64,000 nt of DNA from Chryseobacterium indologenes (lineage in GTDB: Bacteria; Bacteroidota; Bacteroidia; Flavobacteriales; Weeksellaceae), in NCBI RefSeq assembly GCF_018362995.1, contig NZ_CP074372.1, positions 4,340,001 through 4,404,000 on the forward strand, written 5' to 3'. The translations under genes were made by a program, and so were the position numbers. Shown here piece after piece: positions 1 to 64,000 of the stretch. A model generated the notes under the pieces. That model was not told where the DNA came from. It did not search any database and was given only the letters and a program-made list of their open reading frames with translations. Each line of letters starts with the position of its first letter. Positions within the stretch are counted from its first letter, which is position 1.

Positions 1-1
1 A

Positions 2-238
2 CCTGAAAAGATAATACAAAAGAATTTGGATACTAATTTTTTTGGAAAAATTGATAGTTTATATATTGATCATCATAATCATGGTTGGTTAACAATTATT
101 TTGTCAACAAAAAAGACATTACGTTTTAATGGTTCTGATAGGTTTATATATAAAAAAAATGATAGTATAGTGAAGCATAAAGGGGAAGATAGTGTTTACA
201 TATATAGAAACGGAGCAGTAAAAGCTTATAAATACTAG
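2..238 (+). CDS. C-terminal end of an unknown protein (5' truncated)
   Basis: The reading frame is open from the left window edge, so this is the tail of a gene that begins outside the window; a TTG at 26 is not a convincing start. The visible 78 residues are rich in beta-prone segments, Lys, Tyr and Asn, and end in a Tyr-Lys-rich tail. No family is recognised. It is followed directly by a GC-rich palindromic stretch and then a rho-independent terminator at 316-339. The placement before a GC-rich scar is compatible with an orphan or immunity-type gene at the end of a polymorphic locus, but that is only a guess. Confidence 0.5.
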   Translation, partial: PEKIIQKNLDTNFFGKIDSLYIDHHNHGWLTIILSTKKTLRFNGSDRFIYKKNDSIVKHKGEDSVYIYRNGAVKAYKY

Positions 239-315
239 AATCCCCCCCCGCTCCCGTACGATTATATCGTGTGGTACCCCACTGGCGCGAGCATCTCGCT
301 CGCCCACAAAGAATA

Positions 316-339
316 AAACCACTGCTTTTGCAGTGGTTT
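316..339 (+). terminator. Rho-independent terminator
   Basis: A perfect 10-bp stem (aaaccactgc / gcagtggttt) with a TTTT loop, followed by TTGTTTT. It sits about 80 bases after the stop of the left-edge gene and fits as its terminator. Confidence 0.8.
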
Positions 340-495
340 TTGTTTTAAAAAGTCCTCGTACATCCTTATCAAAATACCATAAACCACTTTATAAATAACC
401 TTCAGCCACCTGGAAAGTACCTCTAGCCACTATATTAAGTATCTTCAGCCCCTTTATAAAGTGGCTGGAGCCCCTTCGGAACAGCCTCGAACTAC

Positions 496-569
496 TTCAT
501 TAACGGTCTCCAGACCGTTCTATAAGCCCCTTTACCCACTTATCAAAGTGGCTGGAGACCGTTAATGAA
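496..569. repeat. Perfect 18-bp inverted repeat in intergenic DNA
   Basis: Bases 496-513 are the exact reverse complement of 552-569, separated by 38 bases. The intervening and flanking DNA repeats parts of the arms (for example 'gtggctggag' at about 465-474 and 548-557), so this looks like a decayed repeat array rather than a simple terminator. Confidence 0.75.
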
Positions 570-598
570 CACCCTCTAGCCCCTTATATAACAGGGTA

Positions 599-620
599 TA
601 CCCCCTTACCCAAGGGGGTA
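599..620. repeat. C-rich/G-rich hairpin
   Basis: A 9-bp perfect stem (taccccctt / aagggggta) with a 4-base loop, followed by two more 'ggggg' words up to about 650. It has no T tract, so it is not a standard terminator. Confidence 0.6.
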
Positions 621-730
621 GAGGGGGTTGGTGAAGGGGGTAGAAGAATATTAAAGTACCTGATAATCTCGTTTTTCAATACACGAACTTTGGGAATTAA
701 AACAAATCGTATCAGAATATTTTAATTTCC

Positions 731-738
731 TAACTTTG
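731..738 (+). promoter_or_regulatory. -7 promoter box for map
   Basis: TAACTTTG matches the Bacteroidota -7 consensus TAnnTTTG and lies 29 bases before the ATG at 768. No -33 TTTG is visible at the usual spacing. Confidence 0.6.
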
Positions 739-767
739 TAGTTCTCAATAACAATCAAAACAAAACT

Positions 768-1532
768 ATGTCAATCACCAACGAAGATCAGATGCTCGGA
801 ATGCAAAAAGTAAGTGAAGCCGTTGCCTATACCCTGAAAAAGATGATCGAGTATGCTGAACCTGGCATGACCACAAAAGATCTTGATGAGTATGGAGCCC
901 AAATACTAGAAGGTTTCGGGGCAAAATCTGCTCCTTATCTGACGTATGGATTCCCAGGCTGGACATGTATCAGCGTGGATAATGAATTCTGCCATGGTAT
1001 TCCGACTGATCAAAGGATTTTGAAAGAAGGTGATCTCATCAATATTGACGTTTCTGCTGAACTTGGTGGATATTGGGCCGATAACGGTGGCTCTTTTGTC
1101 ATTGGAAAAGATATTCATGGACATCAGAAGCTAGTGGAAGCATCTAAAGAGATTTTAAAGAAAGCTATTGACAATATAAAAGGTGGAGTGAAAATCGCAG
1201 ACATTGGGCATCTAATGGAAACAGAAGCGAAGAAAAGAGGCCTTAAAGTTATTAAAAATCTTGCAGGACATGGAGTAGGGAGAAGTTTACATGAACAGCC
1301 CGATGAATTACTGAACTACAAAAACCGTTTTGATTCCAGAAGATTCAAGAAAAACTCTGTGGTGGCTATTGAAACTTTTATTTCCACCGATTCCAATCTT
1401 GCAGTAGAATTGAAAGACGGGTGGACAATGGTAGGAAATAAAGGCGGCTATATGGCTCAGCACGAACATACCATTGTAATCACCGATGGAAAACCCATCA
1501 TTCTCACCGAAATGAACGAAATCCTGAATTAA
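768..1532 (+). CDS. map: Type I methionine aminopeptidase
   Basis: Removes the initiator methionine from nascent proteins in the cytoplasm. The 254-residue length is normal for a bacterial type I enzyme. All five metal ligands of the pita-bread fold can be read: D94, D105, H168, E202 and E233, with the conserved substrate His at H76 and H175 in 'GHGVGRSLHE'. The second ligand lies in 'YWADNGGSF' rather than the usual 'HGDTS'-like context, which suggests a divergent or secondary MetAP. Bacteroidota often carry another map within the ribosomal protein cluster, not seen here. The gene stands alone behind a TAnnTTTG box and ahead of a composite hairpin. Confidence 0.93.
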   Translation: MSITNEDQMLGMQKVSEAVAYTLKKMIEYAEPGMTTKDLDEYGAQILEGFGAKSAPYLTYGFPGWTCISVDNEFCHGIPTDQRILKEGDLINIDVSAELGGYWADNGGSFVIGKDIHGHQKLVEASKEILKKAIDNIKGGVKIADIGHLMETEAKKRGLKVIKNLAGHGVGRSLHEQPDELLNYKNRFDSRRFKKNSVVAIETFISTDSNLAVELKDGWTMVGNKGGYMAQHEHTIVITDGKPIILTEMNEILN

Positions 1533-1569
1533 AGAAACCACGACGGTGCGAAAACAATCATAATCATTT

Positions 1570-1631
1570 TTAAGGCACAAGAATATTATTGTAATTCCCT
1601 GCTGAAAATCTTTGATTTTCTTGCGCCTTAA
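1570..1631. repeat. Composite inverted repeat after map
   Basis: Outer arms 1570-1583 and 1618-1631 match at 13 of 14 positions, and an inner perfect hairpin (gaaaatc/gattttc) occupies 1604-1620. It is followed at about 1649-1675 by a fragment resembling the ends of the interspersed element seen at 4155-4315 and 40553-40698. It may end map transcription but lacks a clean T tract. Confidence 0.5.
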
Positions 1632-1788
1632 ATATACATTAGAATAAAATCCTTTAGCGCCTTTGCGTTAAAAACAAAATACTATAAAGCTCCAAAGCTT
1701 CATCCAATCAACTTGTTGATTCCTTCTTCGCTCCCCTTATATTCAGGATCAAGAATAGAAAACTTTGCGTTTACAATAAAATCTGCTT

Positions 1789-2397
1789 TCAAAATACTTC
1801 ATTCGTAGAATTAAAATCTTTCAAAATACTTTCATAATCCGCTTTAAAACCATTCTCCATAGTCCCTTCAATGCGATAGGTTTCCACATCAGTAATTCCC
1901 GAATAATTTCTGAAAACATCTTTGATATAAGCAGAAACATAATCCGGAGCACCTTCTGCACTCCTGCCTCCGGAAGAAACTGCTAGGTATACTTTTTTAC
2001 CTTTAAATTGTCCTACGCGGTTCCATTGTTCATCAAAAACATAAGTAACTCCTGCCCGTATCAGCTGATCCAGCCATGCTTTCAAAGGAGTGGAAATTCC
2101 GAGATTAAACATAGGAGTTCCGATGACAATAATGTCGGATTCATGCACTTCATTCACAATTGTATTGGCATAGGAAAGAAGCTTTTTGCTTTGTTCATCA
2201 TACAATTCCGGATGTTTATAAAACTCATGGATTGACATTTCATCCGCATGAGGCGGTTGGTCTTTCACCAGATCGCGTACCGTAATTTGACCGATGATAT
2301 TTTGTTGTGAAATTTTTTCAACGATCGCTGAGCTGAGTCCTTTACTATAAGACAGATCTCCTCTTGCGCTGGAAATAATGTGCAGAATATTTTTCAT
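1789..2397 (-). CDS. azoR: FMN-dependent NADH-azoreductase (AzoR/AcpD family)
   Basis: Predicted flavodoxin-fold quinone/azo reductase that uses FMN and NADH in the cytoplasm. The N-terminus 'HIISSARGDLSYSKGLS' is the phosphate-binding segment of the family. 'GTPMFNLGISTPLKAWLDQLIRAGVTY' (residues about 91-117, key residues P93, M94, N96, W106, D108) is the isoalloxazine-binding region, and 'AVSSGGR' follows. The length of 202 residues is typical. It is transcribed away from the M20 peptidase gene, with about 190 bases between their starts. The true substrate is unknown; quinones are as likely as azo dyes. Confidence 0.88.
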   Translation of the reverse strand: MKNILHIISSARGDLSYSKGLSSAIVEKISQQNIIGQITVRDLVKDQPPHADEMSIHEFYKHPELYDEQSKKLLSYANTIVNEVHESDIIVIGTPMFNLGISTPLKAWLDQLIRAGVTYVFDEQWNRVGQFKGKKVYLAVSSGGRSAEGAPDYVSAYIKDVFRNYSGITDVETYRIEGTMENGFKADYESILKDFNSTNEVF

Positions 2398-2587
2398 ATT
2401 TTATTTTTGTTCTTATAACGATCTGGTGTTCATAATGGGGACAGATGTGTGCGCTTTTTATCAGTCTAAAATTTGAGAAAGCACTATTCAAGAGATTTTG
2501 CGATTGAAAAAGCCGGTTTTAAATTGTTAAACAATAAATACTTTGCTATATTTATAGGATCAAACCACCTAACAAAACTTATCTGCT

Positions 2588-4120
2588 ATGAAAAAAGCTC
2601 TTTTAATCCTTCTGGGAATCATTGTCATTCTGGCTGCTGTAGTATTGATTAAAACTTATACCTATCCGTTTAAGAAAAATAATACCGGAGCAGGCGAAGG
2701 ATGGAAACCGATAAAAAATGATTCTGCAGTCATGAGGCTGTCGGGAGGAATAAAGGTTCCAACCGTTTCTACAGGAAGTTTAGGTGAATTCAATTATGCA
2801 CCCTTTGATCAGTTCAAAACTTATTTAAAAACTTCTTATCCCTTAGTATATCAGAATACAGAAAACGTTGAAGTGAATCAGTATGGGTTGGTGTTCAGGC
2901 TTAAAGGAAGCAATCCTGCCCTGGAGCCCATTTTATTTCTTTCCCATATGGATGTTGTTCCACCGGGAGATGCTGATATCAAAAATAATGAAGAAAATAT
3001 ATTCCGTCTGGATGATAAACCGGCAGAACCTGTTGCAAAAGTAGCGGAAGACTGGGATTTTGCCCCTTTTTCAGGAGCTGTAGCGAATGGAAGGATCTAT
3101 GGAAGAGGAGCAATAGACATGAAAGGAATGCTGTTTTCCTTAATGGAATCCATGAATTCTATGATTAAAAATAAACAGATTCCACAACGTGATATTTATC
3201 TGGCGTTTGGTTTTGATGAAGAAGTTGGCGGGCAAAAAGGTGCTATTCAGATTGCAGATTATTTTAAGAAAAAAGGATTGAAGTTCGATGCCGTGTATGA
3301 CGAAGGCGGATTGATTATGAGAAAAGGAAATGTGGCAGGGATAGATACAGATGTTGCTGTTGTAGGATGTGCTGAAAAAGGATTTCTTTCTGCAAAAATT
3401 AAAGTGAAAGGACTCGGCGGGCATTCTTCTATGCCTCCAATGGAAAGCGCTATAGGAAAAGCGGCTGTTATTATGCAGCGTCTGGAAGATCATCAGATGA
3501 AACCTGTGATCACCCCGTTAATCAAAGAGTTTTTTAATAATATCGGAGGTGAAATGCCTTTTACAACAAGAATGGCGCTTGCCAATCAATGGCTTTTAAA
3601 ACCTGTTTTGATTTCACAACTTACTAAAAATAATACAACCAACGCATTGGTAAGAACAACGACAGCACTGACAATGATGAAAGGCAGTGATGGGACCAAT
3701 GTACTTTCCCCTGAAGTTGAATTTGTTGTTAATTTCAGATTACTTCCCGGAAATTCAGTGAAGGATGTAAGGGATCACATAGCTAAAGCAACTGAAGGTT
3801 TCGATGTTGAAGTAGAAGAAATTGACAATACAAGAGAAGCTTCTGCAATTTCCCCAACCAATACGAAAGCTTTTAAAATCATAGAAGCCGGAGTCAAGGA
3901 AATTCATCCGGGAGCAATTGTTACCCCATATCTTACTATGGCAGGAACAGATGCCGGAAAATATGAAATTGTGAGTAAAAATGTGTACAGATTCATGCCA
4001 ATCAAGATCAACAGCGCAGAACAGCAGAGCATACACAGTACCAATGAATATCTCAGTATAGAAAACTACCTGAAAATGATTCACTACTTTGAGTATGTGA
4101 TGAAGAATTATGATAAGTAG
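2588..4120 (+). CDS. M20 family zinc carboxypeptidase, membrane-anchored
   Basis: A metallopeptidase of the PM20D1/carboxypeptidase S branch of family M20, 510 residues. Residues 4-21 form one hydrophobic segment that should anchor it to the inner membrane with the enzyme outside. Zinc ligands and catalytic residues are visible: H120 and D122 in 'SHMDVVPPGD', D167 in 'GRGAIDMKG', E201-E202 in 'FDEEVGG', the 'YDEGG' segment near 227-231, and H483 near the C-terminus. The dimerisation domain sits between. It is monocistronic, divergent from azoR, with repeat-bearing intergenic DNA after it. Likely substrates are small peptides or N-acyl amino acids. Confidence 0.85.
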   Translation: MKKALLILLGIIVILAAVVLIKTYTYPFKKNNTGAGEGWKPIKNDSAVMRLSGGIKVPTVSTGSLGEFNYAPFDQFKTYLKTSYPLVYQNTENVEVNQYGLVFRLKGSNPALEPILFLSHMDVVPPGDADIKNNEENIFRLDDKPAEPVAKVAEDWDFAPFSGAVANGRIYGRGAIDMKGMLFSLMESMNSMIKNKQIPQRDIYLAFGFDEEVGGQKGAIQIADYFKKKGLKFDAVYDEGGLIMRKGNVAGIDTDVAVVGCAEKGFLSAKIKVKGLGGHSSMPPMESAIGKAAVIMQRLEDHQMKPVITPLIKEFFNNIGGEMPFTTRMALANQWLLKPVLISQLTKNNTTNALVRTTTALTMMKGSDGTNVLSPEVEFVVNFRLLPGNSVKDVRDHIAKATEGFDVEVEEIDNTREASAISPTNTKAFKIIEAGVKEIHPGAIVTPYLTMAGTDAGKYEIVSKNVYRFMPIKINSAEQQSIHSTNEYLSIENYLKMIHYFEYVMKNYDK

Positions 4121-4154
4121 TTCGGGGTACGGGATCTAGGGATAATGCATACTA

Positions 4155-4315
4155 TTAAACGCAGAGTTCGCGAAGTTTTCTATACTATCTTATTATTTTT
4201 TCGATCGCAAAGGCGTTTCACTCAGCAATAGGTTGAAATCTTAGCTTAATGAAATGCCTTTGCGAGCCCAATAAGCTTTATCTATTCATAAACCTTGCGA
4301 TCCTTAGCGTTAAAA
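4155..4315. repeat. Interspersed intergenic element, family A copy 1
   Basis: About 160 bp sharing an overall layout with the reverse complement of 40553-40698: a 'taaacgcagagt' start, an identical 19-mer (4203-4221, matching 40647-40665), a diverged middle and an 'ataaaccttgcgatc..agcgtt' end. Both copies lie in intergenic DNA. The function is unknown. Confidence 0.7.
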
Positions 4316-4413
4316 TCATATTCATTATTGACTTTGCGACGCAAAATTGATTCCTGACCAAAAAAATCTTTTACGAAAAATATATTACGTCAAGTTTTGT
4401 CGCATTACGGATA

Positions 4414-4421
4414 TAGCTTTG
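4414..4421 (+). promoter_or_regulatory. -7 box that argues for the start at 4443
   Basis: TAGCTTTG fits TAnnTTTG and ends 21 bases before the ATG at 4443. It lies inside the extended frame that begins at a TTG (4347), so transcription probably starts after that TTG. Confidence 0.5.
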
Positions 4422-4442
4422 TCATATCAAAATTACAGAGCT

Positions 4443-5138
4443 ATGGAATTGCCATTTTACTTAAACTTTAACGACTTTGAAAGTAATTATTACGACAACC
4501 TTGAAAAATGGTTTGAAGAATATCATAATACCAGCGAAACAGACTATCTGAATGCCCTTGCTGAACTTTACAGTCCATATGTCTATTATAACTTTACAGA
4601 TGACATGCTAAAGCCGGATGCATCCATTGAAGTGAAAGACTGCTTTTTTCCTTATCATGAAAAAATTGGGATCTCATTCTGTATTGATTGTGAAAACGGA
4701 ACTTCTCCATCCAATGGAATGAACCAGGTTTTTGAATTTAAAAATATTTCCATGATGGAGTATGCCCAGCATATTCTGGATAAGATCAATAAGTTTTGTT
4801 CAAAAAATCCAAATGCTTTGGATGGTACCAAAAATATTCAGGATTATCTTAATCACTATGCTATTATTACCTCTATGGAAGGAGTAGGATATTGTATCAG
4901 CTACAACCGCCATCAGAAAGCCATTCCTTTTTTGAAAGCCTATCTTCCCTACTATGGCCAGACGGTGAGTATGGCGTTATACAGAGACTTTCTTTTCTCT
5001 GTGGTGCAGATTGCCGAATTCATAGATCAGAAACTGAAGACAGTACATGCGTTTAAACAAACTATCTATGCCCGTTCAAAAGCTGAAGCCAAATTCAATG
5101 TGCAGTTGAGCCGCCAGTTTCTGACGTTATGCAACTAA
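4443..5138 (+). CDS. Conserved hypothetical protein, 231 aa
   Basis: A soluble acidic protein with no signal peptide or membrane helix and no family I can name. The reading frame extends upstream to a TTG at 4347, but the ATG at 4443 is preferred because a -7 box lies at 4414-4421 and the upstream residues look non-coding. The C-terminal part is helical, with a run of Lys and Arg near 'QTIYARSKAEAKF'. It is monocistronic, ends just before a strong hairpin terminator, and faces the DUF2490 gene. Confidence 0.7.
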   Translation: MELPFYLNFNDFESNYYDNLEKWFEEYHNTSETDYLNALAELYSPYVYYNFTDDMLKPDASIEVKDCFFPYHEKIGISFCIDCENGTSPSNGMNQVFEFKNISMMEYAQHILDKINKFCSKNPNALDGTKNIQDYLNHYAIITSMEGVGYCISYNRHQKAIPFLKAYLPYYGQTVSMALYRDFLFSVVQIAEFIDQKLKTVHAFKQTIYARSKAEAKFNVQLSRQFLTLCN

Positions 5139-5194
5139 TATTTTACACCAACATTCATACTTAATTATATTGCAGTGAAACTTATGTTTCAACA

Positions 5195-5224
5195 AAAATC
5201 CCGGTCAGCGACGACTGGGATTTT
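5195..5224. terminator. Bidirectional terminator
   Basis: A 12-bp stem (aaaatcccggtc / gactgggatttt, one G-T pair) with a 6-base loop and flanking A and T tracts. It lies between the convergent genes ending at 5138 and 5254. Confidence 0.8.
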
Positions 5225-5253
5225 GTTGTGGTGTTATAGAATTATTCTTTTTA

Positions 5254-6045
5254 TTACCTCTTTCTGTAAGGAATATTCCAGATCAGGTCCGCCGCCAGAT
5301 AATGAACGCCTCCATGATGAATACTTCTGCTGTCTCTGATCAGATCATCCATATATCCTACATCTACTGTAAAAGGAGAATTTGGGATTGTAAACATATA
5401 GTAAGCTGCAATCCGCATTTCACGATACCCGAAAGAACCCCACTGCGGGTCAGGTTCATTGAGATGGCTGATGGAGAACAGCGCTTCTGCACTCAATGCC
5501 AGCTTTTGATTGTTTTTAGGAGATAAATTATAGGTTAATTGACTCTTGATACGTGTTCTGAATTGAAAATCTTCTTCTACCTGATGAAAATCTGCATCAA
5601 AAAACTTTCTGAATTCCTGCCGCACTGTATTTTTTAGTTTCCATTTCTTTCCAAGGTCAAAAGTGTAGGCATATCTTCCGTAAATTCTGAATTCCTGTTC
5701 CGTATTTTCTTTATCATAAGGAGCTGTGCTTTCGTACTGAGGCTGCCGGCGGTAACTGATGGCGTAGCTGTACTGCTGATGGGGAGCAAAAGAATGATAC
5801 ACTTCGTGATTTAAGACAATAATAGCCTGTTTTGAAAATAAATTATGATCATCCGGACTGCTTTTTCTCCCGATGGCAATATAGCTCAGCGCCTGTTTCT
5901 TTCCCAATGAATCCAGCTGTCGTTTGACTCCAAAGGCTCCCCAGAAAGCATTATTGGTATCTCCCAAACCGGGTGGGCTGATCTGTGCTTGTAAGGTTGA
6001 ACCGATAAAGCCCAATAAAAATAATCCTGCAAAAAACTTCTTCAT
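5254..6045 (-). CDS. DUF2490 family outer-membrane-type protein
   Basis: A 263-residue exported protein starting at the ATG at 6045, which gives a clean signal peptide (MKKFFAGLFLLGFIGSTLQA) cleaved before QIS. The frame continues upstream to 6186, but that extension would bury the signal. The mature part alternates aromatic beta strands ('YGRYAYTFDLG', 'FRTRIKSQLTY', 'MRIAAYYMF') with a C-terminal aromatic strand, the pattern of DUF2490 proteins, which are predicted beta-barrels of unknown role. Its upstream region is shared with the divergent TonB receptor gene, suggesting but not proving a link. Confidence 0.75.
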   Translation of the reverse strand: MKKFFAGLFLLGFIGSTLQAQISPPGLGDTNNAFWGAFGVKRQLDSLGKKQALSYIAIGRKSSPDDHNLFSKQAIIVLNHEVYHSFAPHQQYSYAISYRRQPQYESTAPYDKENTEQEFRIYGRYAYTFDLGKKWKLKNTVRQEFRKFFDADFHQVEEDFQFRTRIKSQLTYNLSPKNNQKLALSAEALFSISHLNEPDPQWGSFGYREMRIAAYYMFTIPNSPFTVDVGYMDDLIRDSRSIHHGGVHYLAADLIWNIPYRKR

Positions 6046-6493
6046 GCTCAATAATGTGGATAACTGTTTTAGGGTTAATTTTAAATGACTGCGAAACCAG
6101 AAGTTGGACAAAAATACCATTGATACGCAGAGAGAATACTTTAAGATGTCAAAATTAGAGGCTTTGTTCATAGAATGTTTATTCAAAAACTTTTAATACT
6201 GTTTAAAAACATGACAAAATAAAGAGATGATTTAGGATAGATTTAGGAATAGAGTTTTCTGAATCAAAATAACGATTGTGGATAAAATGTTAATAACTTG
6301 TGGAAAAGTGGATAACTAATGATTAATCAGTTTACAGTTGACATATGCAATTGTTTTACTATTTCTATTTTCAGAAAGAATATAATATTTGTTAAAATTT
6401 ATTTAGAATAATTCAAATTAATATTGTGAGAGAATTTGCTATTCCGTTATTTTGCACCTTTATTTATAATTATTTTAAATAAGGCTGAAAAAA
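6046..6493. other. AT-rich divergent intergenic region
   Basis: These 448 bases separate the starts of the DUF2490 gene and the TonB receptor gene. No gene is seen. It includes several 'gtggataa' words (6055-6062, 6277-6284, 6308-6315) and an unusually AT-rich tail before the receptor start. No clear Fur-box-like palindrome was found by eye. Confidence 0.5.
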
Positions 6494-8965
6494 ATGATAC
6501 AATCAAATGAATGTATGCTCTCATCAGGGCATATGGATCATTCCGGAGCTATTCCTCAGAATGATATACCTACCCATCACAACATACAATGGTCTAAACA
6601 ACTGCTCATCCTTTTCTTTTCGTTTCTGAGCTTTGCAACTCTATATGCACAGGACTTGCATGGAGGAATAACCGGAAAAGTGAGTATGGTAGACGGGCAG
6701 CCTCTGAGAGCAATATCAGTCTCATTACTTGAAACAGATAGACAAACCCTGACAGATGATGAAGGGAATTATCATTTTGAAAATCTTAATGCAGGTTCTT
6801 ATACCCTAAAATTACAAATTCTGGGAAGTAAGGAAATCCGTCTTCCTGTTGAGGTTAAAACAGGAGAAGATACAAAACTGGACTATCAGCTTACCAAAGA
6901 AAATATTCAGGCGATACAGGAGGTGGTTATCATGAAAAACACCAACAGGTTTTCCAAGAAAGAAAGCGGGTTTGTAGCAAGATTACCCTTAAAAAACTTA
7001 GAAAATCCACAAGTATACAATACGGTGACAAAAGAACTTTTTCAGGAACAGGTTGCTGTAGATCTGGGAAGTATTTCTAAAAATGTACCGGGAGCAGGAG
7101 TGCCCATGATTGCCAATCAGGGGAGAGTGACATTCCGTTCAAGAGGATTCGAAACAGAGCCTAATGCAAGAAATGGAGTGGCAGGAGCAGCATTCTCAGT
7201 GATTGATCCAGTAAACCTTGAACGTATAGAAGCTATTAAAGGACCGTCAGCTACATTATTCGGGAAAAGTGTAGCCAGCAGCTACGGTGGAGTCTACAAC
7301 AGAGTGACGAAAAAGCCCTATAATAATTTTGGCGGTGAAGTAGGCTATGTGGGCGGAAGCTGGAGCTATAACAGGTTAACAGTAGATGTGAATACTCCTG
7401 TTAATAAAGATAGAACCGCTCTTTTCCGTCTTAATGCAGCGGGAACTTTTGAAAAGAGTTTTCAGGACCTCGGGTTTACCAATTCCTTAGCGATTGCACC
7501 TAGTTTCTCTTACCAGATCAACGATCGTATGTCGCTTCTTCTTGATGTGGAATTTAATCAGGCAAAAGGAACATCTGTTGTTCGTTTCAATCCTTATACA
7601 GGAAGTAACAAAACTCAGTCTATTGCAGATATGAAATTTCCGTATTATAAAAAATTCTTAGGAGATGATCTGGCGTATGATACGCAGATGATGAATATCT
7701 TTGCCCAGCTGAACTATAAAGTTTCAGAAAACTGGACTTCCCAGACCATATTATCACGTGCAAGATCAACAATCAAAGGATATATTTCCGCGATTAACGG
7801 AAAAACAGACTCTACAGCAAGTGCTCAGGTAATGGTGGGAACAACTTCATTTATTGCTACCAATATTCAGCAGAATTTCATCGGAGATTTCCATATAGGG
7901 CGTTTCAGAAACAGAATGGTGGTAGGATTGGATTATTATAACAATTCCAATCATTTCGACCGTTACCATACCAATACCAAAGTATTCAACTTTGTTCATC
8001 CCTCAGCGGATTTCAGAGTGAATCAGAATATCATTGATGCCCTTACGGCAACTTCTGCTTTCAGAAAAGAAAACAATAGCGATAATACCTATGCGGCGTA
8101 TGTATCGGATGTATTCAATATCACAGACCGGCTTATGGTAATGGCTAGTTTGAGGGTAGACAGGTTTCAGTTTAAAGGAGTTTATGATATCACCACAGGG
8201 GAAATTAAAGGAGGTTTAAGCAATAGCGGAACCCAGTCAGGTCCCTATGGACAGACCGCTTTTTCACCTAAGATGGGAATCGTATATGAAATATTGAAAA
8301 ATAAGGTTTCATTGTTTGGAAATTATATGAATGGTTTCAATAACGTAAGCGGTGTTGATATCAATGGAAATACATTCAGACCGGAATATGCCAATCAGTT
8401 GGAATTTGGGGTGAAGGCAGATATTTTCAATCACAGACTGGTAGGAACCTTAAGTTATTATAACATTCGTGTAGATAATATTTTACGAACCAACCCTGAT
8501 GATGTCAACTATTCAATACAGGACGGAACACAGCTAAGCAAAGGAATAGAAGCTGAAATTACCGCCAATCCGTTTGATGGATTCAATATTGTGGCGGGAT
8601 ATGCTTATAACGACAGCAAATATACCAATGCCAATCCTTCTGTTGACGGTTTAAGACCTGCATTATCAGGCCCAGCCAATATGTACAATTTCTGGATCAG
8701 CTACCGGATCTCTGAAGGAAAATTAAAAGGCCTTGGAATAGGTGGAGGAGGAAATATGGGTTCCTCTTCTTATCAAACCAATACACAAACAGCGAAAGTT
8801 ATAATCCCATCTTATAAAATGTTTGATCTTGGGATTTTCTACGATCAGCCGAAATATAGAGTTGGATTGAAATTCGATAATATAACCAATGAAAAAGCAT
8901 GGTCTGTACGTCTGACGCCACAGGCTCCGGCACGTTTTCTTGGAAGTGTTTCCTTAAAGTTTTAA
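6494..8965 (+). CDS. TonB-dependent siderophore-type outer-membrane receptor
   Basis: An 823-residue receptor expected to import ferric siderophores or similar ligands. In order: an unusual polar N-terminal stretch of about 33 residues with five His, a signal segment (about 34-53, ending LYAQ), a carboxypeptidase-like regulatory domain (about 57-125), the plug (about 145-275, with 'RVTFRSRGFE' and 'IEAIKGPSATLFG'), and a 22-strand barrel ending in Phe. The plug resembles FhuE/FpvA-class receptors rather than SusC. No alternative ATG lies close to the signal segment, so the long N-region is probably real or starts at M8 or M14. A terminator follows. No TonB, PepSY or sigma/anti-sigma gene is next to it. 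Confidence 0.88.
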   Translation: MIQSNECMLSSGHMDHSGAIPQNDIPTHHNIQWSKQLLILFFSFLSFATLYAQDLHGGITGKVSMVDGQPLRAISVSLLETDRQTLTDDEGNYHFENLNAGSYTLKLQILGSKEIRLPVEVKTGEDTKLDYQLTKENIQAIQEVVIMKNTNRFSKKESGFVARLPLKNLENPQVYNTVTKELFQEQVAVDLGSISKNVPGAGVPMIANQGRVTFRSRGFETEPNARNGVAGAAFSVIDPVNLERIEAIKGPSATLFGKSVASSYGGVYNRVTKKPYNNFGGEVGYVGGSWSYNRLTVDVNTPVNKDRTALFRLNAAGTFEKSFQDLGFTNSLAIAPSFSYQINDRMSLLLDVEFNQAKGTSVVRFNPYTGSNKTQSIADMKFPYYKKFLGDDLAYDTQMMNIFAQLNYKVSENWTSQTILSRARSTIKGYISAINGKTDSTASAQVMVGTTSFIATNIQQNFIGDFHIGRFRNRMVVGLDYYNNSNHFDRYHTNTKVFNFVHPSADFRVNQNIIDALTATSAFRKENNSDNTYAAYVSDVFNITDRLMVMASLRVDRFQFKGVYDITTGEIKGGLSNSGTQSGPYGQTAFSPKMGIVYEILKNKVSLFGNYMNGFNNVSGVDINGNTFRPEYANQLEFGVKADIFNHRLVGTLSYYNIRVDNILRTNPDDVNYSIQDGTQLSKGIEAEITANPFDGFNIVAGYAYNDSKYTNANPSVDGLRPALSGPANMYNFWISYRISEGKLKGLGIGGGGNMGSSSYQTNTQTAKVIIPSYKMFDLGIFYDQPKYRVGLKFDNITNEKAWSVRLTPQAPARFLGSVSLKF

Positions 8966-8981
8966 ATAATTATTATAATTG

Positions 8982-9012
8982 AAAAAATCCCGGACTGATG
9001 TTCGGGATTTTT
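8982..9012. terminator. Bidirectional terminator
   Basis: A stem of about 11 bp (aaaatcccgga / ttcgggatttt, one mismatch of G-T type) with a T-rich tail, between the receptor gene and the convergent gene at 9035. Confidence 0.8.
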
Positions 9013-9034
9013 ATTTTTTATGATTAAGATAAGA

Positions 9035-9769
9035 TCAGTTGATCCAAAGGCAGTAATTATTCCGGTAACGTATTTTTCCATAGGAATTTCCCTGAAAAGT
9101 TCCGGGAGTATTTTCATTCCAGTCTTGTCGGATTACATACAGCCCCGCAAGAGTTGGTTTAAATACAGCTTGGTGGTTTTCATCAATAGAAATGTTTTTC
9201 TCCCAGTTTTCGGGGTTAAATATCCTGATGGCGGTTCCTTTTTCAACAGGTTTCATGTTTCTGTACGGAGAAATAGTATAAATGCCATTCTTTTCGTTAA
9301 GAATAATATCCATGAACTGAGCTGGTGACATCATCTCTGAAGGTTTCCCGACATGATAAGCACTACACATAAAATCAATTGGTCTTACATTTTCAGCAGG
9401 ATTTTTAGAACGAAGAAGAACAGGCAGTTGATCGTTCATTCCTAGAATCCGGTAAGTTCCCTCCTGATCTGGGATGAAAGTTCCTTCCCAATAGTCCCCT
9501 TTCATTTGTAATTCAAACTTTGATTTTTCCCCTTTGGCATTCAGGATAAAGAATTGGAAGTTTTTGATTTCATGAAATTCCGGTCCGGTGGTTCGGTGGC
9601 GCTCGCTAAGATCATCAATAAAACCATAAAAAAACTGAACTTTTACAGGATCTTTTAATTTTCCCGATCCATGAATTTCCATCCAGTAGGCACTGGCTTT
9701 CGCCAATTGCGGAAATAGAAAAAACGTTGAAAATAATAGCAATGAGAATACTGTCCTGAATGTATACAT
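9035..9769 (-). CDS. Secreted/periplasmic protein of unknown function
   Basis: Starting at the ATG at 9769 gives a 244-residue protein with a clear signal peptide (MYTFRTVFSLLLFSTFFLF..., cleaved near KASA). The frame extends upstream to 9850 but would then carry a long N-region. The mature protein has Ig-like beta segments ('SAYWMEIHGSGKLKDPVKVQFFYG', with W and H near the mature start; 'GDYWEGTFIPDQEGTYRILG'; 'AGLYVIRQDW'). This resembles periplasmic metal-related DUF4198-type proteins, a weak assignment. It converges with the TonB receptor gene. Confidence 0.72.
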   Translation of the reverse strand: MYTFRTVFSLLLFSTFFLFPQLAKASAYWMEIHGSGKLKDPVKVQFFYGFIDDLSERHRTTGPEFHEIKNFQFFILNAKGEKSKFELQMKGDYWEGTFIPDQEGTYRILGMNDQLPVLLRSKNPAENVRPIDFMCSAYHVGKPSEMMSPAQFMDIILNEKNGIYTISPYRNMKPVEKGTAIRIFNPENWEKNISIDENHQAVFKPTLAGLYVIRQDWNENTPGTFQGNSYGKIRYRNNYCLWIN

Positions 9770-9885
9770 ATTGAAAAGTCCTGTTTGAATAAGCGAATTT
9801 AGTGAAAAAGGGAATAAATAAAATTTTAGATTCAATAGTTTTCTCGTCATGCAGCATTTGAAAAATGTTTTAAGAAGAATAGTAA

Positions 9886-9915
9886 ATTGCCACAGTACAC
9901 AAAATACTGTGGCAA
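9886..9915. terminator. Perfect 12-bp hairpin
   Basis: attgccacagta and tactgtggcaat flank a 6-base loop. It lies downstream of the minus-strand gene ending at 9946. The T tract is weak on that strand, so termination is likely but not certain. Confidence 0.65.
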
Positions 9916-9945
9916 TCTGGTTTTATGGACTGGTTTATTTATATT

Positions 9946-10362
9946 TTAATTTTGCCCTGTTTTGCACATGGCATCCCATGTCGTCCAAAAGTGAGCATTG
10001 ATAGCGCCGATAGGAGGATTGGTGCTGTCAGCAACAATACCTACCATTGATGCACAGTTAGAATTACAGCCTATTTCATTATAGCTTCCCTTCTGAGGAG
10101 GAATCTGGCGCCATGTACCGGTAGATCCGCTTAGTAATTCAACTTTGATCTCAAAGATCCCTGAAAGATTGGGAGTCTGAATTTGTTTGGTCGGATTTTC
10201 ACTGGAAATCGTATCCATCCAGTTTCCCTGTGAGAATGTTACGCGCCATGTAGATATCATTCTGGCGGTGTCGTTTTGAGGTGAAAGGTATACCCAAAAC
10301 TGTGCTCCGTTTCCAAGTACGAGTTGACCTGAAGAATTTGCATTTACACTTGTTGATGTCAT
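9946..10362 (-). CDS. Small protein of unknown function, 138 aa
   Basis: No family recognised. It lacks a signal peptide and starts 'MTSTSVNANSSGQLVLGNGAQ'-like (positions 1-21 polar, Ser/Asn/Gly rich). The body has regular beta-strand-like stretches with conserved-looking Trp and an odd cluster 'IGCNSNCAS' plus a C-terminal Cys, and ends GQN. The composition is like a small lectin- or fascin-type beta protein, which is only an impression. It is monocistronic, with a hairpin after its stop and about 190 bases of AT-rich DNA before the tRNA. Confidence 0.65.
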   Translation of the reverse strand: MTSTSVNANSSGQLVLGNGAQFWVYLSPQNDTARMISTWRVTFSQGNWMDTISSENPTKQIQTPNLSGIFEIKVELLSGSTGTWRQIPPQKGSYNEIGCNSNCASMVGIVADSTNPPIGAINAHFWTTWDAMCKTGQN

Positions 10363-10513
10363 ATTGATTTGGATTTTAGTTGATTAGATTGTAAGTCAAA
10401 GTAACGAAGAACCGAAATGATATTGTATAGTATAAATTACCAATTATGATTTTGAGTATAAATACTTATGGAGTAAAGAATTGAATATGAATCGAGAGTT
10501 TTAAGCAAAAAAT

Positions 10514-10540
10514 AAGCCTGTGCTAATGAAGCACAGGCTT
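10514..10540. terminator. Terminator after tRNA-Ser
   Basis: A perfect 10-bp stem (aagcctgtgc / gcacaggctt) with T tracts on both strands. It lies 12 bases downstream of the minus-strand tRNA. Confidence 0.85.
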
Positions 10541-10551
10541 TAATTTTTTTG

Positions 10552-10638
10552 CAGAGAGGAAGGGATTCGAACCCTCGATACAGTTACCCGTATACTACCT
10601 TTCCAGGGTAGCTCCTTCAACCACTCGGACACCTCTCT
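10552..10638 (-). tRNA. tRNA-Ser (anticodon GGA)
   Basis: Read on the minus strand, the acceptor stem AGAGAGG (10632-10638) pairs with CCTCTCT (10553-10559), with discriminator G at 10552. The anticodon stem CTACC/GGTAG encloses loop CTGGAAA, so the anticodon is GGA, decoding UCC and UCU. A long variable arm and the T loop GGTTCGAAT are present, as in class II serine tRNAs. CCA is not encoded. It sits alone, 55 bases from the stop of the asparaginase gene. Confidence 0.96.
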
Positions 10639-10693
10639 TTTTGAGATTGCAAAAATAGTGTAATTTCTTTAATATCCAAATTATTCTTACAAA

Positions 10694-11710
10694 TTAATCC
10701 GTAATTTCTCCACAAAGACTTCTGGTGAAATTATCAGCAAAGCTTCCGGAGTAGCTTGGATTATCAATAAGGTGCATTGCTTTGGTAATAGCGGTTTCCG
10801 CAGTCATGTCCCTTCCGCTGATCGCTCCGATTCTGGAGAAAATATTACTGTTTTCATACTTTCCGAATGAGATACCTCCTGATATACACTGGCTTACCAC
10901 TACGATTTCGGTTCCGTTATTTCTGATTTCCTGAAGTGTTTCCTGGGTTTTTGCACTGCTGAAAATGGTTCCGGAACCAAAAACCTGAAGAATAAGCACC
11001 TTCATTTTAGGAATTTCCCTGAAATGACTTAAGTGCATTCCCGGAAAAATTCTCCAGAATAAAATATCTTCGGAAATATGTTCATCTACATGGAATTCTA
11101 CTTCAGGATCACAACGGAACAGATTGTCTTTAAGAATATTCAAATGAACTCCAGACTGCCCCAGAATAGGGTAATTTGGGCTTGCATACGCATCAAAATA
11201 CTCGGCAGAATATTTCAACGTTCTGTTTCCTCTTAATAATTTGTATTCAAAATAGATGGCAACTTCCTGGATTACTGCTTCATCATTCTCATAAAGGCTG
11301 GCATAATAAAGGCTGGTCAGAAGATTTTCCTTGGCATCTGTCCTCAGGTCACCAATCGGAAGCTGAGAACCTGTCATGATAACGGGTTTTCTTAATCCTT
11401 TTAACATGAAGCTTAATGCTGACGCCGTATAGGACATAGTGTCGGTTCCGTGAAGAATCAAAAATCCGTCATAGTCATTATAGTTTTTAAGAATATAATT
11501 AGCGATAATCCTCCATTCTTCAGGTCCCATATCCGATGAATCCAGTGGTTTGGCGAAAGGATGAACAAAGACTTCGCATTCCATAAGCCTCATTTCAGGC
11601 ATCTTTTCAAATATATTACCAAAATCAAAGGCACGGAGACTTCCGGTTTCATAATCTTTTTCCATCCCGATGGTTCCACCGGTATAGATGAGCAGGACTT
11701 TTCGCTTCAT
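10694..11710 (-). CDS. ansA: Type I (cytoplasmic) L-asparaginase
   Basis: Hydrolyses asparagine to aspartate and ammonia. At 338 residues without a signal peptide it fits the cytoplasmic type I enzyme. The two catalytic threonine motifs are present: 'YTGGTIG' (T13 region, residues 9-15) and 'HGTDTM' (residues 87-92, T89/D90), followed by 'DAKENL' with the catalytic Lys. 'IMTGSQLPIG' is the usual family stretch. A -7 box (11757-11764) lies about 47 bases upstream. The window also holds asnB, which runs the reverse chemistry. Confidence 0.93.
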   Translation of the reverse strand: MKRKVLLIYTGGTIGMEKDYETGSLRAFDFGNIFEKMPEMRLMECEVFVHPFAKPLDSSDMGPEEWRIIANYILKNYNDYDGFLILHGTDTMSYTASALSFMLKGLRKPVIMTGSQLPIGDLRTDAKENLLTSLYYASLYENDEAVIQEVAIYFEYKLLRGNRTLKYSAEYFDAYASPNYPILGQSGVHLNILKDNLFRCDPEVEFHVDEHISEDILFWRIFPGMHLSHFREIPKMKVLILQVFGSGTIFSSAKTQETLQEIRNNGTEIVVVSQCISGGISFGKYENSNIFSRIGAISGRDMTAETAITKAMHLIDNPSYSGSFADNFTRSLCGEITD

Positions 11711-11756
11711 GTACTATTTTTAATTAAGAATTGGAGCCCGATTAGGGTTCATAGGT

Positions 11757-11764
11757 CAAAATTA
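11757..11764 (-). promoter_or_regulatory. -7 box for ansA
   Basis: On the minus strand TAATTTTG matches TAnnTTTG, ending 46 bases before the ansA ATG. No clear -33 element at normal spacing. Confidence 0.5.
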
Positions 11765-11872
11765 CGTTAATTTGCAAAGATTTGAAAATGAATGAAACGC
11801 TTAGATCAAAATTTTATAAAAATAAGATGGTAATTGTGGGCGTTACATTGAGCTATTGGAAAAAATAACTAA

Positions 11873-12553
11873 ATGTGGATGAAAGACTTAACGCAAACTT
11901 ATGAATATTTAAAACAGTTTTTAACCGAAGAAAGACTGGCAAAAATTGAACATTTTTCGCAGGAAAGTTCAGACTTTGTGCTTCCGGTTGTAGAAGATGT
12001 CTATCAGTTTAGAAATGCGGCAGCAATTGTACGCTCTGTGGAGGCTTGCGGCTTTCATAAAGTAGTCGCTTTACAGGAAGAATATAGTTTTGAACCTAAT
12101 CTTAGGGTAACAAAAGGTGCAGATACCTGGGTTGAGGTAGAAAAGCTTCCCCGGAATATGGAGTCCTTTCAGAGTATTAAAGACAGAGGATATAAAATTG
12201 TGGTGGTTTCATTAGAAAATAATGCTAAAATGCTGCCTGAATATGAAATTACAGAACCCATTGCATTGGTTTTCGGAACTGAAATGGAAGGGGTGTCTCA
12301 GGAAATTTTAGACTTTGCAGATGAGACACTGGCAATTCCGATGTATGGTTTTACGAGAAGTTTTAATGTTTCTGTAGCAGCTTCAATCTGTATGTATGAA
12401 TTGAAACAAAAGCTTATAAAATCTGATATTGATTATAAACTGGATGAAGAAAAACTTTTAAGGATGAAAATTCTCTGGACGGTAAATTCAATCAGAAGCG
12501 GACAGCAGATTTTTGAGAAATATCTGAGAGAAAATAATATTGACTGGAAATAG
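11873..12553 (+). CDS. TrmH/SpoU-family RNA 2'-O-methyltransferase
   Basis: A SPOUT-fold enzyme that transfers methyl from SAM to a ribose 2'-OH, probably Gm18 of tRNA (TrmH type). All three SPOUT motifs are readable: motif 1 'RNAAAIVRSVEACG' (residues 46-59), motif 2 'ALVFGTEMEGVS' (about 132-143), and the knot motif 3 'IPMYGFTRSFNVSVAASI' (about 155-172), with Phe in place of the usual Leu in S-L-N-V-S. The length of 226 residues matches TrmH. An ATG two codons in (11879) is an equally possible start. A strong terminator follows, shared with convergent rsmE. Confidence 0.85.
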   Translation: MWMKDLTQTYEYLKQFLTEERLAKIEHFSQESSDFVLPVVEDVYQFRNAAAIVRSVEACGFHKVVALQEEYSFEPNLRVTKGADTWVEVEKLPRNMESFQSIKDRGYKIVVVSLENNAKMLPEYEITEPIALVFGTEMEGVSQEILDFADETLAIPMYGFTRSFNVSVAASICMYELKQKLIKSDIDYKLDEEKLLRMKILWTVNSIRSGQQIFEKYLRENNIDWK

Positions 12554-12564
12554 AATTCAGAAAT

Positions 12565-12595
12565 AAAAAGAGAAGGTTCAGCGCCTTCTCTTTTT
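12565..12595. terminator. Bidirectional terminator
   Basis: A perfect 12-bp stem (aaaaagagaagg / ccttctcttttt) between the trmH-like gene and rsmE. Confidence 0.9.
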
Positions 12596-12600
12596 GTTAT

Positions 12601-13296
12601 CTATATCATGTTGTAATAATTCCATGCGGCTACAAAAACTCCTGCAGTTTCCGTTCTGAGCCTTTGATTTCCGAGAGAGACAGCCTTTACTTTATTCTCT
12701 GCCAGAAATGCAATTTCCTTTTCAGAAAAATCACCTTCAGGGCCTATTAAAAAGGTAAGCTGTTTCAGTTGAGGAATATTTTTAAGATCAATTCTTTCCA
12801 GATTCTCATGACAGTGTGCTACAAAAGTATGTTCCGGATCAGTATTTTTAAGGAAGTCCGTTAGTTTTACAGCATCATTGATGACCGGAAAATGAAATCT
12901 CAGACTTTGCTTTGATGCGGCCACAGCCTGTTTTCTGATTTTATCAATATTAATATTTTTACGTTCCGTTTTCTCGGTTACGATAATGCTGATCTCCGAA
13001 ATGCCCATTTCCACAGCTTTCTCTACAAAAAACTCGATCCTGTCAATATTCTTGGTGGGAGCAATCGCAATATGAAGTCTAGGAGTGAATTCCGGTAGAT
13101 TTTCTTTGATCTCAGAAATGTCAATACCTGCTTTTTTACCTTCAATAACCAGTTTTCCGGAAGCAAGTTTCCCTTTTCCATCCGTCACATGAATATCTTC
13201 ACCATCTCTCATACGAAGCACTTTCACAATATGCTGCTGTTCTTCGTCATGGATGATGACCTTTTGATCTGTTATTTCTCCGTAAAATAGTTTCAT
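12601..13296 (-). CDS. rsmE: 16S rRNA m3U1498 methyltransferase RsmE
   Basis: Methylates N3 of U1498 in the 30S decoding region. At 231 residues it shows the N-terminal PUA-like domain ('QQHIVKVLRMRDGE') and the C-terminal SPOUT knot with 'IGPEGDFSEKE' and the terminal 'SLGNQRLRTETA' signature. It is the last gene of a coupled set: its ATG (13294-13296) overlaps the TGA of the upstream 131-aa gene as ATGA, and that gene overlaps tsaD in the same way. Expression is therefore likely tied to tsaD. Confidence 0.93.
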   Translation of the reverse strand: MKLFYGEITDQKVIIHDEEQQHIVKVLRMRDGEDIHVTDGKGKLASGKLVIEGKKAGIDISEIKENLPEFTPRLHIAIAPTKNIDRIEFFVEKAVEMGISEISIIVTEKTERKNINIDKIRKQAVAASKQSLRFHFPVINDAVKLTDFLKNTDPEHTFVAHCHENLERIDLKNIPQLKQLTFLIGPEGDFSEKEIAFLAENKVKAVSLGNQRLRTETAGVFVAAWNYYNMI

Positions 13297-13688
13297 ATAT
13301 CCTGCGTTAAAAATGCAACTCCTGTTTTTATAGTTGTGTAGATGTCTGTATCACATTCACGGTAAGAGCACATGTATATTTCTTCAATCCAGATATTGTT
13401 GATGAAAATCAGATTTAAGTATTCCTGTTTTCTCAAATTATTTTTGATCGATAAATAATCTCCTTCATTTGGAGTATAAGGAAAACTGAAAAGATGTTCA
13501 GAATTTATTTTTTTTATAATTTCCTCTTTTATATCCTGAATATATCCTGTCTCAGAACTTGATGGAAAGTAATCTAAGGCATTTTCTGCATCTTCATTTT
13601 TTCCTGTAACCGTTTCTAATACCCAATAATATTTTGAGTTCTTTTTAGAATGTGTGCCCAGTACTTTTTCTTCTAAGAGTATTTTCAT
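13293..13688 (-). CDS. Hypothetical protein coupled to tsaD and rsmE, 131 aa
   Basis: No family could be assigned with confidence; the layout (a short alpha-beta protein with a Tyr/Trp-rich core, 'SKYYWVLETVTG') is reminiscent of small DUF4288-like proteins. There is no signal peptide or membrane helix. The gene is held between tsaD and rsmE by two ATGA overlaps (13685-13688 and 13293-13296), strong evidence that it is translated. Two tRNA/rRNA-modification neighbours do not by themselves show its role. Confidence 0.75.
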   Translation of the reverse strand: MKILLEEKVLGTHSKKNSKYYWVLETVTGKNEDAENALDYFPSSSETGYIQDIKEEIIKKINSEHLFSFPYTPNEGDYLSIKNNLRKQEYLNLIFINNIWIEEIYMCSYRECDTDIYTTIKTGVAFLTQDI

Positions 13689-14701
13689 AAATCGTATTTT
13701 GCTGTTGCCGAAGTTCTCAAATCCGTAAATTCACCTCTCTCAAACTTCAGTTTTGCTACCATGGCAATCATCGCAGCATTATCTGTGGTATATTCAAACT
13801 TAGGAATGAAGATACTCCAGCCCAGCTTTTCTTTGTTATCTTCCATTGCTTTTCTCAGTGCAGAATTGGCAGATACACCACCTGCAATAGCAACTTTATT
13901 GACGTTCAGATCCTGAGCTGCCTTTTCAAGTTTATTCATCAGGATTTCAATGATGGATTTCTGTACAGATGCACATAGATCATTTAGATTTTCCTTGATG
14001 AAATCCGGATTTTTTCTGACTTCCTTCTGAATGAAATATAATACCGAAGTTTTAATACCGCTGAAAGAATAGTCATAGTTTTCAAGCTTCGGTTTGTTGA
14101 ATTTAAACGCATCGGGGTTCCCTTCCTTGGCAAGTCTGTCAATGATAGGTCCGGCAGGGTAGTCAAGGTCAAAAATCTTTCCGATTTTATCAAAAGCTTC
14201 GCCCGCGGCATCATCGATGGTTTTACCGATGATCTCCATGTCGAAATAGTCTTTTACCAGTACAATCATGGTATGTCCTCCACTTACCGTAAGACATAAG
14301 AATGGAAAAGTGGGCGGCACAGGATTTGCATCTTCGATGAAATGGGCCAGAATGTGGGCTTGAAGGTGATTTACTTCAATTAACGGAACGTTAAGGCTCA
14401 TCGCCAAAGACTTAGCAAATGATGTTCCTACAAGAAGAGATCCTAAAAGTCCGGGTCCGCGTGTAAATCCTATAGCTGAGATTGCATTTTGTTGTATATT
14501 TGCTTTGGAAAAAGATTTTTCAACAACGGGAATAATATTTTGCTGATGGGCCCGTGAAGCCAATTCAGGGACAACACCACCATATTCTTTGTGGATGGCC
14601 TGATTCGCGGCAATGTTTGAAAGAATAGAATTTCCCTTGATGATAGCTGCTGAGGTGTCGTCGCAGGACGATTCAATACCTAAAATTATAGAGTCGCTCA
14701 T
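13685..14701 (-). CDS. tsaD: tRNA A37 threonylcarbamoyl transferase TsaD
   Basis: Universal ASKHA-fold enzyme (Gcp/Kae1) that completes t6A37 on ANN-decoding tRNAs together with TsaB and TsaE. The metal ligands H112 and H116 are in 'NHLQAHILAH', with the N-terminal 'GIESSCDDTSAAI', 'SGGHTMI' and 'AGGVSANSALR' ATP-site motifs; 338 residues is normal. Its start codon is only 4 bases from that of the divergent tamB gene, so its promoter must lie inside tamB coding sequence. Confidence 0.95.
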   Translation of the reverse strand: MSDSIILGIESSCDDTSAAIIKGNSILSNIAANQAIHKEYGGVVPELASRAHQQNIIPVVEKSFSKANIQQNAISAIGFTRGPGLLGSLLVGTSFAKSLAMSLNVPLIEVNHLQAHILAHFIEDANPVPPTFPFLCLTVSGGHTMIVLVKDYFDMEIIGKTIDDAAGEAFDKIGKIFDLDYPAGPIIDRLAKEGNPDAFKFNKPKLENYDYSFSGIKTSVLYFIQKEVRKNPDFIKENLNDLCASVQKSIIEILMNKLEKAAQDLNVNKVAIAGGVSANSALRKAMEDNKEKLGWSIFIPKFEYTTDNAAMIAMVAKLKFERGEFTDLRTSATAKYDL

Positions 14702-14705
14702 AATA

Positions 14706-17700
14706 ATGGCAAAGTTAGAGAATAATAACGAGAATGAGAATAAAAAATCGGTAGCTGAAAACCTAGGGGATCAGGTACAGAAAACTGTCGAAAATGTTGA
14801 AGAAAAAGTTCGGGAGACAGTAAAAGAAGCATCTGAGCTGGCTTCAGATGCCATACATCATCCTGTGGAAACGGCTGAAGAGTTCGGGAAACAGGCGATG
14901 AAAGACGTTACCAGCTATACCTGGTGGGGAAAACTTCTCTTGATTCTCTTTTGGCTTGGCTTATTTCTGGTAGGAGGGATATTGGTTGTCATCAATCTTC
15001 CGGTTACAAAACAATGGGCGGCAGATCAGGCTCTTCAAATCGTAAATAAAGATTTCAAATCCGGGTTTTCCACAGAAAGTGTGGATGTTAACTACTTTGG
15101 AGATGTAACGATAAAAGGTTTAAAAGTAAAAGATTATAAAGGATTTGATTTCATTAAAGCCCGTGAATTCCGTGCAGATTCAGACTGGATATCCCTGGCT
15201 GTGAATGCGATTTCAGGAAAAAGCAATTCATTAAGTTTCAATTCACTTACTCTCGTGAATGCAGAAGTAAGGGTAATTACCTATAAAGGAGACAGCATAT
15301 CCAATTTTGTGAGATTTACGGAACTCTTTGACGACGGAAAGAAAAGAAATCCGAACAAACCTCCTTTTCAGCTGAATTCCAGAGTACAGATTATCGATTC
15401 TAAAGTTTCTATCATCAATGAAAACTCTCCCGGAGAACAGGGGAAATGGCTGACAGCAACACAATTCAACTTAAAAGCCCCAAATGTAAAAGTCAACGGA
15501 CCGAATGTTTCGGCATTGATCAATAATATGTCCTTTGTGACCTCAAGATGGGGAAAATCTCATATTGTGGATACCTTTTCAACAGAACTGTCTTTAACGA
15601 AACAGTTTCTGTCATTGAAAGACCTTACGCTGAATACTGATCATACCTTACTTCAGGGAGATATTAAATTTAATCTTCATGACGGATCATGGTCAGATTT
15701 TGCTGATAGAGTACGATGGGATATGAACATTCAACAGGGAAGCCAGGTGAGTGGTTATGACATCAGCTATTTTGTGACAAACTGGGATAATATTAAACCG
15801 TTCAATCTTTCAGGGACAATGACGGGGCCTTTAAATAAGTTCCATCTGGAGAATTTCCTGATCAGAAATCCTGATGTTAATATTGCAACCAAAACCATGA
15901 AGGTGGATAACCTGCTGAAAGGACATTTTGCCATTGAAACAAAAGATCTTTCTACAGATTTTACTTACAAGGATTTAAAAGCAATGATGCCTTCCTTTAT
16001 CTCTAAAAAGATGAAGAATTTTGCTGATGATTTCGGGAAATTAAAGTACAACGGAACAGCAAGAGTAAATCCGGATCAGATCTATGTGGACAGCGGGAAT
16101 TTAATGACAGGAATAGGGCAGGCCAAAATTTCCAAACTTACTTTATCGGGTTACAGCACCGCAATGCCTAAATATTCAGGTTATCTTGATGTAAAAGACC
16201 TTAACACGTCTGTTATTACAAAGAATAAAACGGTAGGCTTAATCTCGGGTAAATTTGATCTTAACGGGCAAAGCTTTGATGTGAATACCATGCGTCTGAC
16301 CACTAAATCTCAGATTGCAAGCGTTGAAATTATGGATAAAACGATCAATAATCTGTATCTGGATGGATTATTGGATCATAAAAAATACAACGGACTTATT
16401 ACCGTAAATGATGAGCAGGCAAAAGCTACGATCAAAGGATTAATAGATTTCAGTACTGCAAGAGTAGCAATGGATGTTAATGCAGATGTCACCTACCTGA
16501 ACATGAACTATTTTACCAATAAGCCCGGCAGCCAGGTGGTAAGCGGTCAGGTTGAAGGAAAAATGGCCATGTCTTCCATTAATGACCTTACACTGGACGT
16601 TAATGCCAATAATCTGAACTTTGCTACAGCAACTCAAAAATATAATATTCCGAATGCTAAATTAAAAACCTTTGTAGAAGCAGGAGGCCGTGTGATTGAT
16701 GTAGATGCTCCGGGGGCTGCTACAGGGAAGATATCGGGAAGATACGGCCTGGCAGATCTTGCAGGAATGGTAGAAAACGGAGTCGGAAAAATTTTGGTGG
16801 GACCACCGCCGAGAAAATTATACCGCGGACAGAATTTTGCGCTGAAATTTGATGTTCAGCAAGGATTGGTCAATTACTTTTTACCGGAACTTAAAATTCC
16901 TCAGGGAGCTATTGTGGAAGGAGAATATGATGGAAATTCAAACAACCTGATTCTGAACCTGGATGCTGCTTCTTTGAAATATATGATGACGAAGGAAGAA
17001 GAGATTACAGATGCTGATAAAGCGCTGGCAGCTTCCAATCCTGATTATAAAGTTCACGACAGAAAGAACATCAACAGAGACAGTGCAATGGTGGACAGTG
17101 TTAAAGTAAGAATTAATACTGCTGACCTTAACCAGCAATTGTACGCAAAGATCAATAGAGTAGTTTACAATAAAAATGTAATCAAAGATTTTGAGCTGAA
17201 AGGGAATAATGAAAATGGAAATACTCTTCATTTAGCTACCGTATTCAAGCATGGAAGTCCTGATGATGAAATTAATGAAAAGCTTAAAGAATACGCGATT
17301 AATGTAGACCAGTCTACCGATGCCGCCGGTGATTATGTGTTCAGATTTGAGCCTACGGAAGTGAAATTTAATGAAGTTACCTGGGCTATAGATACAAGTC
17401 CGGAACTCAATCATTCTATTACCTACAGAAGGAAGACCGGAGATTTTGATATCAGAAACCTAAGGGTTTATTCAGATAAAAGTGCCTTGTTTATTAAAGA
17501 AGCACAGTTTAAATCGGCAAAAGATTTTTATCTGGATGCCGATATCAACGACTTTTCAATAGAAAAACTTCTGGAAATGCAGTCCGGGGGAAATACAATG
17601 GATATCAAGGGTCTTGCCAACGGAAGTGTCAAGATCAAGATGGATAAAAGTACACTTCAGCCACTGGTAGATCTTAATATTGATGATATCAAAATGAACG

Positions 17701-19502
17701 GCAATGATATGGGAGATATCTCCATCTCTGCCACCAATGGTTTCTCACTGAATGTTTATGATATAGATGTAAAAGTACATTCTGCAGGAGTCCTTGGAAA
17801 TAATAGTCTTAATTTAACAGGAACAGTTAACAATAATACTTCTTCACCGATCATCGATCTTACGGCAGAAATGCGTGATTTTGATCTGTCATTTACACAG
17901 CAGTTTGTACAGACTGTTTTCGCAAACCTTCGTGGAAAAGCAACCGGAGACCTTAAAATCAACGGAAAGCTCAACAATCTGGATTATAGCGGTGATATTG
18001 CTTTAAAAGATTTCGGATTAAAACTTTTGTTCACCGGGGTAGATTATTCATTTGATGATACTGTGATTCAGCTGACCAAAGGATTAGCCATTCTCAACAA
18101 TATTGAGGTACATGACGGAAGAACCAATTCCAAAGGAAATGTTTCCGGGGCAATCCAGTTTGAGACCCTTTCTTCAATGGGAGTATCTCTCGTAATGAGG
18201 GCAGACAACCTGTTGATGCTTAATACTACTCAAAAAGATTTTGACCTGTTCTGGGGAAGAGTTTACGGGCAGGGAGATCTTTATGTGGACGGACCTGTCT
18301 CAGGATTAAGTATTACAACTCCTAATATGAAGGCACTTAACGGAAGTACCTTTACCTTTAATTCCAGTTCCACATCTAATGTTGAAGAATTCAAGATGCT
18401 GAGGTTCCTGAAAGAAGGAAAAGACGGTCTGATTACGCTGGAAGAAAAGAAGAAAACAGGAGCCAATATGAATATTGATTTCAATCTGGCTGTAGATAAA
18501 GGAACAACTGTAAACGTACTGGTAGGAGATGATGTAGGAAATATTACCGTAAAAGGTTCAGCAGATCCGTTGAGGTTCCATATGAACAGACAGGGAAATA
18601 TCGCGATGAGCGGTACCTATAAAGTAGATAACGGAACGTTTGTCTCTAAGGCAATTCTTAATAAAACGTTCCAGATTGAAAAAAACAGTAGTATCAGATG
18701 GGATGGTGACGCTATGAAGCCTGCATTAGACATTAACGCTAATTATATAAGGATGGTAGCCAATGTAGGGGAATATCTGAGTATGGGAAAACTACAGCCT
18801 ATCAGTGTTTTATTACAGGCTCATATTACCCAATCCTTAGTGGATCCTCAGATCGATCTGAATGTAACGGCTATGGATGTATCCAGCCAGGTAAGAGAAA
18901 CGCTGGCCGCTAAAATGAGTCAGGAAGGAGAGAAAGTACTCCAATTTGGTTCAGTTCTTTTGCTGAGCACCTTTAACGTTTCCAATAGTGGTGGAGTGGA
19001 AGTAAACGTAGGTAACGTTGCAGAATCGCAAGGGTATAACATGCTTCTTAAACAGTTGGGATCTGTTCTTAATACAATGAGTAATGAATTTCAGATTGAC
19101 CTTAATTATGTGAAAGGAGACCAGAACTCGACAGTTGGAGACAGAGCCAATGCAGGAGTAAGTGTAGCAGTTTCTCCCAGAATTAATATTAAGACTGGAT
19201 TGGGAATCCCTCTGTCTAAAACAGATAATACACAGAATAACTACCTTTCCGGGGAAGGATCTGTAGAATATGACCTCTCAAAAAAGAATGATGGAAGTTT
19301 AATCATACGAGGATATTCTAAACCTACTAATATCGGGATGGGAATGGTGAGTACAAACGGTTCTGCAAATCAAGCCTATGGAGGCGGGGTCGTGTGGAGT
19401 AAAAGCTTCAATTCTTTGTTTAAAAAGAAGAAAAAAGACAAAAAAACTTCAGATGCAAAAGGTGAAATAAAAACAGATTCTATAAAATCAAATAGTAAAT
19501 AA
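14706..19502 (+). CDS. tamB: TamB-like (DUF490) translocation and assembly module protein
   Basis: A giant 1598-residue AsmA/TamB superfamily protein of the envelope. The ATG at 14706 is chosen over the frame's upstream extension to 14613, which would run into tsaD. Residues about 1-70 form a charged amphipathic helical stretch (Glu/Lys/Val heptads), followed by one membrane segment (about 77-98), then a long beta-helical repeat region and the C-terminal TamB domain ('GTYKVDNGTFVSKAI', about 1300 onward). The last residues are Lys-rich. TamB-type proteins bridge the inner and outer membranes and serve lipid transport or outer-membrane protein assembly. No tamA/BamA-type gene is adjacent, unlike the proteobacterial arrangement. 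Confidence 0.88.
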   Translation: MAKLENNNENENKKSVAENLGDQVQKTVENVEEKVRETVKEASELASDAIHHPVETAEEFGKQAMKDVTSYTWWGKLLLILFWLGLFLVGGILVVINLPVTKQWAADQALQIVNKDFKSGFSTESVDVNYFGDVTIKGLKVKDYKGFDFIKAREFRADSDWISLAVNAISGKSNSLSFNSLTLVNAEVRVITYKGDSISNFVRFTELFDDGKKRNPNKPPFQLNSRVQIIDSKVSIINENSPGEQGKWLTATQFNLKAPNVKVNGPNVSALINNMSFVTSRWGKSHIVDTFSTELSLTKQFLSLKDLTLNTDHTLLQGDIKFNLHDGSWSDFADRVRWDMNIQQGSQVSGYDISYFVTNWDNIKPFNLSGTMTGPLNKFHLENFLIRNPDVNIATKTMKVDNLLKGHFAIETKDLSTDFTYKDLKAMMPSFISKKMKNFADDFGKLKYNGTARVNPDQIYVDSGNLMTGIGQAKISKLTLSGYSTAMPKYSGYLDVKDLNTSVITKNKTVGLISGKFDLNGQSFDVNTMRLTTKSQIASVEIMDKTINNLYLDGLLDHKKYNGLITVNDEQAKATIKGLIDFSTARVAMDVNADVTYLNMNYFTNKPGSQVVSGQVEGKMAMSSINDLTLDVNANNLNFATATQKYNIPNAKLKTFVEAGGRVIDVDAPGAATGKISGRYGLADLAGMVENGVGKILVGPPPRKLYRGQNFALKFDVQQGLVNYFLPELKIPQGAIVEGEYDGNSNNLILNLDAASLKYMMTKEEEITDADKALAASNPDYKVHDRKNINRDSAMVDSVKVRINTADLNQQLYAKINRVVYNKNVIKDFELKGNNENGNTLHLATVFKHGSPDDEINEKLKEYAINVDQSTDAAGDYVFRFEPTEVKFNEVTWAIDTSPELNHSITYRRKTGDFDIRNLRVYSDKSALFIKEAQFKSAKDFYLDADINDFSIEKLLEMQSGGNTMDIKGLANGSVKIKMDKSTLQPLVDLNIDDIKMNGNDMGDISISATNGFSLNVYDIDVKVHSAGVLGNNSLNLTGTVNNNTSSPIIDLTAEMRDFDLSFTQQFVQTVFANLRGKATGDLKINGKLNNLDYSGDIALKDFGLKLLFTGVDYSFDDTVIQLTKGLAILNNIEVHDGRTNSKGNVSGAIQFETLSSMGVSLVMRADNLLMLNTTQKDFDLFWGRVYGQGDLYVDGPVSGLSITTPNMKALNGSTFTFNSSSTSNVEEFKMLRFLKEGKDGLITLEEKKKTGANMNIDFNLAVDKGTTVNVLVGDDVGNITVKGSADPLRFHMNRQGNIAMSGTYKVDNGTFVSKAILNKTFQIEKNSSIRWDGDAMKPALDINANYIRMVANVGEYLSMGKLQPISVLLQAHITQSLVDPQIDLNVTAMDVSSQVRETLAAKMSQEGEKVLQFGSVLLLSTFNVSNSGGVEVNVGNVAESQGYNMLLKQLGSVLNTMSNEFQIDLNYVKGDQNSTVGDRANAGVSVAVSPRINIKTGLGIPLSKTDNTQNNYLSGEGSVEYDLSKKNDGSLIIRGYSKPTNIGMGMVSTNGSANQAYGGGVVWSKSFNSLFKKKKKDKKTSDAKGEIKTDSIKSNSK

Positions 19503-19584
19503 TCAGAATATTTTAATGATTTTTATCATCTGTGTTAATTATTGTTAATATTTGATATATATTTTTTAGTTAAATTATTTTTCG

Positions 19585-19592
19585 TAAATTTG
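19585..19592 (+). promoter_or_regulatory. -7 box for the Lrp/AsnC gene
   Basis: TAAATTTG in the context 'cgtaaatttgc' matches the Bacteroidota -7 box and lies 44 bases before the ATG at 19637. It is preceded by very AT-rich DNA. Confidence 0.65.
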
Positions 19593-19636
19593 CAAAAAAT
19601 ACATAGATTTTTTAAAGAAATTGTAATTTAACTAAT

Positions 19637-20107
19637 ATGAACTATCAACTGGACGAAATAGACAAGAAAATTCTTGATTTCTTAGTAGAAAACACAAGAA
19701 TGCCTTTTACTGAAATTGCAAAGCAGATGGATGTTTCTGCTGGAACAATTCACGTAAGAGTGAAAAAGATGGAAGATGCAGGTATTATTTTGGGATCATC
19801 TCTTAATATCGATTATGGTAAGCTGGACTATCACTTTACAGCTTTCATAGGGATCCTTTTGACAAAATCAAACCGTACTCAGGAAGTATTGAAAGAATTG
19901 TCAACATTACCTAACGTCATTGAAGCTAGCGTTATTTCCGGAAAATATAATATTTTCTGCAAAGTAAGAGCTAAGAATACCGATGATGCTAAAAGAATTA
20001 TTTATCAGATAGATGACATTCAGGACGTAATGAGAACTGAAAGTATGATCTCTATGGAAGAATTCTTAAGTGACAAAAATAGATTGATCAACGCTATCTC
20101 TATATAA
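19637..20107 (+). CDS. Lrp/AsnC family transcriptional regulator
   Basis: A 156-residue feast/famine regulator. The N-terminal winged helix-turn-helix is plain ('LDEIDKKILDFLVENTRMPF', residues 5-24 with the family's D-x-D-x-x-I-L start; 'SAGTIHVRVKKMEDAGII' the recognition helix). The C-terminal RAM domain (about 65-150) binds small effectors such as amino acids and makes the dimer or octamer. It has its own -7 box and ends at a hairpin terminator. Targets cannot be deduced from the neighbours. Confidence 0.92.
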   Translation: MNYQLDEIDKKILDFLVENTRMPFTEIAKQMDVSAGTIHVRVKKMEDAGIILGSSLNIDYGKLDYHFTAFIGILLTKSNRTQEVLKELSTLPNVIEASVISGKYNIFCKVRAKNTDDAKRIIYQIDDIQDVMRTESMISMEEFLSDKNRLINAISI

Positions 20108-20134
20108 GTCAAATTTTAAACGAATAATTATAAA

Positions 20135-20162
20135 AGAACTTATGAAATCTCTCATAAGTTCT
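20135..20162 (+). terminator. Terminator after the Lrp/AsnC gene
   Basis: An 11-bp perfect stem (agaacttatga / tcataagttct) with a 6-base loop and a T-rich tail. The tail itself reads TATTTTTG (20164-20171), a -7 match 5 bases before the next ATG. Confidence 0.8.
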
Positions 20163-20163
20163 T

Positions 20164-20171
20164 TATTTTTG
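20164..20171 (+). promoter_or_regulatory. Possible -7 box in a terminator tail
   Basis: TATTTTTG fits TAnnTTTG and ends 5 bases before the ATG at 20177, which would yield a leaderless mRNA. It may be chance, because terminator T tracts resemble this box. Confidence 0.35.
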
Positions 20172-20176
20172 TAGGT

Positions 20177-20554
20177 ATGGAAGAATACAGTTATTTTGAC
20201 GAAGATCCGAAGAAAGGATGGGGATTTGTACTGGCATTTGCAGCCCTGATGTTGTTTACCATAATGGGGCTTGGAATAGATGTGGATGAATATCTGCAGC
20301 ATGAATATCTGGAGATCCCGAGGTGGTATTTCTATGTTATTTTTTCAATTGATGTACTGATGATGATTGGGCTGGTACTGATGTTCTTCTACAGAAAAAT
20401 AGGAATCTTCATGTTCCCTGCTTTACTGGTGATGCACTTCTTTATGCACAATTATTATCTTTCTACATTTCTTTACACAGATGTTACCAACCTTTTCCTG
20501 TTTACAGGATTCGGAATGCTGGCTATTATCCCGAAATGGAAGTTTTTCAAATAA
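20177..20554 (+). CDS. Small integral membrane protein, 125 aa
   Basis: Four hydrophobic stretches (about residues 15-33, 49-70, 72-92, 100-118) with a short acidic N-terminus 'MEEYSYFDEDPKKGW'. The pattern recalls DUF2569-type membrane proteins, a tentative match. There is no catalytic motif. The ATG follows a terminator directly and there is no visible ribosome binding site, consistent with a leaderless start. A very long inverted repeat ends the gene. Confidence 0.75.
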   Translation: MEEYSYFDEDPKKGWGFVLAFAALMLFTIMGLGIDVDEYLQHEYLEIPRWYFYVIFSIDVLMMIGLVLMFFYRKIGIFMFPALLVMHFFMHNYYLSTFLYTDVTNLFLFTGFGMLAIIPKWKFFK

Positions 20555-20579
20555 GAATATAATCACTTTATAATAAGAC

Positions 20580-20612
20580 GAACGGCTTTTAAATTCAATT
20601 TAAAAGCCGTTC
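20580..20612. terminator. Long perfect-palindrome terminator
   Basis: 16-bp arms (gaacggcttttaaatt and its complement) almost without a spacer, between the convergent small membrane protein gene and gwsS. It should act in both directions. Confidence 0.85.
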
Positions 20613-20637
20613 TTGATATAAGAGGGGATGAGAAACA

Positions 20638-21708
20638 CTATCTGAGTTCTAATGAATGAAAAATTTTTTGCTTCAAAGGATTTTTTGTCCAGTCTTCCCA
20701 GACTCCTGAATAGGGGTTATAACCACATTTTAGAGGTTTTGATATATTCAGGCCTTCTTTGCTTTTTTCTGTATTTTCGGTGTACGCCCTGCAGTCTGTG
20801 CAGGTATAACGGAACTCACAGTCTTTGCAGACTTCTATATGGTCTTTAGTCAGATCCCAATATTTTTTGAAATCAGGTTGGGCTATTGCTTCTTCAAGGC
20901 TGTGATTATGGATGTTTCCAAAGCTTTCAGCCATCAGCGGGCAGTTTTTAATAGCACCGTTTCGGTCAATACCAATCTTTTTATACAGGCAGGAATTATG
21001 GTTCATTGCTTCCAGTACTTTTGGAAGGTTGGTGTTGAAATATTTCAGTTCCACTTTTCCACAGGCAGATATTTTCAGGTCATCTTTCAGAAAATTCAGC
21101 GAGAATCTGTATTCATCTTTAGCTTTGAAAGGAGGGTTCGAACAATTGTAGAAAATGAGACTGTATATTCTGACTGTATTTTTGTGAAGAGCCTGTATAA
21201 AAGATAGATTGGTTTCCTGATGAAATGGTGAAAAGACTTCTATTCCTGACAGCACTGAGGTTTTAAAAGTATCATCAATTTCTATGAATTCATTGATTGT
21301 TAACGATTTTAAACTATAAATAACCAAATGTTTAATGCCAAGGTTTTCTACAGAAGGTTTTATTTTTTTCAGCAGCTCTATATCTTCCATTTCGATAAAG
21401 AGATTTGTTATAGCACTGGGCTCATGATATTCATAAGAAAGAGGAGGGAAGTTCCTGTCCCAATCGTTTTCAGTAACAAATCCATATTCTTTTTCGAGCA
21501 GCAGATTAATATATTCCTGAAGAATTGGCCTGGATTCTTCATCATAATCTTGCAGGATGTCTTCAAGAGAATGTTTTTTCATTTCTTCTATCATCTCGTA
21601 CAATTCCAGGGGATATAGTTCAGATACATTTCTCTGTATATCCGAAATAAGAATCCTGGTGGCTCCTTTGGTGATCAGAATTGTTGAAAAAAGATTAAAG
21701 TATTTCAT
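20638..21708 (-). CDS. gwsS: Grasp-with-spasm system SPASM-domain peptide maturase
   Basis: A 356-residue partner of the ATP-grasp enzyme in the Bacteroidota grasp-with-spasm RiPP systems. It has no radical SAM CxxxCxxC. The C-terminal SPASM-type cysteines are C216, C240, C256, C294, C297, C303, C306 and C328 ('CKDCEFRYTCTDCRAY' at 294-309), expected to bind iron-sulfur clusters. The N-terminal half (1-200) resembles the radical SAM scaffold without the cluster site. It is the last gene of the locus; its ATG overlaps the stop of the 60-aa ORF (ATGA, 21705-21708). A terminator follows at 20580-20612. Confidence 0.88.
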   Translation of the reverse strand: MKYFNLFSTILITKGATRILISDIQRNVSELYPLELYEMIEEMKKHSLEDILQDYDEESRPILQEYINLLLEKEYGFVTENDWDRNFPPLSYEYHEPSAITNLFIEMEDIELLKKIKPSVENLGIKHLVIYSLKSLTINEFIEIDDTFKTSVLSGIEVFSPFHQETNLSFIQALHKNTVRIYSLIFYNCSNPPFKAKDEYRFSLNFLKDDLKISACGKVELKYFNTNLPKVLEAMNHNSCLYKKIGIDRNGAIKNCPLMAESFGNIHNHSLEEAIAQPDFKKYWDLTKDHIEVCKDCEFRYTCTDCRAYTENTEKSKEGLNISKPLKCGYNPYSGVWEDWTKNPLKQKIFHSLELR

Positions 21709-21887
21709 AGTAATCTTGTAAGAAATTTATAAGGATTAAGTTTAGCATAAGAATCCGTAAAATATTTTTCACAAGGAATAGTAATGCTAAAATGCTTTTT
21801 CTCACGACTTTTACTTTTTACAACGTCAATATATTTAAATGTGAGGGGAAGTGTATGTTTTTCTTTGCTAGTAAAATCTCTTTTCAT
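21705..21887 (-). CDS. 60-aa basic protein within the grasp-with-spasm operon
   Basis: A short ORF overlapping the ATP-grasp stop (ATGA, 21884-21887) and the gwsS start (ATGA, 21705-21708). Two such overlaps make translation very likely. The product is strongly basic (about a quarter Lys/Arg), has one Cys ('ITIPCEKYF') and no GG motif, so it does not look like a second precursor of the same type. I do not recognise a family. Possible roles are a leader-binding adaptor or a degenerate precursor. Confidence 0.68.
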   Translation of the reverse strand: MKRDFTSKEKHTLPLTFKYIDVVKSKSREKKHFSITIPCEKYFTDSYAKLNPYKFLTRLL

Positions 21888-22785
21888 AAATAATCAGCTA
21901 TTTCTTTTTCCAACAAATAATTACATATTACTGATATTCCCAAAAACTGGCCTACAGGATTGACTTCTAAAAAATAGTATTTACCATCATTTTTAATGAA
22001 ATCAAGAGAACCGGAATTAAGATCTAATGACTGCATTAGCCGATGTATTTTTTGTTCAATATTTTTCGGAAGATTATAAGGAACCTTTCTATTTGGTTTT
22101 TCATCATTGTATTTCCTAAAGTCAATTTTAGTCTGGTTATCATTTTGCGAAAAGATGGCTGTAGACCAGACTTTACCATTTAAATAAAAGCTTCTGATCT
22201 CGAAGTCTTTTTCGATTTTTTCCTGAAAGAAGGTGATAAAAAAATTTTCGTCTTCATTTTCTTGAACAATTGTTGTATACATCATACCGCTTGAATCTTT
22301 GAGTATGTTTTCCATTCGCGGATTTCCACCATGGTTTTGATGATTGTTTTGTTTAAAGTAACATCATCTGTGGTGTCAGCCAGGAAGTAAGACGGAACAT
22401 CTAATCCAACCTTTTGAGCCGCTTCAAGCACGAGAAGTTTATTAATATCACTATTGCTTTGTTTATTAATATGTTTTTTTGACTCTAAAACCTTTATTAT
22501 ATAATCTTCCAGCCAGTGTTGATATTCATTCATATTAAGATTAACTGCTTCATTTTTATAATGCAGGCGGTTAAAATTCAATCCACCTCTTCTATACCAT
22601 ACACTGGTAATTTCATCAATAAAAAAACAATTTCTCGGGCTTTCTAGATAAATCCGTTTTTCTTGTATTTTAATATCAAAAACTTCATCTTCATGTACCC
22701 GGATAAAGCTTTTATCCGATTTTAGTAGCCATTTAATGACTTCAGTAGTGGTTATTTCGTTATTTTGAGAAATGATCAGTATCAA
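21884..22785 (-). pseudogene. gwsG: Grasp-with-spasm ATP-grasp peptide maturase, split by a frameshift
   Basis: Two overlapping frames, 22282-22785 (167 aa, N-terminal half) and 21884-22315 (143 aa, C-terminal half), together make one ATP-grasp ligase of about 310 residues, the usual size. The N-part starts 'MILIISQNNEITTTEVIKWL' (20 residues, typical) and ends in a spurious tail after 'TMVEIREW'. The C-part carries the ATP-grasp core with 'FEIRSFYLNGKVW', 'LDLNSGSLDF' and the metal ligands in 'YYFLEVNPVGQF'. Restoring one base near 22306-22313 joins them as ...VEIRE-MENILKD... The family makes ester or amide links between side chains of the precursor. Either a genuine mutation, a programmed shift or a sequencing error is possible. 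Confidence 0.82.
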
Positions 22786-23687
22786 TTTTTCTTTTTTATT
22801 TTTTTGAAGAAATCTTTTGTAATCAACTGAGCATGCTTTAAGCTTGGCAACCCTATGCTTTTGCGATTACGATTGACGGTTGTGGAATCTTTTATATTTT
22901 CATATCCTTGATAAACGCCATAAGTATAAGGTACTTTATGGTGTAAATTATTTCTATCTATCATAGCTGCGTAGTCTCGTGGGGGACATTCACCTGATTT
23001 TACATACTCTAATACTTTTATTTTCAAATATGGGTAATACTCTTCATAATCGGCCATATGAAGTAACATGGGGCCGGAGGGCATAAAAAAATCACCATTC
23101 CATAAACCTATTTTTTGCAGGTCTGGAAATCCATAGTTCTCAAACATCCACTTCAGAAGTTCAGCATTCTTTTTATCATTTTTATTGATATCTGCATAAT
23201 TTGAATCAATACGACTGTCTTGATCACGTTTAAACGCGACTGTAAAAGAATCTACAAGTTTTTGATTAAGTCTTTTTTTCCATTCTTCAACTTTCAATTC
23301 CATTTCTTGTCTGTCAATACCATATTTTTGATAGAGTTGTATAAAGCTAGTGTCTTGCTTTTTATATTTCCAATTAGGTGCAACTAACGGAATAAGCTTG
23401 TAAAGACTTTTCTTCCCTCCAAAATTTTTGTGATGTTGATCTGCAAGCTTTATGTAATTTTCATATTCTTCTCTCCGTTCCTGGTTTTTGGGAGGATATT
23501 GTCTGAATATTTTTTTGTACTGCTTTATCGTAAATATTGTATCCTTTTGAAAACGAAATATACTGTCGATTTCATTGATCTTATTATAATAGGTTATATA
23601 GTTTAAATTTCTGCTCTTACAAGCTGTAAGAGTAAAAATTATAGCTATTAAAGCAAATGAAGTATAGTTCCAAATATCTTTTTTCAT
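22782..23687 (-). CDS. DUF6624-like lipoprotein in the grasp-with-spasm operon
   Basis: A 301-residue lipoprotein: signal peptide with lipobox 'LTAC' and lipidated C23. The C-terminal half (about 180-290) shows the pattern I associate with DUF6624: 'YGFPDLQKIGLWNG', 'MLLHMADYEEYYP', 'DYAAMIDRNNL', 'YGVYQG' (in place of YGTQ). It lies between the precursor and gwsG, and its stop overlaps the gwsG start by 4 bases. A surface or periplasmic role in export, processing or self-protection is inference from position only. Confidence 0.75.
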   Translation of the reverse strand: MKKDIWNYTSFALIAIIFTLTACKSRNLNYITYYNKINEIDSIFRFQKDTIFTIKQYKKIFRQYPPKNQERREEYENYIKLADQHHKNFGGKKSLYKLIPLVAPNWKYKKQDTSFIQLYQKYGIDRQEMELKVEEWKKRLNQKLVDSFTVAFKRDQDSRIDSNYADINKNDKKNAELLKWMFENYGFPDLQKIGLWNGDFFMPSGPMLLHMADYEEYYPYLKIKVLEYVKSGECPPRDYAAMIDRNNLHHKVPYTYGVYQGYENIKDSTTVNRNRKSIGLPSLKHAQLITKDFFKKIKKKN

Positions 23688-23719
23688 AAATTCTCTAACG
23701 AATATGATCTGATAGAAAG

Positions 23720-23743
23720 AGATAGAGGGATGATCCTCTATCT
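23720..23743 (-). promoter_or_regulatory. Hairpin between precursor and maturation genes (possible attenuator)
   Basis: A perfect 9-bp stem (agatagagg / cctctatct) with a 6-base loop in the 65-base gap between the precursor stop (23753) and the lipoprotein start (23687). The run of T after it is interrupted, so partial termination would let the precursor be made in excess of the enzymes. Confidence 0.5.
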
Positions 23744-23752
23744 GTATTAATA

Positions 23753-23953
23753 TTAATTAAGGCTGGTATCTATTTTCAAAGTGCTGATATGAACACCGTC
23801 TTTCCATGTCTCTTTATCATAACATGTAGAACCACAATCTGTTTCTACATATTTATAACCATCTCCACCTAAAATAGATTTTAAATCTTTTCGTTGTAAT
23901 TTTTTGTTTTCTGTAGAAGAGAAGCCACCCTTCATTCCATTTAATTTTTTCAT
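23753..23953 (-). CDS. Grasp-with-spasm RiPP precursor peptide
   Basis: A 66-residue peptide starting at the ATG at 23953; the frame runs back to 24097, but the added residues look non-coding. The leader 'MKKLNGMKGGFSSTENKK' leads to 'LQRKDLKSILGG' (19-30), a classic double-glycine leader. The core (31-66) is rich in possible donors and acceptors (Asp, Glu, Thr, Ser, Lys) and has two Cys, C40 and C44 in 'DCGSTCY'. It is the first gene of the locus, followed by a hairpin. No C39 peptidase/ABC transporter lies nearby, so leader removal and export must use distant genes. Confidence 0.82.
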   Translation of the reverse strand: MKKLNGMKGGFSSTENKKLQRKDLKSILGGDGYKYVETDCGSTCYDKETWKDGVHISTLKIDTSLN

Positions 23954-24828
23954 TTTGATAATTTTTGTTGTGTTGTGTAAAATCATTTGTGCCATATAAA
24001 CCCTGACATTGGGATTGAATAATTCACTTATTTTCTTGTACTGTACACATACAATGCAAATATGTAGAATGTATTCCCTCAACGTTGATGTTTTCAAATC
24101 TATAAATATTCAGTTCACTTCAGTGGGATAAAATGTGTAAGTGATTTGCTTATTTTATGTACAAACATGCATATTCATATTGTACCTGTATCAGAGGGTT
24201 TGGTGAAATATTTCAAATATTGAAAAGTATAAAGTGAAGTTTGAAAATGTTATGAAAGCTTAGGAATATAATGGCATATTGTAGAGTAAGATATTCTATT
24301 GTACAACACAGTGAAATGAATGGATTTAACATTAGAAATCACATGATAATTCAATCATTTTGAAAGGAATTTGCATGTTTCTAAGGATGTTTTTAGTGAA
24401 AAAAGTACTGGTTTTGAATGAAAAATGATCTGAAAAAAGTATTGCTTTTATATTTTTTCACCATCTAAGTAGTTGTGTTCAGTCATAAAAATGATTTTTT
24501 TAGTTTAGTCCGGTAAGTTTTTGTGATTTAAAATATAGTGGTGAAATGTAGTTACAGTTTAGAAATTAAATACCCTGTAAAAAGTCTGAAATCATATTTT
24601 AATTTATACCGGACTTCTTTTTTAATCGGTATTTGGTCATTCTATATTTTCCCACTCTTACATCAAAAGAAACAGAAGGTGTGTGCAGAAATAATCCAAA
24701 TACTTAATGTGAAGCTATAAAATACACTAGCTATAATCGTGAATTTGGCTATACTTATAAAGAATATAAGGTGCTGATTTGACAGGATAAAGGTAATTTT
24801 ACCGCCCATTTTAAAAAAGAAAAGAAGG
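23954..24828. other. Long AT-rich intergenic region upstream of the RiPP locus
   Basis: About 875 bases with no convincing gene. The 60-codon frame at 24538-24720 starts with GTG, has no ribosome binding site and looks accidental. Upstream of the precursor there is a near-palindrome TTGTA...TACAA (24036-24054) enclosing 'gtactgtac', a candidate regulator site. No TAnnTTTG box was found at the expected place. The DNA is AT-rich even for this genome, which could reflect decay or recent gain of the locus. Confidence 0.5.
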
Positions 24829-25362
24829 ATGGATTTTGAAATTTTGAAACAGCAGATAGAAGATGCTGCTAAGAAAGCTTTTTTAGAAGTGTATGAAAAG
24901 CATGGAACAGAAGGGATTTACAGCTTTGCATTGTACAGTGATGAAGGTGCAATGACAGTATGCCCTGCAGCCAATACCATGAAAATACTGGAAACGGCAG
25001 ATGAGGAGGATGCTCTTTATTATAAATATGAACCGGCAGAATGGACCTATGAAATGGAAGGAGCCGATGAAGAGTTCAATGAAATATGTACTCAGCTGAG
25101 AGCAGAACTGGATCAACATGAAGAAGATGATCAATGGTTTGAAGGTTTTCAGGCAAAATTGTATTCGGCTTGCATCGAAGTGCTGGAAAAACTTAAAAAT
25201 GAGAACTTTTTCACAAAGATTACAGGCAAAGATATTTTCTTGATTTTCACGGTCTCAGATTATGAGTTTGAGATGGAAGAGCTAAAAAATCTTGTTGTAA
25301 GACTTAATGATAATGAATACAGAAGTGAATATCTGAACTGGATGGCTACCTGGGACAATTAA
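24829..25362 (+). CDS. DUF4303 family protein
   Basis: A 177-residue acidic cytoplasmic protein starting 'MDFEILKQQIEDAAKKAF'. The 'IYSFALYSDEGAMTVCPAANT' segment (about residues 30-50, key Y, D, N positions) and 'ITGKDIFLIFTVSD' near 130-145 match my recollection of DUF4303. The function is unknown; members often occur near contact-toxin immunity genes as SUKH-like stand-alone proteins, which cannot be tested here. It is monocistronic. Confidence 0.7.
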   Translation: MDFEILKQQIEDAAKKAFLEVYEKHGTEGIYSFALYSDEGAMTVCPAANTMKILETADEEDALYYKYEPAEWTYEMEGADEEFNEICTQLRAELDQHEEDDQWFEGFQAKLYSACIEVLEKLKNENFFTKITGKDIFLIFTVSDYEFEMEELKNLVVRLNDNEYRSEYLNWMATWDN

Positions 25363-25512
25363 AAGAATGCCGAATTAAAAAAACACTTTAAATATATAAT
25401 ACATATGAAGCCCGATAAAATAATTGTCTCAGAAGCCTCTTATCATCACAGTCTCTAAAAGCCTAATAATATCATATCAGAAACCAAAAATTAAACAACA
25501 ATTATATTAATT

Positions 25513-25992
25513 ATGAACAATTACAAATTTTATAAACAAGAAGGAAATCAATATATTTTTAAAAACCAGCCGGTATTTGTATCTGTGCTTTGTATTATTT
25601 TTCTGATTGTAGCAGCATTGCTCTTTAACAGCGTAAGGACTCTTAGCTATGTTATCATTGCTGTGGTAGCACTTATTCTGGTTAATTTTTTTACCAAGAA
25701 ATTCATCATTGATATGGATCGCATGACAATTACAGGAAAACATACCATTTTTGTTCCGGCAAGAACCTATCCGATAGATAACTTCAGAAATTTTCATGTG
25801 CTGGCAACAAAATACATGGGTTTTATCACCACAAATGTAATGCTGTCTATGTATTTTGAAGTGAATGGCAAAGAAAAGCAGCTTACAATAGGCCAGGCTC
25901 TTACCCAAAAAGGAATACAGAAGATGGTGAATGAAACAGAGGACATTATGAACATTAATAATCCTGAGAATGGATATCAGAGACCGCTATAA
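25513..25992 (+). CDS. Membrane protein of unknown function, first of a pair (159 aa)
   Basis: Two adjacent transmembrane helices (about 21-41 and 44-62) followed by a soluble beta-rich domain that resembles a PH-like fold ('KFIIDMDRMTITGKHTIF', with I, D, M repeating). Its last 23 bases overlap the start of the next gene, which has the same layout (two helices then a soluble domain), so the two may be diverged duplicates acting together. No family named. Confidence 0.72.
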   Translation: MNNYKFYKQEGNQYIFKNQPVFVSVLCIIFLIVAALLFNSVRTLSYVIIAVVALILVNFFTKKFIIDMDRMTITGKHTIFVPARTYPIDNFRNFHVLATKYMGFITTNVMLSMYFEVNGKEKQLTIGQALTQKGIQKMVNETEDIMNINNPENGYQRPL

Positions 25993-26491
25993 GTTTGAAG
26001 AAAACGGAAGTGAAATAAGCTTTATGCCCAACTACAATTTCCTGCGTACTTTGGTATGGTGGTTGGCATTGGGTGTCATTGCACTTCCTGTGATTCTATA
26101 TTATTTTAAGGGTAAAACTTCCGGAGATCAGTTTAAAATTGCAATGGGACTATGGACAATTTATATGATCTATTTCCTGTTTGATCTGCTTTTCAGGGTT
26201 CCTGTGAAATATATTTTTGATAAATCAGAGAAGTGTATCTACAGAAAACTTTTATTGTCCAAAAAGCTTATGAACTTTGATGAAATGACCTATTTTATCA
26301 ATGATGAAAGAGGAGGATACTATTATTCAATTGGGAAAAAAAGAAATCAGTTTGTAAAAAACTACAGAATCAGCAATTATTTTTCAGGTTCAAAAGCTTC
26401 CGGCAGAAGAGAAGGAGAGTATATCGAAAAAATACTGTGTCCTATTTTGATTGCCGTTGGAATTCCCCTAAACCAGCAATCAGAACAATAA
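25970..26491 (+). CDS. Membrane protein of unknown function, second of a pair (173 aa)
   Basis: The ATG at 25970 overlaps the 3' end of the preceding gene by 23 bases, implying coupling. Two transmembrane segments (about 26-46 and 57-77) precede a basic soluble part ('KYIFDKSEKCIYRKLLLSKK', residues about 78-97). The architecture matches its neighbour. No catalytic motif is seen. The gene is followed by a REP-like element and a strong terminator. Confidence 0.72.
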   Translation: MDIRDRYKFEENGSEISFMPNYNFLRTLVWWLALGVIALPVILYYFKGKTSGDQFKIAMGLWTIYMIYFLFDLLFRVPVKYIFDKSEKCIYRKLLLSKKLMNFDEMTYFINDERGGYYYSIGKKRNQFVKNYRISNYFSGSKASGRREGEYIEKILCPILIAVGIPLNQQSEQ

Positions 26492-26539
26492 TAAGACAAG
26501 GTAAAAACTAATATTGCGACAAACAGGTGCATAGCCATT

Positions 26540-26589
26540 CCCCTCCTCCGGAGGGGTGGCAAAAATTCAAAGAATTTTTGACGGGGTGG
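26540..26589. repeat. REP-like double-hairpin element (family B)
   Basis: Two adjacent perfect hairpins: cccctcc/ggagggg (26540-26556) and caaaaattc/gaatttttg (26560-26580), ending 'acggggtgg'. The same kind of unit is common in intergenic DNA of flavobacteria, from memory. It is not needed as a terminator, because a separate one follows at 26632. Confidence 0.7.
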
Positions 26590-26631
26590 TCTATAAAGTA
26601 ATTTAAAAAAAAATTATAATTCAGTCAACAA

Positions 26632-26666
26632 AAACCCCGGCTGTTTCAAAGAAACAGCCGGGGTTT
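26632..26666. terminator. Strong terminator downstream of transketolase
   Basis: A perfect 16-bp stem (aaaccccggctgtttc and complement) with a 3-base loop, 22 bases past the stop of the transketolase C-terminal subunit gene. Confidence 0.9.
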
Positions 26667-26687
26667 ATCTATATAAAAATAGCTTTC

Positions 26688-27632
26688 TTAAGCTAAAATT
26701 CTCTTTACAGCTTCTTTCACTGCAGCAGCATCAATTTTATACTTTTTCATCAATTCTGCTGGTGTTGCAGACTCTCCGAAAGTATCATTTACCGCTACAA
26801 ATTCCTGCTTTGTAGGTCTTCTTCTTGCAAGCATACCTGCAACAGATTCTCCTAAACCACCAAGGTAGTTGTGCTCCTCAGCTGTTACAATTTTACCTGT
26901 TTTTTCAACAGATTTCAGAATGATCTCTTCGTCAAGAGGCTTAATCGTGTGGATGTTGATTACCTCACAAGAAATACCTTCTTTCTCAAGCTCATCTGCA
27001 GCTACAAGAGACTCCCATACAAGGTGCCCAGTTGCAACAATCGTCACATCAGTACCTTCCTGAAGCATAATTCCTTTTCCGATTTCGAAAGGCATATCTT
27101 CCGGAATGAATACAGGAACTACCGGTCTCCCGAATCTTAAATATACAGGACCTTCAAAATCTGCAATCGCCAAAGTAGCAGCTTTAGTCTGGTTATAATC
27201 ACAAGTATTGATAACCGTCATTCCAGGAAGCATTTTCATCATACCAATATCTTCAAGAACCTGGTGGGTAGCTCCATCTTCTCCTAAAGTAAGACCTGCG
27301 TGAGATGCACAGATTTTTACATTTTTGTTAGAATAAGCGATAGACTGACGGATCTGGTCATATACTCTTGAAGTAGAAAAGTTAGCAAAAGTTCCTGTGA
27401 AAGGAATTTTCCCTGTAATGCTAAGACCTGCAGCAATTCCCATCATGTTAGCTTCTGCAATCCCTATCTGAAAGAATCTTTCGGGAGCCTTCTCAATGAA
27501 TTTCTCCATTTTCAAAGAACCGATAAGGTCAGCACAAAGTGCTACTACATTAGGATTTTTGTCCGCTAGTTCTGCTAATCCTGCTCCGAATCCTGAACGA
27601 GTGTCCTTTTTTTCTGTATATGTATATTTCAT
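26688..27632 (-). CDS. Transketolase, C-terminal subunit
   Basis: Carries the pyrimidine-binding (about 1-170) and C-terminal domains of a split transketolase, 314 residues. '[20 protein letters not shown]' (first 20 of the domain), the catalytic Glu region '[17 protein letters not shown]', and '[12 protein letters not shown]' are visible. It pairs with the N-terminal subunit encoded 30 bases upstream to form the active thiamine-diphosphate enzyme of the non-oxidative pentose phosphate pathway. DXS-like paralogues exist, but the two-gene arrangement and sizes fit transketolase. Confidence 0.9.
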
Positions 27633-27662
27633 TTTTATTGTATTAATCGAGATGTTAAGATA

Positions 27663-28514
27663 TTAGTAATCAGCCGGAGCTTCTAGGTACAATTGCTTGA
27701 ATGCTGTGTCTAGCTGCTCATCATTAGGAGCTTTACCATGCCATGCATGAGATCCCATCATGTAATCAACCCCGTAACCCATTTCTGTATGAAGAAGGAT
27801 GGCTACCGGCTTTCCTTTTCCGGTTTCTGTTTTTGCTTTCTCAAGGATTGCAATCACAGCTTCAAGATCGTTACCGTTCTTTTCTTCCAAAACAATCCAT
27901 CCGAATGCTTCAAGTTTAGCATGAAGATTTCCTAAGCTTAATACATCATCTGTATCCCCGTCAATCTGACGTCCGTTGTAATCAATAGTAGAAATGATAT
28001 TATCTACTTTTTTAGCAGAAGCATACATCAATGCTTCCCAAACCTGACCTTCCTGAAGTTCACCATCTCCGTGAAGAGTGTAAACAAGAGATTGATCACC
28101 ATCTAATTTTTTACCCTGAGCCACACCAAGAGCTACAGAAAGTCCCTGTCCAAGAGAACCTGAAGCAATTCTCACTCCCGGAAGCCCCTCATGAGTAGTT
28201 GGGTGCCCCTGTAACCTTGAATCTAATTTTCTGAAAGTACTCAGCTCTTCAACAGGGAAGAATCCGAATCTTGCCAAAGTAGAATAGAATACCGGAGAAA
28301 TATGTCCGTTTGATAGATAAAAATGATCTTCATTTTTGCCTTCCATTGTGAAAGGAAGTTTATAGTTCATTACCTTTCCATAAAGGGCTGTGAAGTATTC
28401 TGTACAACCTAAACTTCCGCCCGGGTGTCCTGAATTTACAGCATGAACCATTCTTAAAATGTCTCTTCTGATCTGCGTAGTAAGAGATTTTAGCTCTTCA
28501 ATACTTTTACTCAT
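27663..28514 (-). CDS. Transketolase, N-terminal subunit
   Basis: 283 residues holding the thiamine-diphosphate-binding domain: 'HAVNSGHPGGSLGCTEYF' (residues about 23-40, H and G positions), 'GHISPVFYSTLA', 'GSLGQGLSVALG' and 'HGDGELQEGQVWEAL' with the GDG..N-type motif ending in 'IIDYNG'-like 'STIDYNGRQ'. It is the first gene of the two-gene transketolase operon. A separate hairpin upstream (28572-28599) ends the preceding gene. Confidence 0.9.
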   Translation of the reverse strand: MSKSIEELKSLTTQIRRDILRMVHAVNSGHPGGSLGCTEYFTALYGKVMNYKLPFTMEGKNEDHFYLSNGHISPVFYSTLARFGFFPVEELSTFRKLDSRLQGHPTTHEGLPGVRIASGSLGQGLSVALGVAQGKKLDGDQSLVYTLHGDGELQEGQVWEALMYASAKKVDNIISTIDYNGRQIDGDTDDVLSLGNLHAKLEAFGWIVLEEKNGNDLEAVIAILEKAKTETGKGKPVAILLHTEMGYGVDYMMGSHAWHGKAPNDEQLDTAFKQLYLEAPADY

Positions 28515-28571
28515 TATGTCTGATTTATTTGAACGCGAATTTACAATTTTTTACCGGCTTATGGAAATGCA

Positions 28572-28599
28572 AAAATCCGGATCTGAAACCCCGGATTTT
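28572..28599 (-). terminator. Terminator
   Basis: aaaatccgg / ccggatttt stem with a 10-base loop, 26 bases after the stop of the secreted protein gene at 28625. Confidence 0.75.
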
Positions 28600-28624
28600 A
28601 ATTAATTTGAATTTTTTTCCGCTT

Positions 28625-29143
28625 TTAACAGCCCTCATTGAGGTAGACGGATATTTCTGTAACAATATTATTAACAAATTTAAAGCTTAACATCGTTCCT
28701 GCCTGGCTGTCTTCAATATTAAAATAGCCGGAATCTTTGATGGGTTTGCTATTGTCATCCCAATCCGGACGTACACTGAAGTTGGGATAATTTCTGTAAG
28801 CATTGATAAGGTCATCCCTGGTGCTTTCAACCCCGATCCCGCTTTTGGTCTTAAACTTTTTACTCTTTGTTGTCATGTAAGTAACAGAAGGAACACTTGG
28901 ATTGGCTTCATTAATATAATTGTCGAAAAGATCAATCTGGATGATTTCTCCATTATACTTTACATTATTTTTTTTCTCCCCACCAGAGTTCGTAAGTTTT
29001 GTTCCAGCAATTTTTTCAGCCTCCACCTTGGGCATAAAGACTTTAAACGGTCCGATTCTTAATGTTGACACTTCAAAATTTTCCTGAGCATTCACAAATG
29101 CAAATGTTAATGAAAACATTAGGATTGAGATAATTTTTTTCAT
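28625..29143 (-). CDS. Exported protein of unknown function, 172 aa
   Basis: Signal peptide (MKKIISILMFSLTFAFVNA, cleaved before QE). The mature part is a small alpha-beta domain with 'PFKVFMPKVEAEKIAG' and a strand-rich C-terminus ending in a lone Cys (EGC). No family recognised. The start shares a 327-base AT-rich divergent region with the protease gene. Confidence 0.72.
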   Translation of the reverse strand: MKKIISILMFSLTFAFVNAQENFEVSTLRIGPFKVFMPKVEAEKIAGTKLTNSGGEKKNNVKYNGEIIQIDLFDNYINEANPSVPSVTYMTTKSKKFKTKSGIGVESTRDDLINAYRNYPNFSVRPDWDDNSKPIKDSGYFNIEDSQAGTMLSFKFVNNIVTEISVYLNEGC

Positions 29144-29470
29144 GGTTTTTTAATTTCTGTTTCTTTTTATTTTGTTGAATTTTTGAATGGATTTATATCA
29201 TTCGGATCAAAGATAATTAAAATATAAAAGTCTATAAAATTAGTTATTTTAATAAAGGAAATTTACTTATTGAGTAGAATGCTTTGTGGTAGCTTGATTG
29301 TTGATTTTTTACTACTGAATATCATTTTTTTTTGAATTTTGATATATAATATTTGAATAAATTTAACTAATTTTATAATTCAAGATTATTTGAATTATAA
29401 ACCTTTAACTGATTATTTTTTGGTTTTTGGTCTTGTTATTTGAATTAATAAAAATTACATACCATTATAT
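29144..29470. promoter_or_regulatory. AT-rich divergent region with repeated TATTTGAAT words and an inverted repeat
   Basis: Between two divergent secreted-protein genes. A perfect 12-bp inverted repeat (29372-29383 / 29390-29401) includes the word TATTTGAATT, and two further TATTTGAAT(T/A) words lie at about 29350 and 29435. They could be a regulator site for the protease gene or just AT-rich noise. No standard -7 box was found in front of 29471. Confidence 0.4.
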
Positions 29471-31708
29471 ATGAAAATTAAACAATTATTTTATCTGGGG
29501 ATATTTGTGATATCCATTTCCTCAGGGAAAGCCCAGGACTTTTTTACAGTAATCAGTGAAAGGTCCATCAAAGCAGATCCTAAAAACAGGACAGTACAGC
29601 CGGAAAAGTCATTGACTTACACATTAGATGTGGCTGGAATGAAAAGTTATTTTAATTCCGTTCCGGAGTTGAAAGACAGTGACCATAAAGCTAATGCTCC
29701 GATTATTGTTTTGCCAATGCCGGACGGTACGAAAGCAAAATTCAAAATCTGGAAGTCTTCGGTGATGGCTCCTGGGTTAGCCAGCCAGTTTCCTCAGATC
29801 GTTACTTTTACAGGGCAGGGAGTTGATGATAAGTATGCTACTATCAAACTTGATTTTACCGAGCTTGGGTTTCATGCGCAGATAAAATCTGTGGTAGCAG
29901 GTGATACTTATATTGACCCTTATGCAAAACAAAATATTAACAATTATATCATTTATAAAAAAAGTGACTTAATTGATAAAAATCCAAGATCCTGCGGAGT
30001 AAAAGATGAGGACGATTCTCCATTAGGAAAAAAAAACGCTCAAAAAACCGTAAGCCCAAGCGTAGGAACTCAAATTAGAGTTTTTAGATTTGCTGTGGCT
30101 TGTACCAATCAGTATGCAAAGGCAGCAACAGGCTCGGCAACACCTACTGTTGCCCAGACTTTGTCAGCGATTGTAACTTCTGTAAACAGAGTAAATGGAG
30201 TATATGAGCAGGAAGTAGCTTCAAGATTGGTGTTAGTGGATAGTGAAACGAATGTCATCTTTACAAATTCTGCCACAGATCCTTTTACCGGAAATGATAA
30301 TGCCGGCACATTAATTAATGAAAGCCAGACTCAGATTGATGCATTGATTGGAAATACCAATTATGACATAGGACATACTTTCAGCACAGGTGGCGGCGGA
30401 TTGGCAGGATTAGGAGTGATCTGTAATGCAACCAACAAAGGAAGAGGAATTACTGGTTCTCCTAACCCGGTTGGTGACCCCTACGATATTGATTATGTAG
30501 CCCACGAAGTAGGACATCAGTTTGGAGGTCCTCATACTTTTAATGCAACTACAGGAAGCTGTGGAGGAGGTAACCGCAGTGCTAACAATGCTGTAGAACC
30601 CGGAAGTGGAATTACCATTATGGCATACGCAGGAATTTGTGGAAGTACCAATAACTTAGCTCCTAACAGTATTCCTACTTTCCATACCAAATCATTCCAG
30701 TCTATCACAGCAAAAGTTCAGTCAACAACATGTCAGGTGACAATTCCTTCTAACAATTTTCCACCTTCTGTAAATGCCGGAGGTGATTATACTATACCTA
30801 AGAGTACACCGTTTAGATTGGAAGGATCCGCTTCAGATATTGATAACAATCCACTTACTTACAGCTGGGAACAGAATGATGTAGGCCCGGCAGGTGACTG
30901 GAATGCCCCAACAGGTAATGCTGCTATATTCAGATCATATGTGCCTGTAACCGTTCCTTACAGATACTTCCCGAAACTTACAGATGTGATCAATGGAACT
31001 GTATCTAAAGGAGAAGTGAGACCATCTTATGCCAGAACCATGGAGTTCAGACTTACAGTAAGAGATAATAACCCAGGATGTGCAGGAGTTACCAATGATG
31101 ATGCTATCATTACCGTGGATGGAAATTCAGGGCCGTTCAATGTAACTGCTCCTACCACAGCTGTAAACTGGGCGGGTAATTCTACACAGACCATAACATG
31201 GGATGTAGCGAATACAACTGCTTTCCCTGTAAATTGTGCTACTGTAAACATTTTTCTTTCTACAGATGGAGGTCTTACATATCCTACGCTTATTTTAGGC
31301 TCCACTCCGAACGATGGTTCGCAGACCGTTACCATTCCTAATGTAACGACTACGCAGGCCAGAATTATGGTGGCAGCAGAGACAAATGTATTTTACAATA
31401 TCAACCCTATCAACTTTACGATCACACAGACATTAGGAGTGAACGAAACAGCTTCAAATAATGATGTATTCGTAGTATATCCTAATCCGAGTAAAGGGCT
31501 TCTGAATATTAAATTTACCAATTCAAATGAAGTGTATGATATGACAGTATATGATGTAAGTGGAAAATTAGTATTCACTCAGGCTAATAATAAACTGAAC
31601 CATGATAAAACAGGTACTTTTAATTTATCACAATTGGTTAAAGGTAATTATATGATTAAAGTTAAATCCAAGAATATGGAGAAAACGATCAAGTGGATTA
31701 AAGAATAA
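29471..31708 (+). CDS. Reprolysin-like zinc metalloprotease with T9SS type A sorting domain
   Basis: A secreted 745-residue protease. In order: signal peptide (to 'SSGKAQ', about residue 21), a propeptide-like region (to about 190), the metzincin catalytic domain (about 195-425) with zinc motif 'HEVGHQFGGPH' (H345, E346, H349, H355) and a Met-turn-like 'IMAYAG', an Ig/PKD-like domain ('VNAGGDYTIPKSTPFRLEGSA' is its start; key G and D), and a C-terminal type IX sorting domain ('VYPNPSKGLLNIKF ... KGNYMIKV', about 665-745). It should cross the outer membrane through the Por/Gld T9SS. A bidirectional terminator follows. Confidence 0.93.
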   Translation: MKIKQLFYLGIFVISISSGKAQDFFTVISERSIKADPKNRTVQPEKSLTYTLDVAGMKSYFNSVPELKDSDHKANAPIIVLPMPDGTKAKFKIWKSSVMAPGLASQFPQIVTFTGQGVDDKYATIKLDFTELGFHAQIKSVVAGDTYIDPYAKQNINNYIIYKKSDLIDKNPRSCGVKDEDDSPLGKKNAQKTVSPSVGTQIRVFRFAVACTNQYAKAATGSATPTVAQTLSAIVTSVNRVNGVYEQEVASRLVLVDSETNVIFTNSATDPFTGNDNAGTLINESQTQIDALIGNTNYDIGHTFSTGGGGLAGLGVICNATNKGRGITGSPNPVGDPYDIDYVAHEVGHQFGGPHTFNATTGSCGGGNRSANNAVEPGSGITIMAYAGICGSTNNLAPNSIPTFHTKSFQSITAKVQSTTCQVTIPSNNFPPSVNAGGDYTIPKSTPFRLEGSASDIDNNPLTYSWEQNDVGPAGDWNAPTGNAAIFRSYVPVTVPYRYFPKLTDVINGTVSKGEVRPSYARTMEFRLTVRDNNPGCAGVTNDDAIITVDGNSGPFNVTAPTTAVNWAGNSTQTITWDVANTTAFPVNCATVNIFLSTDGGLTYPTLILGSTPNDGSQTVTIPNVTTTQARIMVAAETNVFYNINPINFTITQTLGVNETASNNDVFVVYPNPSKGLLNIKFTNSNEVYDMTVYDVSGKLVFTQANNKLNHDKTGTFNLSQLVKGNYMIKVKSKNMEKTIKWIKE

Positions 31709-31728
31709 AGAATCCATTTACCAAAATA

Positions 31729-31762
31729 AAAAATGCTGTCTTCAATGGAGGACAGCATTTTT
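31729..31762. terminator. Bidirectional terminator
   Basis: aaaaatgctgtc / gacagcattttt perfect stem, between the protease gene and the convergent symporter gene. Confidence 0.9.
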
Positions 31763-31776
31763 ATTTTTTATAAAGA

Positions 31777-33336
31777 TTAAACGACTCTTAAATAGTTTTT
31801 ATTTTTTACCAGCCATAGGCCAATAAAGGTCAGCAATCCGTTAAGAACAATCAGTTCCACACCGATTTTGTAATCGGTATAAGTTGTGACAGCCAGGTTG
31901 ATCAGATAAGTAAGTACAGGTGCTAAAATAGTCACTGTAAGGATGGAGTATTTTCTGGAAATCTGAAACTTTGTGAAGATTCCAAAAGCAAAAAGCCCCA
32001 AAAGCGGTCCATAAGTATATCCTGCAATTTCCATGATCAGATAAACAATAGACTTGTCATTCATTGCTTTGAAAACCATAATCAGGATAAAGAAAACTAC
32101 CGTAAAGATCAAATGCACTTTCATACGAAGACGTTTCTTTTCTTTTTCAGTTTTGGTTTTATCTTCATTCAGGTTTAATAAATCTACACAATACGAACTT
32201 GTTACAGCCGTTAAAGCGCCATCTGCAGAAGGGAACAATGCTGAGATCAATCCGATAATGAAAATAACGGAAATCGTCATTGGGAAATACCCTTGAAGCG
32301 ATAAAGCCGGGAAAAGGTCGTCTCCCATTATATTCTTAATATTTCCTGCGGTGTCTTTAAATCCGAAAATATTCGTGACTGTTTCACCGTTTATAGTTCC
32401 ATATTCTGCTCCATGTTGTAGGGCAAAAAGATATAATAATCCTCCCAGGAATAAGAAGGCAAGATTCACGATAAGAAGTGTTCCTGCAAAAGTCAGCATG
32501 TTTTTCTTTGAATTCTTAAGATTATCTACAGAGATATTTTTCTGCATCATTTCCTGATCCAGCCCCGTCATCGCAATCGTAATAAAAATTCCACCTAAAA
32601 TTGTTTTCAGGAAAAAGGTTTTGGAGTTAGGGTCAAAATTGATGAAATGGGTGTAATTTTTCTGTTCCAGTATAGTATAAGCTTCTCCAAATGATAAATT
32701 CAGATTTGATAAAATATAAACGATACATGCTACGAGGCTGATAATCATAAAAGAAGTCTGCAATGTATCTGTAATAACAATTGTTTTTACACCACCTTCA
32801 AAGGTGTACAGAAGTACCATCAGCAAAAGAACCAGAGAAGTTACCCAAAACGGAACTCCCAACCCTTGAAGTAAGAATATCTGTAAAACGTTTACCACCA
32901 GATATAATCTTGCCGTAGCACCAATTGCCCTTGAAATAATAAAAAAGATGGAACCTATTTTATGAGCTTCCACATTGAATCTTTTCCCCAGATACGTATA
33001 GATAGATGTGAGGTTCATCTTATAATAAAGTGGAAGCAGTATTGCTGCAACGATAAAATACCCGATGAAAAACCCGATCACCATCATATAGTACTCAAAA
33101 CCTCCGTAAATGTATTCGGAGCCGGTCATTTTTCCTACAGTTCCCGGAACAGAAATAAAAGTAACCCCGCTTAAGCTGGTTCCTATCATCCCGAATGCAA
33201 CGAGCCACCATTTACTCTTTTTATTACCGATAAAAAATGACTGGTTATCAGAATTCCGGCTGGTGAAATAAGAAATCACCAAAAGGCCGATAAAATAGAT
33301 GAAAACAAATAGCAAAAGGATAGTTCCTGAATTCAT
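31777..33336 (-). CDS. Sodium:solute symporter family transporter
   Basis: An inner-membrane transporter of 519 residues with about 13 hydrophobic helices, LeuT-type SSS fold. The N-terminus 'LLISYFTSRNSDNQSFFIGNK' region (segment 20-40) and 'GTSLSGVTFISVPGTVG' in helix 2 are typical of Bacteroidota SSS proteins, which use sodium to take up sugars, vitamins or organic acids. The substrate is unknown. A -7 box (33357-33364, TATATTTG on the minus strand) lies 20 bases upstream. Confidence 0.88.
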   Translation of the reverse strand: MNSGTILLLFVFIYFIGLLVISYFTSRNSDNQSFFIGNKKSKWWLVAFGMIGTSLSGVTFISVPGTVGKMTGSEYIYGGFEYYMMVIGFFIGYFIVAAILLPLYYKMNLTSIYTYLGKRFNVEAHKIGSIFFIISRAIGATARLYLVVNVLQIFLLQGLGVPFWVTSLVLLLMVLLYTFEGGVKTIVITDTLQTSFMIISLVACIVYILSNLNLSFGEAYTILEQKNYTHFINFDPNSKTFFLKTILGGIFITIAMTGLDQEMMQKNISVDNLKNSKKNMLTFAGTLLIVNLAFLFLGGLLYLFALQHGAEYGTINGETVTNIFGFKDTAGNIKNIMGDDLFPALSLQGYFPMTISVIFIIGLISALFPSADGALTAVTSSYCVDLLNLNEDKTKTEKEKKRLRMKVHLIFTVVFFILIMVFKAMNDKSIVYLIMEIAGYTYGPLLGLFAFGIFTKFQISRKYSILTVTILAPVLTYLINLAVTTYTDYKIGVELIVLNGLLTFIGLWLVKNKNYLRVV

Positions 33337-33466
33337 GCTTGATTTTTAAATTTTAGCAAATATATAAAAAAGATCAGTCGTGAATCGTGAATTTAAAATA
33401 CTGTTGGTTTCAAAACAAATTGGGAGGAACATTTTGCTTTCCAGTCTGTATTTTGCTAAAAATAAA

Positions 33467-33494
33467 AACCCTTCCAGATCTCTCTGAAAGGGTT
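33467..33494 (-). terminator. Terminator of the pirin/redox operon
   Basis: aaccctt/aagggtt outer stem and caga/tctg inner stem, 25 bases after the stop of the last operon gene (33520). Confidence 0.7.
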
Positions 33495-33519
33495 GTATTG
33501 TAAGGGTGGAAAACCGTGG

Positions 33520-33807
33520 CTAGTTCACTAAAACATCCTGAAGTTCCTCACTTTTCTGGAAACTTGCCTTAGCGAAAGGGCAGAGGGGAATGATCTTTTT
33601 CCCGTTTTTTCTGGCAAAATCCACTGCAGCCAGAAGCATTTCCTTGCCTACACCTTTTCCGTTGTAGGCTTCTTCCACCTCGGTGTGGTCTATAATAAAT
33701 CTTTCTTCTCCCGCCCAGGTATACGTCATCATTCCTGCGCGACTTCCATCTATGAAAGCTTCAAAACTTCCGTGTTTATCGTCGTTGTTTTGTTTTACTT
33801 CGATCAT
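33520..33807 (-). CDS. Small GNAT-type N-acetyltransferase (COG2388-like)
   Basis: 95 residues with the acetyl-CoA-binding loop 'VEEAYNGKGVGKEMLLAAVDFAR' (residues about 43-65; the Q/N-G-x-G-x-G/A motif is N-G-K-G-V-G) and the C-terminal 'IIPLCPFAKASF' of the compact YjdJ/GTLF3B-like group. It is the last gene of the operon, 1 base after OsmC. A paralogue is encoded at 36508. Confidence 0.85.
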   Translation of the reverse strand: MIEVKQNNDDKHGSFEAFIDGSRAGMMTYTWAGEERFIIDHTEVEEAYNGKGVGKEMLLAAVDFARKNGKKIIPLCPFAKASFQKSEELQDVLVN

Positions 33808-33808
33808 A

Positions 33809-34204
33809 TTACGAGAATTTAGTTAATATTTCTATGTCGTTGGTTAATATTTTATGAACAGGACATGCATCTGCAATAGTATGAAGTCTTTTCAGCTGCT
33901 CATCATCCAGAATACCTTCAAAGCTGATATCCCTTTTGAAAACCGCTCTTTTTGTCAATGGAAAATTTTCAAGCTCTACTTCCACATTGATGTTTTCTAC
34001 ATCCCATTCTTTTCTTTCAATATACATTCTCAAGGTAGCAGCCGTACAGCTTGCCAGTGACGTTGCCAGAATTTCCAGAGGGTTAAAACCTTTGTTCTGT
34101 CCGCCTTTATCAATCGGTTCATCAGTGATGATCTTATTTTCGCCGGCTGTTACCTCTGTATAATATTTTGTTTTTCCTAAACTTGCTTTTACCGTTACCG
34201 CCAT
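33809..34204 (-). CDS. OsmC/Ohr family peroxidase-like protein
   Basis: 131 residues. The two reactive cysteines are in 'LASCTAATLRMY' and 'DACPVHKIL', placing it among OsmC-like thiol peroxidases that reduce organic hydroperoxides. Its start overlaps the ferredoxin stop by one base (TAATG). The company of pirin, an FMN reductase and a ferredoxin suggests a role in oxidative or electrophile stress. Confidence 0.88.
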   Translation of the reverse strand: MAVTVKASLGKTKYYTEVTAGENKIITDEPIDKGGQNKGFNPLEILATSLASCTAATLRMYIERKEWDVENINVEVELENFPLTKRAVFKRDISFEGILDDEQLKRLHTIADACPVHKILTNDIEILTKFS

Positions 34205-34422
34205 TATTTTTCTGTATTGAATTTATAACTTAATGCACCTGAAGGGCATTGGTCTATCTGTGTTCTAAGTTCTTCCGGGCTTGCATTTTCTGCTTTTATC
34301 CAAGGTCTTTCTTTTGGATTGTAGACTTTAGGGAGCAATTTTACACATACAGCCGAGTGGATACACTTTTTAGGCTGCCAGATGACAGTGATGTTACCGT
34401 TGGGATATTCGTGTGTTTCCAT
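34204..34422 (-). CDS. Mono-cluster 4Fe-4S ferredoxin-like protein (Fer4_19/DUF1271)
   Basis: A 72-residue protein with 'KKCIHSAVCVKLLP' (C20, C26) and 'QCPSGAL' (Cys 59), the divergent single-cluster domain. It lacks a regular CxxCxxC. It is often found beside OsmC-type proteins in Bacteroidota. Its start is one base from the TMEM175 stop, so it is translated in the same unit. Confidence 0.85.
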   Translation of the reverse strand: METHEYPNGNITVIWQPKKCIHSAVCVKLLPKVYNPKERPWIKAENASPEELRTQIDQCPSGALSYKFNTEK

Positions 34423-34423
34423 A

Positions 34424-35002
34424 TCAATTTTCTTTTAATGATTTTTCGATTCTTCTGTCCGGAATCAGCCATATAAGAGCCACTAGATAATAAAAACCTA
34501 TGGCAATATAAGGATAAAAAAATGAAGTAGCGATGCCAAGAACATAAAAAATAATAGAGATATACTCTTTATATTTCGAATGAATGGCCTCTTTTAGCTT
34601 GGAATCTTCTCCCTCGCACCGGATAATGACGTGCTCCAGAATGGTATAGGCAATTGCCGCCATAATGAGTCCGATACCATACACTGCAACAGGATTTTTA
34701 GCGAAACCGGTAGTTCCGATCCATTCTGTGGCAACAGGCATCAATGAAAGCCAGAACAAAAGGTGAAGATTGGCCCAAAGAATGCTGCCATTTACTTTTT
34801 TTACCGTCTGAAACAAATGATGATGGTTGTTCCAGTAGATTCCTACATAAATAAAACTGAAAATATAAGCCAGGAACTTGGGAAGAAGAGGTTTGAGACT
34901 GGCCCAGCTATCTCCCTCAGGTACTTTCAGTTCAAGTACCATAATGGTGATAATAATAGCCAGGACACCATCACTGAATGCCTCCAGTCTTCCTTTATTC
35001 AT
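34424..35002 (-). CDS. TMEM175-family (DUF1211) potassium channel
   Basis: 192 residues, six predicted membrane helices. The first helix carries the diagnostic R-x-x-x-F-S-D motif ('GRLEAFSDGVLAIIITIMVLE', residues 4-24, key R5, F9, S10, D11). Bacterial TMEM175 proteins are potassium-selective channels without the usual P-loop. Its start overlaps the FMN reductase stop by 8 bases. Confidence 0.88.
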   Translation of the reverse strand: MNKGRLEAFSDGVLAIIITIMVLELKVPEGDSWASLKPLLPKFLAYIFSFIYVGIYWNNHHHLFQTVKKVNGSILWANLHLLFWLSLMPVATEWIGTTGFAKNPVAVYGIGLIMAAIAYTILEHVIIRCEGEDSKLKEAIHSKYKEYISIIFYVLGIATSFFYPYIAIGFYYLVALIWLIPDRRIEKSLKEN

Positions 35003-35534
35003 TGGTTTTAACCTGATTTTTAAAATTCTGTATTTTGCCTTTCAGCTCATTCAGCATATCCGGATTGATGACTCCGCTTTCCATGTCAAAATTTTCATAA
35101 AACTTCGGCAGTGAAAAAGTATCCTTGATATCTGCTGCAAACTGAGGGAAAAATGTTTTTGCTGTATTCATTACATTTCCTCCGCCGTAACCTCCGGGGG
35201 AAGTACTCATCAGAAGCATGGGTTTATTCTGAAATACTTTTACATTAATTCTGGAAGACCAGTCAAAAACATTCTTAAAAGCTGAGCTGTAAGAACGGTT
35301 GTGCTCCGCAAGAGAGCAGATGATGACATCACATTCTTCAATGGCTTTTAAAAACCCATGAGCTTCATCCGGAAATCCTTTCTTTTCAAGATCTACAGAG
35401 AAAACAGGCATAGTGAAATCGTTGAGGTCAATCAGATTGATTTCTTCATCCTGAAAATCTTTCAGAACGAATTTTACCAGTTCCCTGTTGATAGAAGTGG
35501 AAGACGTACTTCCTGCAAATGCTAATATTTTCAT
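34995..35534 (-). CDS. NADPH-dependent FMN reductase family oxidoreductase
   Basis: 179 residues of flavodoxin fold. 'AFAGSTSSTSINRELVKF' (residues 5-22) is the FMN phosphate loop, and 'SLAEHNRSYSSAFKNVFDW' with 'STSPGGYGGGNVMN' form the isoalloxazine site. Members reduce quinones, chromate or azo dyes. It is second in the operon, 14 bases after pirin. Confidence 0.88.
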   Translation of the reverse strand: MKILAFAGSTSSTSINRELVKFVLKDFQDEEINLIDLNDFTMPVFSVDLEKKGFPDEAHGFLKAIEECDVIICSLAEHNRSYSSAFKNVFDWSSRINVKVFQNKPMLLMSTSPGGYGGGNVMNTAKTFFPQFAADIKDTFSLPKFYENFDMESGVINPDMLNELKGKIQNFKNQVKTNE

Positions 35535-35548
35535 GGTTTGAACTGAAA

Positions 35549-36448
35549 TTATTTTCTGTTTAAAATAGCCTTAGGAAGCGGAACGTATTCATTTTCATCG
35601 CCCGAAACCAAAGGAAACGCATCATGATTCTGATCATTCCAGTTTACTTTTGCCTGATCAATTAATTCTTTATCAGAGTTAACGAAATTCCAGAATATAA
35701 AACGTTCTTCATCAAATGGTTCACCACCGAAAAGATATACCGTTCCGTTTTCGCTCATATCGAATTCACAAAGCTTGGTATCTTTAGCGATCATCAGCTG
35801 TTTTGAGCCATAAGAATTTCCTTCTGTGGTAACTATTCCGTCCAGAACATACATTGCAGCTTCTCCGTAAAGATCTTTTCCAATGCTTATTTTCTTAGCC
35901 TCTTTTGTTTTTATTTCGATGAAAAATAATTTGCTGTGTACAGGAACCGGCGAGGTTCTGCCAAATGCTTCGCCCGCAATTAGTTTATACTGAATACCAT
36001 CTTCTTCCCAAACAGGAATCTCATCTGCTTCAATATGATGAAATGTAGGCTCAGACTGCTCAAGGTGCTTCGGAAGTCCTACCCAGATCTGAAATCCGTG
36101 AAGTCTTTTATCAGTGTGTCTTAAATATTCAGGAGTTCTTTCTGAATGTACAACTCCTTTTCCGGCAGTCATCCAGTTAACGGCACCTGGTTTTATTTCA
36201 AGAGCACTTCCAATACTGTCTCTGTGGAAAATAGAACCTTCCAGCAGATACGTTAATGTAGATAACCCGATATGTGGATGAGGAGGAACATCAAGATTCT
36301 GATAATCCTTTAATTCCGAAGGTCCCATATGATCAATAAAAACAAAAGGTCCAACAGCTCTTTTTTCACGAAAAGGAAGAAGTCTTCCTACCAGGAAATT
36401 TCCGATATCTGCAGCTTTTTCTTCAATGATAAGTCCAATATTTGACAT
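35549..36448 (-). CDS. Pirin family protein (operon leader)
   Basis: 299 residues, bicupin. N-terminal metal ligands are recognisable in 'VPPHPHIGLSTLTYLLEGS' (H56/H58 region) and 'GKGVVHSE' (His and Glu), with the pirin C-terminal cupin after about 170. Bacterial pirins include quercetin 2,3-dioxygenases and redox regulators. It heads a six-gene operon with redox partners. Its paralogue at 36974 is a more canonical pirin. Confidence 0.88.
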   Translation of the reverse strand: MSNIGLIIEEKAADIGNFLVGRLLPFREKRAVGPFVFIDHMGPSELKDYQNLDVPPHPHIGLSTLTYLLEGSIFHRDSIGSALEIKPGAVNWMTAGKGVVHSERTPEYLRHTDKRLHGFQIWVGLPKHLEQSEPTFHHIEADEIPVWEEDGIQYKLIAGEAFGRTSPVPVHSKLFFIEIKTKEAKKISIGKDLYGEAAMYVLDGIVTTEGNSYGSKQLMIAKDTKLCEFDMSENGTVYLFGGEPFDEERFIFWNFVNSDKELIDQAKVNWNDQNHDAFPLVSGDENEYVPLPKAILNRK

Positions 36449-36507
36449 GATGATGTGATACTTTTTAAAATGTTAATTAAATAAAATTGAGTGGGCTTAC
36501 AGGAAAT

Positions 36508-36819
36508 TTAAAGTTTGTCATATCCTTCAAATTTCTCATCCACGATACGTTTCCATTCAGGATGTTTCTTAATAAAAGCGAAAACGAAAGGACAGAAGGG
36601 AAGAAGTTTTTTTCCGCTTTCTTCGATATAATTCAGCGTTTTTTCTACTACGGCAGCCGCGGCACCTGTTCCTGCCAATTCAGGGTCTGCTTCAGTATGT
36701 ACCAAAGCGATCTGGTGCGTTGTCTCACGATAATCAATGAATGCATAATGCCCGTTGAATTCTATTTCAAATCTTTTTTCTGCTTTTACAAGAGATATAT
36801 TTTCAAATTCTGGTTTCAT
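36508..36819 (-). CDS. Small GNAT-type N-acetyltransferase, second copy
   Basis: 103 residues, same compact GNAT group as 33520 ('DPELAGTGAAAAVVEKTLNY', 'LLPFCPFVFAFIKKH'). The acetyl-CoA loop is A-G-T-G-A-A. It lies between the two pirin genes, with gaps of 59 and about 150 bases, and is possibly a separate transcription unit. Confidence 0.82.
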   Translation of the reverse strand: MKPEFENISLVKAEKRFEIEFNGHYAFIDYRETTHQIALVHTEADPELAGTGAAAAVVEKTLNYIEESGKKLLPFCPFVFAFIKKHPEWKRIVDEKFEGYDKL

Positions 36820-36882
36820 AATTTTGTATTAAAAGTGTCTGTTTTGCAATAGAATAAACAGAACTCAGTTGTTAAAACAGCT

Positions 36883-36914
36883 AAACCTTATAGGTTTCAA
36901 AACCTACAAGGTTT
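36883..36914 (-). terminator. Hairpin downstream of the second pirin gene
   Basis: 15-base arms matching at 14 positions (aaaccttataggttt / aaacctacaaggttt) with a 2-base spacer, 60 bases after the pirin stop. This 'aacctataggttt' word pair recurs in flavobacterial intergenic DNA, so it may be a repeat as well as a terminator. Confidence 0.6.
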
Positions 36915-36973
36915 GCCATTATATAAAGTTAATAAAAAAGGAATTATCTAAGATTAAGATAAATTTAATTCTT

Positions 36974-37849
36974 TTAATCTTCAAGGTATCCGAACTTTCC
37001 GGTGTTGAAATCCTCAAAAGCCTGCATAATTTCCTCTCTGGAATTCATTACAAAAGGGCCGTGGGGATAGATCGGTTCGTTGATCGGTTCACCACTGATG
37101 ATTAAAACAACAGCATCTTCTTTTGCTTCAATTGTGAAAGTTTCTCCTTCGTTTTTAAATAATGCAAGATGATCCGTTTTCACCGTTTCTTCACCATTGA
37201 TGATAATGCTACCTTCGATAACCAAAGCTGCGGTATTGAAATGAGCAGGAAAATTAAAATCGGCTTTTCCTCCTGCCTTAAGTTTGGCATTCATCATATG
37301 AACCGGAGTGAAAGTGCTTGCAGGACCTTTATGACCGTCATATTCGCCGGCAATTACTTCCACAAAACCATTCTCACCCAGATCTACTCTTTCCATTTTA
37401 GAGTTTTCAATAGCCTGATATTTCGGGCAGCTCATTTTATCCTTTGCCGGAAGATTTACCCAAAGCTGAACCATCTGAAAAATTCCTCCTTCTTTTGCCC
37501 ATGCTGTTTCATGATATTCTTTATGAAGAACTCCTTTTGCTGCGGTCATCCATTGAACATCACCTTCTCCTATAACACCGCCGCCGCCAGCGCTGTCATG
37601 GTGTTCTACTTTTCCGCTATACGCTATTGTTACTGTTTCAAAACCTCTATGTGGATGAACTCCTACACCTCTTGGTCTGTCGGAACCATTGAAATGAAAT
37701 TTTGAATTGTAATCAAGCATAATAAACGGGTCCATTCTTTTCATATCTAAACCGGATACTCCCGGAATAAAATTGTGAACCCTGAATCCATCGCCTACAA
37801 AGTGCGCAGGTCTTGGAGGTACTACGATTTCTATTTTTTTAGTTGCCAT
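36974..37849 (-). CDS. Pirin family protein
   Basis: 291 residues from the ATG at 37849, chosen because a -7 box lies at 37870-37877; the frame continues to 37900. Metal ligands are in 'GVHPHRGFETVTIAYSG' and 'KVEHHDSAGG' (H, H, H) and 'GVLHKEYHE' (Glu). It matches canonical pirins with a possible quercetinase activity. It is the only gene of its unit, with a hairpin after it. Confidence 0.9.
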   Translation of the reverse strand: MATKKIEIVVPPRPAHFVGDGFRVHNFIPGVSGLDMKRMDPFIMLDYNSKFHFNGSDRPRGVGVHPHRGFETVTIAYSGKVEHHDSAGGGGVIGEGDVQWMTAAKGVLHKEYHETAWAKEGGIFQMVQLWVNLPAKDKMSCPKYQAIENSKMERVDLGENGFVEVIAGEYDGHKGPASTFTPVHMMNAKLKAGGKADFNFPAHFNTAALVIEGSIIINGEETVKTDHLALFKNEGETFTIEAKEDAVVLIISGEPINEPIYPHGPFVMNSREEIMQAFEDFNTGKFGYLED

Positions 37850-37869
37850 TACATTGTTGATTATGTAAA

Positions 37870-37877
37870 CAAAATTA
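37870..37877 (-). promoter_or_regulatory. -7 box for the second pirin gene
   Basis: TAATTTTG on the minus strand, 20 bases before the chosen ATG. It excludes use of the ATG at 37900. Confidence 0.65.
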
Positions 37878-37983
37878 CCATAGTTATGTTCGAAAAGCAT
37901 TGATCTGTGTTAAGTTCGTAGGAAGGGTAGAATGGCAAAATGAAAGAGTGAAATTGTAAATTGGCCCTTTAAAGTTTTATTCT

Positions 37984-39387
37984 TTATTCTTCCTTCGACT
38001 TCATATTTTTTCCATCCGAAATGTGCAGTCTTCTGAAAACAAATCCTGATAAAATCGTTAATATTCCTACCGTAAGAAATGTAAGTCGAAAGGCATTGTG
38101 GATTTCACCATTAATAAGATCTGTATTTTCAAAAAGTTTTAAAACAATCAGTCCGAATGCAATCCCGAAACCGATAGCCAGCTGTTGATTCACTGAAATT
38201 AAAGAGTTTCCGCTGCTGGTCTGGAAATTCCGAAGGTCAGCAATAGAAATAGTGTTCATAGAGGTGAACTGTATAGAGTTGAAAAAACCTAATACTGCGA
38301 TAATGGGAACAAACCAATATAAAGAAGTGTGTATATCAGGTATGGCAAGAAGGCAGATGAGTGTTCCGATGATGAACGTATTCACCATTAAAGTCTGACG
38401 GTAGCCATATTTATCCAGAATTTTAATAACATATGATTTTCCGAAGATCGCTGTAATTGCCATGGGAGCAATGATCCATCCTGAAGTTACTGCAGACTGT
38501 TTATACGCAATCTGAATCATCAGGGGAAGCAATAACGGAACAGAACTGATTCCTAATCTGGTGGCAAGATTTCCTACAATACCTACACGGAATGTTCTCA
38601 CCTGAAAAAGATTTAGCGGGAATATAGGATTTCCTCCTCTTTTAGCATGTTTGTAATAATAATAGAGGAACAGGAAGCCCATAATGAATACAAGCAAAAC
38701 AGGGGTAATATTCTGTATGTCCCCAAAAAGTTCCAGTGAAACCGAAAGCAGAAGGGAGGCTGCTGCAAATATTAAGAACCCTTTTAAATCAAAATCAACA
38801 TCATCCGACTTATAATTGGGCATAAATTTTATTCCTAAAAGAATCCCTAAAAGACCGATCGGAATGTTAATCAGAAATATCCAGTGCCATGAAAGGTAAT
38901 CTACCATATAACCCCCGACTAATGGACCGAGTACTGGACCAATAAGGGCTGGGATAATGGCAAAGTTCATCGCTTTAAGCAGTTCACCTTTATCAAACGT
39001 TTTGATGAGTGCCAACTTCCCGACAGGAGTCATTAAACTTCCTCCGACTCCCTGAATAACCCTTGAAATAACCAAATGAGTAAGATTCTGAGACAAGGAA
39101 CAAAATAAGGAGCCTAAGCTGAACAGTATCAACGAGAAAATAAATATTTTTTTGGTCCCGAAGCGGTCTGCCAGAAATCCGCTGGCAGGCATGAAAACAG
39201 CTAATGTCAGAACATAACTGATAATGGCGTTCTGCATATTAAGCGGAGACTCGTGCAGATCTTTTGCAATAGCGGGCAGAGAAGTATTCAGGATGGTGGA
39301 ATCCAGCATCTGCATAAAAATAGCAGTGGCCAGAATTAAGGGAAGTATTTTTTTTATGGACGTCTGTTGTGTGTTTGCTTCTGTCAT
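37984..39387 (-). CDS. MFS drug-exporter family protein (DHA2/EmrB-like)
   Basis: 467 residues, about 14 hydrophobic helices. 'MQMLDSTILNTSLPAIAKDL' (helix 1, first 20 residues of the motif, key D and N), motif A 'GFLADRFGTKKIFI' and motif C 'PALIGPVLGPLVGGY' identify a proton-coupled antiporter of the DHA2 class. No TetR/MarR regulator or membrane-fusion partner is adjacent. It probably exports toxic compounds. The substrate is unknown. Confidence 0.9.
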   Translation of the reverse strand: MTEANTQQTSIKKILPLILATAIFMQMLDSTILNTSLPAIAKDLHESPLNMQNAIISYVLTLAVFMPASGFLADRFGTKKIFIFSLILFSLGSLFCSLSQNLTHLVISRVIQGVGGSLMTPVGKLALIKTFDKGELLKAMNFAIIPALIGPVLGPLVGGYMVDYLSWHWIFLINIPIGLLGILLGIKFMPNYKSDDVDFDLKGFLIFAAASLLLSVSLELFGDIQNITPVLLVFIMGFLFLYYYYKHAKRGGNPIFPLNLFQVRTFRVGIVGNLATRLGISSVPLLLPLMIQIAYKQSAVTSGWIIAPMAITAIFGKSYVIKILDKYGYRQTLMVNTFIIGTLICLLAIPDIHTSLYWFVPIIAVLGFFNSIQFTSMNTISIADLRNFQTSSGNSLISVNQQLAIGFGIAFGLIVLKLFENTDLINGEIHNAFRLTFLTVGILTILSGFVFRRLHISDGKNMKSKEE

Positions 39388-39490
39388 TTTGTATAGGCTG
39401 GAACGTGAAAAATGTCCAGACTTGTTTTATGTGAAGAGCCGCTTTCTTTAAGCGGTTTGATCTTTAGATAAAGAAATCCATATAAAATTA

Positions 39491-39522
39491 AAAAAGTCCT
39501 GTGAAATTTCACAGGACTTTTT
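39491..39522 (-). terminator. Perfect-palindrome terminator
   Basis: 16-bp arms with no spacer (aaaaagtcctgtgaaa and complement), four bases after the stop of the gene at 39526. Confidence 0.85.
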
Positions 39523-39525
39523 GAT

Positions 39526-40338
39526 TTATTTTCTAGGTTTTTCTACTCCTTTCCATTCATCACCGGCTTTTCTGTACTGGCTTAAAGTGAAAGTCTTGAA
39601 ATCCTTTGTTTTGTATTCGATGTTATCGGTATTCTGCTCAAACGGCATAATGTAATAATATTCAATGTCTGTTTTATCAGATTTATTTCCTTTTTTTACA
39701 GTAGGAACATATTTTGAAAACTTATAGCTTGGAAGATATTGTTTCAGTCTTGCGTAGAAAGCTTTGTCTTCTTTTTCGCTAGGAATGATATCTACAATAT
39801 TCAAATCGTCTTTTTTCTTATCAATCCAAAGATAATACGTCTTTTCTTCTCCTATGTTTCTGTTGAATGAGTTGAAAGCAAATAATTCTTTCGGTACAAG
39901 TTCCTTGATTTTTTCAGGATCAACCTTTGTGTAGTATTGTCCTTTTGAAGGATCTACATACGTTTCAAGATTATACATTAAAACAGAATTGTTTTCAAAT
40001 TTTTTATTTTTAAAATATTGATTTAAAGATAATTCTGCAGTGGCTCTGAGTTCTTTACCTCTGGCATCCAGTTTTTTTGTTGGATTCTGAGGATTTACAT
40101 ATTTTACAAATTCATATAAAACAACAGGTTTTATATCTTTAAGGTGAGGATACGTTTTTAGCTGCTCTGCTTTTACAAGCCAGTAGAATTGTTGGTAATA
40201 ATCATCTTTATCCTGATCTTTTACACTCTTATAAGCCAAAGCAAGCTTCTTTGAATTCAGATATTTGCCATATTTTCCTTGTCCAAAAGCAAAACTTATG
40301 GCTAATAAGGCAAATAAAACAGTTAGGTTTCTTCTCAT
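39526..40338 (-). CDS. Exported protein of unknown function, 270 aa
   Basis: Starting at the ATG at 40338 gives the signal peptide MRRNLTVLFALLAISFAFG (cleaved before QGKYG); the frame reaches 40368. The mature protein is Lys- and Tyr-rich, with no recognised domain. A -7 box (TATATTTG on the minus strand, 40366-40373) lies upstream and supports this start, because it overlaps the extension. It is followed by a palindromic terminator. Confidence 0.75.
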   Translation of the reverse strand: MRRNLTVLFALLAISFAFGQGKYGKYLNSKKLALAYKSVKDQDKDDYYQQFYWLVKAEQLKTYPHLKDIKPVVLYEFVKYVNPQNPTKKLDARGKELRATAELSLNQYFKNKKFENNSVLMYNLETYVDPSKGQYYTKVDPEKIKELVPKELFAFNSFNRNIGEEKTYYLWIDKKKDDLNIVDIIPSEKEDKAFYARLKQYLPSYKFSKYVPTVKKGNKSDKTDIEYYYIMPFEQNTDNIEYKTKDFKTFTLSQYRKAGDEWKGVEKPRK

Positions 40339-40720
40339 TTTTTTATAATTGATATTTTCGTTTTCCAAATATAATTATTTATTAGATATTATTTTGGATT
40401 GTCAGTTAAATTATGCCATATTGTTATTGTTAATTCAAAAGAAAATCCTGTATTGCTACAGGATTGATAAATTATAACTGAGGAAGTTATATGTTTGAAT
40501 AAAAAAAATATATATTTTAATTAGTGAATTAATATTATTGACAAGGTTAAATAAACGCTATGGTCGCAAGGTTTATATTTTAATCCCATATATTTCGTTC
40601 GTAAGGGCACTTCGTTCAGCGAGGATATCAGTTTGTCTGTTGCTAAGTGAAACGCCTTTGCGATCGTTCTTAAACACTAATGTACTCTGCGTTAAAATAT
40701 CCCGAAACAAATAACATAAT
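40339..40720. other. Intergenic region with repeat
   Basis: 382 bases: a -7 box for the exported protein gene, AT-rich DNA, and family A copy 2 (40553-40698) next to the asnB stop. No gene is seen. Confidence 0.6.
40553..40698. repeat. Interspersed intergenic element, family A copy 2
   Basis: Reverse-complement orientation relative to 4155-4315, sharing the two ends and the 19-mer at 40647-40665. It lies 22 bases after the asnB stop codon and may also affect asnB mRNA ends. Confidence 0.7.
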
Positions 40721-42388
40721 CTAATACGACGTTTCATGTACTTTCACAGCTCTTCCGCTCGGATCATTCATTTTTTTGAAGGCTTCATCCCATTCTAAGG
40801 CGATAGGAGTGGAGCATGCAACAGATGGAACAGAAGGGACAGTAGCTGCTGCCGTTTCACTTGGGAAATGTTCTTCAAAAATAGTTCTGTATCTGTATTC
40901 TTCTTTGTTCTGAGGAGTATTTAGCGGAAATCTGAATCTCGCGTTTGCCATCATTTCATCCGTTACTTCTTTTTCAGCAACTTCTTTTAAAGTATCGATC
41001 CATGAATAACCCACACCATCTGAAAACTGTTCTTTCTGTCTCCAGACAATAGAATCAGGAAGAATGTCTTCAAAGGCTTTTCTCAATACCCATTTTTCGA
41101 TTTTTCCTTCAGCGGTATTGATCATTTTATCTTTTGGGTTAAGAGTCATGGCAATATCCATAAATTCTTTGTCAAGGAAAGGAACTCTTCCTTCAATTCC
41201 CCAGCTCATTAACGCCTTGTTAGCTCTTAAGCAGTCATACAGGTGAAGTTTACCCAGTTTTCTTACTGTTTCATCATGGAATTCCCTTGCGTTAGGAGCT
41301 TTATGGAAATATAAATATCCACCAAATAATTCATCTGAACCTTCTCCTGAAAGTACCATTTTTATCCCCATAGACTTGATTACTCTTGCCAGTAGATACA
41401 TAGGAGTGGAGGCTCTGATTGTTGTTACATCATAGGTTTCCAGATGGTAAATTACATCTCTTACAGCATCCAATCCTTCCTGTACGGTAAAGTTAACTTC
41501 ATGGTGAACAGATCCGATGTGCTTTGCAGCAGTCTGTGCAGCAGCCAGATCAGGAGAACCTACAAGTCCTACGGCAAAACTATGAAGTCTTGGGTACCAT
41601 GCTTCCTGTGTATCTCCGCTTTCTATTCTCTGGCGGGCAAATTTTGCAGTAATTGCTGATATAACTGAAGAGTCCAAACCTCCGGAAAGAAGCACTCCAT
41701 AAGGAACATCACTCATCAGTTGTCTGTGAACAGCATCCTCAAGGCCTTTTCTCAATTTTGCGATATCTGTTTCATTTTCTTTCACGTGATCAAAGCTGTC
41801 CCAGTCTCTTGTATACCATTGCTGAAGTTCTGTGCCGTCAGGACTGTAAACGAAATGACCCGGTAAGAAAGTTTCGATTTTCTTGCATACTCCTTCAAGG
41901 GCTTTTAATTCAGAAGCTACATAATAGTTGCCGTTTTTGTCCCAGCCTTGATAAAGAGGGCATATTCCCATATGGTCACGGGCAATAAGGTAGACATCAT
42001 TTTCAGTGTCATATAATGCGAAGGCGAAAATTCCGTTCAGTTTTTCAACGAAATTTTTTCCATATTTTCTGTAAAGAGCAAGGATAACCTCGCAGTCAGA
42101 CTGAGTCTGGAACTCATAATCAGGAAATTCTTCTTTTAATTCTCTATGGTTGTAGATTTCGCCGTTCACAGCTAATACTACTTTTCCGTCTTTTGTAAAT
42201 AAAGGTTGTTTTCCAGAGGTAGGATCTACAATAGCAAGTCTTTCGTGAGAGAAAATTACTTTTTCATCCTGAAAAACTCCACTCCAATCCGGTCCTCTGT
42301 GACGGATTTTTTTTGACATTTCCAACACCTGAGGTCTTAATACTTCAGTTTTTTGTTTGGCGTCAAATAAACATACAATTCCACACAT
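40721..42388 (-). CDS. asnB: Glutamine-hydrolysing asparagine synthetase B
   Basis: 555 residues. The N-terminal glutaminase domain uses Cys2 as nucleophile after Met removal ('MCGIVCLFDA'), with 'RLAIVDP', 'NGEIYNH' and 'SDCEVI'. The C-terminal synthetase domain has the ATP PPi loop 'SGGLDSS'. It makes asparagine from aspartate and glutamine. A two-part promoter (42409-42439) precedes it. The window also encodes asparaginase (10694). Confidence 0.95.
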   Translation of the reverse strand: MCGIVCLFDAKQKTEVLRPQVLEMSKKIRHRGPDWSGVFQDEKVIFSHERLAIVDPTSGKQPLFTKDGKVVLAVNGEIYNHRELKEEFPDYEFQTQSDCEVILALYRKYGKNFVEKLNGIFAFALYDTENDVYLIARDHMGICPLYQGWDKNGNYYVASELKALEGVCKKIETFLPGHFVYSPDGTELQQWYTRDWDSFDHVKENETDIAKLRKGLEDAVHRQLMSDVPYGVLLSGGLDSSVISAITAKFARQRIESGDTQEAWYPRLHSFAVGLVGSPDLAAAQTAAKHIGSVHHEVNFTVQEGLDAVRDVIYHLETYDVTTIRASTPMYLLARVIKSMGIKMVLSGEGSDELFGGYLYFHKAPNAREFHDETVRKLGKLHLYDCLRANKALMSWGIEGRVPFLDKEFMDIAMTLNPKDKMINTAEGKIEKWVLRKAFEDILPDSIVWRQKEQFSDGVGYSWIDTLKEVAEKEVTDEMMANARFRFPLNTPQNKEEYRYRTIFEEHFPSETAAATVPSVPSVACSTPIALEWDEAFKKMNDPSGRAVKVHETSY

Positions 42389-42408
42389 AATTTCTATTAT
42401 TTATGTGA

Positions 42409-42439
42409 CAAAAGTAAAGGTGATGTTTATAAATAACAA
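42409..42439 (-). promoter_or_regulatory. Promoter of asnB
   Basis: On the minus strand TTG (42437-42439), a 20-bp spacer and TACTTTTG (42409-42416): the Bacteroidota -33/-7 pattern, 20 bases before the ATG. Confidence 0.75.
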
Positions 42440-42672
42440 TGGAAAATGTTTGAAACGGAATATTTTTAATTAATTAATGTTTTAAAGTTAAAAATATTAA
42501 CTATTTGTTCGATTTGGCGTGTTTTTGATTGATTTTTTTCGTCAGGCTAAAATTTGTGATATTTCTATACAAAATAAAAATGACATATTTATTAATCTAT
42601 GGTAATTAATTATATGAATTTTAACCCTTACTTTGTGGCTCGAAATAATTTTTTTTCATCATTTGTGTTTTT

Positions 42673-42701
42673 ACCTTCTTGCAATTCTCATGCAAGAAGG
42701 T
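42673..42701. terminator. Hairpin after the PNGase F-like gene
   Basis: accttcttgca / tgcaagaaggt perfect 11-bp stem. The T tract lies on the plus-strand side, whereas the gene upstream is on the minus strand, so its terminator role is uncertain. Confidence 0.55.
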
Positions 42702-42708
42702 TTTGTTT

Positions 42709-44376
42709 TTATTGTACTCCAAGTAACGTTCCCGAAACATTCCATGAGCTGAAACTTGTACCTTCGGAAGCTCCCTGAGGAATTTTTACCTGGATTGTAT
42801 GTTTACCCGCTTTCAAATCTCCAAGAGGAATGAAGTTAGGATTGGTAACCGTTCCCGGGCACCAGTTTGATCTGCTGAGGTCTGATGACGAAAGACCGTC
42901 CTGGAAATTTCCTGATGCAGGATTGTACAAACGGTACGAACCACAGTCTGTTCTCCATGGCACGAATGAAAATATTTGATTTCCATCAACGAAAATAGAA
43001 TTGGCTTTAGGAACAAACTCATCGCCGTTTTCCCAACCTCCATGTCCGGTTGTGGTATATCTTAGCTGAGCATTTTTCAAATCTTTATTTACAGTAAAAT
43101 TAACAAGGAGCCCTTTATCCTGATTGAACATCGTAGAATAATCCTGTCCGGCCATTTCCATAATATTTAAAGTATTGAATAATGGTATCGCTGTATTATT
43201 TTTATTAACTGTCTGATCGCTTTTGTGAATAGTGATATCAAGGCTTACTTTATGTCCTCCTTTGTCATAGTTGCCAATAAATGTACCTACCCAAAGTTCT
43301 TTTCCGGATAATGCAGGTTTAAGCTCTGTAATATCCTGACGGTAAGGGCTAATGGTCTGCCAGTTTTTTCCTTTAAGCTGAATATGATTGAATTTCTGGA
43401 TTCCAAAAGCGGTAAAGAATCTCATCATTTCCATAGCAGGGCTATAGTTGTCTGTAGTAGTTATCCCATAATACTGCTTTCCGTTTCCATTTTCGTAGAC
43501 AGGTAGTGTTTTTGCTCCTTTTTCCAATCCGTCAAAAAAGGATTTTTCTTTATCCTGAGGAATAAAAAATACGGTTCCGGTTCTGTCATAGGCATCACCG
43601 TTTGATTGCTGTTTCAGTTCTACAAAAATATTTTCACCTTCTGTAATAGCCGGGAATTTTATCTTTTTAAGAATGATCGTACCGTTGGCGTATCTTTTTA
43701 TCTTATCATCTGATTTAGAAGCATCCGAAAAATTGATCGTTTCATTTTCAAAAACATTCAGAGTGGTAAATCTGCTTTTCCAAAGTAAATCTTTGTATCC
43801 CAACTGATCTGTTGTCTGTATGTTTCCTTTTATAATATTTTCAATTCCGGTATTTTTTATTTTTTTGATCGAGCTGGCTGTAATTAAAGAATTTTTATTT
43901 CTCTCCACTTCCAGAACCAGACCTAAACTCTGTCCCAAAACAGAAGGTCCGCCTTTTAGTTTTAAATCATTTGTATACCAGATTTCAATGGTATTTGAAT
44001 TGACTTTGGTAACCGCTTTTTTACAGTTGTATCCTAAAATCTTTTTAATTTCATTGGTAAGTTCAAAATCCTGTTTTCCTACAGACTCAGCATCTGATGT
44101 TGAAATAATGGATTCCGGTTTTAAAAAAGCATATGAAATAATAGTATTTGATGGCTTTTCTACCTTAGTGATTTCATAAGGAAAGCTGCTTTTTTGTTCT
44201 TTGATTGTACTGTTGAGGATGAAGTTTTCTTTCTCATTAACCCAAACAATAGTGGAGGGCTGGTCAGCAATAGTTTTCCCGTTATATGAGCTGGTATACT
44301 GAATTTCATAGGTCTGTGCAGAAAACAGACAGTATAAGAAGACGGCCAGAAAATTGAAAACAGTTCTTGTATGCAT
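42709..44376 (-). CDS. PNGase F-related amidase with N-terminal GLPGLI-like domain
   Basis: A secreted 555-residue protein: signal peptide (to about residue 20), a GLPGLI-like beta domain (about 22-165; 'LKGGPSVLGQSLGLVLEV' corresponds to the LPGLI signature), then a PNGase F-type double-jellyroll domain (about 205-555). By eye against PNGase F, D264 in 'AYDRTG' matches the catalytic Asp60 ('WDR'), E453 in 'GDEFVPK' the Glu206 region, and 'SNWCPGTV' (C506) the 'GWCPG' loop. This resembles the PNGase F-II branch. It would release N-glycans from host or dietary glycoproteins. A two-part promoter precedes it, and asnB lies downstream but is separately promoted. Confidence 0.82.
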   Translation of the reverse strand: MHTRTVFNFLAVFLYCLFSAQTYEIQYTSSYNGKTIADQPSTIVWVNEKENFILNSTIKEQKSSFPYEITKVEKPSNTIISYAFLKPESIISTSDAESVGKQDFELTNEIKKILGYNCKKAVTKVNSNTIEIWYTNDLKLKGGPSVLGQSLGLVLEVERNKNSLITASSIKKIKNTGIENIIKGNIQTTDQLGYKDLLWKSRFTTLNVFENETINFSDASKSDDKIKRYANGTIILKKIKFPAITEGENIFVELKQQSNGDAYDRTGTVFFIPQDKEKSFFDGLEKGAKTLPVYENGNGKQYYGITTTDNYSPAMEMMRFFTAFGIQKFNHIQLKGKNWQTISPYRQDITELKPALSGKELWVGTFIGNYDKGGHKVSLDITIHKSDQTVNKNNTAIPLFNTLNIMEMAGQDYSTMFNQDKGLLVNFTVNKDLKNAQLRYTTTGHGGWENGDEFVPKANSIFVDGNQIFSFVPWRTDCGSYRLYNPASGNFQDGLSSSDLSRSNWCPGTVTNPNFIPLGDLKAGKHTIQVKIPQGASEGTSFSSWNVSGTLLGVQ

Positions 44377-44392
44377 AAAAATGAGTTTGCTG

Positions 44393-44424
44393 CAAAGTTA
44401 TTCTAAAGTTTCCACAGCATCAAA
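44393..44424 (-). promoter_or_regulatory. Promoter of the PNGase F-like gene
   Basis: On the minus strand TTTG (44421-44424), 20-bp spacer, TAACTTTG (44393-44400), 16 bases before the ATG. Confidence 0.8.
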
Positions 44425-44508
44425 ACGGTTTGATCTATACAGTTAGTAGACAGTATCCTTTAAATGTTACAAAAAATGTTACATTTTTTAAAAAGATTTT
44501 TAAATAAA

Positions 44509-44537
44509 AAAACTACTCCAGAAAATAGAGTAGTTTT
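44509..44537 (-). terminator. Terminator of the RsmB-like gene
   Basis: aaaactactc / gagtagtttt perfect 10-bp stem, 22 bases after the stop at 44560. Confidence 0.85.
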
Positions 44538-44559
44538 ATATATTGTTTATTGGTTGAGA

Positions 44560-45765
44560 TTAAGAAACTCTCTCAATCAAAGCCATATAGAATCCGTCAT
44601 AACCTTCGCTAGGCATTACTTTTTCATCCTTAATCATTTTGAATCCAGGATTGTTTTTGATGAATTCATCTACCTGCAGATTGTTTTCAGAAGGAAGGAT
44701 AGAGCATGTAGCGTACACCATTTTTCCTCCTTTTTTAAGCATTTTAGAATAGTCCTGAAGGATTTGCTGCTGTTCTTTTTTAATTCTGTCAATAAAGTCC
44801 TGATCAATTTTCCACTTACTGTCCGGGTTTCTTTTTAAAACTCCAAGACCGGAACATGGTGCATCAATCAAAAGTCTGTCAGCTTTTTCATGAAGACGTT
44901 TGATCACTTTGTTATCAGCAATCATACGGGTTTCAATATTGTGAGCTCCGGCTCTTTTAGCACGGCGCTTCAATTCGGCAAGTTTCCACTCGAAAATATC
45001 CAGGGCAACAATCTGACCTTTGTTTTTCATTAATGCTGCCAGGTGAAGTGTTTTTCCTCCCGCACCGGCACAAGCATCTACTACTCTTTGTCCTTCCTGT
45101 ACATCAAGGAAATACCCGATCTTTTGAGAAGAAGCATCCTGAACTTCAAATAATCCTTCCTTAAAAGCTGTGGTAAGAAAAACGTTTTTCTTCTCTTCTA
45201 GCTGAACAGCATCAGGATAATTTTTAATAGGGAAAGAAACAACACCTTCATCAGAAAGGTCAGAAATAAGTTCTCTTGTTGTTGTTCTTAAAGAGTTTGC
45301 TCTTAAAACAGTAGGTGCCTGCTCATTCAAAGCTGCCATTTCTCTTTCCCATTTGGGTCCAAGTTCTTTTTCAAGAGTTTCAGCAAGCCATTCAGGAATA
45401 GAATGTTCTATTGCTTTTGTAGGAACTGTATTCTTTTTAAGTTTTGTAAGAATGTCGGCAATTTTGATTCCGTCAAATTCTTCAAATTTTTTATAGTTGG
45501 TCTTACTCCAAAGTAAATAGGCGATGATAAGCTTGTAAATATTGTTGGGTTTTACACCTTCCCCCATATAATATTCAAGACGTTTTTTCCAACGGATAAT
45601 ATTGTAGAAAATCTCAGAAACAACGGCTCTGTCCTGGCTTCCCCATTTTCTGTTTGCTTTCAGAAGTCTTTCAATAACCTTATCGGCATATTTGTTTTTT
45701 TCAAAAAATGTCTCCTGTAGGGCATCGTGAATTCCGATGGCCAAGTTTCTGTGAATAAGTTCCAT
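44560..45765 (-). CDS. RsmB/NOP-family rRNA m5C methyltransferase
   Basis: 401 residues: a NusB-like N-terminal part and a SAM-dependent methyltransferase domain with 'VVDACAGAGGKTLHLAAL' (SAM site), the two catalytic cysteines in 'DAPCSGLGVLKR' and 'YATCSILPSEN', and 'LDIFEWKLAELKRRA'. Members make m5C in 16S rRNA (RsmB, RsmF). The exact target is not defined. A -7 box with an extended context shared with pheS lies 25 bases upstream. Confidence 0.9.
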   Translation of the reverse strand: MELIHRNLAIGIHDALQETFFEKNKYADKVIERLLKANRKWGSQDRAVVSEIFYNIIRWKKRLEYYMGEGVKPNNIYKLIIAYLLWSKTNYKKFEEFDGIKIADILTKLKKNTVPTKAIEHSIPEWLAETLEKELGPKWEREMAALNEQAPTVLRANSLRTTTRELISDLSDEGVVSFPIKNYPDAVQLEEKKNVFLTTAFKEGLFEVQDASSQKIGYFLDVQEGQRVVDACAGAGGKTLHLAALMKNKGQIVALDIFEWKLAELKRRAKRAGAHNIETRMIADNKVIKRLHEKADRLLIDAPCSGLGVLKRNPDSKWKIDQDFIDRIKKEQQQILQDYSKMLKKGGKMVYATCSILPSENNLQVDEFIKNNPGFKMIKDEKVMPSEGYDGFYMALIERVS

Positions 45766-45788
45766 AAATTTGCTTCGCTGTTTGAATC

Positions 45789-45811
45789 TGCAAAAATACG
45801 ACTTTTAATTG
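45789..45811 (-). promoter_or_regulatory. Promoter segment shared with pheS
   Basis: The minus-strand 23-mer ending in TATTTTTGCA differs at one position from the pheS promoter segment 48584-48606. The -7 box is TATTTTTG (45791-45798). Confidence 0.7.
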
Positions 45812-46154
45812 AGAGTTGAGGATTTGGGTGAGAGAGTTTGAGAATAGGAGGATTGGTGGTGAATAGTGAATGGTCAATCTGTTTATTAATTTTTTAAATG
45901 GTAGAAATGAATTTTAATGCTGAATTTGTAAAGATTTTCTGAATATTTATAATTTTTATTTGTTGATAATAGCCTTTCACTTTAAGACAAATAAACCTGT
46001 ATTTTTGCCTAATGAGAAATATTTGTTAGCAAAATATGCACTGTTCATTACTATACTTTATTTTCTTTGCGGCAAGTTTATTTAATTTATATTAATTCAC
46101 ATAGTTGTGTAAAATTAATATATGCTTATCATCTACTATACTGATCTTTATCTC

Positions 46155-46186
46155 TTGACTTCAACCTCCAAAAAGCTCTACCTTTG
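46155..46186 (+). promoter_or_regulatory. Promoter of yjdM
   Basis: TTG (46155-46157), 21-bp spacer, TACCTTTG (46179-46186), 14 bases before the ATG. Confidence 0.75.
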
Positions 46187-46200
46187 CAAAAAATAAAAAT

Positions 46201-46545
46201 ATGAGTGACACAGTACTTTGTCCTAAATGCAGCTCGGAGTTTACTTACCCAAGCGATAATATGATGGTATGTTCCCAGTGTTTCTACGAATGGGATCCTG
46301 CAGAAGCGGCTTCAGAAGCGGCCAATGAAGGAAAAATATTGGATTCAAACGGAAATGAACTTCAGGATGGAGATTCCGTAGTTGTAGTAAAAGATCTTCC
46401 CGTAAAAGGAGCACCAAAACCGGTGAAAGCTGGAACAAAAGTGAAGAATATCCGTCTGAGACCAGGAAGTGATCACAATATTGACTGTAAAATTGATGGT
46501 TTCGGGGCAATGGCTCTTAAATCAGAGTTTGTAAAGAAAGCATAA
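46201..46545 (+). CDS. yjdM: YjdM (PhnA-like) zinc-ribbon protein
   Basis: 114 residues: an N-terminal zinc ribbon with C7, C10, C24 and C27, then the conserved YjdM C-terminal SH3-like domain ('[20 protein letters not shown]', 'KVKNIRL', '[16 protein letters not shown]'). Formerly called PhnA, although it is not the phosphonoacetate hydrolase. The function is unclear. It is monocistronic. Confidence 0.92.
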
Positions 46546-46832
46546 GAAAATGCTGTTTTCTTATGCCCTAAAAATAAGAAAAGGAAAAAATTGGACAGTG
46601 TAATCTTTCTAAGACTTAATTGCAAGATTGCTAATGTCCGTCTGGAAGGCAGAAAGAGAAATAACCAAAAATTTCCTTAAGCTTTGGAAGTACAAATGTA
46701 AGAAAAAGTTTGAATAACAGATTCTTATGTTTGTATTTTTTTATAGATAAGTGTAAGTAAATGTATAAGTTATGCGAAACATAGGGAAAAGGAAAATGTC
46801 CCCTCTATAATAACGACCTTACGTTTTTGCCT

Positions 46833-47768
46833 TTAAAAAAATGAAATATTTACAGACCCGGATATTCTCTCGTCCGTATAGATTACAAGTTCTTTTTCCT
46901 TTGTTCTTAGCTTATTCCAATAATAATTTCCTGCAAATTTGCTTTCCAGAACTTCAGCTTCAAGACCGGTTTCTGTGATTTTGATTTCTTTAGGATAATA
47001 GGAGAATTTTGAAAGCTGGAAATATTCAGCCTCGTTTTCGCTGAAAATATTCACTTCCCCGAATAGTTTCGCAACATAAGAATTGTAAGGGTGTTTGTAG
47101 GTTTCTTCCGGACTGTCATTCTGAATCAGTCTTCCGTCCTGTAAAATGACGATCTGATCCAGCCATGGCATAATATCCTGAAGTTCGTGAGTAGAGATGA
47201 TCAAAGAAACTCCATGCTGCTTTACATATTTGAAAAGTCTTTCTCTGAGCTCAATTTTTCTCGGAAAATCCAGATTACTGAAAGGTTCATCTAAAATCAG
47301 AAGTTTCGGAAGTACAGATAATGCTCTGGCAATGGCCACTCTCTGCTGCTGTCCGCCACTTAAATATTTGGGAAGTATATTGGCGAATTCCTGCAAACCT
47401 ACCACTTCAAGAAGCTCCGTTACGGTTTCTTTTTTTTGTTTTAAATTGATATTAGAAATAAATTTCCCTACATTTTCGGCAACCGTAGCATAAGGCATAA
47501 GATCAAAATTCTGTGCTACGAATTTCATTTCCGGCTCTCCGGGAACAAGATTTCCTTTCGGTCCTAAAAGCCGGGTTCCGTTAAAAATAATTTCTCCGCT
47601 TTCCCAATCGAGAAGCCCATAAATAAGGTTGAGAAGAGTGGATTTTCCGCATCCGCTTTCTCCGGCAAGAGCTATAATTCTGTTTTCGTCAAACCTTAGG
47701 TTAAGGTTCTGAAACAGGGGGTTTTCTTTGGTGTGAGAGAAAAATAAATTGTTTATTTCTAATAGCAT
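46833..47768 (-). CDS. ABC transporter ATP-binding protein
   Basis: 311 residues. Walker A 'GESGCGKST' (36-44), Q-loop 'FVAQNFDLMPYATV', signature 'LSGGQQQRVAIARAL', Walker B 'LLILDEPFSNLD' and the H-loop His in 'STHELQD' are intact. The C-terminal about 90 residues form a TOBE-like domain, as in PotA/FbpC importers. No permease or binding-protein gene is adjacent, so its partners are elsewhere. A TACATTTG box lies only 4 bases before the ATG. Confidence 0.88.
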   Translation of the reverse strand: MLLEINNLFFSHTKENPLFQNLNLRFDENRIIALAGESGCGKSTLLNLIYGLLDWESGEIIFNGTRLLGPKGNLVPGEPEMKFVAQNFDLMPYATVAENVGKFISNINLKQKKETVTELLEVVGLQEFANILPKYLSGGQQQRVAIARALSVLPKLLILDEPFSNLDFPRKIELRERLFKYVKQHGVSLIISTHELQDIMPWLDQIVILQDGRLIQNDSPEETYKHPYNSYVAKLFGEVNIFSENEAEYFQLSKFSYYPKEIKITETGLEAEVLESKFAGNYYWNKLRTKEKELVIYTDERISGSVNISFF

Positions 47769-47772
47769 ATTA

Positions 47773-47780
47773 CAAATGTA
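47773..47780 (-). promoter_or_regulatory. -7 box adjacent to the ABC gene start
   Basis: TACATTTG on the minus strand ends 4 bases before the ATG at 47768. If used, the mRNA would be leaderless. Confidence 0.5.
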
Positions 47781-47843
47781 AGGTTTTTATGAAAACATAA
47801 TTTTTTTTATTATATTAGCGGAACTAATAAAAATAAATCAAAA

Positions 47844-48503
47844 ATGAGAAAAAAACTGTTTTCGATAGCGATTCCTGCTTTATTCGTTGCTGCTGTAATG
47901 GTTTCTTGTAAAAAAGATAAACCGCTTACCAGTGAGAGTAATGGGGTAACGACTACTAAAGAAGGTAGCCAGTTCACTGTGGATACGCTAAACAGTAAAG
48001 TTGAATGGAAGGGATACAAAGTATTTAAATCTGAAAATACGAGCCATTTTGGAACAATCAGGTTTGAAAGTGGAGATGTAACGGTGAAAGACGGAAAACT
48101 GGAAAGCGGAAAATTCGTTGCTGATATGAGCTCATTAACTTCTGTAGACTTGAAAGACAGCCCGGAAGATTTAGGGAAATTAAATGGCCACCTGAAGAGC
48201 GATGATTTCTTTGAAGTTGAAAAATTCCCAACAGCTTCTTATGAAATTACAAAAGTGACTCCGGCTACGGAAGGTGATTACAATACTCTTTTGGATGGTA
48301 ATTTAACGATTAAAGGAATTACAAAACCTGTTCAGTTTAAAGCTAATGTTTCTGTGAAAAACGGAGAGGTGAGTGTAGCTACTGAACCGAAAGATATCAA
48401 GAGAGAAGAGTTTGGCGTAAAGTTCCAGGCTCCTGCTGAAAACGGTGTGATTAAAGATGAGGTGACTCTTCAGATCAGCGTTAAGGCTTTAGAAAAGAAA
48501 TAA
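47844..48503 (+). CDS. YceI family lipoprotein
   Basis: 219 residues with a lipoprotein signal peptide ('VSC', lipidated C22). The YceI lipocalin-like beta-barrel (about 45-215) is clear: 'VEWKGYKVFKSENTSHFGTI', 'FFEVEKFPTASYEITKV', 'GNLTIKGITKPVQF'. YceI proteins bind polyisoprenoids or amphiphiles in the periplasm. It has its own terminator. Confidence 0.92.
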   Translation: MRKKLFSIAIPALFVAAVMVSCKKDKPLTSESNGVTTTKEGSQFTVDTLNSKVEWKGYKVFKSENTSHFGTIRFESGDVTVKDGKLESGKFVADMSSLTSVDLKDSPEDLGKLNGHLKSDDFFEVEKFPTASYEITKVTPATEGDYNTLLDGNLTIKGITKPVQFKANVSVKNGEVSVATEPKDIKREEFGVKFQAPAENGVIKDEVTLQISVKALEKK

Positions 48504-48535
48504 TTTTTTTATTTAAGTGAAATAAGTGATTGAAG

Positions 48536-48567
48536 TCTGCCTCCCGAAAAAGAGGCAGATTTTTTTA
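48536..48567 (+). terminator. Terminator after the yceI-type gene
   Basis: tctgcctc / gaggcaga stem followed by seven T. Confidence 0.9.
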
Positions 48568-48583
48568 TGACGGACTTAATATT

Positions 48584-48606
48584 CAACTAAAAGTCGTATT
48601 TTTGCA
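48584..48606 (+). promoter_or_regulatory. Promoter segment of pheS
   Basis: Contains the -7 box TATTTTTG (48597-48604), 25 bases before the ATG. 22 of 23 bases match the promoter segment of the RsmB-like gene (45789-45811, other strand). Confidence 0.7.
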
Positions 48607-48629
48607 AAACATTTTGAAAGGGTAAAACA

Positions 48630-49640
48630 ATGATAGAAAAGATAGAAGAACTACTGATCGAAGTAAACGGCTTCAATGCTACCTCTAGGGAAGATATCGA
48701 AAACTTCCGAATCAAGTACAATGGTAAAAAAGGGGTTCTTAATGATTTTTACGAAACATTAAAAGAAGTTCCTAACGACCAGAAGAAAGATTTCGGACAG
48801 AAGATCAATACTTTGAAGCAGGCTGTGGCTGTAAAATTGGAAGATTTGAAAAATTCTTCTGAATCTTCTATTGTGGTAGAAAAAGAAGATCTTACAAGAC
48901 CTGCATTTCCATTGGAACTGGGTTCAAGACACCCGATTAACCTGGTAAAAAACAGAATTATTGAAATCTTCAAATCTATTGGTTTTGCTGTAGCAGACGG
49001 ACCTGAGATTGAAGATGACTGGCATAACTTTACGGCGCTTAACCTTCCGGAATACCACCCGGCAAGAGATATGCAGGATACGTTCTTTATTGAACAGAAT
49101 CCGGATATTCTTTTGAGAACACACACATCTTCTGTACAAACTCGTTTTATGGAAGAAAACCAGCCGCCAATCAGAATTTTATCTCCGGGAAGAGTTTTCA
49201 GAAATGAAGCGATCTCTTCACGTTCTCACTGTATTTTCCACCAGATTGAGGGATTGTATATTGATGAGAATGTAAGCTTTGCAGATTTAAAGCAGACAAT
49301 CCAGTTCTTTACTACTGAGCTTTTCGGAAAATCCAAGATCAGAATGAGACCTTCTTTCTTCCCGTTCACAGAGCCAAGTGCTGAAATTGATGTATATTGG
49401 GGGTTAAACTCTGAAACAGACTACAGAATTACGAAAGGAACAGGATGGCTGGAAATCATGGGATGTGGAATGGTAGACCCTGCCGTACTGAAAAATGTGA
49501 ATATTGATTCTGAGAAATATTCAGGATATGCATTCGGAATGGGAATTGAGAGAATTACAATGCTTCTTTACCAGATGAGTGACATCAGAATGTTCTTTGA
49601 AAACGATATCAGAACACTGGAACAGTTCAAAACACTATAA
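48630..49640 (+). CDS. pheS: Phenylalanine-tRNA ligase alpha subunit
   Basis: 336 residues, complete. The N-terminal coiled coil (about 1-85) is followed by the class II catalytic core with motif 1 around 'GSRHPINLVKNRIIEIF', motif 2 'PGRVFRNEAISSRSHCIFHQIEG' region (about 187-209; R and E positions) and motif 3 'FGMGIERITML'. The beta subunit (pheT) is not adjacent. A perfect terminator follows. Confidence 0.96.
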   Translation: MIEKIEELLIEVNGFNATSREDIENFRIKYNGKKGVLNDFYETLKEVPNDQKKDFGQKINTLKQAVAVKLEDLKNSSESSIVVEKEDLTRPAFPLELGSRHPINLVKNRIIEIFKSIGFAVADGPEIEDDWHNFTALNLPEYHPARDMQDTFFIEQNPDILLRTHTSSVQTRFMEENQPPIRILSPGRVFRNEAISSRSHCIFHQIEGLYIDENVSFADLKQTIQFFTTELFGKSKIRMRPSFFPFTEPSAEIDVYWGLNSETDYRITKGTGWLEIMGCGMVDPAVLKNVNIDSEKYSGYAFGMGIERITMLLYQMSDIRMFFENDIRTLEQFKTL

Positions 49641-49646
49641 AAAATC

Positions 49647-49670
49647 AAACCTCCGGAGCTCCGGAGGTTT
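49647..49670 (+). terminator. Terminator after pheS
   Basis: aaacctccgga / tccggaggttt with a 2-base spacer, then TTGTTTTT. Confidence 0.9.
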
Positions 49671-49873
49671 TTGTTTTTAATTACTGACCTAAGAAACAAA
49701 ACGTAATTAAAAACTGATCTTATTGAAAAATTTACACGTGTCTGTTTCTTATGTCCATACTTCAGTTCGGGTCCGCTAGGTACCTCAATGGAAGTATTGA
49801 CATGCCACAGCTTTAGGCTGTCTCTATTATTAAGACAACCTGTGTTAAGGATATATTACATCAGAAATAAAAA

Positions 49874-49894
49874 AGCCTGTAAAATTTACAGGCT
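49874..49894 (-). terminator. Terminator of the DUF3108 gene
   Basis: agcctgtaaa / tttacaggct perfect 10-bp arms, 22 bases after the stop at 49917. Confidence 0.75.
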
Positions 49895-49916
49895 GTATAT
49901 TTAATAATAAAGATTG

Positions 49917-50687
49917 TTACTTACTAAACTTCAAAGGATACTTTACATTTTTGTAATCGTCAATACTGGCTTTTAATGAACCTACTGCAAGTTCAGCTTT
50001 CAACAGCATAGGTACGTGGTTGGCATCGTTGGAAACCCACATCGTTACGCCTTCTTTTTCTTTAAATACTCTTCCGCTTTTTACAGAAGGAATAATTTTC
50101 AAGCAATTAATAGTACCGAATTTTGTCTTTAGATTTTCTGTACCTGTTACTTTTAGCTGGAAAGGAAACATTTCATCGTCAATCCATACATTCATATTGA
50201 TCACTGTTCCCACCTTCAGTTCATCCGGGCTTTTACTTCTTAAATAATAAAAACATGAAAGCATATCCTGAACTCCTTTTACTGATTTTAAAACCTTGGA
50301 ACCATTGGCCGGAGTTTTTTTATCTGTTAAAATTAATGTATTGTTATCGTGATTAAAAACCGTTTCAAAATGCTGACGGTAGCTTCCTTCACGTACGTTT
50401 CTGACATAGAAGCTTGGTAATCCTGTTTGGGTATTGATGAAACTTTCATATAAATCTTCCACTTTGAAGAATGCTTTTACGGCGCCGGTAGTCTGCCCTG
50501 TACCTTTTACATACAGATGGGGAACCCCTTTGTAATTGGTCTGTTTTGTAGTAAGGTTGGCTGTTCCTGCATTAAGGAAGCCGTAGTGTATTCTGAGAGT
50601 GATAGATTCGCCGTCTGCGATGTTATCAATCTGGGCCGAGCCTAAAAAGAATATAAATACTGCAAAAAGGTTTAAAATTTTCTTCAT
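49917..50687 (-). CDS. DUF3108 domain exported protein
   Basis: 256 residues with a signal peptide (MKKILNLFAVFIFFLGSA, cleaved before QID). The mature part has the DUF3108 pattern: 'IHYGFLNAGTANL', 'SFYVRNVREGSYRQ', 'DMLSCFYYLRS', 'VTMWVSNDANHVPMLLKAEL'. The fold resembles LolA/YjbF-like beta half-barrels. The function is unknown. A TAAATTTG box is at 50713-50720 on the minus strand. Confidence 0.87.
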   Translation of the reverse strand: MKKILNLFAVFIFFLGSAQIDNIADGESITLRIHYGFLNAGTANLTTKQTNYKGVPHLYVKGTGQTTGAVKAFFKVEDLYESFINTQTGLPSFYVRNVREGSYRQHFETVFNHDNNTLILTDKKTPANGSKVLKSVKGVQDMLSCFYYLRSKSPDELKVGTVINMNVWIDDEMFPFQLKVTGTENLKTKFGTINCLKIIPSVKSGRVFKEKEGVTMWVSNDANHVPMLLKAELAVGSLKASIDDYKNVKYPLKFSK

Positions 50688-50798
50688 AACAAGACATTTA
50701 CAAAAACACTGCCAAATTTAAAATCTTAATTGATAGATATTTGACAAATCTCAGGTTTTTATTTAGAATCAATTAAATATGCTTCGCATTAAAATTAG

Positions 50799-50806
50799 TA
50801 AATTTG
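50799..50806 (+). promoter_or_regulatory. -7 box for the ferredoxin reductase operon
   Basis: TAAATTTG, 34 bases before the ATG at 50841. Confidence 0.6.
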
Positions 50807-50840
50807 CAGTTACATGTATAATTAAATTATCTTAAATATT

Positions 50841-51896
50841 ATGATAACCACAGATATATTGATCATAGGTGCGGGACCTACAGGACTTTTTGCAGTTTTT
50901 GAAGCTGGTTTGTTAAAAATGAAGTGCCATATTATTGATGCGCTTCCACAGCCGGGAGGGCAGCTGGCGGAGCTTTATCCTAAAAAACCTATTTTCGATA
51001 TCCCAGGTTATCCTTCAGTGAACGCTGGAGAATTGGTGGATAATTTGATGGAGCAGATCAAGCAGTTTCAGCCTGGATTTACTTTGGGAGAAACCGCAGT
51101 TTCTTATACTAAAGTAGATGATGAATGGTTTGAAGTGATTACGAACAAAGGAACTGTTCACAGATGTAAAGCAATTGCCATTGCCGGTGGTCTGGGTACT
51201 TTCGAGCCAAGAAAACCTACAATGGATAATATTGCAGACTACGAAGAAAAAGGTCTTGAGTACTTCGTGAAAGAACCTGAACATTTCAGAAACAAAAAAG
51301 TAGTGATTGCCGGAGGTGGTGACTCTGCTCTTGACTGGAGTGTTTTCTTGTCAAATGTAGCAAGTGAAGTTACATTGATTCACAGAAGAAATGAGTTCAG
51401 AGGAGCTTTGGATTCTGTAGAAAAAGTTCAGGATCTTAAACATCAAGGAAAAATTAAACTTATCACTCCAGCTGAAGTTACAGCGATTAAAGGTGACGGA
51501 AAAGTAGAAGCGATTACCGTACAGGTTGACGGTGAGGAAGCTTATGATATTGAAACGGATTATTTCATTCCATTATTCGGATTGACACCAAAACTGGGAG
51601 AGATCGGAAACTGGGGATTAAATATCGAGAAAAATGCTATCGTTGTAAACAATGCTTTAGATTATCAGACCAATATTGACGGAATCTACGCAATCGGAGA
51701 TATCAACACCTATCCCGGAAAACTGAAGTTGATCCTTTGTGGTTTCCACGAAGCTACTTTGATGTGTCAGAGTGTTTATAACAGACTGAATCCTGGTAAA
51801 AAATTCGTGTTAAAATATACAACAGTAAGTGGAGTTGACGGATTTGACGGAAGCCGTAAAGAAGCAGAGAAGGCAGTTGTGAAAAAAATTGACTAA
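50841..51896 (+). CDS. Ferredoxin-NADP reductase, thioredoxin-reductase-like type
   Basis: 351 residues with two dinucleotide-binding motifs: FAD site 'IIGAGPTGLFA' (G10-x-G12-x-x-G15) and NADPH site 'VVIAGGGDSALDW'. The CxxC of thioredoxin reductase is absent, as expected for this FNR class. The C-terminal 'GIYAIGDINTYPGKLKLILCGF' is typical (positions about 284-305). The ferredoxin gene follows 12 bases later, so the pair probably works as an NADPH-ferredoxin system. Confidence 0.93.
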   Translation: MITTDILIIGAGPTGLFAVFEAGLLKMKCHIIDALPQPGGQLAELYPKKPIFDIPGYPSVNAGELVDNLMEQIKQFQPGFTLGETAVSYTKVDDEWFEVITNKGTVHRCKAIAIAGGLGTFEPRKPTMDNIADYEEKGLEYFVKEPEHFRNKKVVIAGGGDSALDWSVFLSNVASEVTLIHRRNEFRGALDSVEKVQDLKHQGKIKLITPAEVTAIKGDGKVEAITVQVDGEEAYDIETDYFIPLFGLTPKLGEIGNWGLNIEKNAIVVNNALDYQTNIDGIYAIGDINTYPGKLKLILCGFHEATLMCQSVYNRLNPGKKFVLKYTTVSGVDGFDGSRKEAEKAVVKKID

Positions 51897-51908
51897 TTTT
51901 GCAGAATT

Positions 51909-52238
51909 ATGTCAGATGTTAATATTAAAATCACCGACAGAGAAGGGATAACCCATGATGTCGTAGCTCCTACGGATATGTCCATGAACTTAATGGAAAT
52001 TATCCGTTCTTATGAATTGGCAGAAGAAGGTACTATTGGTGTATGCGGAGGAATGGCGATGTGTGCTTCATGCCAGGTATATGTAATCAATGATCCTGGT
52101 CTGGAACCAATGGGAGATGAAGAAGATGCTATGCTGGGTGAGGCTTTTCATGTGAAAGAAAACAGCAGGTTAGGATGCCAGTTACATATTGCCGATGCCA
52201 TGGAAGGGCTCGAAGTAGAAATTGCTCCTTATCCTTAG
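51909..52238 (+). CDS. [2Fe-2S] adrenodoxin-type ferredoxin
   Basis: 109 residues with cluster ligands C46, C52, C55 ('CGGMAMCASC') and C90 ('SRLGCQL'). It is the likely partner of the reductase just upstream. TAATTTTG (51894-51901) spans the reductase stop codon and ends 7 bases before this ATG, a possible internal promoter giving an almost leaderless transcript. A terminator follows. Confidence 0.93.
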   Translation: MSDVNIKITDREGITHDVVAPTDMSMNLMEIIRSYELAEEGTIGVCGGMAMCASCQVYVINDPGLEPMGDEEDAMLGEAFHVKENSRLGCQLHIADAMEGLEVEIAPYP

Positions 52239-52262
52239 AAAATATTTTTTAATCTTAATAAG

Positions 52263-52293
52263 AAACTCCTGAAGATATATTTTTCAGGAGTTT
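52263..52293 (+). terminator. Terminator after ferredoxin
   Basis: aaactcctgaa / ttcaggagttt with seven T. Confidence 0.9.
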
Positions 52294-52306
52294 TTTTATT
52301 AATAAG

Positions 52307-53026
52307 TTATAACTCTTCTCTTAACCAATCAAAATATACTTTATCAAAAAATTTAGGTTCTATGCTCAGGTTTTCTATTTCATCTTCATTACATGGGTAC
52401 GCATGAGCAATTTGACCTGATTTATTTATTTCAAACATCATTAAATTAGTTTCTGTTCCTACATTCGAAACTCCTATATTCTTATCGACCTTTACTCCAA
52501 ATCTAAGATTTTCATTTTTCAATATTAAATCAAAATATTCTGTAAAAGAATCTAAAAGTATGGGCTCTAAATGAGTCTCATTTATTTCTGGAAAGAAATA
52601 TGAAATGTTTTTTTTGTAGCTAATTCTATAATATCAGCATTACTCATTTTACTTTTCAAATAATGTTTTGGATAGTCTTTTGAGCTTGCCATTCGCGAAT
52701 TAAAAGCTTTTGTAATATTTAAAAAATCGGCTTTTGCTGTATCAATCCAACGAATTAAATTAAAGCTAACTCTTTTAAACTCATCTAAATCTTCTGCATT
52801 AAAAAGACCAGATTCTTCTTCATATGATCTCTTATAAAATCTTCTTCATTCGCAGTCGAGTATTTTGAACAAACATTTTTCCATAATTCAATTAACTCTT
52901 GTTCAACTATATTTAAACGATCTCCTTGTTTACAGCTTATAGGACAGTCAAGTTTTCACTAATAAAAGTTTTAAATTCTCTTTCTGTAGTTAATTCATTA
53001 AATTTTTCAAGTAATTGTTGATTCAT
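52307..53026 (-). pseudogene. Frameshifted hypothetical gene (about 240 codons)
   Basis: The minus strand from the ATG at 53026 reads a coherent soluble protein only if three frame changes are allowed: near 52950 ('FISEN' to 'DCPISCKQGDRLN'), near 52818 ('FIRDH' to 'EEESGLFNAED') and at the A8/T8 run 52609-52616 ('ELAT' to 'NISYFFPEINE'). The last part, 52307-52522, is an intact frame ending 'FDWLREEL'. The reconstructed protein has no family I can name. One shift lies in a homopolymer. It is either a decaying gene or sequence error. Confidence 0.78.
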
Positions 53027-53052
53027 GATTTTAGTTTTTAAAGTTACATATT

Positions 53053-53634
53053 TTAAATTTCTTCTTTAGAAATCCACTTCCCAACGGTAGGAGCCTGATA
53101 ATTTCTCATCTTTTCCAGCAGATCGTCAATCGTATCACTGATCAGCAGCATATCTCTGTTTACCTGCTTTAAAAATCCTTTATCCACCATAGTCTGAACT
53201 AGTTTGATCAGATCATCATAAAAGCCGTCAATATTCAGAATTCCGATGGGTTTTTTGTGAAGTCCGAGTTGTGCCCAGGTGATCATCTCGAAAAGCTCTT
53301 CCAACGTTCCGTAACCACCGGGAAGAACGATAACTCCATCACAAAGTTCGTTCATTTTGGTCTTCCTTTCGTGCATGGTTTCCACGATGATAAGCTCGGT
53401 CAGATTTTTATGAGCAATTTCTTTGGCTTGTAAAAACTCGGGTAGGATTCCGATTACCTTACCATTTTCACTTAAAGTTCCATTGGCTACTGTTCCCATT
53501 AAGCCGGTTTCCGAACCGCCATAAACAAGTTGTATATTTTGTTTTGCTAAGGTTTGCCCCAGCAGGAGTGCCTGTTCTTCATAAATTTTATCTGTGCCGA
53601 AACTTGAGCCGCAGAATACTGTGATGCTTTTCAT
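53053..53634 (-). CDS. LOG family protein (cytokinin-activating phosphoribohydrolase-like)
   Basis: 193 residues from the ATG at 53634; the frame extends to 53679 but the extra residues do not fit the family, which starts just before 'ITVFCGSSFG'. Rossmann fold with the LOG signature 'PGGYGTLEELFE' and the 'ETMHERKTKM' region. Bacterial members cleave ribose-5-phosphate from nucleotide monophosphates. TIGR00730 type. Monocistronic. Confidence 0.9.
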   Translation of the reverse strand: MKSITVFCGSSFGTDKIYEEQALLLGQTLAKQNIQLVYGGSETGLMGTVANGTLSENGKVIGILPEFLQAKEIAHKNLTELIIVETMHERKTKMNELCDGVIVLPGGYGTLEELFEMITWAQLGLHKKPIGILNIDGFYDDLIKLVQTMVDKGFLKQVNRDMLLISDTIDDLLEKMRNYQAPTVGKWISKEEI

Positions 53635-53660
53635 TGTATAAGCTTTTTTATGGTTTGGAC

Positions 53661-53748
53661 GCTTCGGCAGGCTCAGCATGACACAGCTAAAAAATTCATC
53701 TCTAAAAAACAGTTAGTATTAGAGATGTCATGCTGAGCTTGTCGAAGC
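53661..53748. repeat. Inverted-repeat element (family D)
   Basis: 23-base arms 53661-53683 and 53726-53748 match at 21 positions and read 'gcttcg(a/g)ca(a/g)gctcagcatgaca'. The same 'cttcgacaagctcagcatgac' word is widespread in intergenic DNA of many bacteria. Its location upstream of the LOG gene is outside its coding region. Confidence 0.75.
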
Positions 53749-53823
53749 ATTTTTATTTCAATTAAAACTAAAAATATCCAAAATCATAAGACTTTGGATA
53801 TTCAATATAGTAATTTTAATGTT

Positions 53824-55266
53824 CTATTTCTGAGGAATATTCGCTAAAATATCTTTCAGGAAACTCCAGAACTTCTGAGTAGAAGGAATGTTCGCTTTTT
53901 CATCAGGAGAGTGGGCTCCTCTGATGGTTGGTCCAAAGCTTACCATTTCCATTTCAGGATAATTGGCTCCGATGATTCCGCATTCAAGACCTGCGTGACA
54001 AGCTACTACATGAGGCTTTTCACTAAACTTCTCTGTGTAAAGCTTCTCCATCAGCTGTACGATCTCAGAACCTGGTTTTGGCTTCCATCCCGGATATGAT
54101 CCGCTGAATTCAACGTTCATTCCAGCTAATTCTGCTACAGATTTCAGTTGTTCTGCCACTGAATATTTAGAAGAATCTACAGAAGATCTTGTAAGGTTTA
54201 AGATTTTAAGTTCTCCTCCTTTCAATTCTACTCTGGCTACGTTGTTGGACGCTTCTACAAGATCAGCCACGTCAGGGCTCATTCTGTATACTCCGTTGTG
54301 AAGAGCTTTTAGAGTAAGGATTACCTTTTTAGAATCTCCTTCTGAAATTGCTTTGTCAGAAGATGTAGAGTTCTCAATATTGATTTGAATTCCCGGTTCT
54401 ACAGTGGCAAATTCTTCTAAAATATCTTTTTTAAGAACAGTTACATTTTCAATAAACTCCTGAGCATTTCTTACTGAAATTAAAGCAACACCTTCTCTTG
54501 GGATTGCGTTTCTTAAACCTCCGCTATCGATAGAAACCAATTCAATATTCTGATTTTCCAATCCGGTGTAAAGAAGTCTTCCCAGAATAATATTGGCGTT
54601 TCCAAAACCTTTATGAATATCCATTCCGGAATGTCCTCCCTGAAGACCTTTTACCTCAAGTCTTACAATTTGTCCTTTTGGAGCTTCTGCAGCATAGTTT
54701 TGAGTGATGGTTACATCAACACCTCCTGCACAGCCGATATCAATTTCATCATCCTCTTCAGTGTCAAGATTTAATAAAATTTCGCCTGTCAGTTGTCCTG
54801 GTTTTAACCCTAAAGCACCTGTCATTCCTGTCTCTTCATCAATGGTGAAAAGGGCTTCCAATGCAGGGTGTGGAATATCTGAGCTTTCAAGGATAGACAT
54901 AATAGTTGCTACTCCCAAACCGTTGTCAGCTCCTAAAGTAGTTCCTTTTGCTTTTACCCAGTCACCGTCAATCTCCATTTTGATTCCTTCCGTTTCAAAA
55001 TCAAAAGTAACATCGTTGTTTTTCTGGCAAACCATATCAAGGTGCGATTGAAGCACGATTGATTTACGGTTTTCCATTCCTGCAGTGGCAGGTTTTTTAA
55101 TGATAACATTTCCTACTTCATCTACGGTAGTTTCCAGTCCCAGATCTTCACCAAATCCTTTGATAAAGGCAATTACTTTTTCCTCTTTTTTTGAAGGCCT
55201 TGGAACAGCATTTAATTTGGAGAAGTTTTTCCAGATTATCTGCGGTTCTATATTAGATAATTCCAT
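53824..55266 (-). CDS. pepD: Aminoacyl-histidine dipeptidase (Xaa-His dipeptidase)
   Basis: 480 residues, family M20C. Zinc ligands and catalytic residues are visible in 'LQSHLDMVCQK' (His, Asp), 'GADNGLG' (Asp), 'TIDEETGMTGA' (Glu pair), 'LDTEEDD' and 'CHAGLECG' near the C-terminus (His, Glu). It cleaves dipeptides such as carnosine. A TAAATTTG box (55283-55290, minus strand) lies upstream. Confidence 0.94.
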   Translation of the reverse strand: MELSNIEPQIIWKNFSKLNAVPRPSKKEEKVIAFIKGFGEDLGLETTVDEVGNVIIKKPATAGMENRKSIVLQSHLDMVCQKNNDVTFDFETEGIKMEIDGDWVKAKGTTLGADNGLGVATIMSILESSDIPHPALEALFTIDEETGMTGALGLKPGQLTGEILLNLDTEEDDEIDIGCAGGVDVTITQNYAAEAPKGQIVRLEVKGLQGGHSGMDIHKGFGNANIILGRLLYTGLENQNIELVSIDSGGLRNAIPREGVALISVRNAQEFIENVTVLKKDILEEFATVEPGIQINIENSTSSDKAISEGDSKKVILTLKALHNGVYRMSPDVADLVEASNNVARVELKGGELKILNLTRSSVDSSKYSVAEQLKSVAELAGMNVEFSGSYPGWKPKPGSEIVQLMEKLYTEKFSEKPHVVACHAGLECGIIGANYPEMEMVSFGPTIRGAHSPDEKANIPSTQKFWSFLKDILANIPQK

Positions 55267-55297
55267 TGAATTTTATTTTTCTCAAATTTACGAAATA

Positions 55298-55330
55298 AAA
55301 AATGCTTCTGTGTCCCACAGAAGCATTTTT
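55298..55330 (-). terminator. Terminator of the lipoprotein gene
   Basis: A perfect 15-bp stem (aaaaatgcttctgtg and complement) with a 3-base loop, 16 bases after the stop at 55347. Confidence 0.9.
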
Positions 55331-55346
55331 GTATGATTTTACTTTA

Positions 55347-55838
55347 CTAGCAGCCACATTCTCCATAGATCGGAGTGGTGAAAATCGTGCCATCAGGTTT
55401 TTCAATAGTCAGAGTACCTTCAAACAGTAAAGCTTCTTCTCCTTTTATTTTTTTACCTTTCACAGAAATTTTATAATTATCATTTTCTATTTCCTTGGTC
55501 AGTAATTCATCTACTTCCATATCACTTGATGAGATAAGATTCAGAGCCATTCTTTTACCATCCAGCATCATATAAGCTGTTTTTCCGGCGTCATCTGCGT
55601 AGATGTATCTTTCATTTTCAAAATCAGCTTTGCTAATGGCAAAATAGCATGAGCATTCTTTGATTTCTTTTGGAAACGGAATAGTTCCTACCAAAATATT
55701 GCCTGAAGAAGTACCTGTTGAAGCAGAATCTTTAGCAATATGTGAAGAATCTGCAGAAGCAGAAGCTGAAACCGTTTCTTTTTCCTTTTTGCAGGCTGTC
55801 AATAAAAATGCGGAAAATAAAATGATTAAATATTTCAT
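55347..55838 (-). CDS. Hypothetical lipoprotein, 163 aa
   Basis: Signal peptide with lipobox 'LTAC' (C16), then a Ser/Ala/Lys/Thr-rich linker (about 20-50), followed by a small beta domain with 'ECSCYFAISKADF' and a C-terminal 'YGECGC', four conserved-looking Cys. No named family. It lies 23 bases downstream of the gene at 55862 and is possibly cotranscribed with it. Confidence 0.78.
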   Translation of the reverse strand: MKYLIILFSAFLLTACKKEKETVSASASADSSHIAKDSASTGTSSGNILVGTIPFPKEIKECSCYFAISKADFENERYIYADDAGKTAYMMLDGKRMALNLISSSDMEVDELLTKEIENDNYKISVKGKKIKGEEALLFEGTLTIEKPDGTIFTTPIYGECGC

Positions 55839-55861
55839 GTGTTTGTGGTTTTATTATTTGT

Positions 55862-56467
55862 TTACCCTCTTGCTCTTTCAAGAAGTGTCATCATTAATAG
55901 AGAAAGGATTACTAAACTTTCCTCCTCATCATCAATATCGATCAATCTGTCCAGCTGAAATCTTCTTCCGAAGAATGAAGGCATTTTTTTAAGCTTAAAA
56001 TAAGCTTTTCCGTCAATACCTGTTACCGTGTAAGATGGATTAAGGAAATACCCGGTGAACATTCCGATGATAGGAAGTTCTCCTACAAAGCTGTCCCAGA
56101 ATCTTACCCATGCGCTGTCTTCCTGAACTTTAAACTTAGGCTGATCGTGAGCATCCAGAATATCATAACTTGCTTTCCAGATAGAACGCATTCCTTTTCT
56201 GGCTAATCTACCGAAGTTTTTGTTGTCAATAAGATCATTCAAAGAATACGAAGCATTGAAATCTATCCATTTATTAGCTCTGATTCTGAAAAGTTCCTTA
56301 GACTTGCTCTCATCATTGAAAACAATAACATCTTCTTTCAACTTGAACATTTTCTGACGCACATACGCTACATAATTTCCGTTTTTGTCAGTAATGTTGA
56401 AGTCACTTGCTAAAGTAGTGATTTTGAATTTGAAATCCAGAGGATAGTTAAGATTGTTAAGTACCAT
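55862..56467 (-). CDS. LURP-one-related/tubby-like protein
   Basis: 201 residues of a compact beta-barrel type: 'FNITDKNGNYVAYVRQKMFKLKEDVIVFND' (N-terminal strands; the 'G-x-x-V-x-x-V-R-Q-K-x-F-K' pattern) and 'YDILDAHDQPKFKV' match the LURP-one-related/phospholipid scramblase-like superfamily. The role is unknown. A TATATTTG box is 34 bases upstream (56502-56509, minus strand). Confidence 0.65.
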   Translation of the reverse strand: MVLNNLNYPLDFKFKITTLASDFNITDKNGNYVAYVRQKMFKLKEDVIVFNDESKSKELFRIRANKWIDFNASYSLNDLIDNKNFGRLARKGMRSIWKASYDILDAHDQPKFKVQEDSAWVRFWDSFVGELPIIGMFTGYFLNPSYTVTGIDGKAYFKLKKMPSFFGRRFQLDRLIDIDDEEESLVILSLLMMTLLERARG

Positions 56468-56574
56468 GTCAGTTTATTTTTTTCATATTTAATTTAAGCC
56501 GCAAATATAAAGGTTTTTTTAGAGTTCTCGGATAGGGGAGAAAATTTAAAATATCATATTGAGACATTAATCTC

Positions 56575-56730
56575 TTGGTCAATTGTCAATTTTTGCTTCG
56601 CAAAGTGAAAGATGAATTCTCAACCTCAATCTCAAACCAAAGTCCCCAAACCCCGAATCTCGCATCTCGTATCCCGAAAAAAATTCACAAGCGAAGCGAG
56701 TTGGCGATTCACATTCACTATTAATTATCA
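56575..56730. repeat. Interspersed intergenic element, family C copy 1
   Basis: About 155 bp sharing layout with the reverse complement of 62234-62354: 'tcaatttttgcttcgcaaa' at one end, 'aaccccgaat' in the middle, 'cacaagcgaagcga' and 'gattcacattcacta' at the other end. Copies are diverged but clearly related by eye. Confidence 0.65.
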
Positions 56731-56741
56731 ACTTTAATCCT

Positions 56742-56749
56742 TATTTTTG
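56742..56749 (+). promoter_or_regulatory. -7 box adjacent to the recR start
   Basis: TATTTTTG ends 5 bases before the recR ATG, so the transcript would begin at or near the start codon. Confidence 0.6.
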
Positions 56750-56754
56750 TACCT

Positions 56755-57366
56755 ATGGATTACCCAAGTAAAGTATTGGCAAAGGCGGTAGACGAGATTT
56801 CGGGATTGCCTGGGATTGGAAGAAAAACGGCTTTGAGATTAGCACTGCATTTATTGAAGCAGCCCAATTCCAGAGCTGTGAGTCTTGGAAATTCCCTGAT
56901 TAATCTTGTCAACGAAATAAAATACTGTAAAGAATGTCATAATTTTTCGGATTTTGACATCTGTGAAATATGCAGCAATGAAAAGAGAAATGGCGAGCTT
57001 ATCTGCATCGTTGAAGATGTACGCGATGTGATTGCCATTGAAAATACAGGAAAATACACAGGAAAGTATCTGATCCTTGGTGGGAAAATTTCTCCAATGG
57101 AAGGAGTAGGGCCTGGACAATTGAATATTCCAAGCATTGAAAAGAAACTGAATGACGGAAAGGTGAAGGAATTTATTTTTGCATTGAGCGCTACGATGGA
57201 AGGAGATACAACTGCTTATTATATTTACAAGAAATTTAAAAGTTTCAATGTGAATTTTTCCAGCATTGCAAGGGGAATTTCAGTTGGAGATGAACTGGAA
57301 TATGCTGATGAAATTTCATTAGGAAGATCTATTATCAACAGGTTGCCATATAACGAAAAGGATTAA
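56755..57366 (+). CDS. recR: Recombination mediator RecR
   Basis: 203 residues. An N-terminal helix-hairpin-helix ('ISGLPGIGRKTALRLA', 15-30), a C4 zinc finger (C58, C61, C70, C73), and a TOPRIM domain beginning 'ICIVEDVRDVIAIE'. It acts with RecF and RecO in loading RecA on gapped DNA. It is followed one base later by a glycosyltransferase gene. Confidence 0.95.
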   Translation: MDYPSKVLAKAVDEISGLPGIGRKTALRLALHLLKQPNSRAVSLGNSLINLVNEIKYCKECHNFSDFDICEICSNEKRNGELICIVEDVRDVIAIENTGKYTGKYLILGGKISPMEGVGPGQLNIPSIEKKLNDGKVKEFIFALSATMEGDTTAYYIYKKFKSFNVNFSSIARGISVGDELEYADEISLGRSIINRLPYNEKD

Positions 57367-57367
57367 T

Positions 57368-58201
57368 ATGAAGCTGTCTGTTATTATTGTTAATTATAAT
57401 GTTACCCAATTACTCAGAAGCTGTCTCCTGTCACTTCAGAAATATATACAAGAGATAGAATATGAAGTGATTGTCATTGATAATGCATCTACAGACAGCT
57501 CCTGGAGCGATCTTATTCCCGAATTTCCGAACGTACACTTTATATCTTCTGAAATCAACGGTGGTTTTTCAAAAGCAAATAACCAAGCGATTCAAACGGC
57601 AAAAGGGGAATATATTTTACTTTTAAATCCTGATACGGAATTTGAAGGTTTTTACATGAAAGAACTTCTGGATTTTGCCGATTCTCAGCCTTCTTTCGGA
57701 TGTCTGGGAGTAAGAATGCATGATGCAGAAGGGAATTTTCTTCCGGAAAGTAAACGGTCAGTACCGGATATGTTTAATTCTTTTGAAAAGCTTTTTACGA
57801 ATTTTAAAAAGAATAATTCCAAGTCTTATTACAGGAATGATATTGAAGAAAATGCAGTGGCTGAAGTAGAAGTGATGACAGGCGCATTTTTGTTGGTTAA
57901 AAAAGACGTCTACGAAAAAATAGGAGGATTGGATGAAGCTTATTTTATGTATGGAGAAGATATTGATCTTTGCTATACCTTCTTAAGAAACGGGTACAAA
58001 AACTTCTATTACGGTAAAGTTTCTATTCTTCATCATAAAGGGGAGAGCACAATCAGGAATGAGGCATATCTCAAGAGATTTTATGGAGCTATGCAGATCT
58101 TCATTGATAAATATTACAAAGAGTCCAAGCCTGTACAGTATTCATTTTTAAAGGCAGGATTGAAACTACGATATCAGATTGAAAAGATCAGGTTAAAATA
58201 A
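57368..58201 (+). CDS. GT2 family glycosyltransferase
   Basis: 277 residues, GT-A fold, WbbL/rhamnosyl-type. 'SVIIVNYNVTQLLRSCLLSL' (start), 'VIDNASTDSS', 'EINGGFSKANNQAI' and the DxD-like 'LLNPDTEF' bind the nucleotide sugar; 'VEVMTGAFLLVKKDVYEKIGG' and 'DIDLCY' are typical. No membrane helix. It starts one base after the recR stop, so it is cotranscribed. The acceptor is unknown. Bacteroidota often place it in this position. Confidence 0.9.
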   Translation: MKLSVIIVNYNVTQLLRSCLLSLQKYIQEIEYEVIVIDNASTDSSWSDLIPEFPNVHFISSEINGGFSKANNQAIQTAKGEYILLLNPDTEFEGFYMKELLDFADSQPSFGCLGVRMHDAEGNFLPESKRSVPDMFNSFEKLFTNFKKNNSKSYYRNDIEENAVAEVEVMTGAFLLVKKDVYEKIGGLDEAYFMYGEDIDLCYTFLRNGYKNFYYGKVSILHHKGESTIRNEAYLKRFYGAMQIFIDKYYKESKPVQYSFLKAGLKLRYQIEKIRLK

Positions 58202-58228
58202 AAAAGCAACTCAATTTGAGTTGCTTTT
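58202..58228. terminator. Bidirectional terminator
   Basis: aaaagcaactcaa / ttgagttgctttt, between the glycosyltransferase gene and secG. Confidence 0.85.
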
Positions 58229-58258
58229 GTTTTTGTTTTATATAAGATAGTATTCTTC

Positions 58259-58609
58259 TTATTTTGCCGGTGCTACAGGAGTTTGTGCCGGAGTTGTTGT
58301 AGAAGCAGGAGCTGACTGTTTTGCAGGAGCTTCTTTCTTCACGGGTTGTTTTTGTGTAGGAGCTACCTGAGATGGCTTACCTGTGATAACAACGCTTATA
58401 AGGATAAGAACAATGATAGTTCCGCCTAGAGTCCATGTTGCTTTTTCCATGAAATCATTGGTTCTCTGTACTCCAAACTGTGCAGATGATGCACCTCCGA
58501 ATGTACTGGAAAGGCCTCCTCCTTTTGGATTTTGTGCCATAACGATGATTACCAATAAAACGCTGGCAACCATAACAAGAACCATCAATAGTGTAAATAT
58601 AGTATCCAT
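58259..58609 (-). CDS. secG: Protein-export channel subunit SecG
   Basis: 116 residues with two membrane helices (about 2-22 and 57-76) and the SecG 'MAQNPKGGGLSSTFGG' linker. The C-terminal 40 residues are an Ala/Pro/Lys/Gln/Thr-rich tail not found in the E. coli protein but common in Bacteroidota. It is part of the SecYEG complex. A canonical promoter precedes it. Confidence 0.93.
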   Translation of the reverse strand: MDTIFTLLMVLVMVASVLLVIIVMAQNPKGGGLSSTFGGASSAQFGVQRTNDFMEKATWTLGGTIIVLILISVVITGKPSQVAPTQKQPVKKEAPAKQSAPASTTTPAQTPVAPAK

Positions 58610-58634
58610 TAATTCTGATATCTTTTTGAATGGG

Positions 58635-58665
58635 CAAATTTAATCTTTTTTTACTGAATGACAAA
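58635..58665 (-). promoter_or_regulatory. Promoter of secG
   Basis: On the minus strand TTTG (58662-58665), 19-bp spacer, TAAATTTG (58635-58642), 25 bases before the ATG. A textbook Bacteroidota housekeeping promoter. Confidence 0.85.
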
Positions 58666-58695
58666 AAAAGAAGTCGCCAAATGTTGATAAAAATA

Positions 58696-58721
58696 AAAAC
58701 GGCAACAATTGTTGCCGTTTT
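58696..58721 (-). terminator. Palindromic terminator of the M16 operon
   Basis: A perfect 26-base palindrome (aaaacggcaacaa and complement), 21 bases after the stop at 58743. Confidence 0.85.
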
Positions 58722-58742
58722 TTGTATAAAAATTGGATGTTG

Positions 58743-60788
58743 TTATTTAAAATCAGCATCTGTAGCCTTATTGATCTCATAAGACTTTACATTCATGGTC
58801 ATATCCATTCCCATCTGGCTTACAGAGATGGTGTATGGCATTTTTACCCCTTCTACATCTTTGTAATTAGAGAATGTTGTCGGGATTGTCATTTCCTGAC
58901 CTTTAGCTTTTATTTTCTTGGTTTCTCCGGTTTTTAATCCCGTTGCAACGCTGTAGTAATAAGTGGTATCTCCACCTTTAATTGCATAAGAATCTTCACC
59001 TCCGATTTTTTCAATTCCTCCTAATTTATAATCAGCAGATTTTGCAAAACCTAATTCTTCGAAAAGCTCCGGGTTCTTTTGTTTTTCAGCAATTTCTTCC
59101 GGTGTGATATCAACTTTTTGTCCCATTTGCATAGAATAACCAGTCTTCCCGTCAAATACCTGCTTCTGAACAACCTGTCCCATTGCTGTTACAGTTGTCA
59201 GCTCTTTTCCGCCTTGTGCCTTAATGATTTTAAAATCGATGTTTTGTCCTTGCATAGACATTGAAGCATTGGTAGTATATGAAGTAATTTTAGCCAGATT
59301 AGCTTTTCCTCCGATAGCATTGATGTATTTATCTGCGATAGAAGCAACCGTTACGCTTGCATCTATTTTTTGTACAGTTGGTTTTGCAACAGGGTTAGCA
59401 TCCTTATCAAAATATTTTACCGGGTAACCTAGTTTTTCAAGTCCTTCAGAAATGTCAGATGCTTTACCTGCAATGAAAATTCTGCTTTGGTTAGGTAAAA
59501 TGGTAGCTTTTACAGCATTAGTAACATCTGCAGCAGTTACTTTATCAATAGATTTCAGATAATTGGTGTAGAAGTCAGCTGGTAAATCCTGAACTTTTTG
59601 GTTTAATGCAAATCTTGCTATAGTAGCAGGCTGTTCTAAAGACATGATGAAAGACCCTTTCAATTTTGCTTTTGCATTTGCCAATTCCTCCGGTTTTACA
59701 GTAGAAATCGCATTAAGTTCATTCATGAATTCCTTAACGGCTTTGTCGGTAACCTCGTTTCTTACGCTTGCGCTTGCCGAGAACTGTGGAGAATACTTGC
59801 TGGCTACCATACTTGAATAAGCACCGTAAGTAAATCCGTTTTTCTCTCTAAGGTTCATGAAAAGTCTTGCTTCACCACCACCTCCAAGGATGTAGTTCGC
59901 GATTGTTGCAGGGAAATAGTTGGCATCTTTCATTTTCAGCGTGTTCAGGTTGTTTAGGGAAACAACAGACTGTACAGCAGAAGGAACATCCACTACATTA
60001 ATCTCTGTTTTGGCAACATTAGAAGCAGGCTCCAATTGTGCAATAGGAGTATTTGCTTTTTTCCAGCTGCTGAAAGACTTTTCGATCAATGGTTTTACCT
60101 GGTCAAATTTTACGTCTCCAACGATTACTAAGTAGGCATTGTCCGGAGCGTAGTATTTTTTGTAAGTATTCTGTACGTCAGCTAACTGAATTTTGTTGAT
60201 AGATTCAACGGTTTCAAATTCACCTCTTGAAGTATTTTTTCCATACATCAAAGCGTTAGAAACTTTTGATGCGATAGAAGAAGCATTTTTTTCCTCAGAT
60301 TTTAATCCTTCGACAGCTCTTTCTTTAGAACTTTGAATTTCTTCAGCAGAGAATTTAGGATTAATAATTGCATCAGCCATTAAGCCTAAAACTTCAGGAA
60401 AATATTTTGAAAGTGAGTTCGCAGAAGCACCTCCTGAAGAGAAGTTAAGGTTAGCTCCAAGGTAGTCTACTTTTTTGTTGAAATCATCTTTGGAGATGTT
60501 TGTAGTTCCGTTTTCGAACTGTTCAGCCATAATTTCGCTTACTCCGGTTACAGCTCCTTCGTTGTATGGAGGTCTGTCCATAGAAAGACTTGCGCTTACT
60601 CTTGGCAGTTTATTGTTCTCAACCACCATTACTGTAAGGCCGTTGCTTAGCTGGAAAGTTTTTGGCTTGGCAATGTTAATCGTAGGAGTAGGTCCCGGTT
60701 TTGGCATTGCATTAAGATCTATTTTTTGTGCTGAAACCATTCCTGTAAAGAAAAACGCTGCAGCTATATATGTTAATTGCTTTTTCAT
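58743..60788 (-). CDS. M16 family peptidase homologue lacking zinc ligands, fused to a LolA-like domain
   Basis: 681 residues with a signal peptide (to about 20). The M16 half (about 40-470) keeps the LuxS/M16 fold and the glycine-rich loop 'ILGGGGEARLFMNLREKNG', but where the HxxEH zinc motif should lie the sequence is 'GVSEIMAEQ' (82-90), so the zinc ligands are missing. Such subunits act as non-catalytic partners. The C-terminal 200 residues ('KYINAIGGKANLAKI', '...VQKQVFDGKTGY...', 'YYYSVATGLKTGE') resemble LolA/outer-membrane lipoprotein-sorting folds. It follows the active M16 gene with 53 bases between. Confidence 0.85.
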   Translation of the reverse strand: MKKQLTYIAAAFFFTGMVSAQKIDLNAMPKPGPTPTINIAKPKTFQLSNGLTVMVVENNKLPRVSASLSMDRPPYNEGAVTGVSEIMAEQFENGTTNISKDDFNKKVDYLGANLNFSSGGASANSLSKYFPEVLGLMADAIINPKFSAEEIQSSKERAVEGLKSEEKNASSIASKVSNALMYGKNTSRGEFETVESINKIQLADVQNTYKKYYAPDNAYLVIVGDVKFDQVKPLIEKSFSSWKKANTPIAQLEPASNVAKTEINVVDVPSAVQSVVSLNNLNTLKMKDANYFPATIANYILGGGGEARLFMNLREKNGFTYGAYSSMVASKYSPQFSASASVRNEVTDKAVKEFMNELNAISTVKPEELANAKAKLKGSFIMSLEQPATIARFALNQKVQDLPADFYTNYLKSIDKVTAADVTNAVKATILPNQSRIFIAGKASDISEGLEKLGYPVKYFDKDANPVAKPTVQKIDASVTVASIADKYINAIGGKANLAKITSYTTNASMSMQGQNIDFKIIKAQGGKELTTVTAMGQVVQKQVFDGKTGYSMQMGQKVDITPEEIAEKQKNPELFEELGFAKSADYKLGGIEKIGGEDSYAIKGGDTTYYYSVATGLKTGETKKIKAKGQEMTIPTTFSNYKDVEGVKMPYTISVSQMGMDMTMNVKSYEINKATDADFK

Positions 60789-60841
60789 TTGTAAAAATTT
60801 AATTTTTAATAATCATACTGTCACCTAAAAAGTTGAAATGA

Positions 60842-62155
60842 TTACTTTTTCTCAGGTACGTAATTAATGACTATTCTTTGGTTAGAATTAAGATACTTTT
60901 TAGCAGCATTTTGAAGATCCTGTTTTGTGATAGATCTGTAAATGTCGATTTCTTTGTTGATCAAATTCGTGTCACCCATCAATACGTGGTTGGTTGCCAA
61001 TGAAGCAGCAATTCCCTGAATGCTTGAGTTAGCATTTACAAACTGGTTTTCGTATTGGTTCTGAAGTTTTTGATAATCTTCTTCAGAGATTAAAGTAGTC
61101 TGAAGTTTTTTGATTTCAGCATCAATGTCAGCCTGTAAAGCCTGCTTTGTAGTCTGTCCCATCGGGATTGCAAAGAATGCGAAAATACTGTAATCTTCAA
61201 GACCCTGGTTGAAAGCAGCTACCTGAAGTGCTTTTTTGTCCTGGTCCACTAATTTTTTATATAAAACAGAAGATTTTCCGTTGCTTAAATAAGAAGAAAG
61301 CATATCTAAAACATAAGCATCTTTCTCTTTATTAGCCGGAGTTCTGTACGCGAAAACATAAGCAGGAAGCTGGATGTTCGGGTCAGTTGCTGTTACTTCC
61401 TTTTCCTGAGTGATAGGAGCATCTTTAGGGAAATCTTTTGGATATAAAGTTCCTTTTGGAATTCCTCCATAGTAAGTTTCGATCCACTTTTTAGTCTGTT
61501 CAGGTTTAATATCTCCTGCAACTACCAAAGTAGCGTTATTCGGAACGTAATACTTTTTGTAGAATGCCTGGAATTCTTCTAATTTAGCAGAATTCAGATC
61601 TTCCATAGAACCGATTGTAGGCCAGTTGTATGGGTGATTGGTAAATAAATTTTTCTGAATTGTGGTGAAAAGGTTTCCATAAGGCTGGTTATCCATTCTT
61701 AATCTTTTCTCTTCTTTTACAACCTCTCTCTGAGTATCTACCCCAATCTGGTTGATCACCGCATGACGCATTCTTTCAGCTTCCATCCAAAGTCCAAGCT
61801 GTTCGTTGTTGGAAGGGAATGTTTCATAGTAATACGTTCTGTCATTGGTGGTGTTGGCATTGTTCTGTCCTCCGTTTGAAGAAACAATCTTGAACCAGTC
61901 TCCTCTTTTGATATTAGGAGTTCCTTCAAATAAAAGGTGTTCAAAGAAGTGAGCAAAACCTGTTCTGCCTTTTACTTCATCCTTTGCACCTACATGGTAC
62001 ATTACACCTGTTGTTACAACCGGCGCCGAGTTATCCTGATGAAGAATTACGTGAAGACCATTGGGAAGGTCATACTCTTCGAATTTGATTTGCTGTGCAT
62101 TCAGCATTAGCCCGAAGAAAGCTACGGCAGCAGCAGAAAGAAGTCGCTTTTTCAT
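60842..62155 (-). CDS. M16 family zinc metalloprotease (catalytic subunit)
   Basis: 437 residues from the ATG at 62155, which gives signal peptide MKKRLLSAAAVAFFGLMLNA; the frame reaches 62269 without a better start. The inverted zinc motif is intact: H69, E72, H73 in 'GFAHFFEHLLFEGT', with the third ligand in 'REVVKEEKRLR'. The typical 'RDDAFF..'-like linker precedes the C-terminal M16 domain. It probably works as a heterodimer with the product of 58743 in the periplasm. Confidence 0.92.
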   Translation of the reverse strand: MKKRLLSAAAVAFFGLMLNAQQIKFEEYDLPNGLHVILHQDNSAPVVTTGVMYHVGAKDEVKGRTGFAHFFEHLLFEGTPNIKRGDWFKIVSSNGGQNNANTTNDRTYYYETFPSNNEQLGLWMEAERMRHAVINQIGVDTQREVVKEEKRLRMDNQPYGNLFTTIQKNLFTNHPYNWPTIGSMEDLNSAKLEEFQAFYKKYYVPNNATLVVAGDIKPEQTKKWIETYYGGIPKGTLYPKDFPKDAPITQEKEVTATDPNIQLPAYVFAYRTPANKEKDAYVLDMLSSYLSNGKSSVLYKKLVDQDKKALQVAAFNQGLEDYSIFAFFAIPMGQTTKQALQADIDAEIKKLQTTLISEEDYQKLQNQYENQFVNANSSIQGIAASLATNHVLMGDTNLINKEIDIYRSITKQDLQNAAKKYLNSNQRIVINYVPEKK

Positions 62156-62233
62156 AAAATTTAGAAATTGTTTACCAATTAGTATGAAAAGTGAATTAAA
62201 TGTTACAAAATGTATAGAAATAGATATGTAAAT

Positions 62234-62354
62234 GTGAGTAATGAATGGTGAATTCGCTTCGCTTGTCAATTTGTTACGTGATTCGGGTTGCGGGATTTCA
62301 GACTATGAATAATCATTTACGATTCATTTGCGAAGCAAAATTGACCGTTGACCA
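62234..62354. repeat. Interspersed intergenic element, family C copy 2
   Basis: In inverted orientation relative to 56575-56730. The copy ends in the words 'gaattcgcttcgcttgtcaat' (one end, 20-odd bases) and 'gcgaagcaaaattga'. It is shorter in the middle than copy 1. Confidence 0.6.
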
Positions 62355-62405
62355 ATACTATCAATACAATCTTAATATTTCAAATCCCTAACTTCTACAT
62401 GAAAG

Positions 62406-62436
62406 TTTGAATTCTCCTCTGAATACCTTAATTTTG
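62406..62436 (+). promoter_or_regulatory. Promoter of the UvrD/PcrA helicase gene
   Basis: TTTG (62406-62409), 19-bp spacer and TAATTTTG (62429-62436): exact agreement with the -33/-7 consensus, 23 bases before the ATG at 62460. Confidence 0.85.
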
Positions 62437-62459
62437 TGTTCCCAAAATTTTTTTGCTGT

Positions 62460-64000
62460 ATGGACTATTTGAAAGGACTCAATGAATCACAATATGAAGC
62501 CGTTACCTCTTTACAGGGACCTCTGATGGTGCTTGCAGGAGCAGGTTCCGGGAAAACGCGTGTACTGACCATGCGTATTGCTCATTTAATACACAATGGA
62601 ATAGACCCTTTCAATATACTGGCGCTTACCTTTACCAATAAGGCAGCCCGTGAAATGAAAGACCGTATTGCAAAAGTAGTGGGAGACAGCAATGCAAGAA
62701 GTCTGTGGATGGGAACTTTCCACTCTGTTTTTGCAAGAATTTTAAGAATTGAGGCTCATTATCTTGGATATCCTTCCAATTTTACCATTTATGATCAGCA
62801 GGACGCCCTGAATGTGATCAAAAAAGTACTGAAGGATATGAATATCGATGCAGATCTTTATAAACCTAAAAAAGTTCAGGCAAGAATTTCAACCTATAAG
62901 AATAATCTGATTACGGTAAAAGCTTACTTCAACAATCCGGAACTGATGGAAGCGGATGAAAAGGCGAACATGAAATTTATCGGGCAGATTTATCAGAAAT
63001 ATGTAGACCAGTGTTTCAGAAACGGTTCCATGGATTTTGATGACCTTTTGTTGAAAACCAATGAATTATTGACCCGTTTTCCGGAAGTATTGGCAAAATA
63101 TCAGGACAGATTCAGGTATATCATGGTAGATGAGTACCAGGATACCAACCACTCTCAGTATCTTATCGTAAAAGCATTAGCTTCAAAATTTGAGAATATC
63201 TGTGTGGTAGGGGATGACGCACAATCTATTTACTCTTTCCGTGGGGCTAACATCTACAATATCTTAAACTTTAAAAAGGATTATACAGATGCTAAAACAG
63301 TCTCCCTGGAACAGAATTACCGTTCTACACAGAATATTGTAAATGCGGCTAATGTAGTTATTGCAAAAAACTTACAGCAGTTTAAGAAAAATGTATTCAG
63401 TGATAATGAAGAAGGAGATAAGATCAAAATATACCGATCTCTTTCCGATGCTGATGAAGCGAATTTTGTAGCCGGAAACATCTGGGAACTTCGTAACCGC
63501 GATCAGAGAAAATACAGTGATTTTGCCATTTTATACAGAACCAATTCTCAGACACGTGCCTTTGAAGATGCGCTGAGACGTAAAAATATTCCATATAAAG
63601 TCTATGGAGGGCTTTCTTTCTACCAAAGAAAAGAAGTAAAGGACCTTATCGGTTATCTCCGACTTCTGATCAATGAAAATGATTCTGAAGCATTGATGAG
63701 AATTATCAACTATCCTGCAAGAGGAATTGGTGAAACAACACAGAATAAACTGATCGTTTTTGCAGATGCTCACAATATTGCAGTATCAAAAGTGTTGGAA
63801 AATCTTCCGATGTATGCCCCTCAATTAGGGCTGAACAATGGGGTTTTAAACAAGCTGAACGACTTCTGGTCTATGATAAAAGCTTTTCAGGTATTGCTGA
63901 AAACAGAGACGGCTTACAGTGTTGCTATGGAAGTGGCGAAACGAAGTGGTTTGATCAAATTCTTAAAAGATGATCAGACTCCTGAAGGAATTTCCAGAGT
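62460..64000 (+). CDS. UvrD/PcrA-type superfamily 1 DNA helicase (3' end outside window)
   Basis: The frame opens at ATG 62460 and is still open at the window end, so the first about 513 residues are seen. Motifs of UvrD/PcrA: Q-motif 'LNESQYEAV', Walker A 'LAGAGSGKTRVL' (about 24-35), Ia 'LTFTNKAAREM', Ic 'GTFHSVFAR', II 'YIMVDEYQDTN', III 'VVGDDAQSIYSFRGA', IV 'LEQNYRS' and 'LYRTNSQTR'. A 3'-5' helicase for repair and replication restart. It is probably the genome's single PcrA/UvrD. The canonical promoter precedes it. Confidence 0.93.
   Translation, partial: MDYLKGLNESQYEAVTSLQGPLMVLAGAGSGKTRVLTMRIAHLIHNGIDPFNILALTFTNKAAREMKDRIAKVVGDSNARSLWMGTFHSVFARILRIEAHYLGYPSNFTIYDQQDALNVIKKVLKDMNIDADLYKPKKVQARISTYKNNLITVKAYFNNPELMEADEKANMKFIGQIYQKYVDQCFRNGSMDFDDLLLKTNELLTRFPEVLAKYQDRFRYIMVDEYQDTNHSQYLIVKALASKFENICVVGDDAQSIYSFRGANIYNILNFKKDYTDAKTVSLEQNYRSTQNIVNAANVVIAKNLQQFKKNVFSDNEEGDKIKIYRSLSDADEANFVAGNIWELRNRDQRKYSDFAILYRTNSQTRAFEDALRRKNIPYKVYGGLSFYQRKEVKDLIGYLRLLINENDSEALMRIINYPARGIGETTQNKLIVFADAHNIAVSKVLENLPMYAPQLGLNNGVLNKLNDFWSMIKAFQVLLKTETAYSVAMEVAKRSGLIKFLKDDQTPEGISR

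Follow-up and report, generated by a model that had tools for sequence, protein, structure and literature searches.

On balance, we read one locus in the window, a stretch of 64,000 nucleotides from Chryseobacterium indologenes, as a grasp-with-spasm cassette with a split GwsG, whose product is predicted from its genes to be a cross-linked peptide exported by way of a GG leader, with a small LPL-family protein as the likely partner of GwsG and a lipoprotein likely to confer self-immunity. The cassette occupies the minus strand in the order precursor, lipoprotein, ATP-grasp region, 60-residue ORF and SPASM protein (Table 1). All five components listed in a first-pass annotation of the window are there, although the ATP-grasp part that it took for one gene consists of two overlapping ORFs. 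The 4-base overlaps that it described from the lipoprotein gene onward were borne out (22782–22785, 21884–21887 and 21705–21708). Both genes on the far side of gwsS adjoin that gene in 41 of 54 related loci, and the DUF4303 protein upstream of the cassette is also found in part of the relatives. Matches to TIGR04193 were present in at least 116 of the 148 Chryseobacterium genomes searched.

Table 1. Features of the cassette and its flanks, with the evidence for each.
Feature	Position in window	Strand	Evidence
GwsA precursor, 66 aa	23753..23953	-	TIGR04139 83 bits (cut-off 40); homologues in related loci
DUF6624-like lipoprotein, 301 aa, lipobox LTAC, Cys23	22782..23687	-	hhalign to DUF6624; slot filled in 52/55 loci
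GwsG N part, 167-aa ORF, matched to the family up to about residue 154	22282..22785	-	TIGR04192 positions 1-169, 131.8 bits
GwsG C part, 143 aa, other frame	21884..22315	-	TIGR04192 positions 174-318, 225.3 bits; PDB relatives 5ig9, 7m4s
GwsG frame-break stretch (one-base frameshift)	22306..22324	-	Ends of both family matches; relatives' intact copies
LPL-family protein, 60 aa	21705..21887	-	Alignment; LPL family in the available portion of PMC8939145; follows GwsG in 58/58 relatives' copies
GwsS, SPASM protein, 356 aa, without CxxxCxxC	20638..21708	-	TIGR04193 460.7 bits (cut-off 175)
Pair of flanking genes: 156 aa, resembling Lrp/AsnC by eye; 125 aa	19637..20554	+	Markers of common chromosomal site
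DUF4303 protein, upstream flank	24829..25362	+	Pfam PF14136 97 bits

The locus falls within the known grasp-with-spasm system (TIGR04192, TIGR04193 and TIGR04139), in that precursor and GwsS pass their cut-offs while GwsG is split here. It also matches branch 5 of Makarova 2022 (PMC8939145), the available portion of which describes the same loci, with a precursor, an ATP-grasp protein, an LPL small protein encoded upstream of the SPASM gene and a lipoprotein, there assigned to cluster 23. The lipoprotein and the 60-residue ORF had been taken to mark an unusual subtype with two extra components. Homologues of both occupy the same positions in relatives, the LPL protein in 55 of 55 loci and the lipoprotein in 52 of 55, which makes them standard parts, and both had already been reported for branch 5; the idea of an unusual subtype is therefore given up. 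The 55-locus counts omit six of the 60 loci fetched (L089–L094), in which the profiles found no precursor, lipoprotein or LPL; since the loci are the best TIGR04193 matches listed, the frequencies hold for that part of the family. Relative to the available portion of Makarova 2022, what is new here is the proposed association of LPL with GwsG, the lipoprotein as an immunity candidate, the lack of a radical-SAM motif in GwsS, the apparent exchange of blocks with lipoproteins left behind, and a GLPGLI protein as an alternative in the lipoprotein slot.

The 66-residue precursor was as the first-pass annotation had described it, judged from its sequence and its TIGR04139 match: a leader of residues 1–30 ends in GG (29–30), and the predicted core of residues 31–66 is of acidic/Thr/Ser character and includes the motif CGSTC (Cys40 and Cys44). 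The cassette product is predicted to be a side-chain cross-linked, GG-exported peptide. Its ester or amide bonds would link Ser/Thr/Lys with Asp/Glu of the core and be installed by GwsG with the aid of LPL; for the paired cysteines a disulfide is more probable than a thioether. Cleavage behind the GG and export would fall to a C39 transporter whose gene lies elsewhere. The earlier statement that no exporter is near was correct for the stretch read, and two C39 peptidase matches lie in other parts of this genome; the C39-ABC protein of the genome is 99% identical to a C39-ABC protein beside a cassette in L284, and export via a distant C39 transporter is likely. No characterised grasp-with-spasm product was found in the open-licence literature, and characterised graspetides are, in the available portion of PMC8939145, protease inhibitors and not known toxins, which counts against an immunity role for the lipoprotein.

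GwsG is split by a frameshift in the window genome, as assembled. Profile searching resolved it into two overlapping ORFs in different frames, neither of which reaches the TIGR04192 cut-off of 230 bits, and the search of the window genome with that profile gave no match above the cut-off, whereas GwsG is in one frame in all eight relatives aligned. Since the gene is broken, the cassette is better regarded as a damaged member of the grasp-with-spasm system than as another family. No full-length GwsG is encoded in this strain as assembled; its peptide is therefore probably not cross-linked, although the lipoprotein is intact. Alternatively, the break may be an assembly error in a cassette that is intact and active. 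In favour of this, the family match is kept almost end to end across the two pieces and the remaining cassette genes are all open, but the assembly consists of a single 5.0-Mb contig and is rated 99.99% complete (a figure silent on single bases), and we hold an error to be possible, if somewhat doubtful.

GwsG is homologous to the microviridin-type graspetide synthetases (MdnC, 5ig9; CdnC, 7mgv), as indicated by matches to PDB 5ig9 at 1.3e-24 with intact relatives and at 5.6e-15 with the window C piece. There are differences from the microviridin system: the window leader lacks a proline-containing, PFFARFL-like motif, and the 20-residue leader-contact segment of MdnC corresponds to 15 residues in 50 of the 58 cassette GwsGs (the other eight comprise three with 20 residues, two with 21 and three unmatched). 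Among distant GwsGs 52 of 68 fail the pattern for this segment, which restricts the claim of a short segment to the Chryseobacterium cassettes. A synthetase that needs a separate protein has a precedent in rosaritide MirB/MirC, according to the available portion of PMC13097080. For GwsG and LPL such a need is only predicted, and MirC is there a predicted PpiC-type isomerase, whereas profile searches with LPL gave no recognised domain.

The LPL protein of the window carries the motifs HTLPLTF near its N terminus and KFLTRLL at its C terminus, and its gene overlaps gwsS, directly downstream, by 4 bases, which fits the branch 5 arrangement. Across the 55 loci all 58 LPL copies come after a GwsG, with no GwsG (0/58) lacking an LPL, but only 42 of the 58 adjoin GwsS. 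The gene totals (58 GwsG, 58 LPL and 55 GwsS) include three extra GwsG copies that carry an LPL but no GwsS of their own. Sequence divergence gave a similar picture in distance tests on 52 loci, the three without a DUF6624-type lipoprotein having been dropped: the partial Mantel r of LPL was 0.66 with GwsG versus 0.18 with GwsS, and for the 38 loci with LPL next to both genes it was 0.60 versus 0.24. The correlation of LPL with GwsS is small yet significant (p 0.001) and counts against a pairing with GwsG only. It also accords, as does the position directly upstream of gwsS in those 42 copies, with the main suggestion in the available portion of Makarova 2022 (PMC8939145) that LPL is a PqqD-like chaperone of GwsS. 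We consider that role quite unlikely, as LPL accompanies every GwsG and travels along with it when blocks change, and the three extra GwsGs come with an LPL and without their own GwsS. LPL is instead likely to be a partner of GwsG, an assignment for which no earlier work was found in the open-licence literature.

Among the matches listed, LPL was fused to neither GwsG nor GwsS, strong matches had open frames of up to 91 residues and full-length matches reached 365 residues; the strong matches listed came from two genera, with 395 genomes searched. One further LPL of the window type occurs in another family (locus L131). Of a set of 65 loci examined, four had no GwsG–GwsS pair. The small proteins of more distant loci contain [KR][PNQKA][ILV][SHT] within their last 22 residues in 13 of 28 blastp clusters, compared with a mean of 1.2 and a maximum of 9 in 2000 shuffles. 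With 15 clusters lacking it, this tail motif is a lead for a common origin of the small proteins and not proof of one. Compared by eye, the tail resembles the PFFARFL of microviridins. An association between indels in the leader and in LPL (16/22 versus 3/36) was set aside because a crude pattern had mislabelled some leaders.

The likeness of the lipoprotein to DUF6624 stated in the first-pass annotation fell short at the level of Pfam, where PF20329 scored 12.3 bits against a cut-off of 27, but held up clearly profile against profile (hhalign probability 98.8%, E 6.9e-17, profile columns 142–290). In 52 of the 55 loci the slot after the precursor and before GwsG holds a DUF6624-type lipoprotein, and a GLPGLI protein, of a different exported family, fills the slot in the other three. 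Three more DUF6624 proteins are encoded in the window genome apart from such loci, which counts against an immunity role.

Comparison of loci revealed one chromosomal site at which gwsS is conserved while the genes beside it, for precursor, lipoprotein, GwsG and LPL, vary together as a block. Between the window and L045, DNA identity (values for whole alignment pieces) is 95–97% in the flanks and gwsS and 67–70% in the lipoprotein and GwsG genes, and among 52 locus pairs with gwsS identity of at least 85%, only 18 have GwsG-C identity of at least 85%. Cassettes therefore appear to be swapped as blocks at this site in related genomes. In addition, 12 of the 55 loci have a remnant zone of more than 300 bp between LPL and gwsS, which contains a lipoprotein in 11 of the 12, a GwsG stub in two and a precursor in none; LPL is absent by construction, because the zone is counted from the last LPL onward. 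The orphan lipoprotein is intact in eight of these 11 loci and broken in three (L037, L041 and L086), the latter counting against immunity. In a tree of 68 lipoproteins the orphans nest in several cassette lineages, with strong support for L045 with the window type (100/97), L084 with L054 (100/97) and four orphans with L072 (100/100), and weaker support for the placement of the L041 orphan (81/99). Four orphans are 91–96% identical, and as some share descent, the events are fewer than the loci. In 15 comparisons of orphans, a label used more loosely there so as to include lipoproteins upstream of GwsG, dN/dS was 0.05–0.30, with some dS values saturated; the older lipoproteins beside gwsS are, on these estimates, mostly intact and under purifying selection. 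Four loci (L058, L066, L070 and L086) also carry extra lipoproteins upstream of GwsG, for which displacement beside gwsS offers no explanation. Eleven further regions have a lipoprotein away from the listed gwsS places, six of them with the lipoprotein alone and four as decayed clusters, in which all five lipoproteins are open.

This pattern resembles the orphan immunity arrays of the Vibrio cholerae type VI secretion system described in the available portion of Kirchberger 2017 (PMC5361080), where likewise a new module replaces the attack gene and an old immunity-type gene stays by a conserved machinery gene, although here the product of the module would be a modified peptide and the immunity role is a predicted one. 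By that analogy, and since no other part of the cassette is left behind as often, the lipoprotein is likely a self-immunity protein that shields the cell from the peptide, its retention suggesting immunity to an old peptide. No work proposing immunity for these lipoproteins was found in the open-licence literature. The earlier view that the product is assisted by the lipoprotein or acts at the surface is not the one that the data favour, because the lipoprotein often outlives the peptide-making genes and immunity fits that better. A different role, in which the lipoprotein would mature the peptide outside the cell as a protease for the leader or a tailoring enzyme and the extra copies would be spare duplicates, follows Makarova 2022, whose available portion predicts enzymatic activity from conserved His and Arg. 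The 81 lipoproteins compared share many invariant positions, such as His210, Tyr239, Tyr256 and Arg275, which would also fit an enzyme, DUF6624 is seen in the available part of Carter 2026 as a possible undiscovered class of biosynthetic enzyme, and purifying selection on orphans is much like that on cassette copies. Even so, we regard an enzyme as rather unlikely, given that intact lipoproteins persist in six of 11 regions where no other part of the system was found and in four of four decayed clusters, that the orphans derive from several cassette lineages, and that the unrelated GLPGLI family occupies the same slot.

The conserved neighbour of these blocks, GwsS, differs from radical SAM/SPASM maturases in having the SPASM cysteines without the motif for the SAM cluster: CxxxCxxC is absent from all 119 GwsS copies examined, the window copy included. 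The window protein matches the SPASM domain PF13186 (27.2 bits, cut-off 21.5) with cysteines at residues 216, 240, 256, 294, 297, 303, 306 and 328, and at least 61 of 62 copies have the eight SPASM cysteines. An RRE domain was looked for in GwsS and not confirmed. In the proposed mechanism GwsS would bind the precursor as a putative iron-sulfur scaffold of a non-radical kind. The unconfirmed RRE domain and the absence of the SPASM cysteine pattern used from 19 of 64 distant copies count against this role.

Potentially, though as a whole this is doubtful, the system is a kin-discriminating peptide weapon carried as a swappable cassette, which would bring its own ligase, peptide, immunity lipoprotein and an LPL acting as a leader in trans, whose C-terminal K-P-[IL]-[ST]-[RK]-hydrophobic tail would replace the leader motif absent from the precursor, onto a non-radical SPASM scaffold that stays in place while old immunity genes pile up beside it. 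The assignment of LPL to GwsG, a GwsS without the radical-SAM motif and lipoproteins that outlast the turnover of cassettes make an unsolved pathway directly testable. If the immunity role is true, the orphan lipoproteins would document past encounters with peptides and offer a way to track down those that are active.

On the minus strand, the window carries a 66-residue GG-leader precursor, a 301-residue lipoprotein, an ATP-grasp region, a 60-residue protein and a 356-residue SPASM protein, and the gene order proposed in the first-pass annotation was found in the sequence, as was the 4-base overlap between neighboring genes from the lipoprotein onward. The SPASM protein (GwsS) was assigned over cut-off to NCBIfam TIGR04193. 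The same annotation had regarded the lipoprotein and the 60-residue ORF as extra components, a view we abandon since both are standard parts of the Bacteroidetes branch 5 loci described by Makarova et al. 2022 (PMC8939145), which comprise a precursor, an ATP-grasp, a SPASM protein, a cluster 23 lipoprotein and the small LPL protein. The 60-residue protein reads HTLPLTF and therefore fits the LPL family. In Carter 2026 (PMC13097080), graspetide group 14 occurs with SPASM proteins and groups 18, 20, 23 and 42 with DUF6624. The core of the window precursor has a single CxxxC pair, although TIGR04139 is named for CxxCx5CxxC, and several relatives' cores have one cysteine or none.

Features with coordinates (window positions without prefix; L, fetched loci; G, genomes, G000 being that of the window)
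Feature	Coordinates	Strand	Remarks
Precursor	23753-23953	minus	NCBIfam TIGR04139, over cut-off
Two adjoining ATP-grasp genes (L003, L004), outside the window	G000:C1:2048107-2050009		TIGR04192, 123.9 and 122.1 bits, below cut-off
gwsS (L034, L062)	G081:C1:976582-977595		interrupted by in-frame TAG stop
GwsS-like protein	L089:1832-2842		~25% identity, most SPASM cysteines lost; adjoins another GwsG
295-aa membrane protein	L048:3621-4508		C terminus LuxR-like by eye; flanked by two complete cassettes in tandem
Precursor, lipoprotein and GwsG stub directly beside VKOR/thioredoxin gene, C39-ABC transporter and HlyD-like gene	L284:1-6121 (G002)

The ATP-grasp gene (GwsG) of the window is split into two ORFs in different frames, matching TIGR04192 positions 1–169 and 174–318, each below cut-off, and no other match over cut-off to this family was found in the window genome. 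Both halves share one frame in all eight relatives aligned by DNA across the break, so that intact copies exist and the window copy is either interrupted or misassembled; the break could be an assembly error. The in-frame stop in gwsS of G081 indicates that decay in some strains reaches parts besides GwsG. The ATP-grasp pair elsewhere in the window genome probably belongs to a second graspetide locus, different in type from this one.

Searching the genus for TIGR04193 gave matches in 116 of 148 genomes. From a sample ordered by similarity to TIGR04193, 60 loci were fetched, 54 of which hold the same parts or variants and form, with the window, a 55-locus set; 41 of those 54 share a chromosomal location with the window cassette, next to the genes at 19637 and 20177. 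LPL lies behind GwsG in all 58 copies from these 55 loci, with none of the 58 GwsGs lacking it. LPL was reported to stand always immediately upstream of the SPASM gene in branch 5 loci (PMC8939145); 16 of our 58 do not adjoin gwsS. Partial correlations of pairwise distances in 52 loci were 0.66 for LPL and GwsG (GwsS held) and 0.18, still with p 0.001, for LPL and GwsS (GwsG held); they were 0.65 and 0.20 in 51 loci (one near-duplicate removed) and 0.60 and 0.24 in the subset of 38 loci with LPL directly between GwsG and gwsS. By these comparisons, LPL appears to go with GwsG. Among more distantly related loci, 62 of 63 GwsG–GwsS pairs enclose an ORF of 40–79 residues, very different in sequence, but FYKPISK-like ends, found in 13 of 28 clusters (1.2 expected from shuffles), resemble the KPLTRLL-type end of Chryseobacterium LPL proteins, which suggests one family. 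Makarova et al. compared LPL to PqqD, leaving action on the ATP-grasp possible, and reported the usual leader motif missing from branch 5 precursors (PMC8939145). From that lack, and from the segment bearing the leader contacts in the microviridin-type synthetase MdnC being five residues shorter in 50 of 58 cassette GwsGs, we infer that LPL may be a leader acting in trans.

Ordinary radical SAM chemistry by GwsS is unlikely, as none of 119 copies has CxxxCxxC. Eight SPASM-region cysteines are kept in at least 61 of 62 aligned copies, the pattern CxxCx4-6CxxC is missing in 19 of 64 distant ones, and our guess is a putative scaffold. The window genome has two C39 matches. The C39-ABC protein encoded at the first one shares 99% identity, across 629 residues, with its counterpart in L284, whose VKOR/thioredoxin protein is 94% identical to its window-genome counterpart (both relatives lie in L095). 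Given their neighbors in L284, this transporter is the likely exporter of the cassette peptide, and a disulfide in CGSTC of the precursor is likely.

Compared with L045, the window has 95–97% identity in both flanks and gwsS versus 67–70% in the lipoprotein and GwsG; on the upstream side, high identity stops ~28% of the way through the precursor gene. Stages of replacement seem visible in L048, L072 and L061, whose cassettes are tandem or half-lost, and in L041 and L084, in which an older lipoprotein is followed by a GwsG stub. Zones of >300 bp separate the last LPL from gwsS in 12 of the 55 loci, and 11 of these zones contain a DUF6624-type lipoprotein (intact in eight; only broken ones in L037, L041 and L086), orphan events being fewer than orphan-bearing loci. 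GLPGLI proteins or their tails occur in three of the 12 zones, GwsG stubs in two and precursors in none. In the lipoprotein tree, orphans fall inside several cassette lineages, including the window's own type (L045), and dN/dS was 0.05–0.30 in 15 orphan comparisons and 0.07–0.23 in nine cassette comparisons. Four loci with extra lipoproteins upstream of GwsG fall outside the replacement account.

Lipoprotein profile matches were found in 74 of the 148 genomes, and 11 regions were fetched with a lipoprotein away from the gwsS places among the TIGR04193 matches listed. In six, the lipoprotein frame is open and no further system part was found in the fetched 10.8–11 kb; four are decayed clusters, with GwsG, LPL and GwsS broken or not found, all five lipoproteins open and the precursor still present in three; the remaining one is a different system that has its own gwsS. 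The solo DUF6624-type lipoproteins of L280, L281 and L282, 88–100% identical, occupy a shared chromosomal position in their three genomes. GLPGLI-family proteins were seen in or beside cassettes, in the lipoprotein slot or remnant zone, at L056, L076, L081, L049, L041 and L086; in the first three they replace the lipoprotein (127–144 bits, cut-off 50), and in L049 one stands alone in the remnant zone. This family and the lipoprotein family both begin with a signal-like stretch (by eye). We infer the functions of all cassette parts, and the branch 5 lipoprotein was predicted to be an enzyme (PMC8939145). Its pattern here matches that described for T6SS orphan immunity genes (Kirchberger 2017, PMC5361080), in which a new module arrives and the old exported protein stays, and by this analogy we predict, with moderate confidence, that the lipoprotein is a self-immunity protein.
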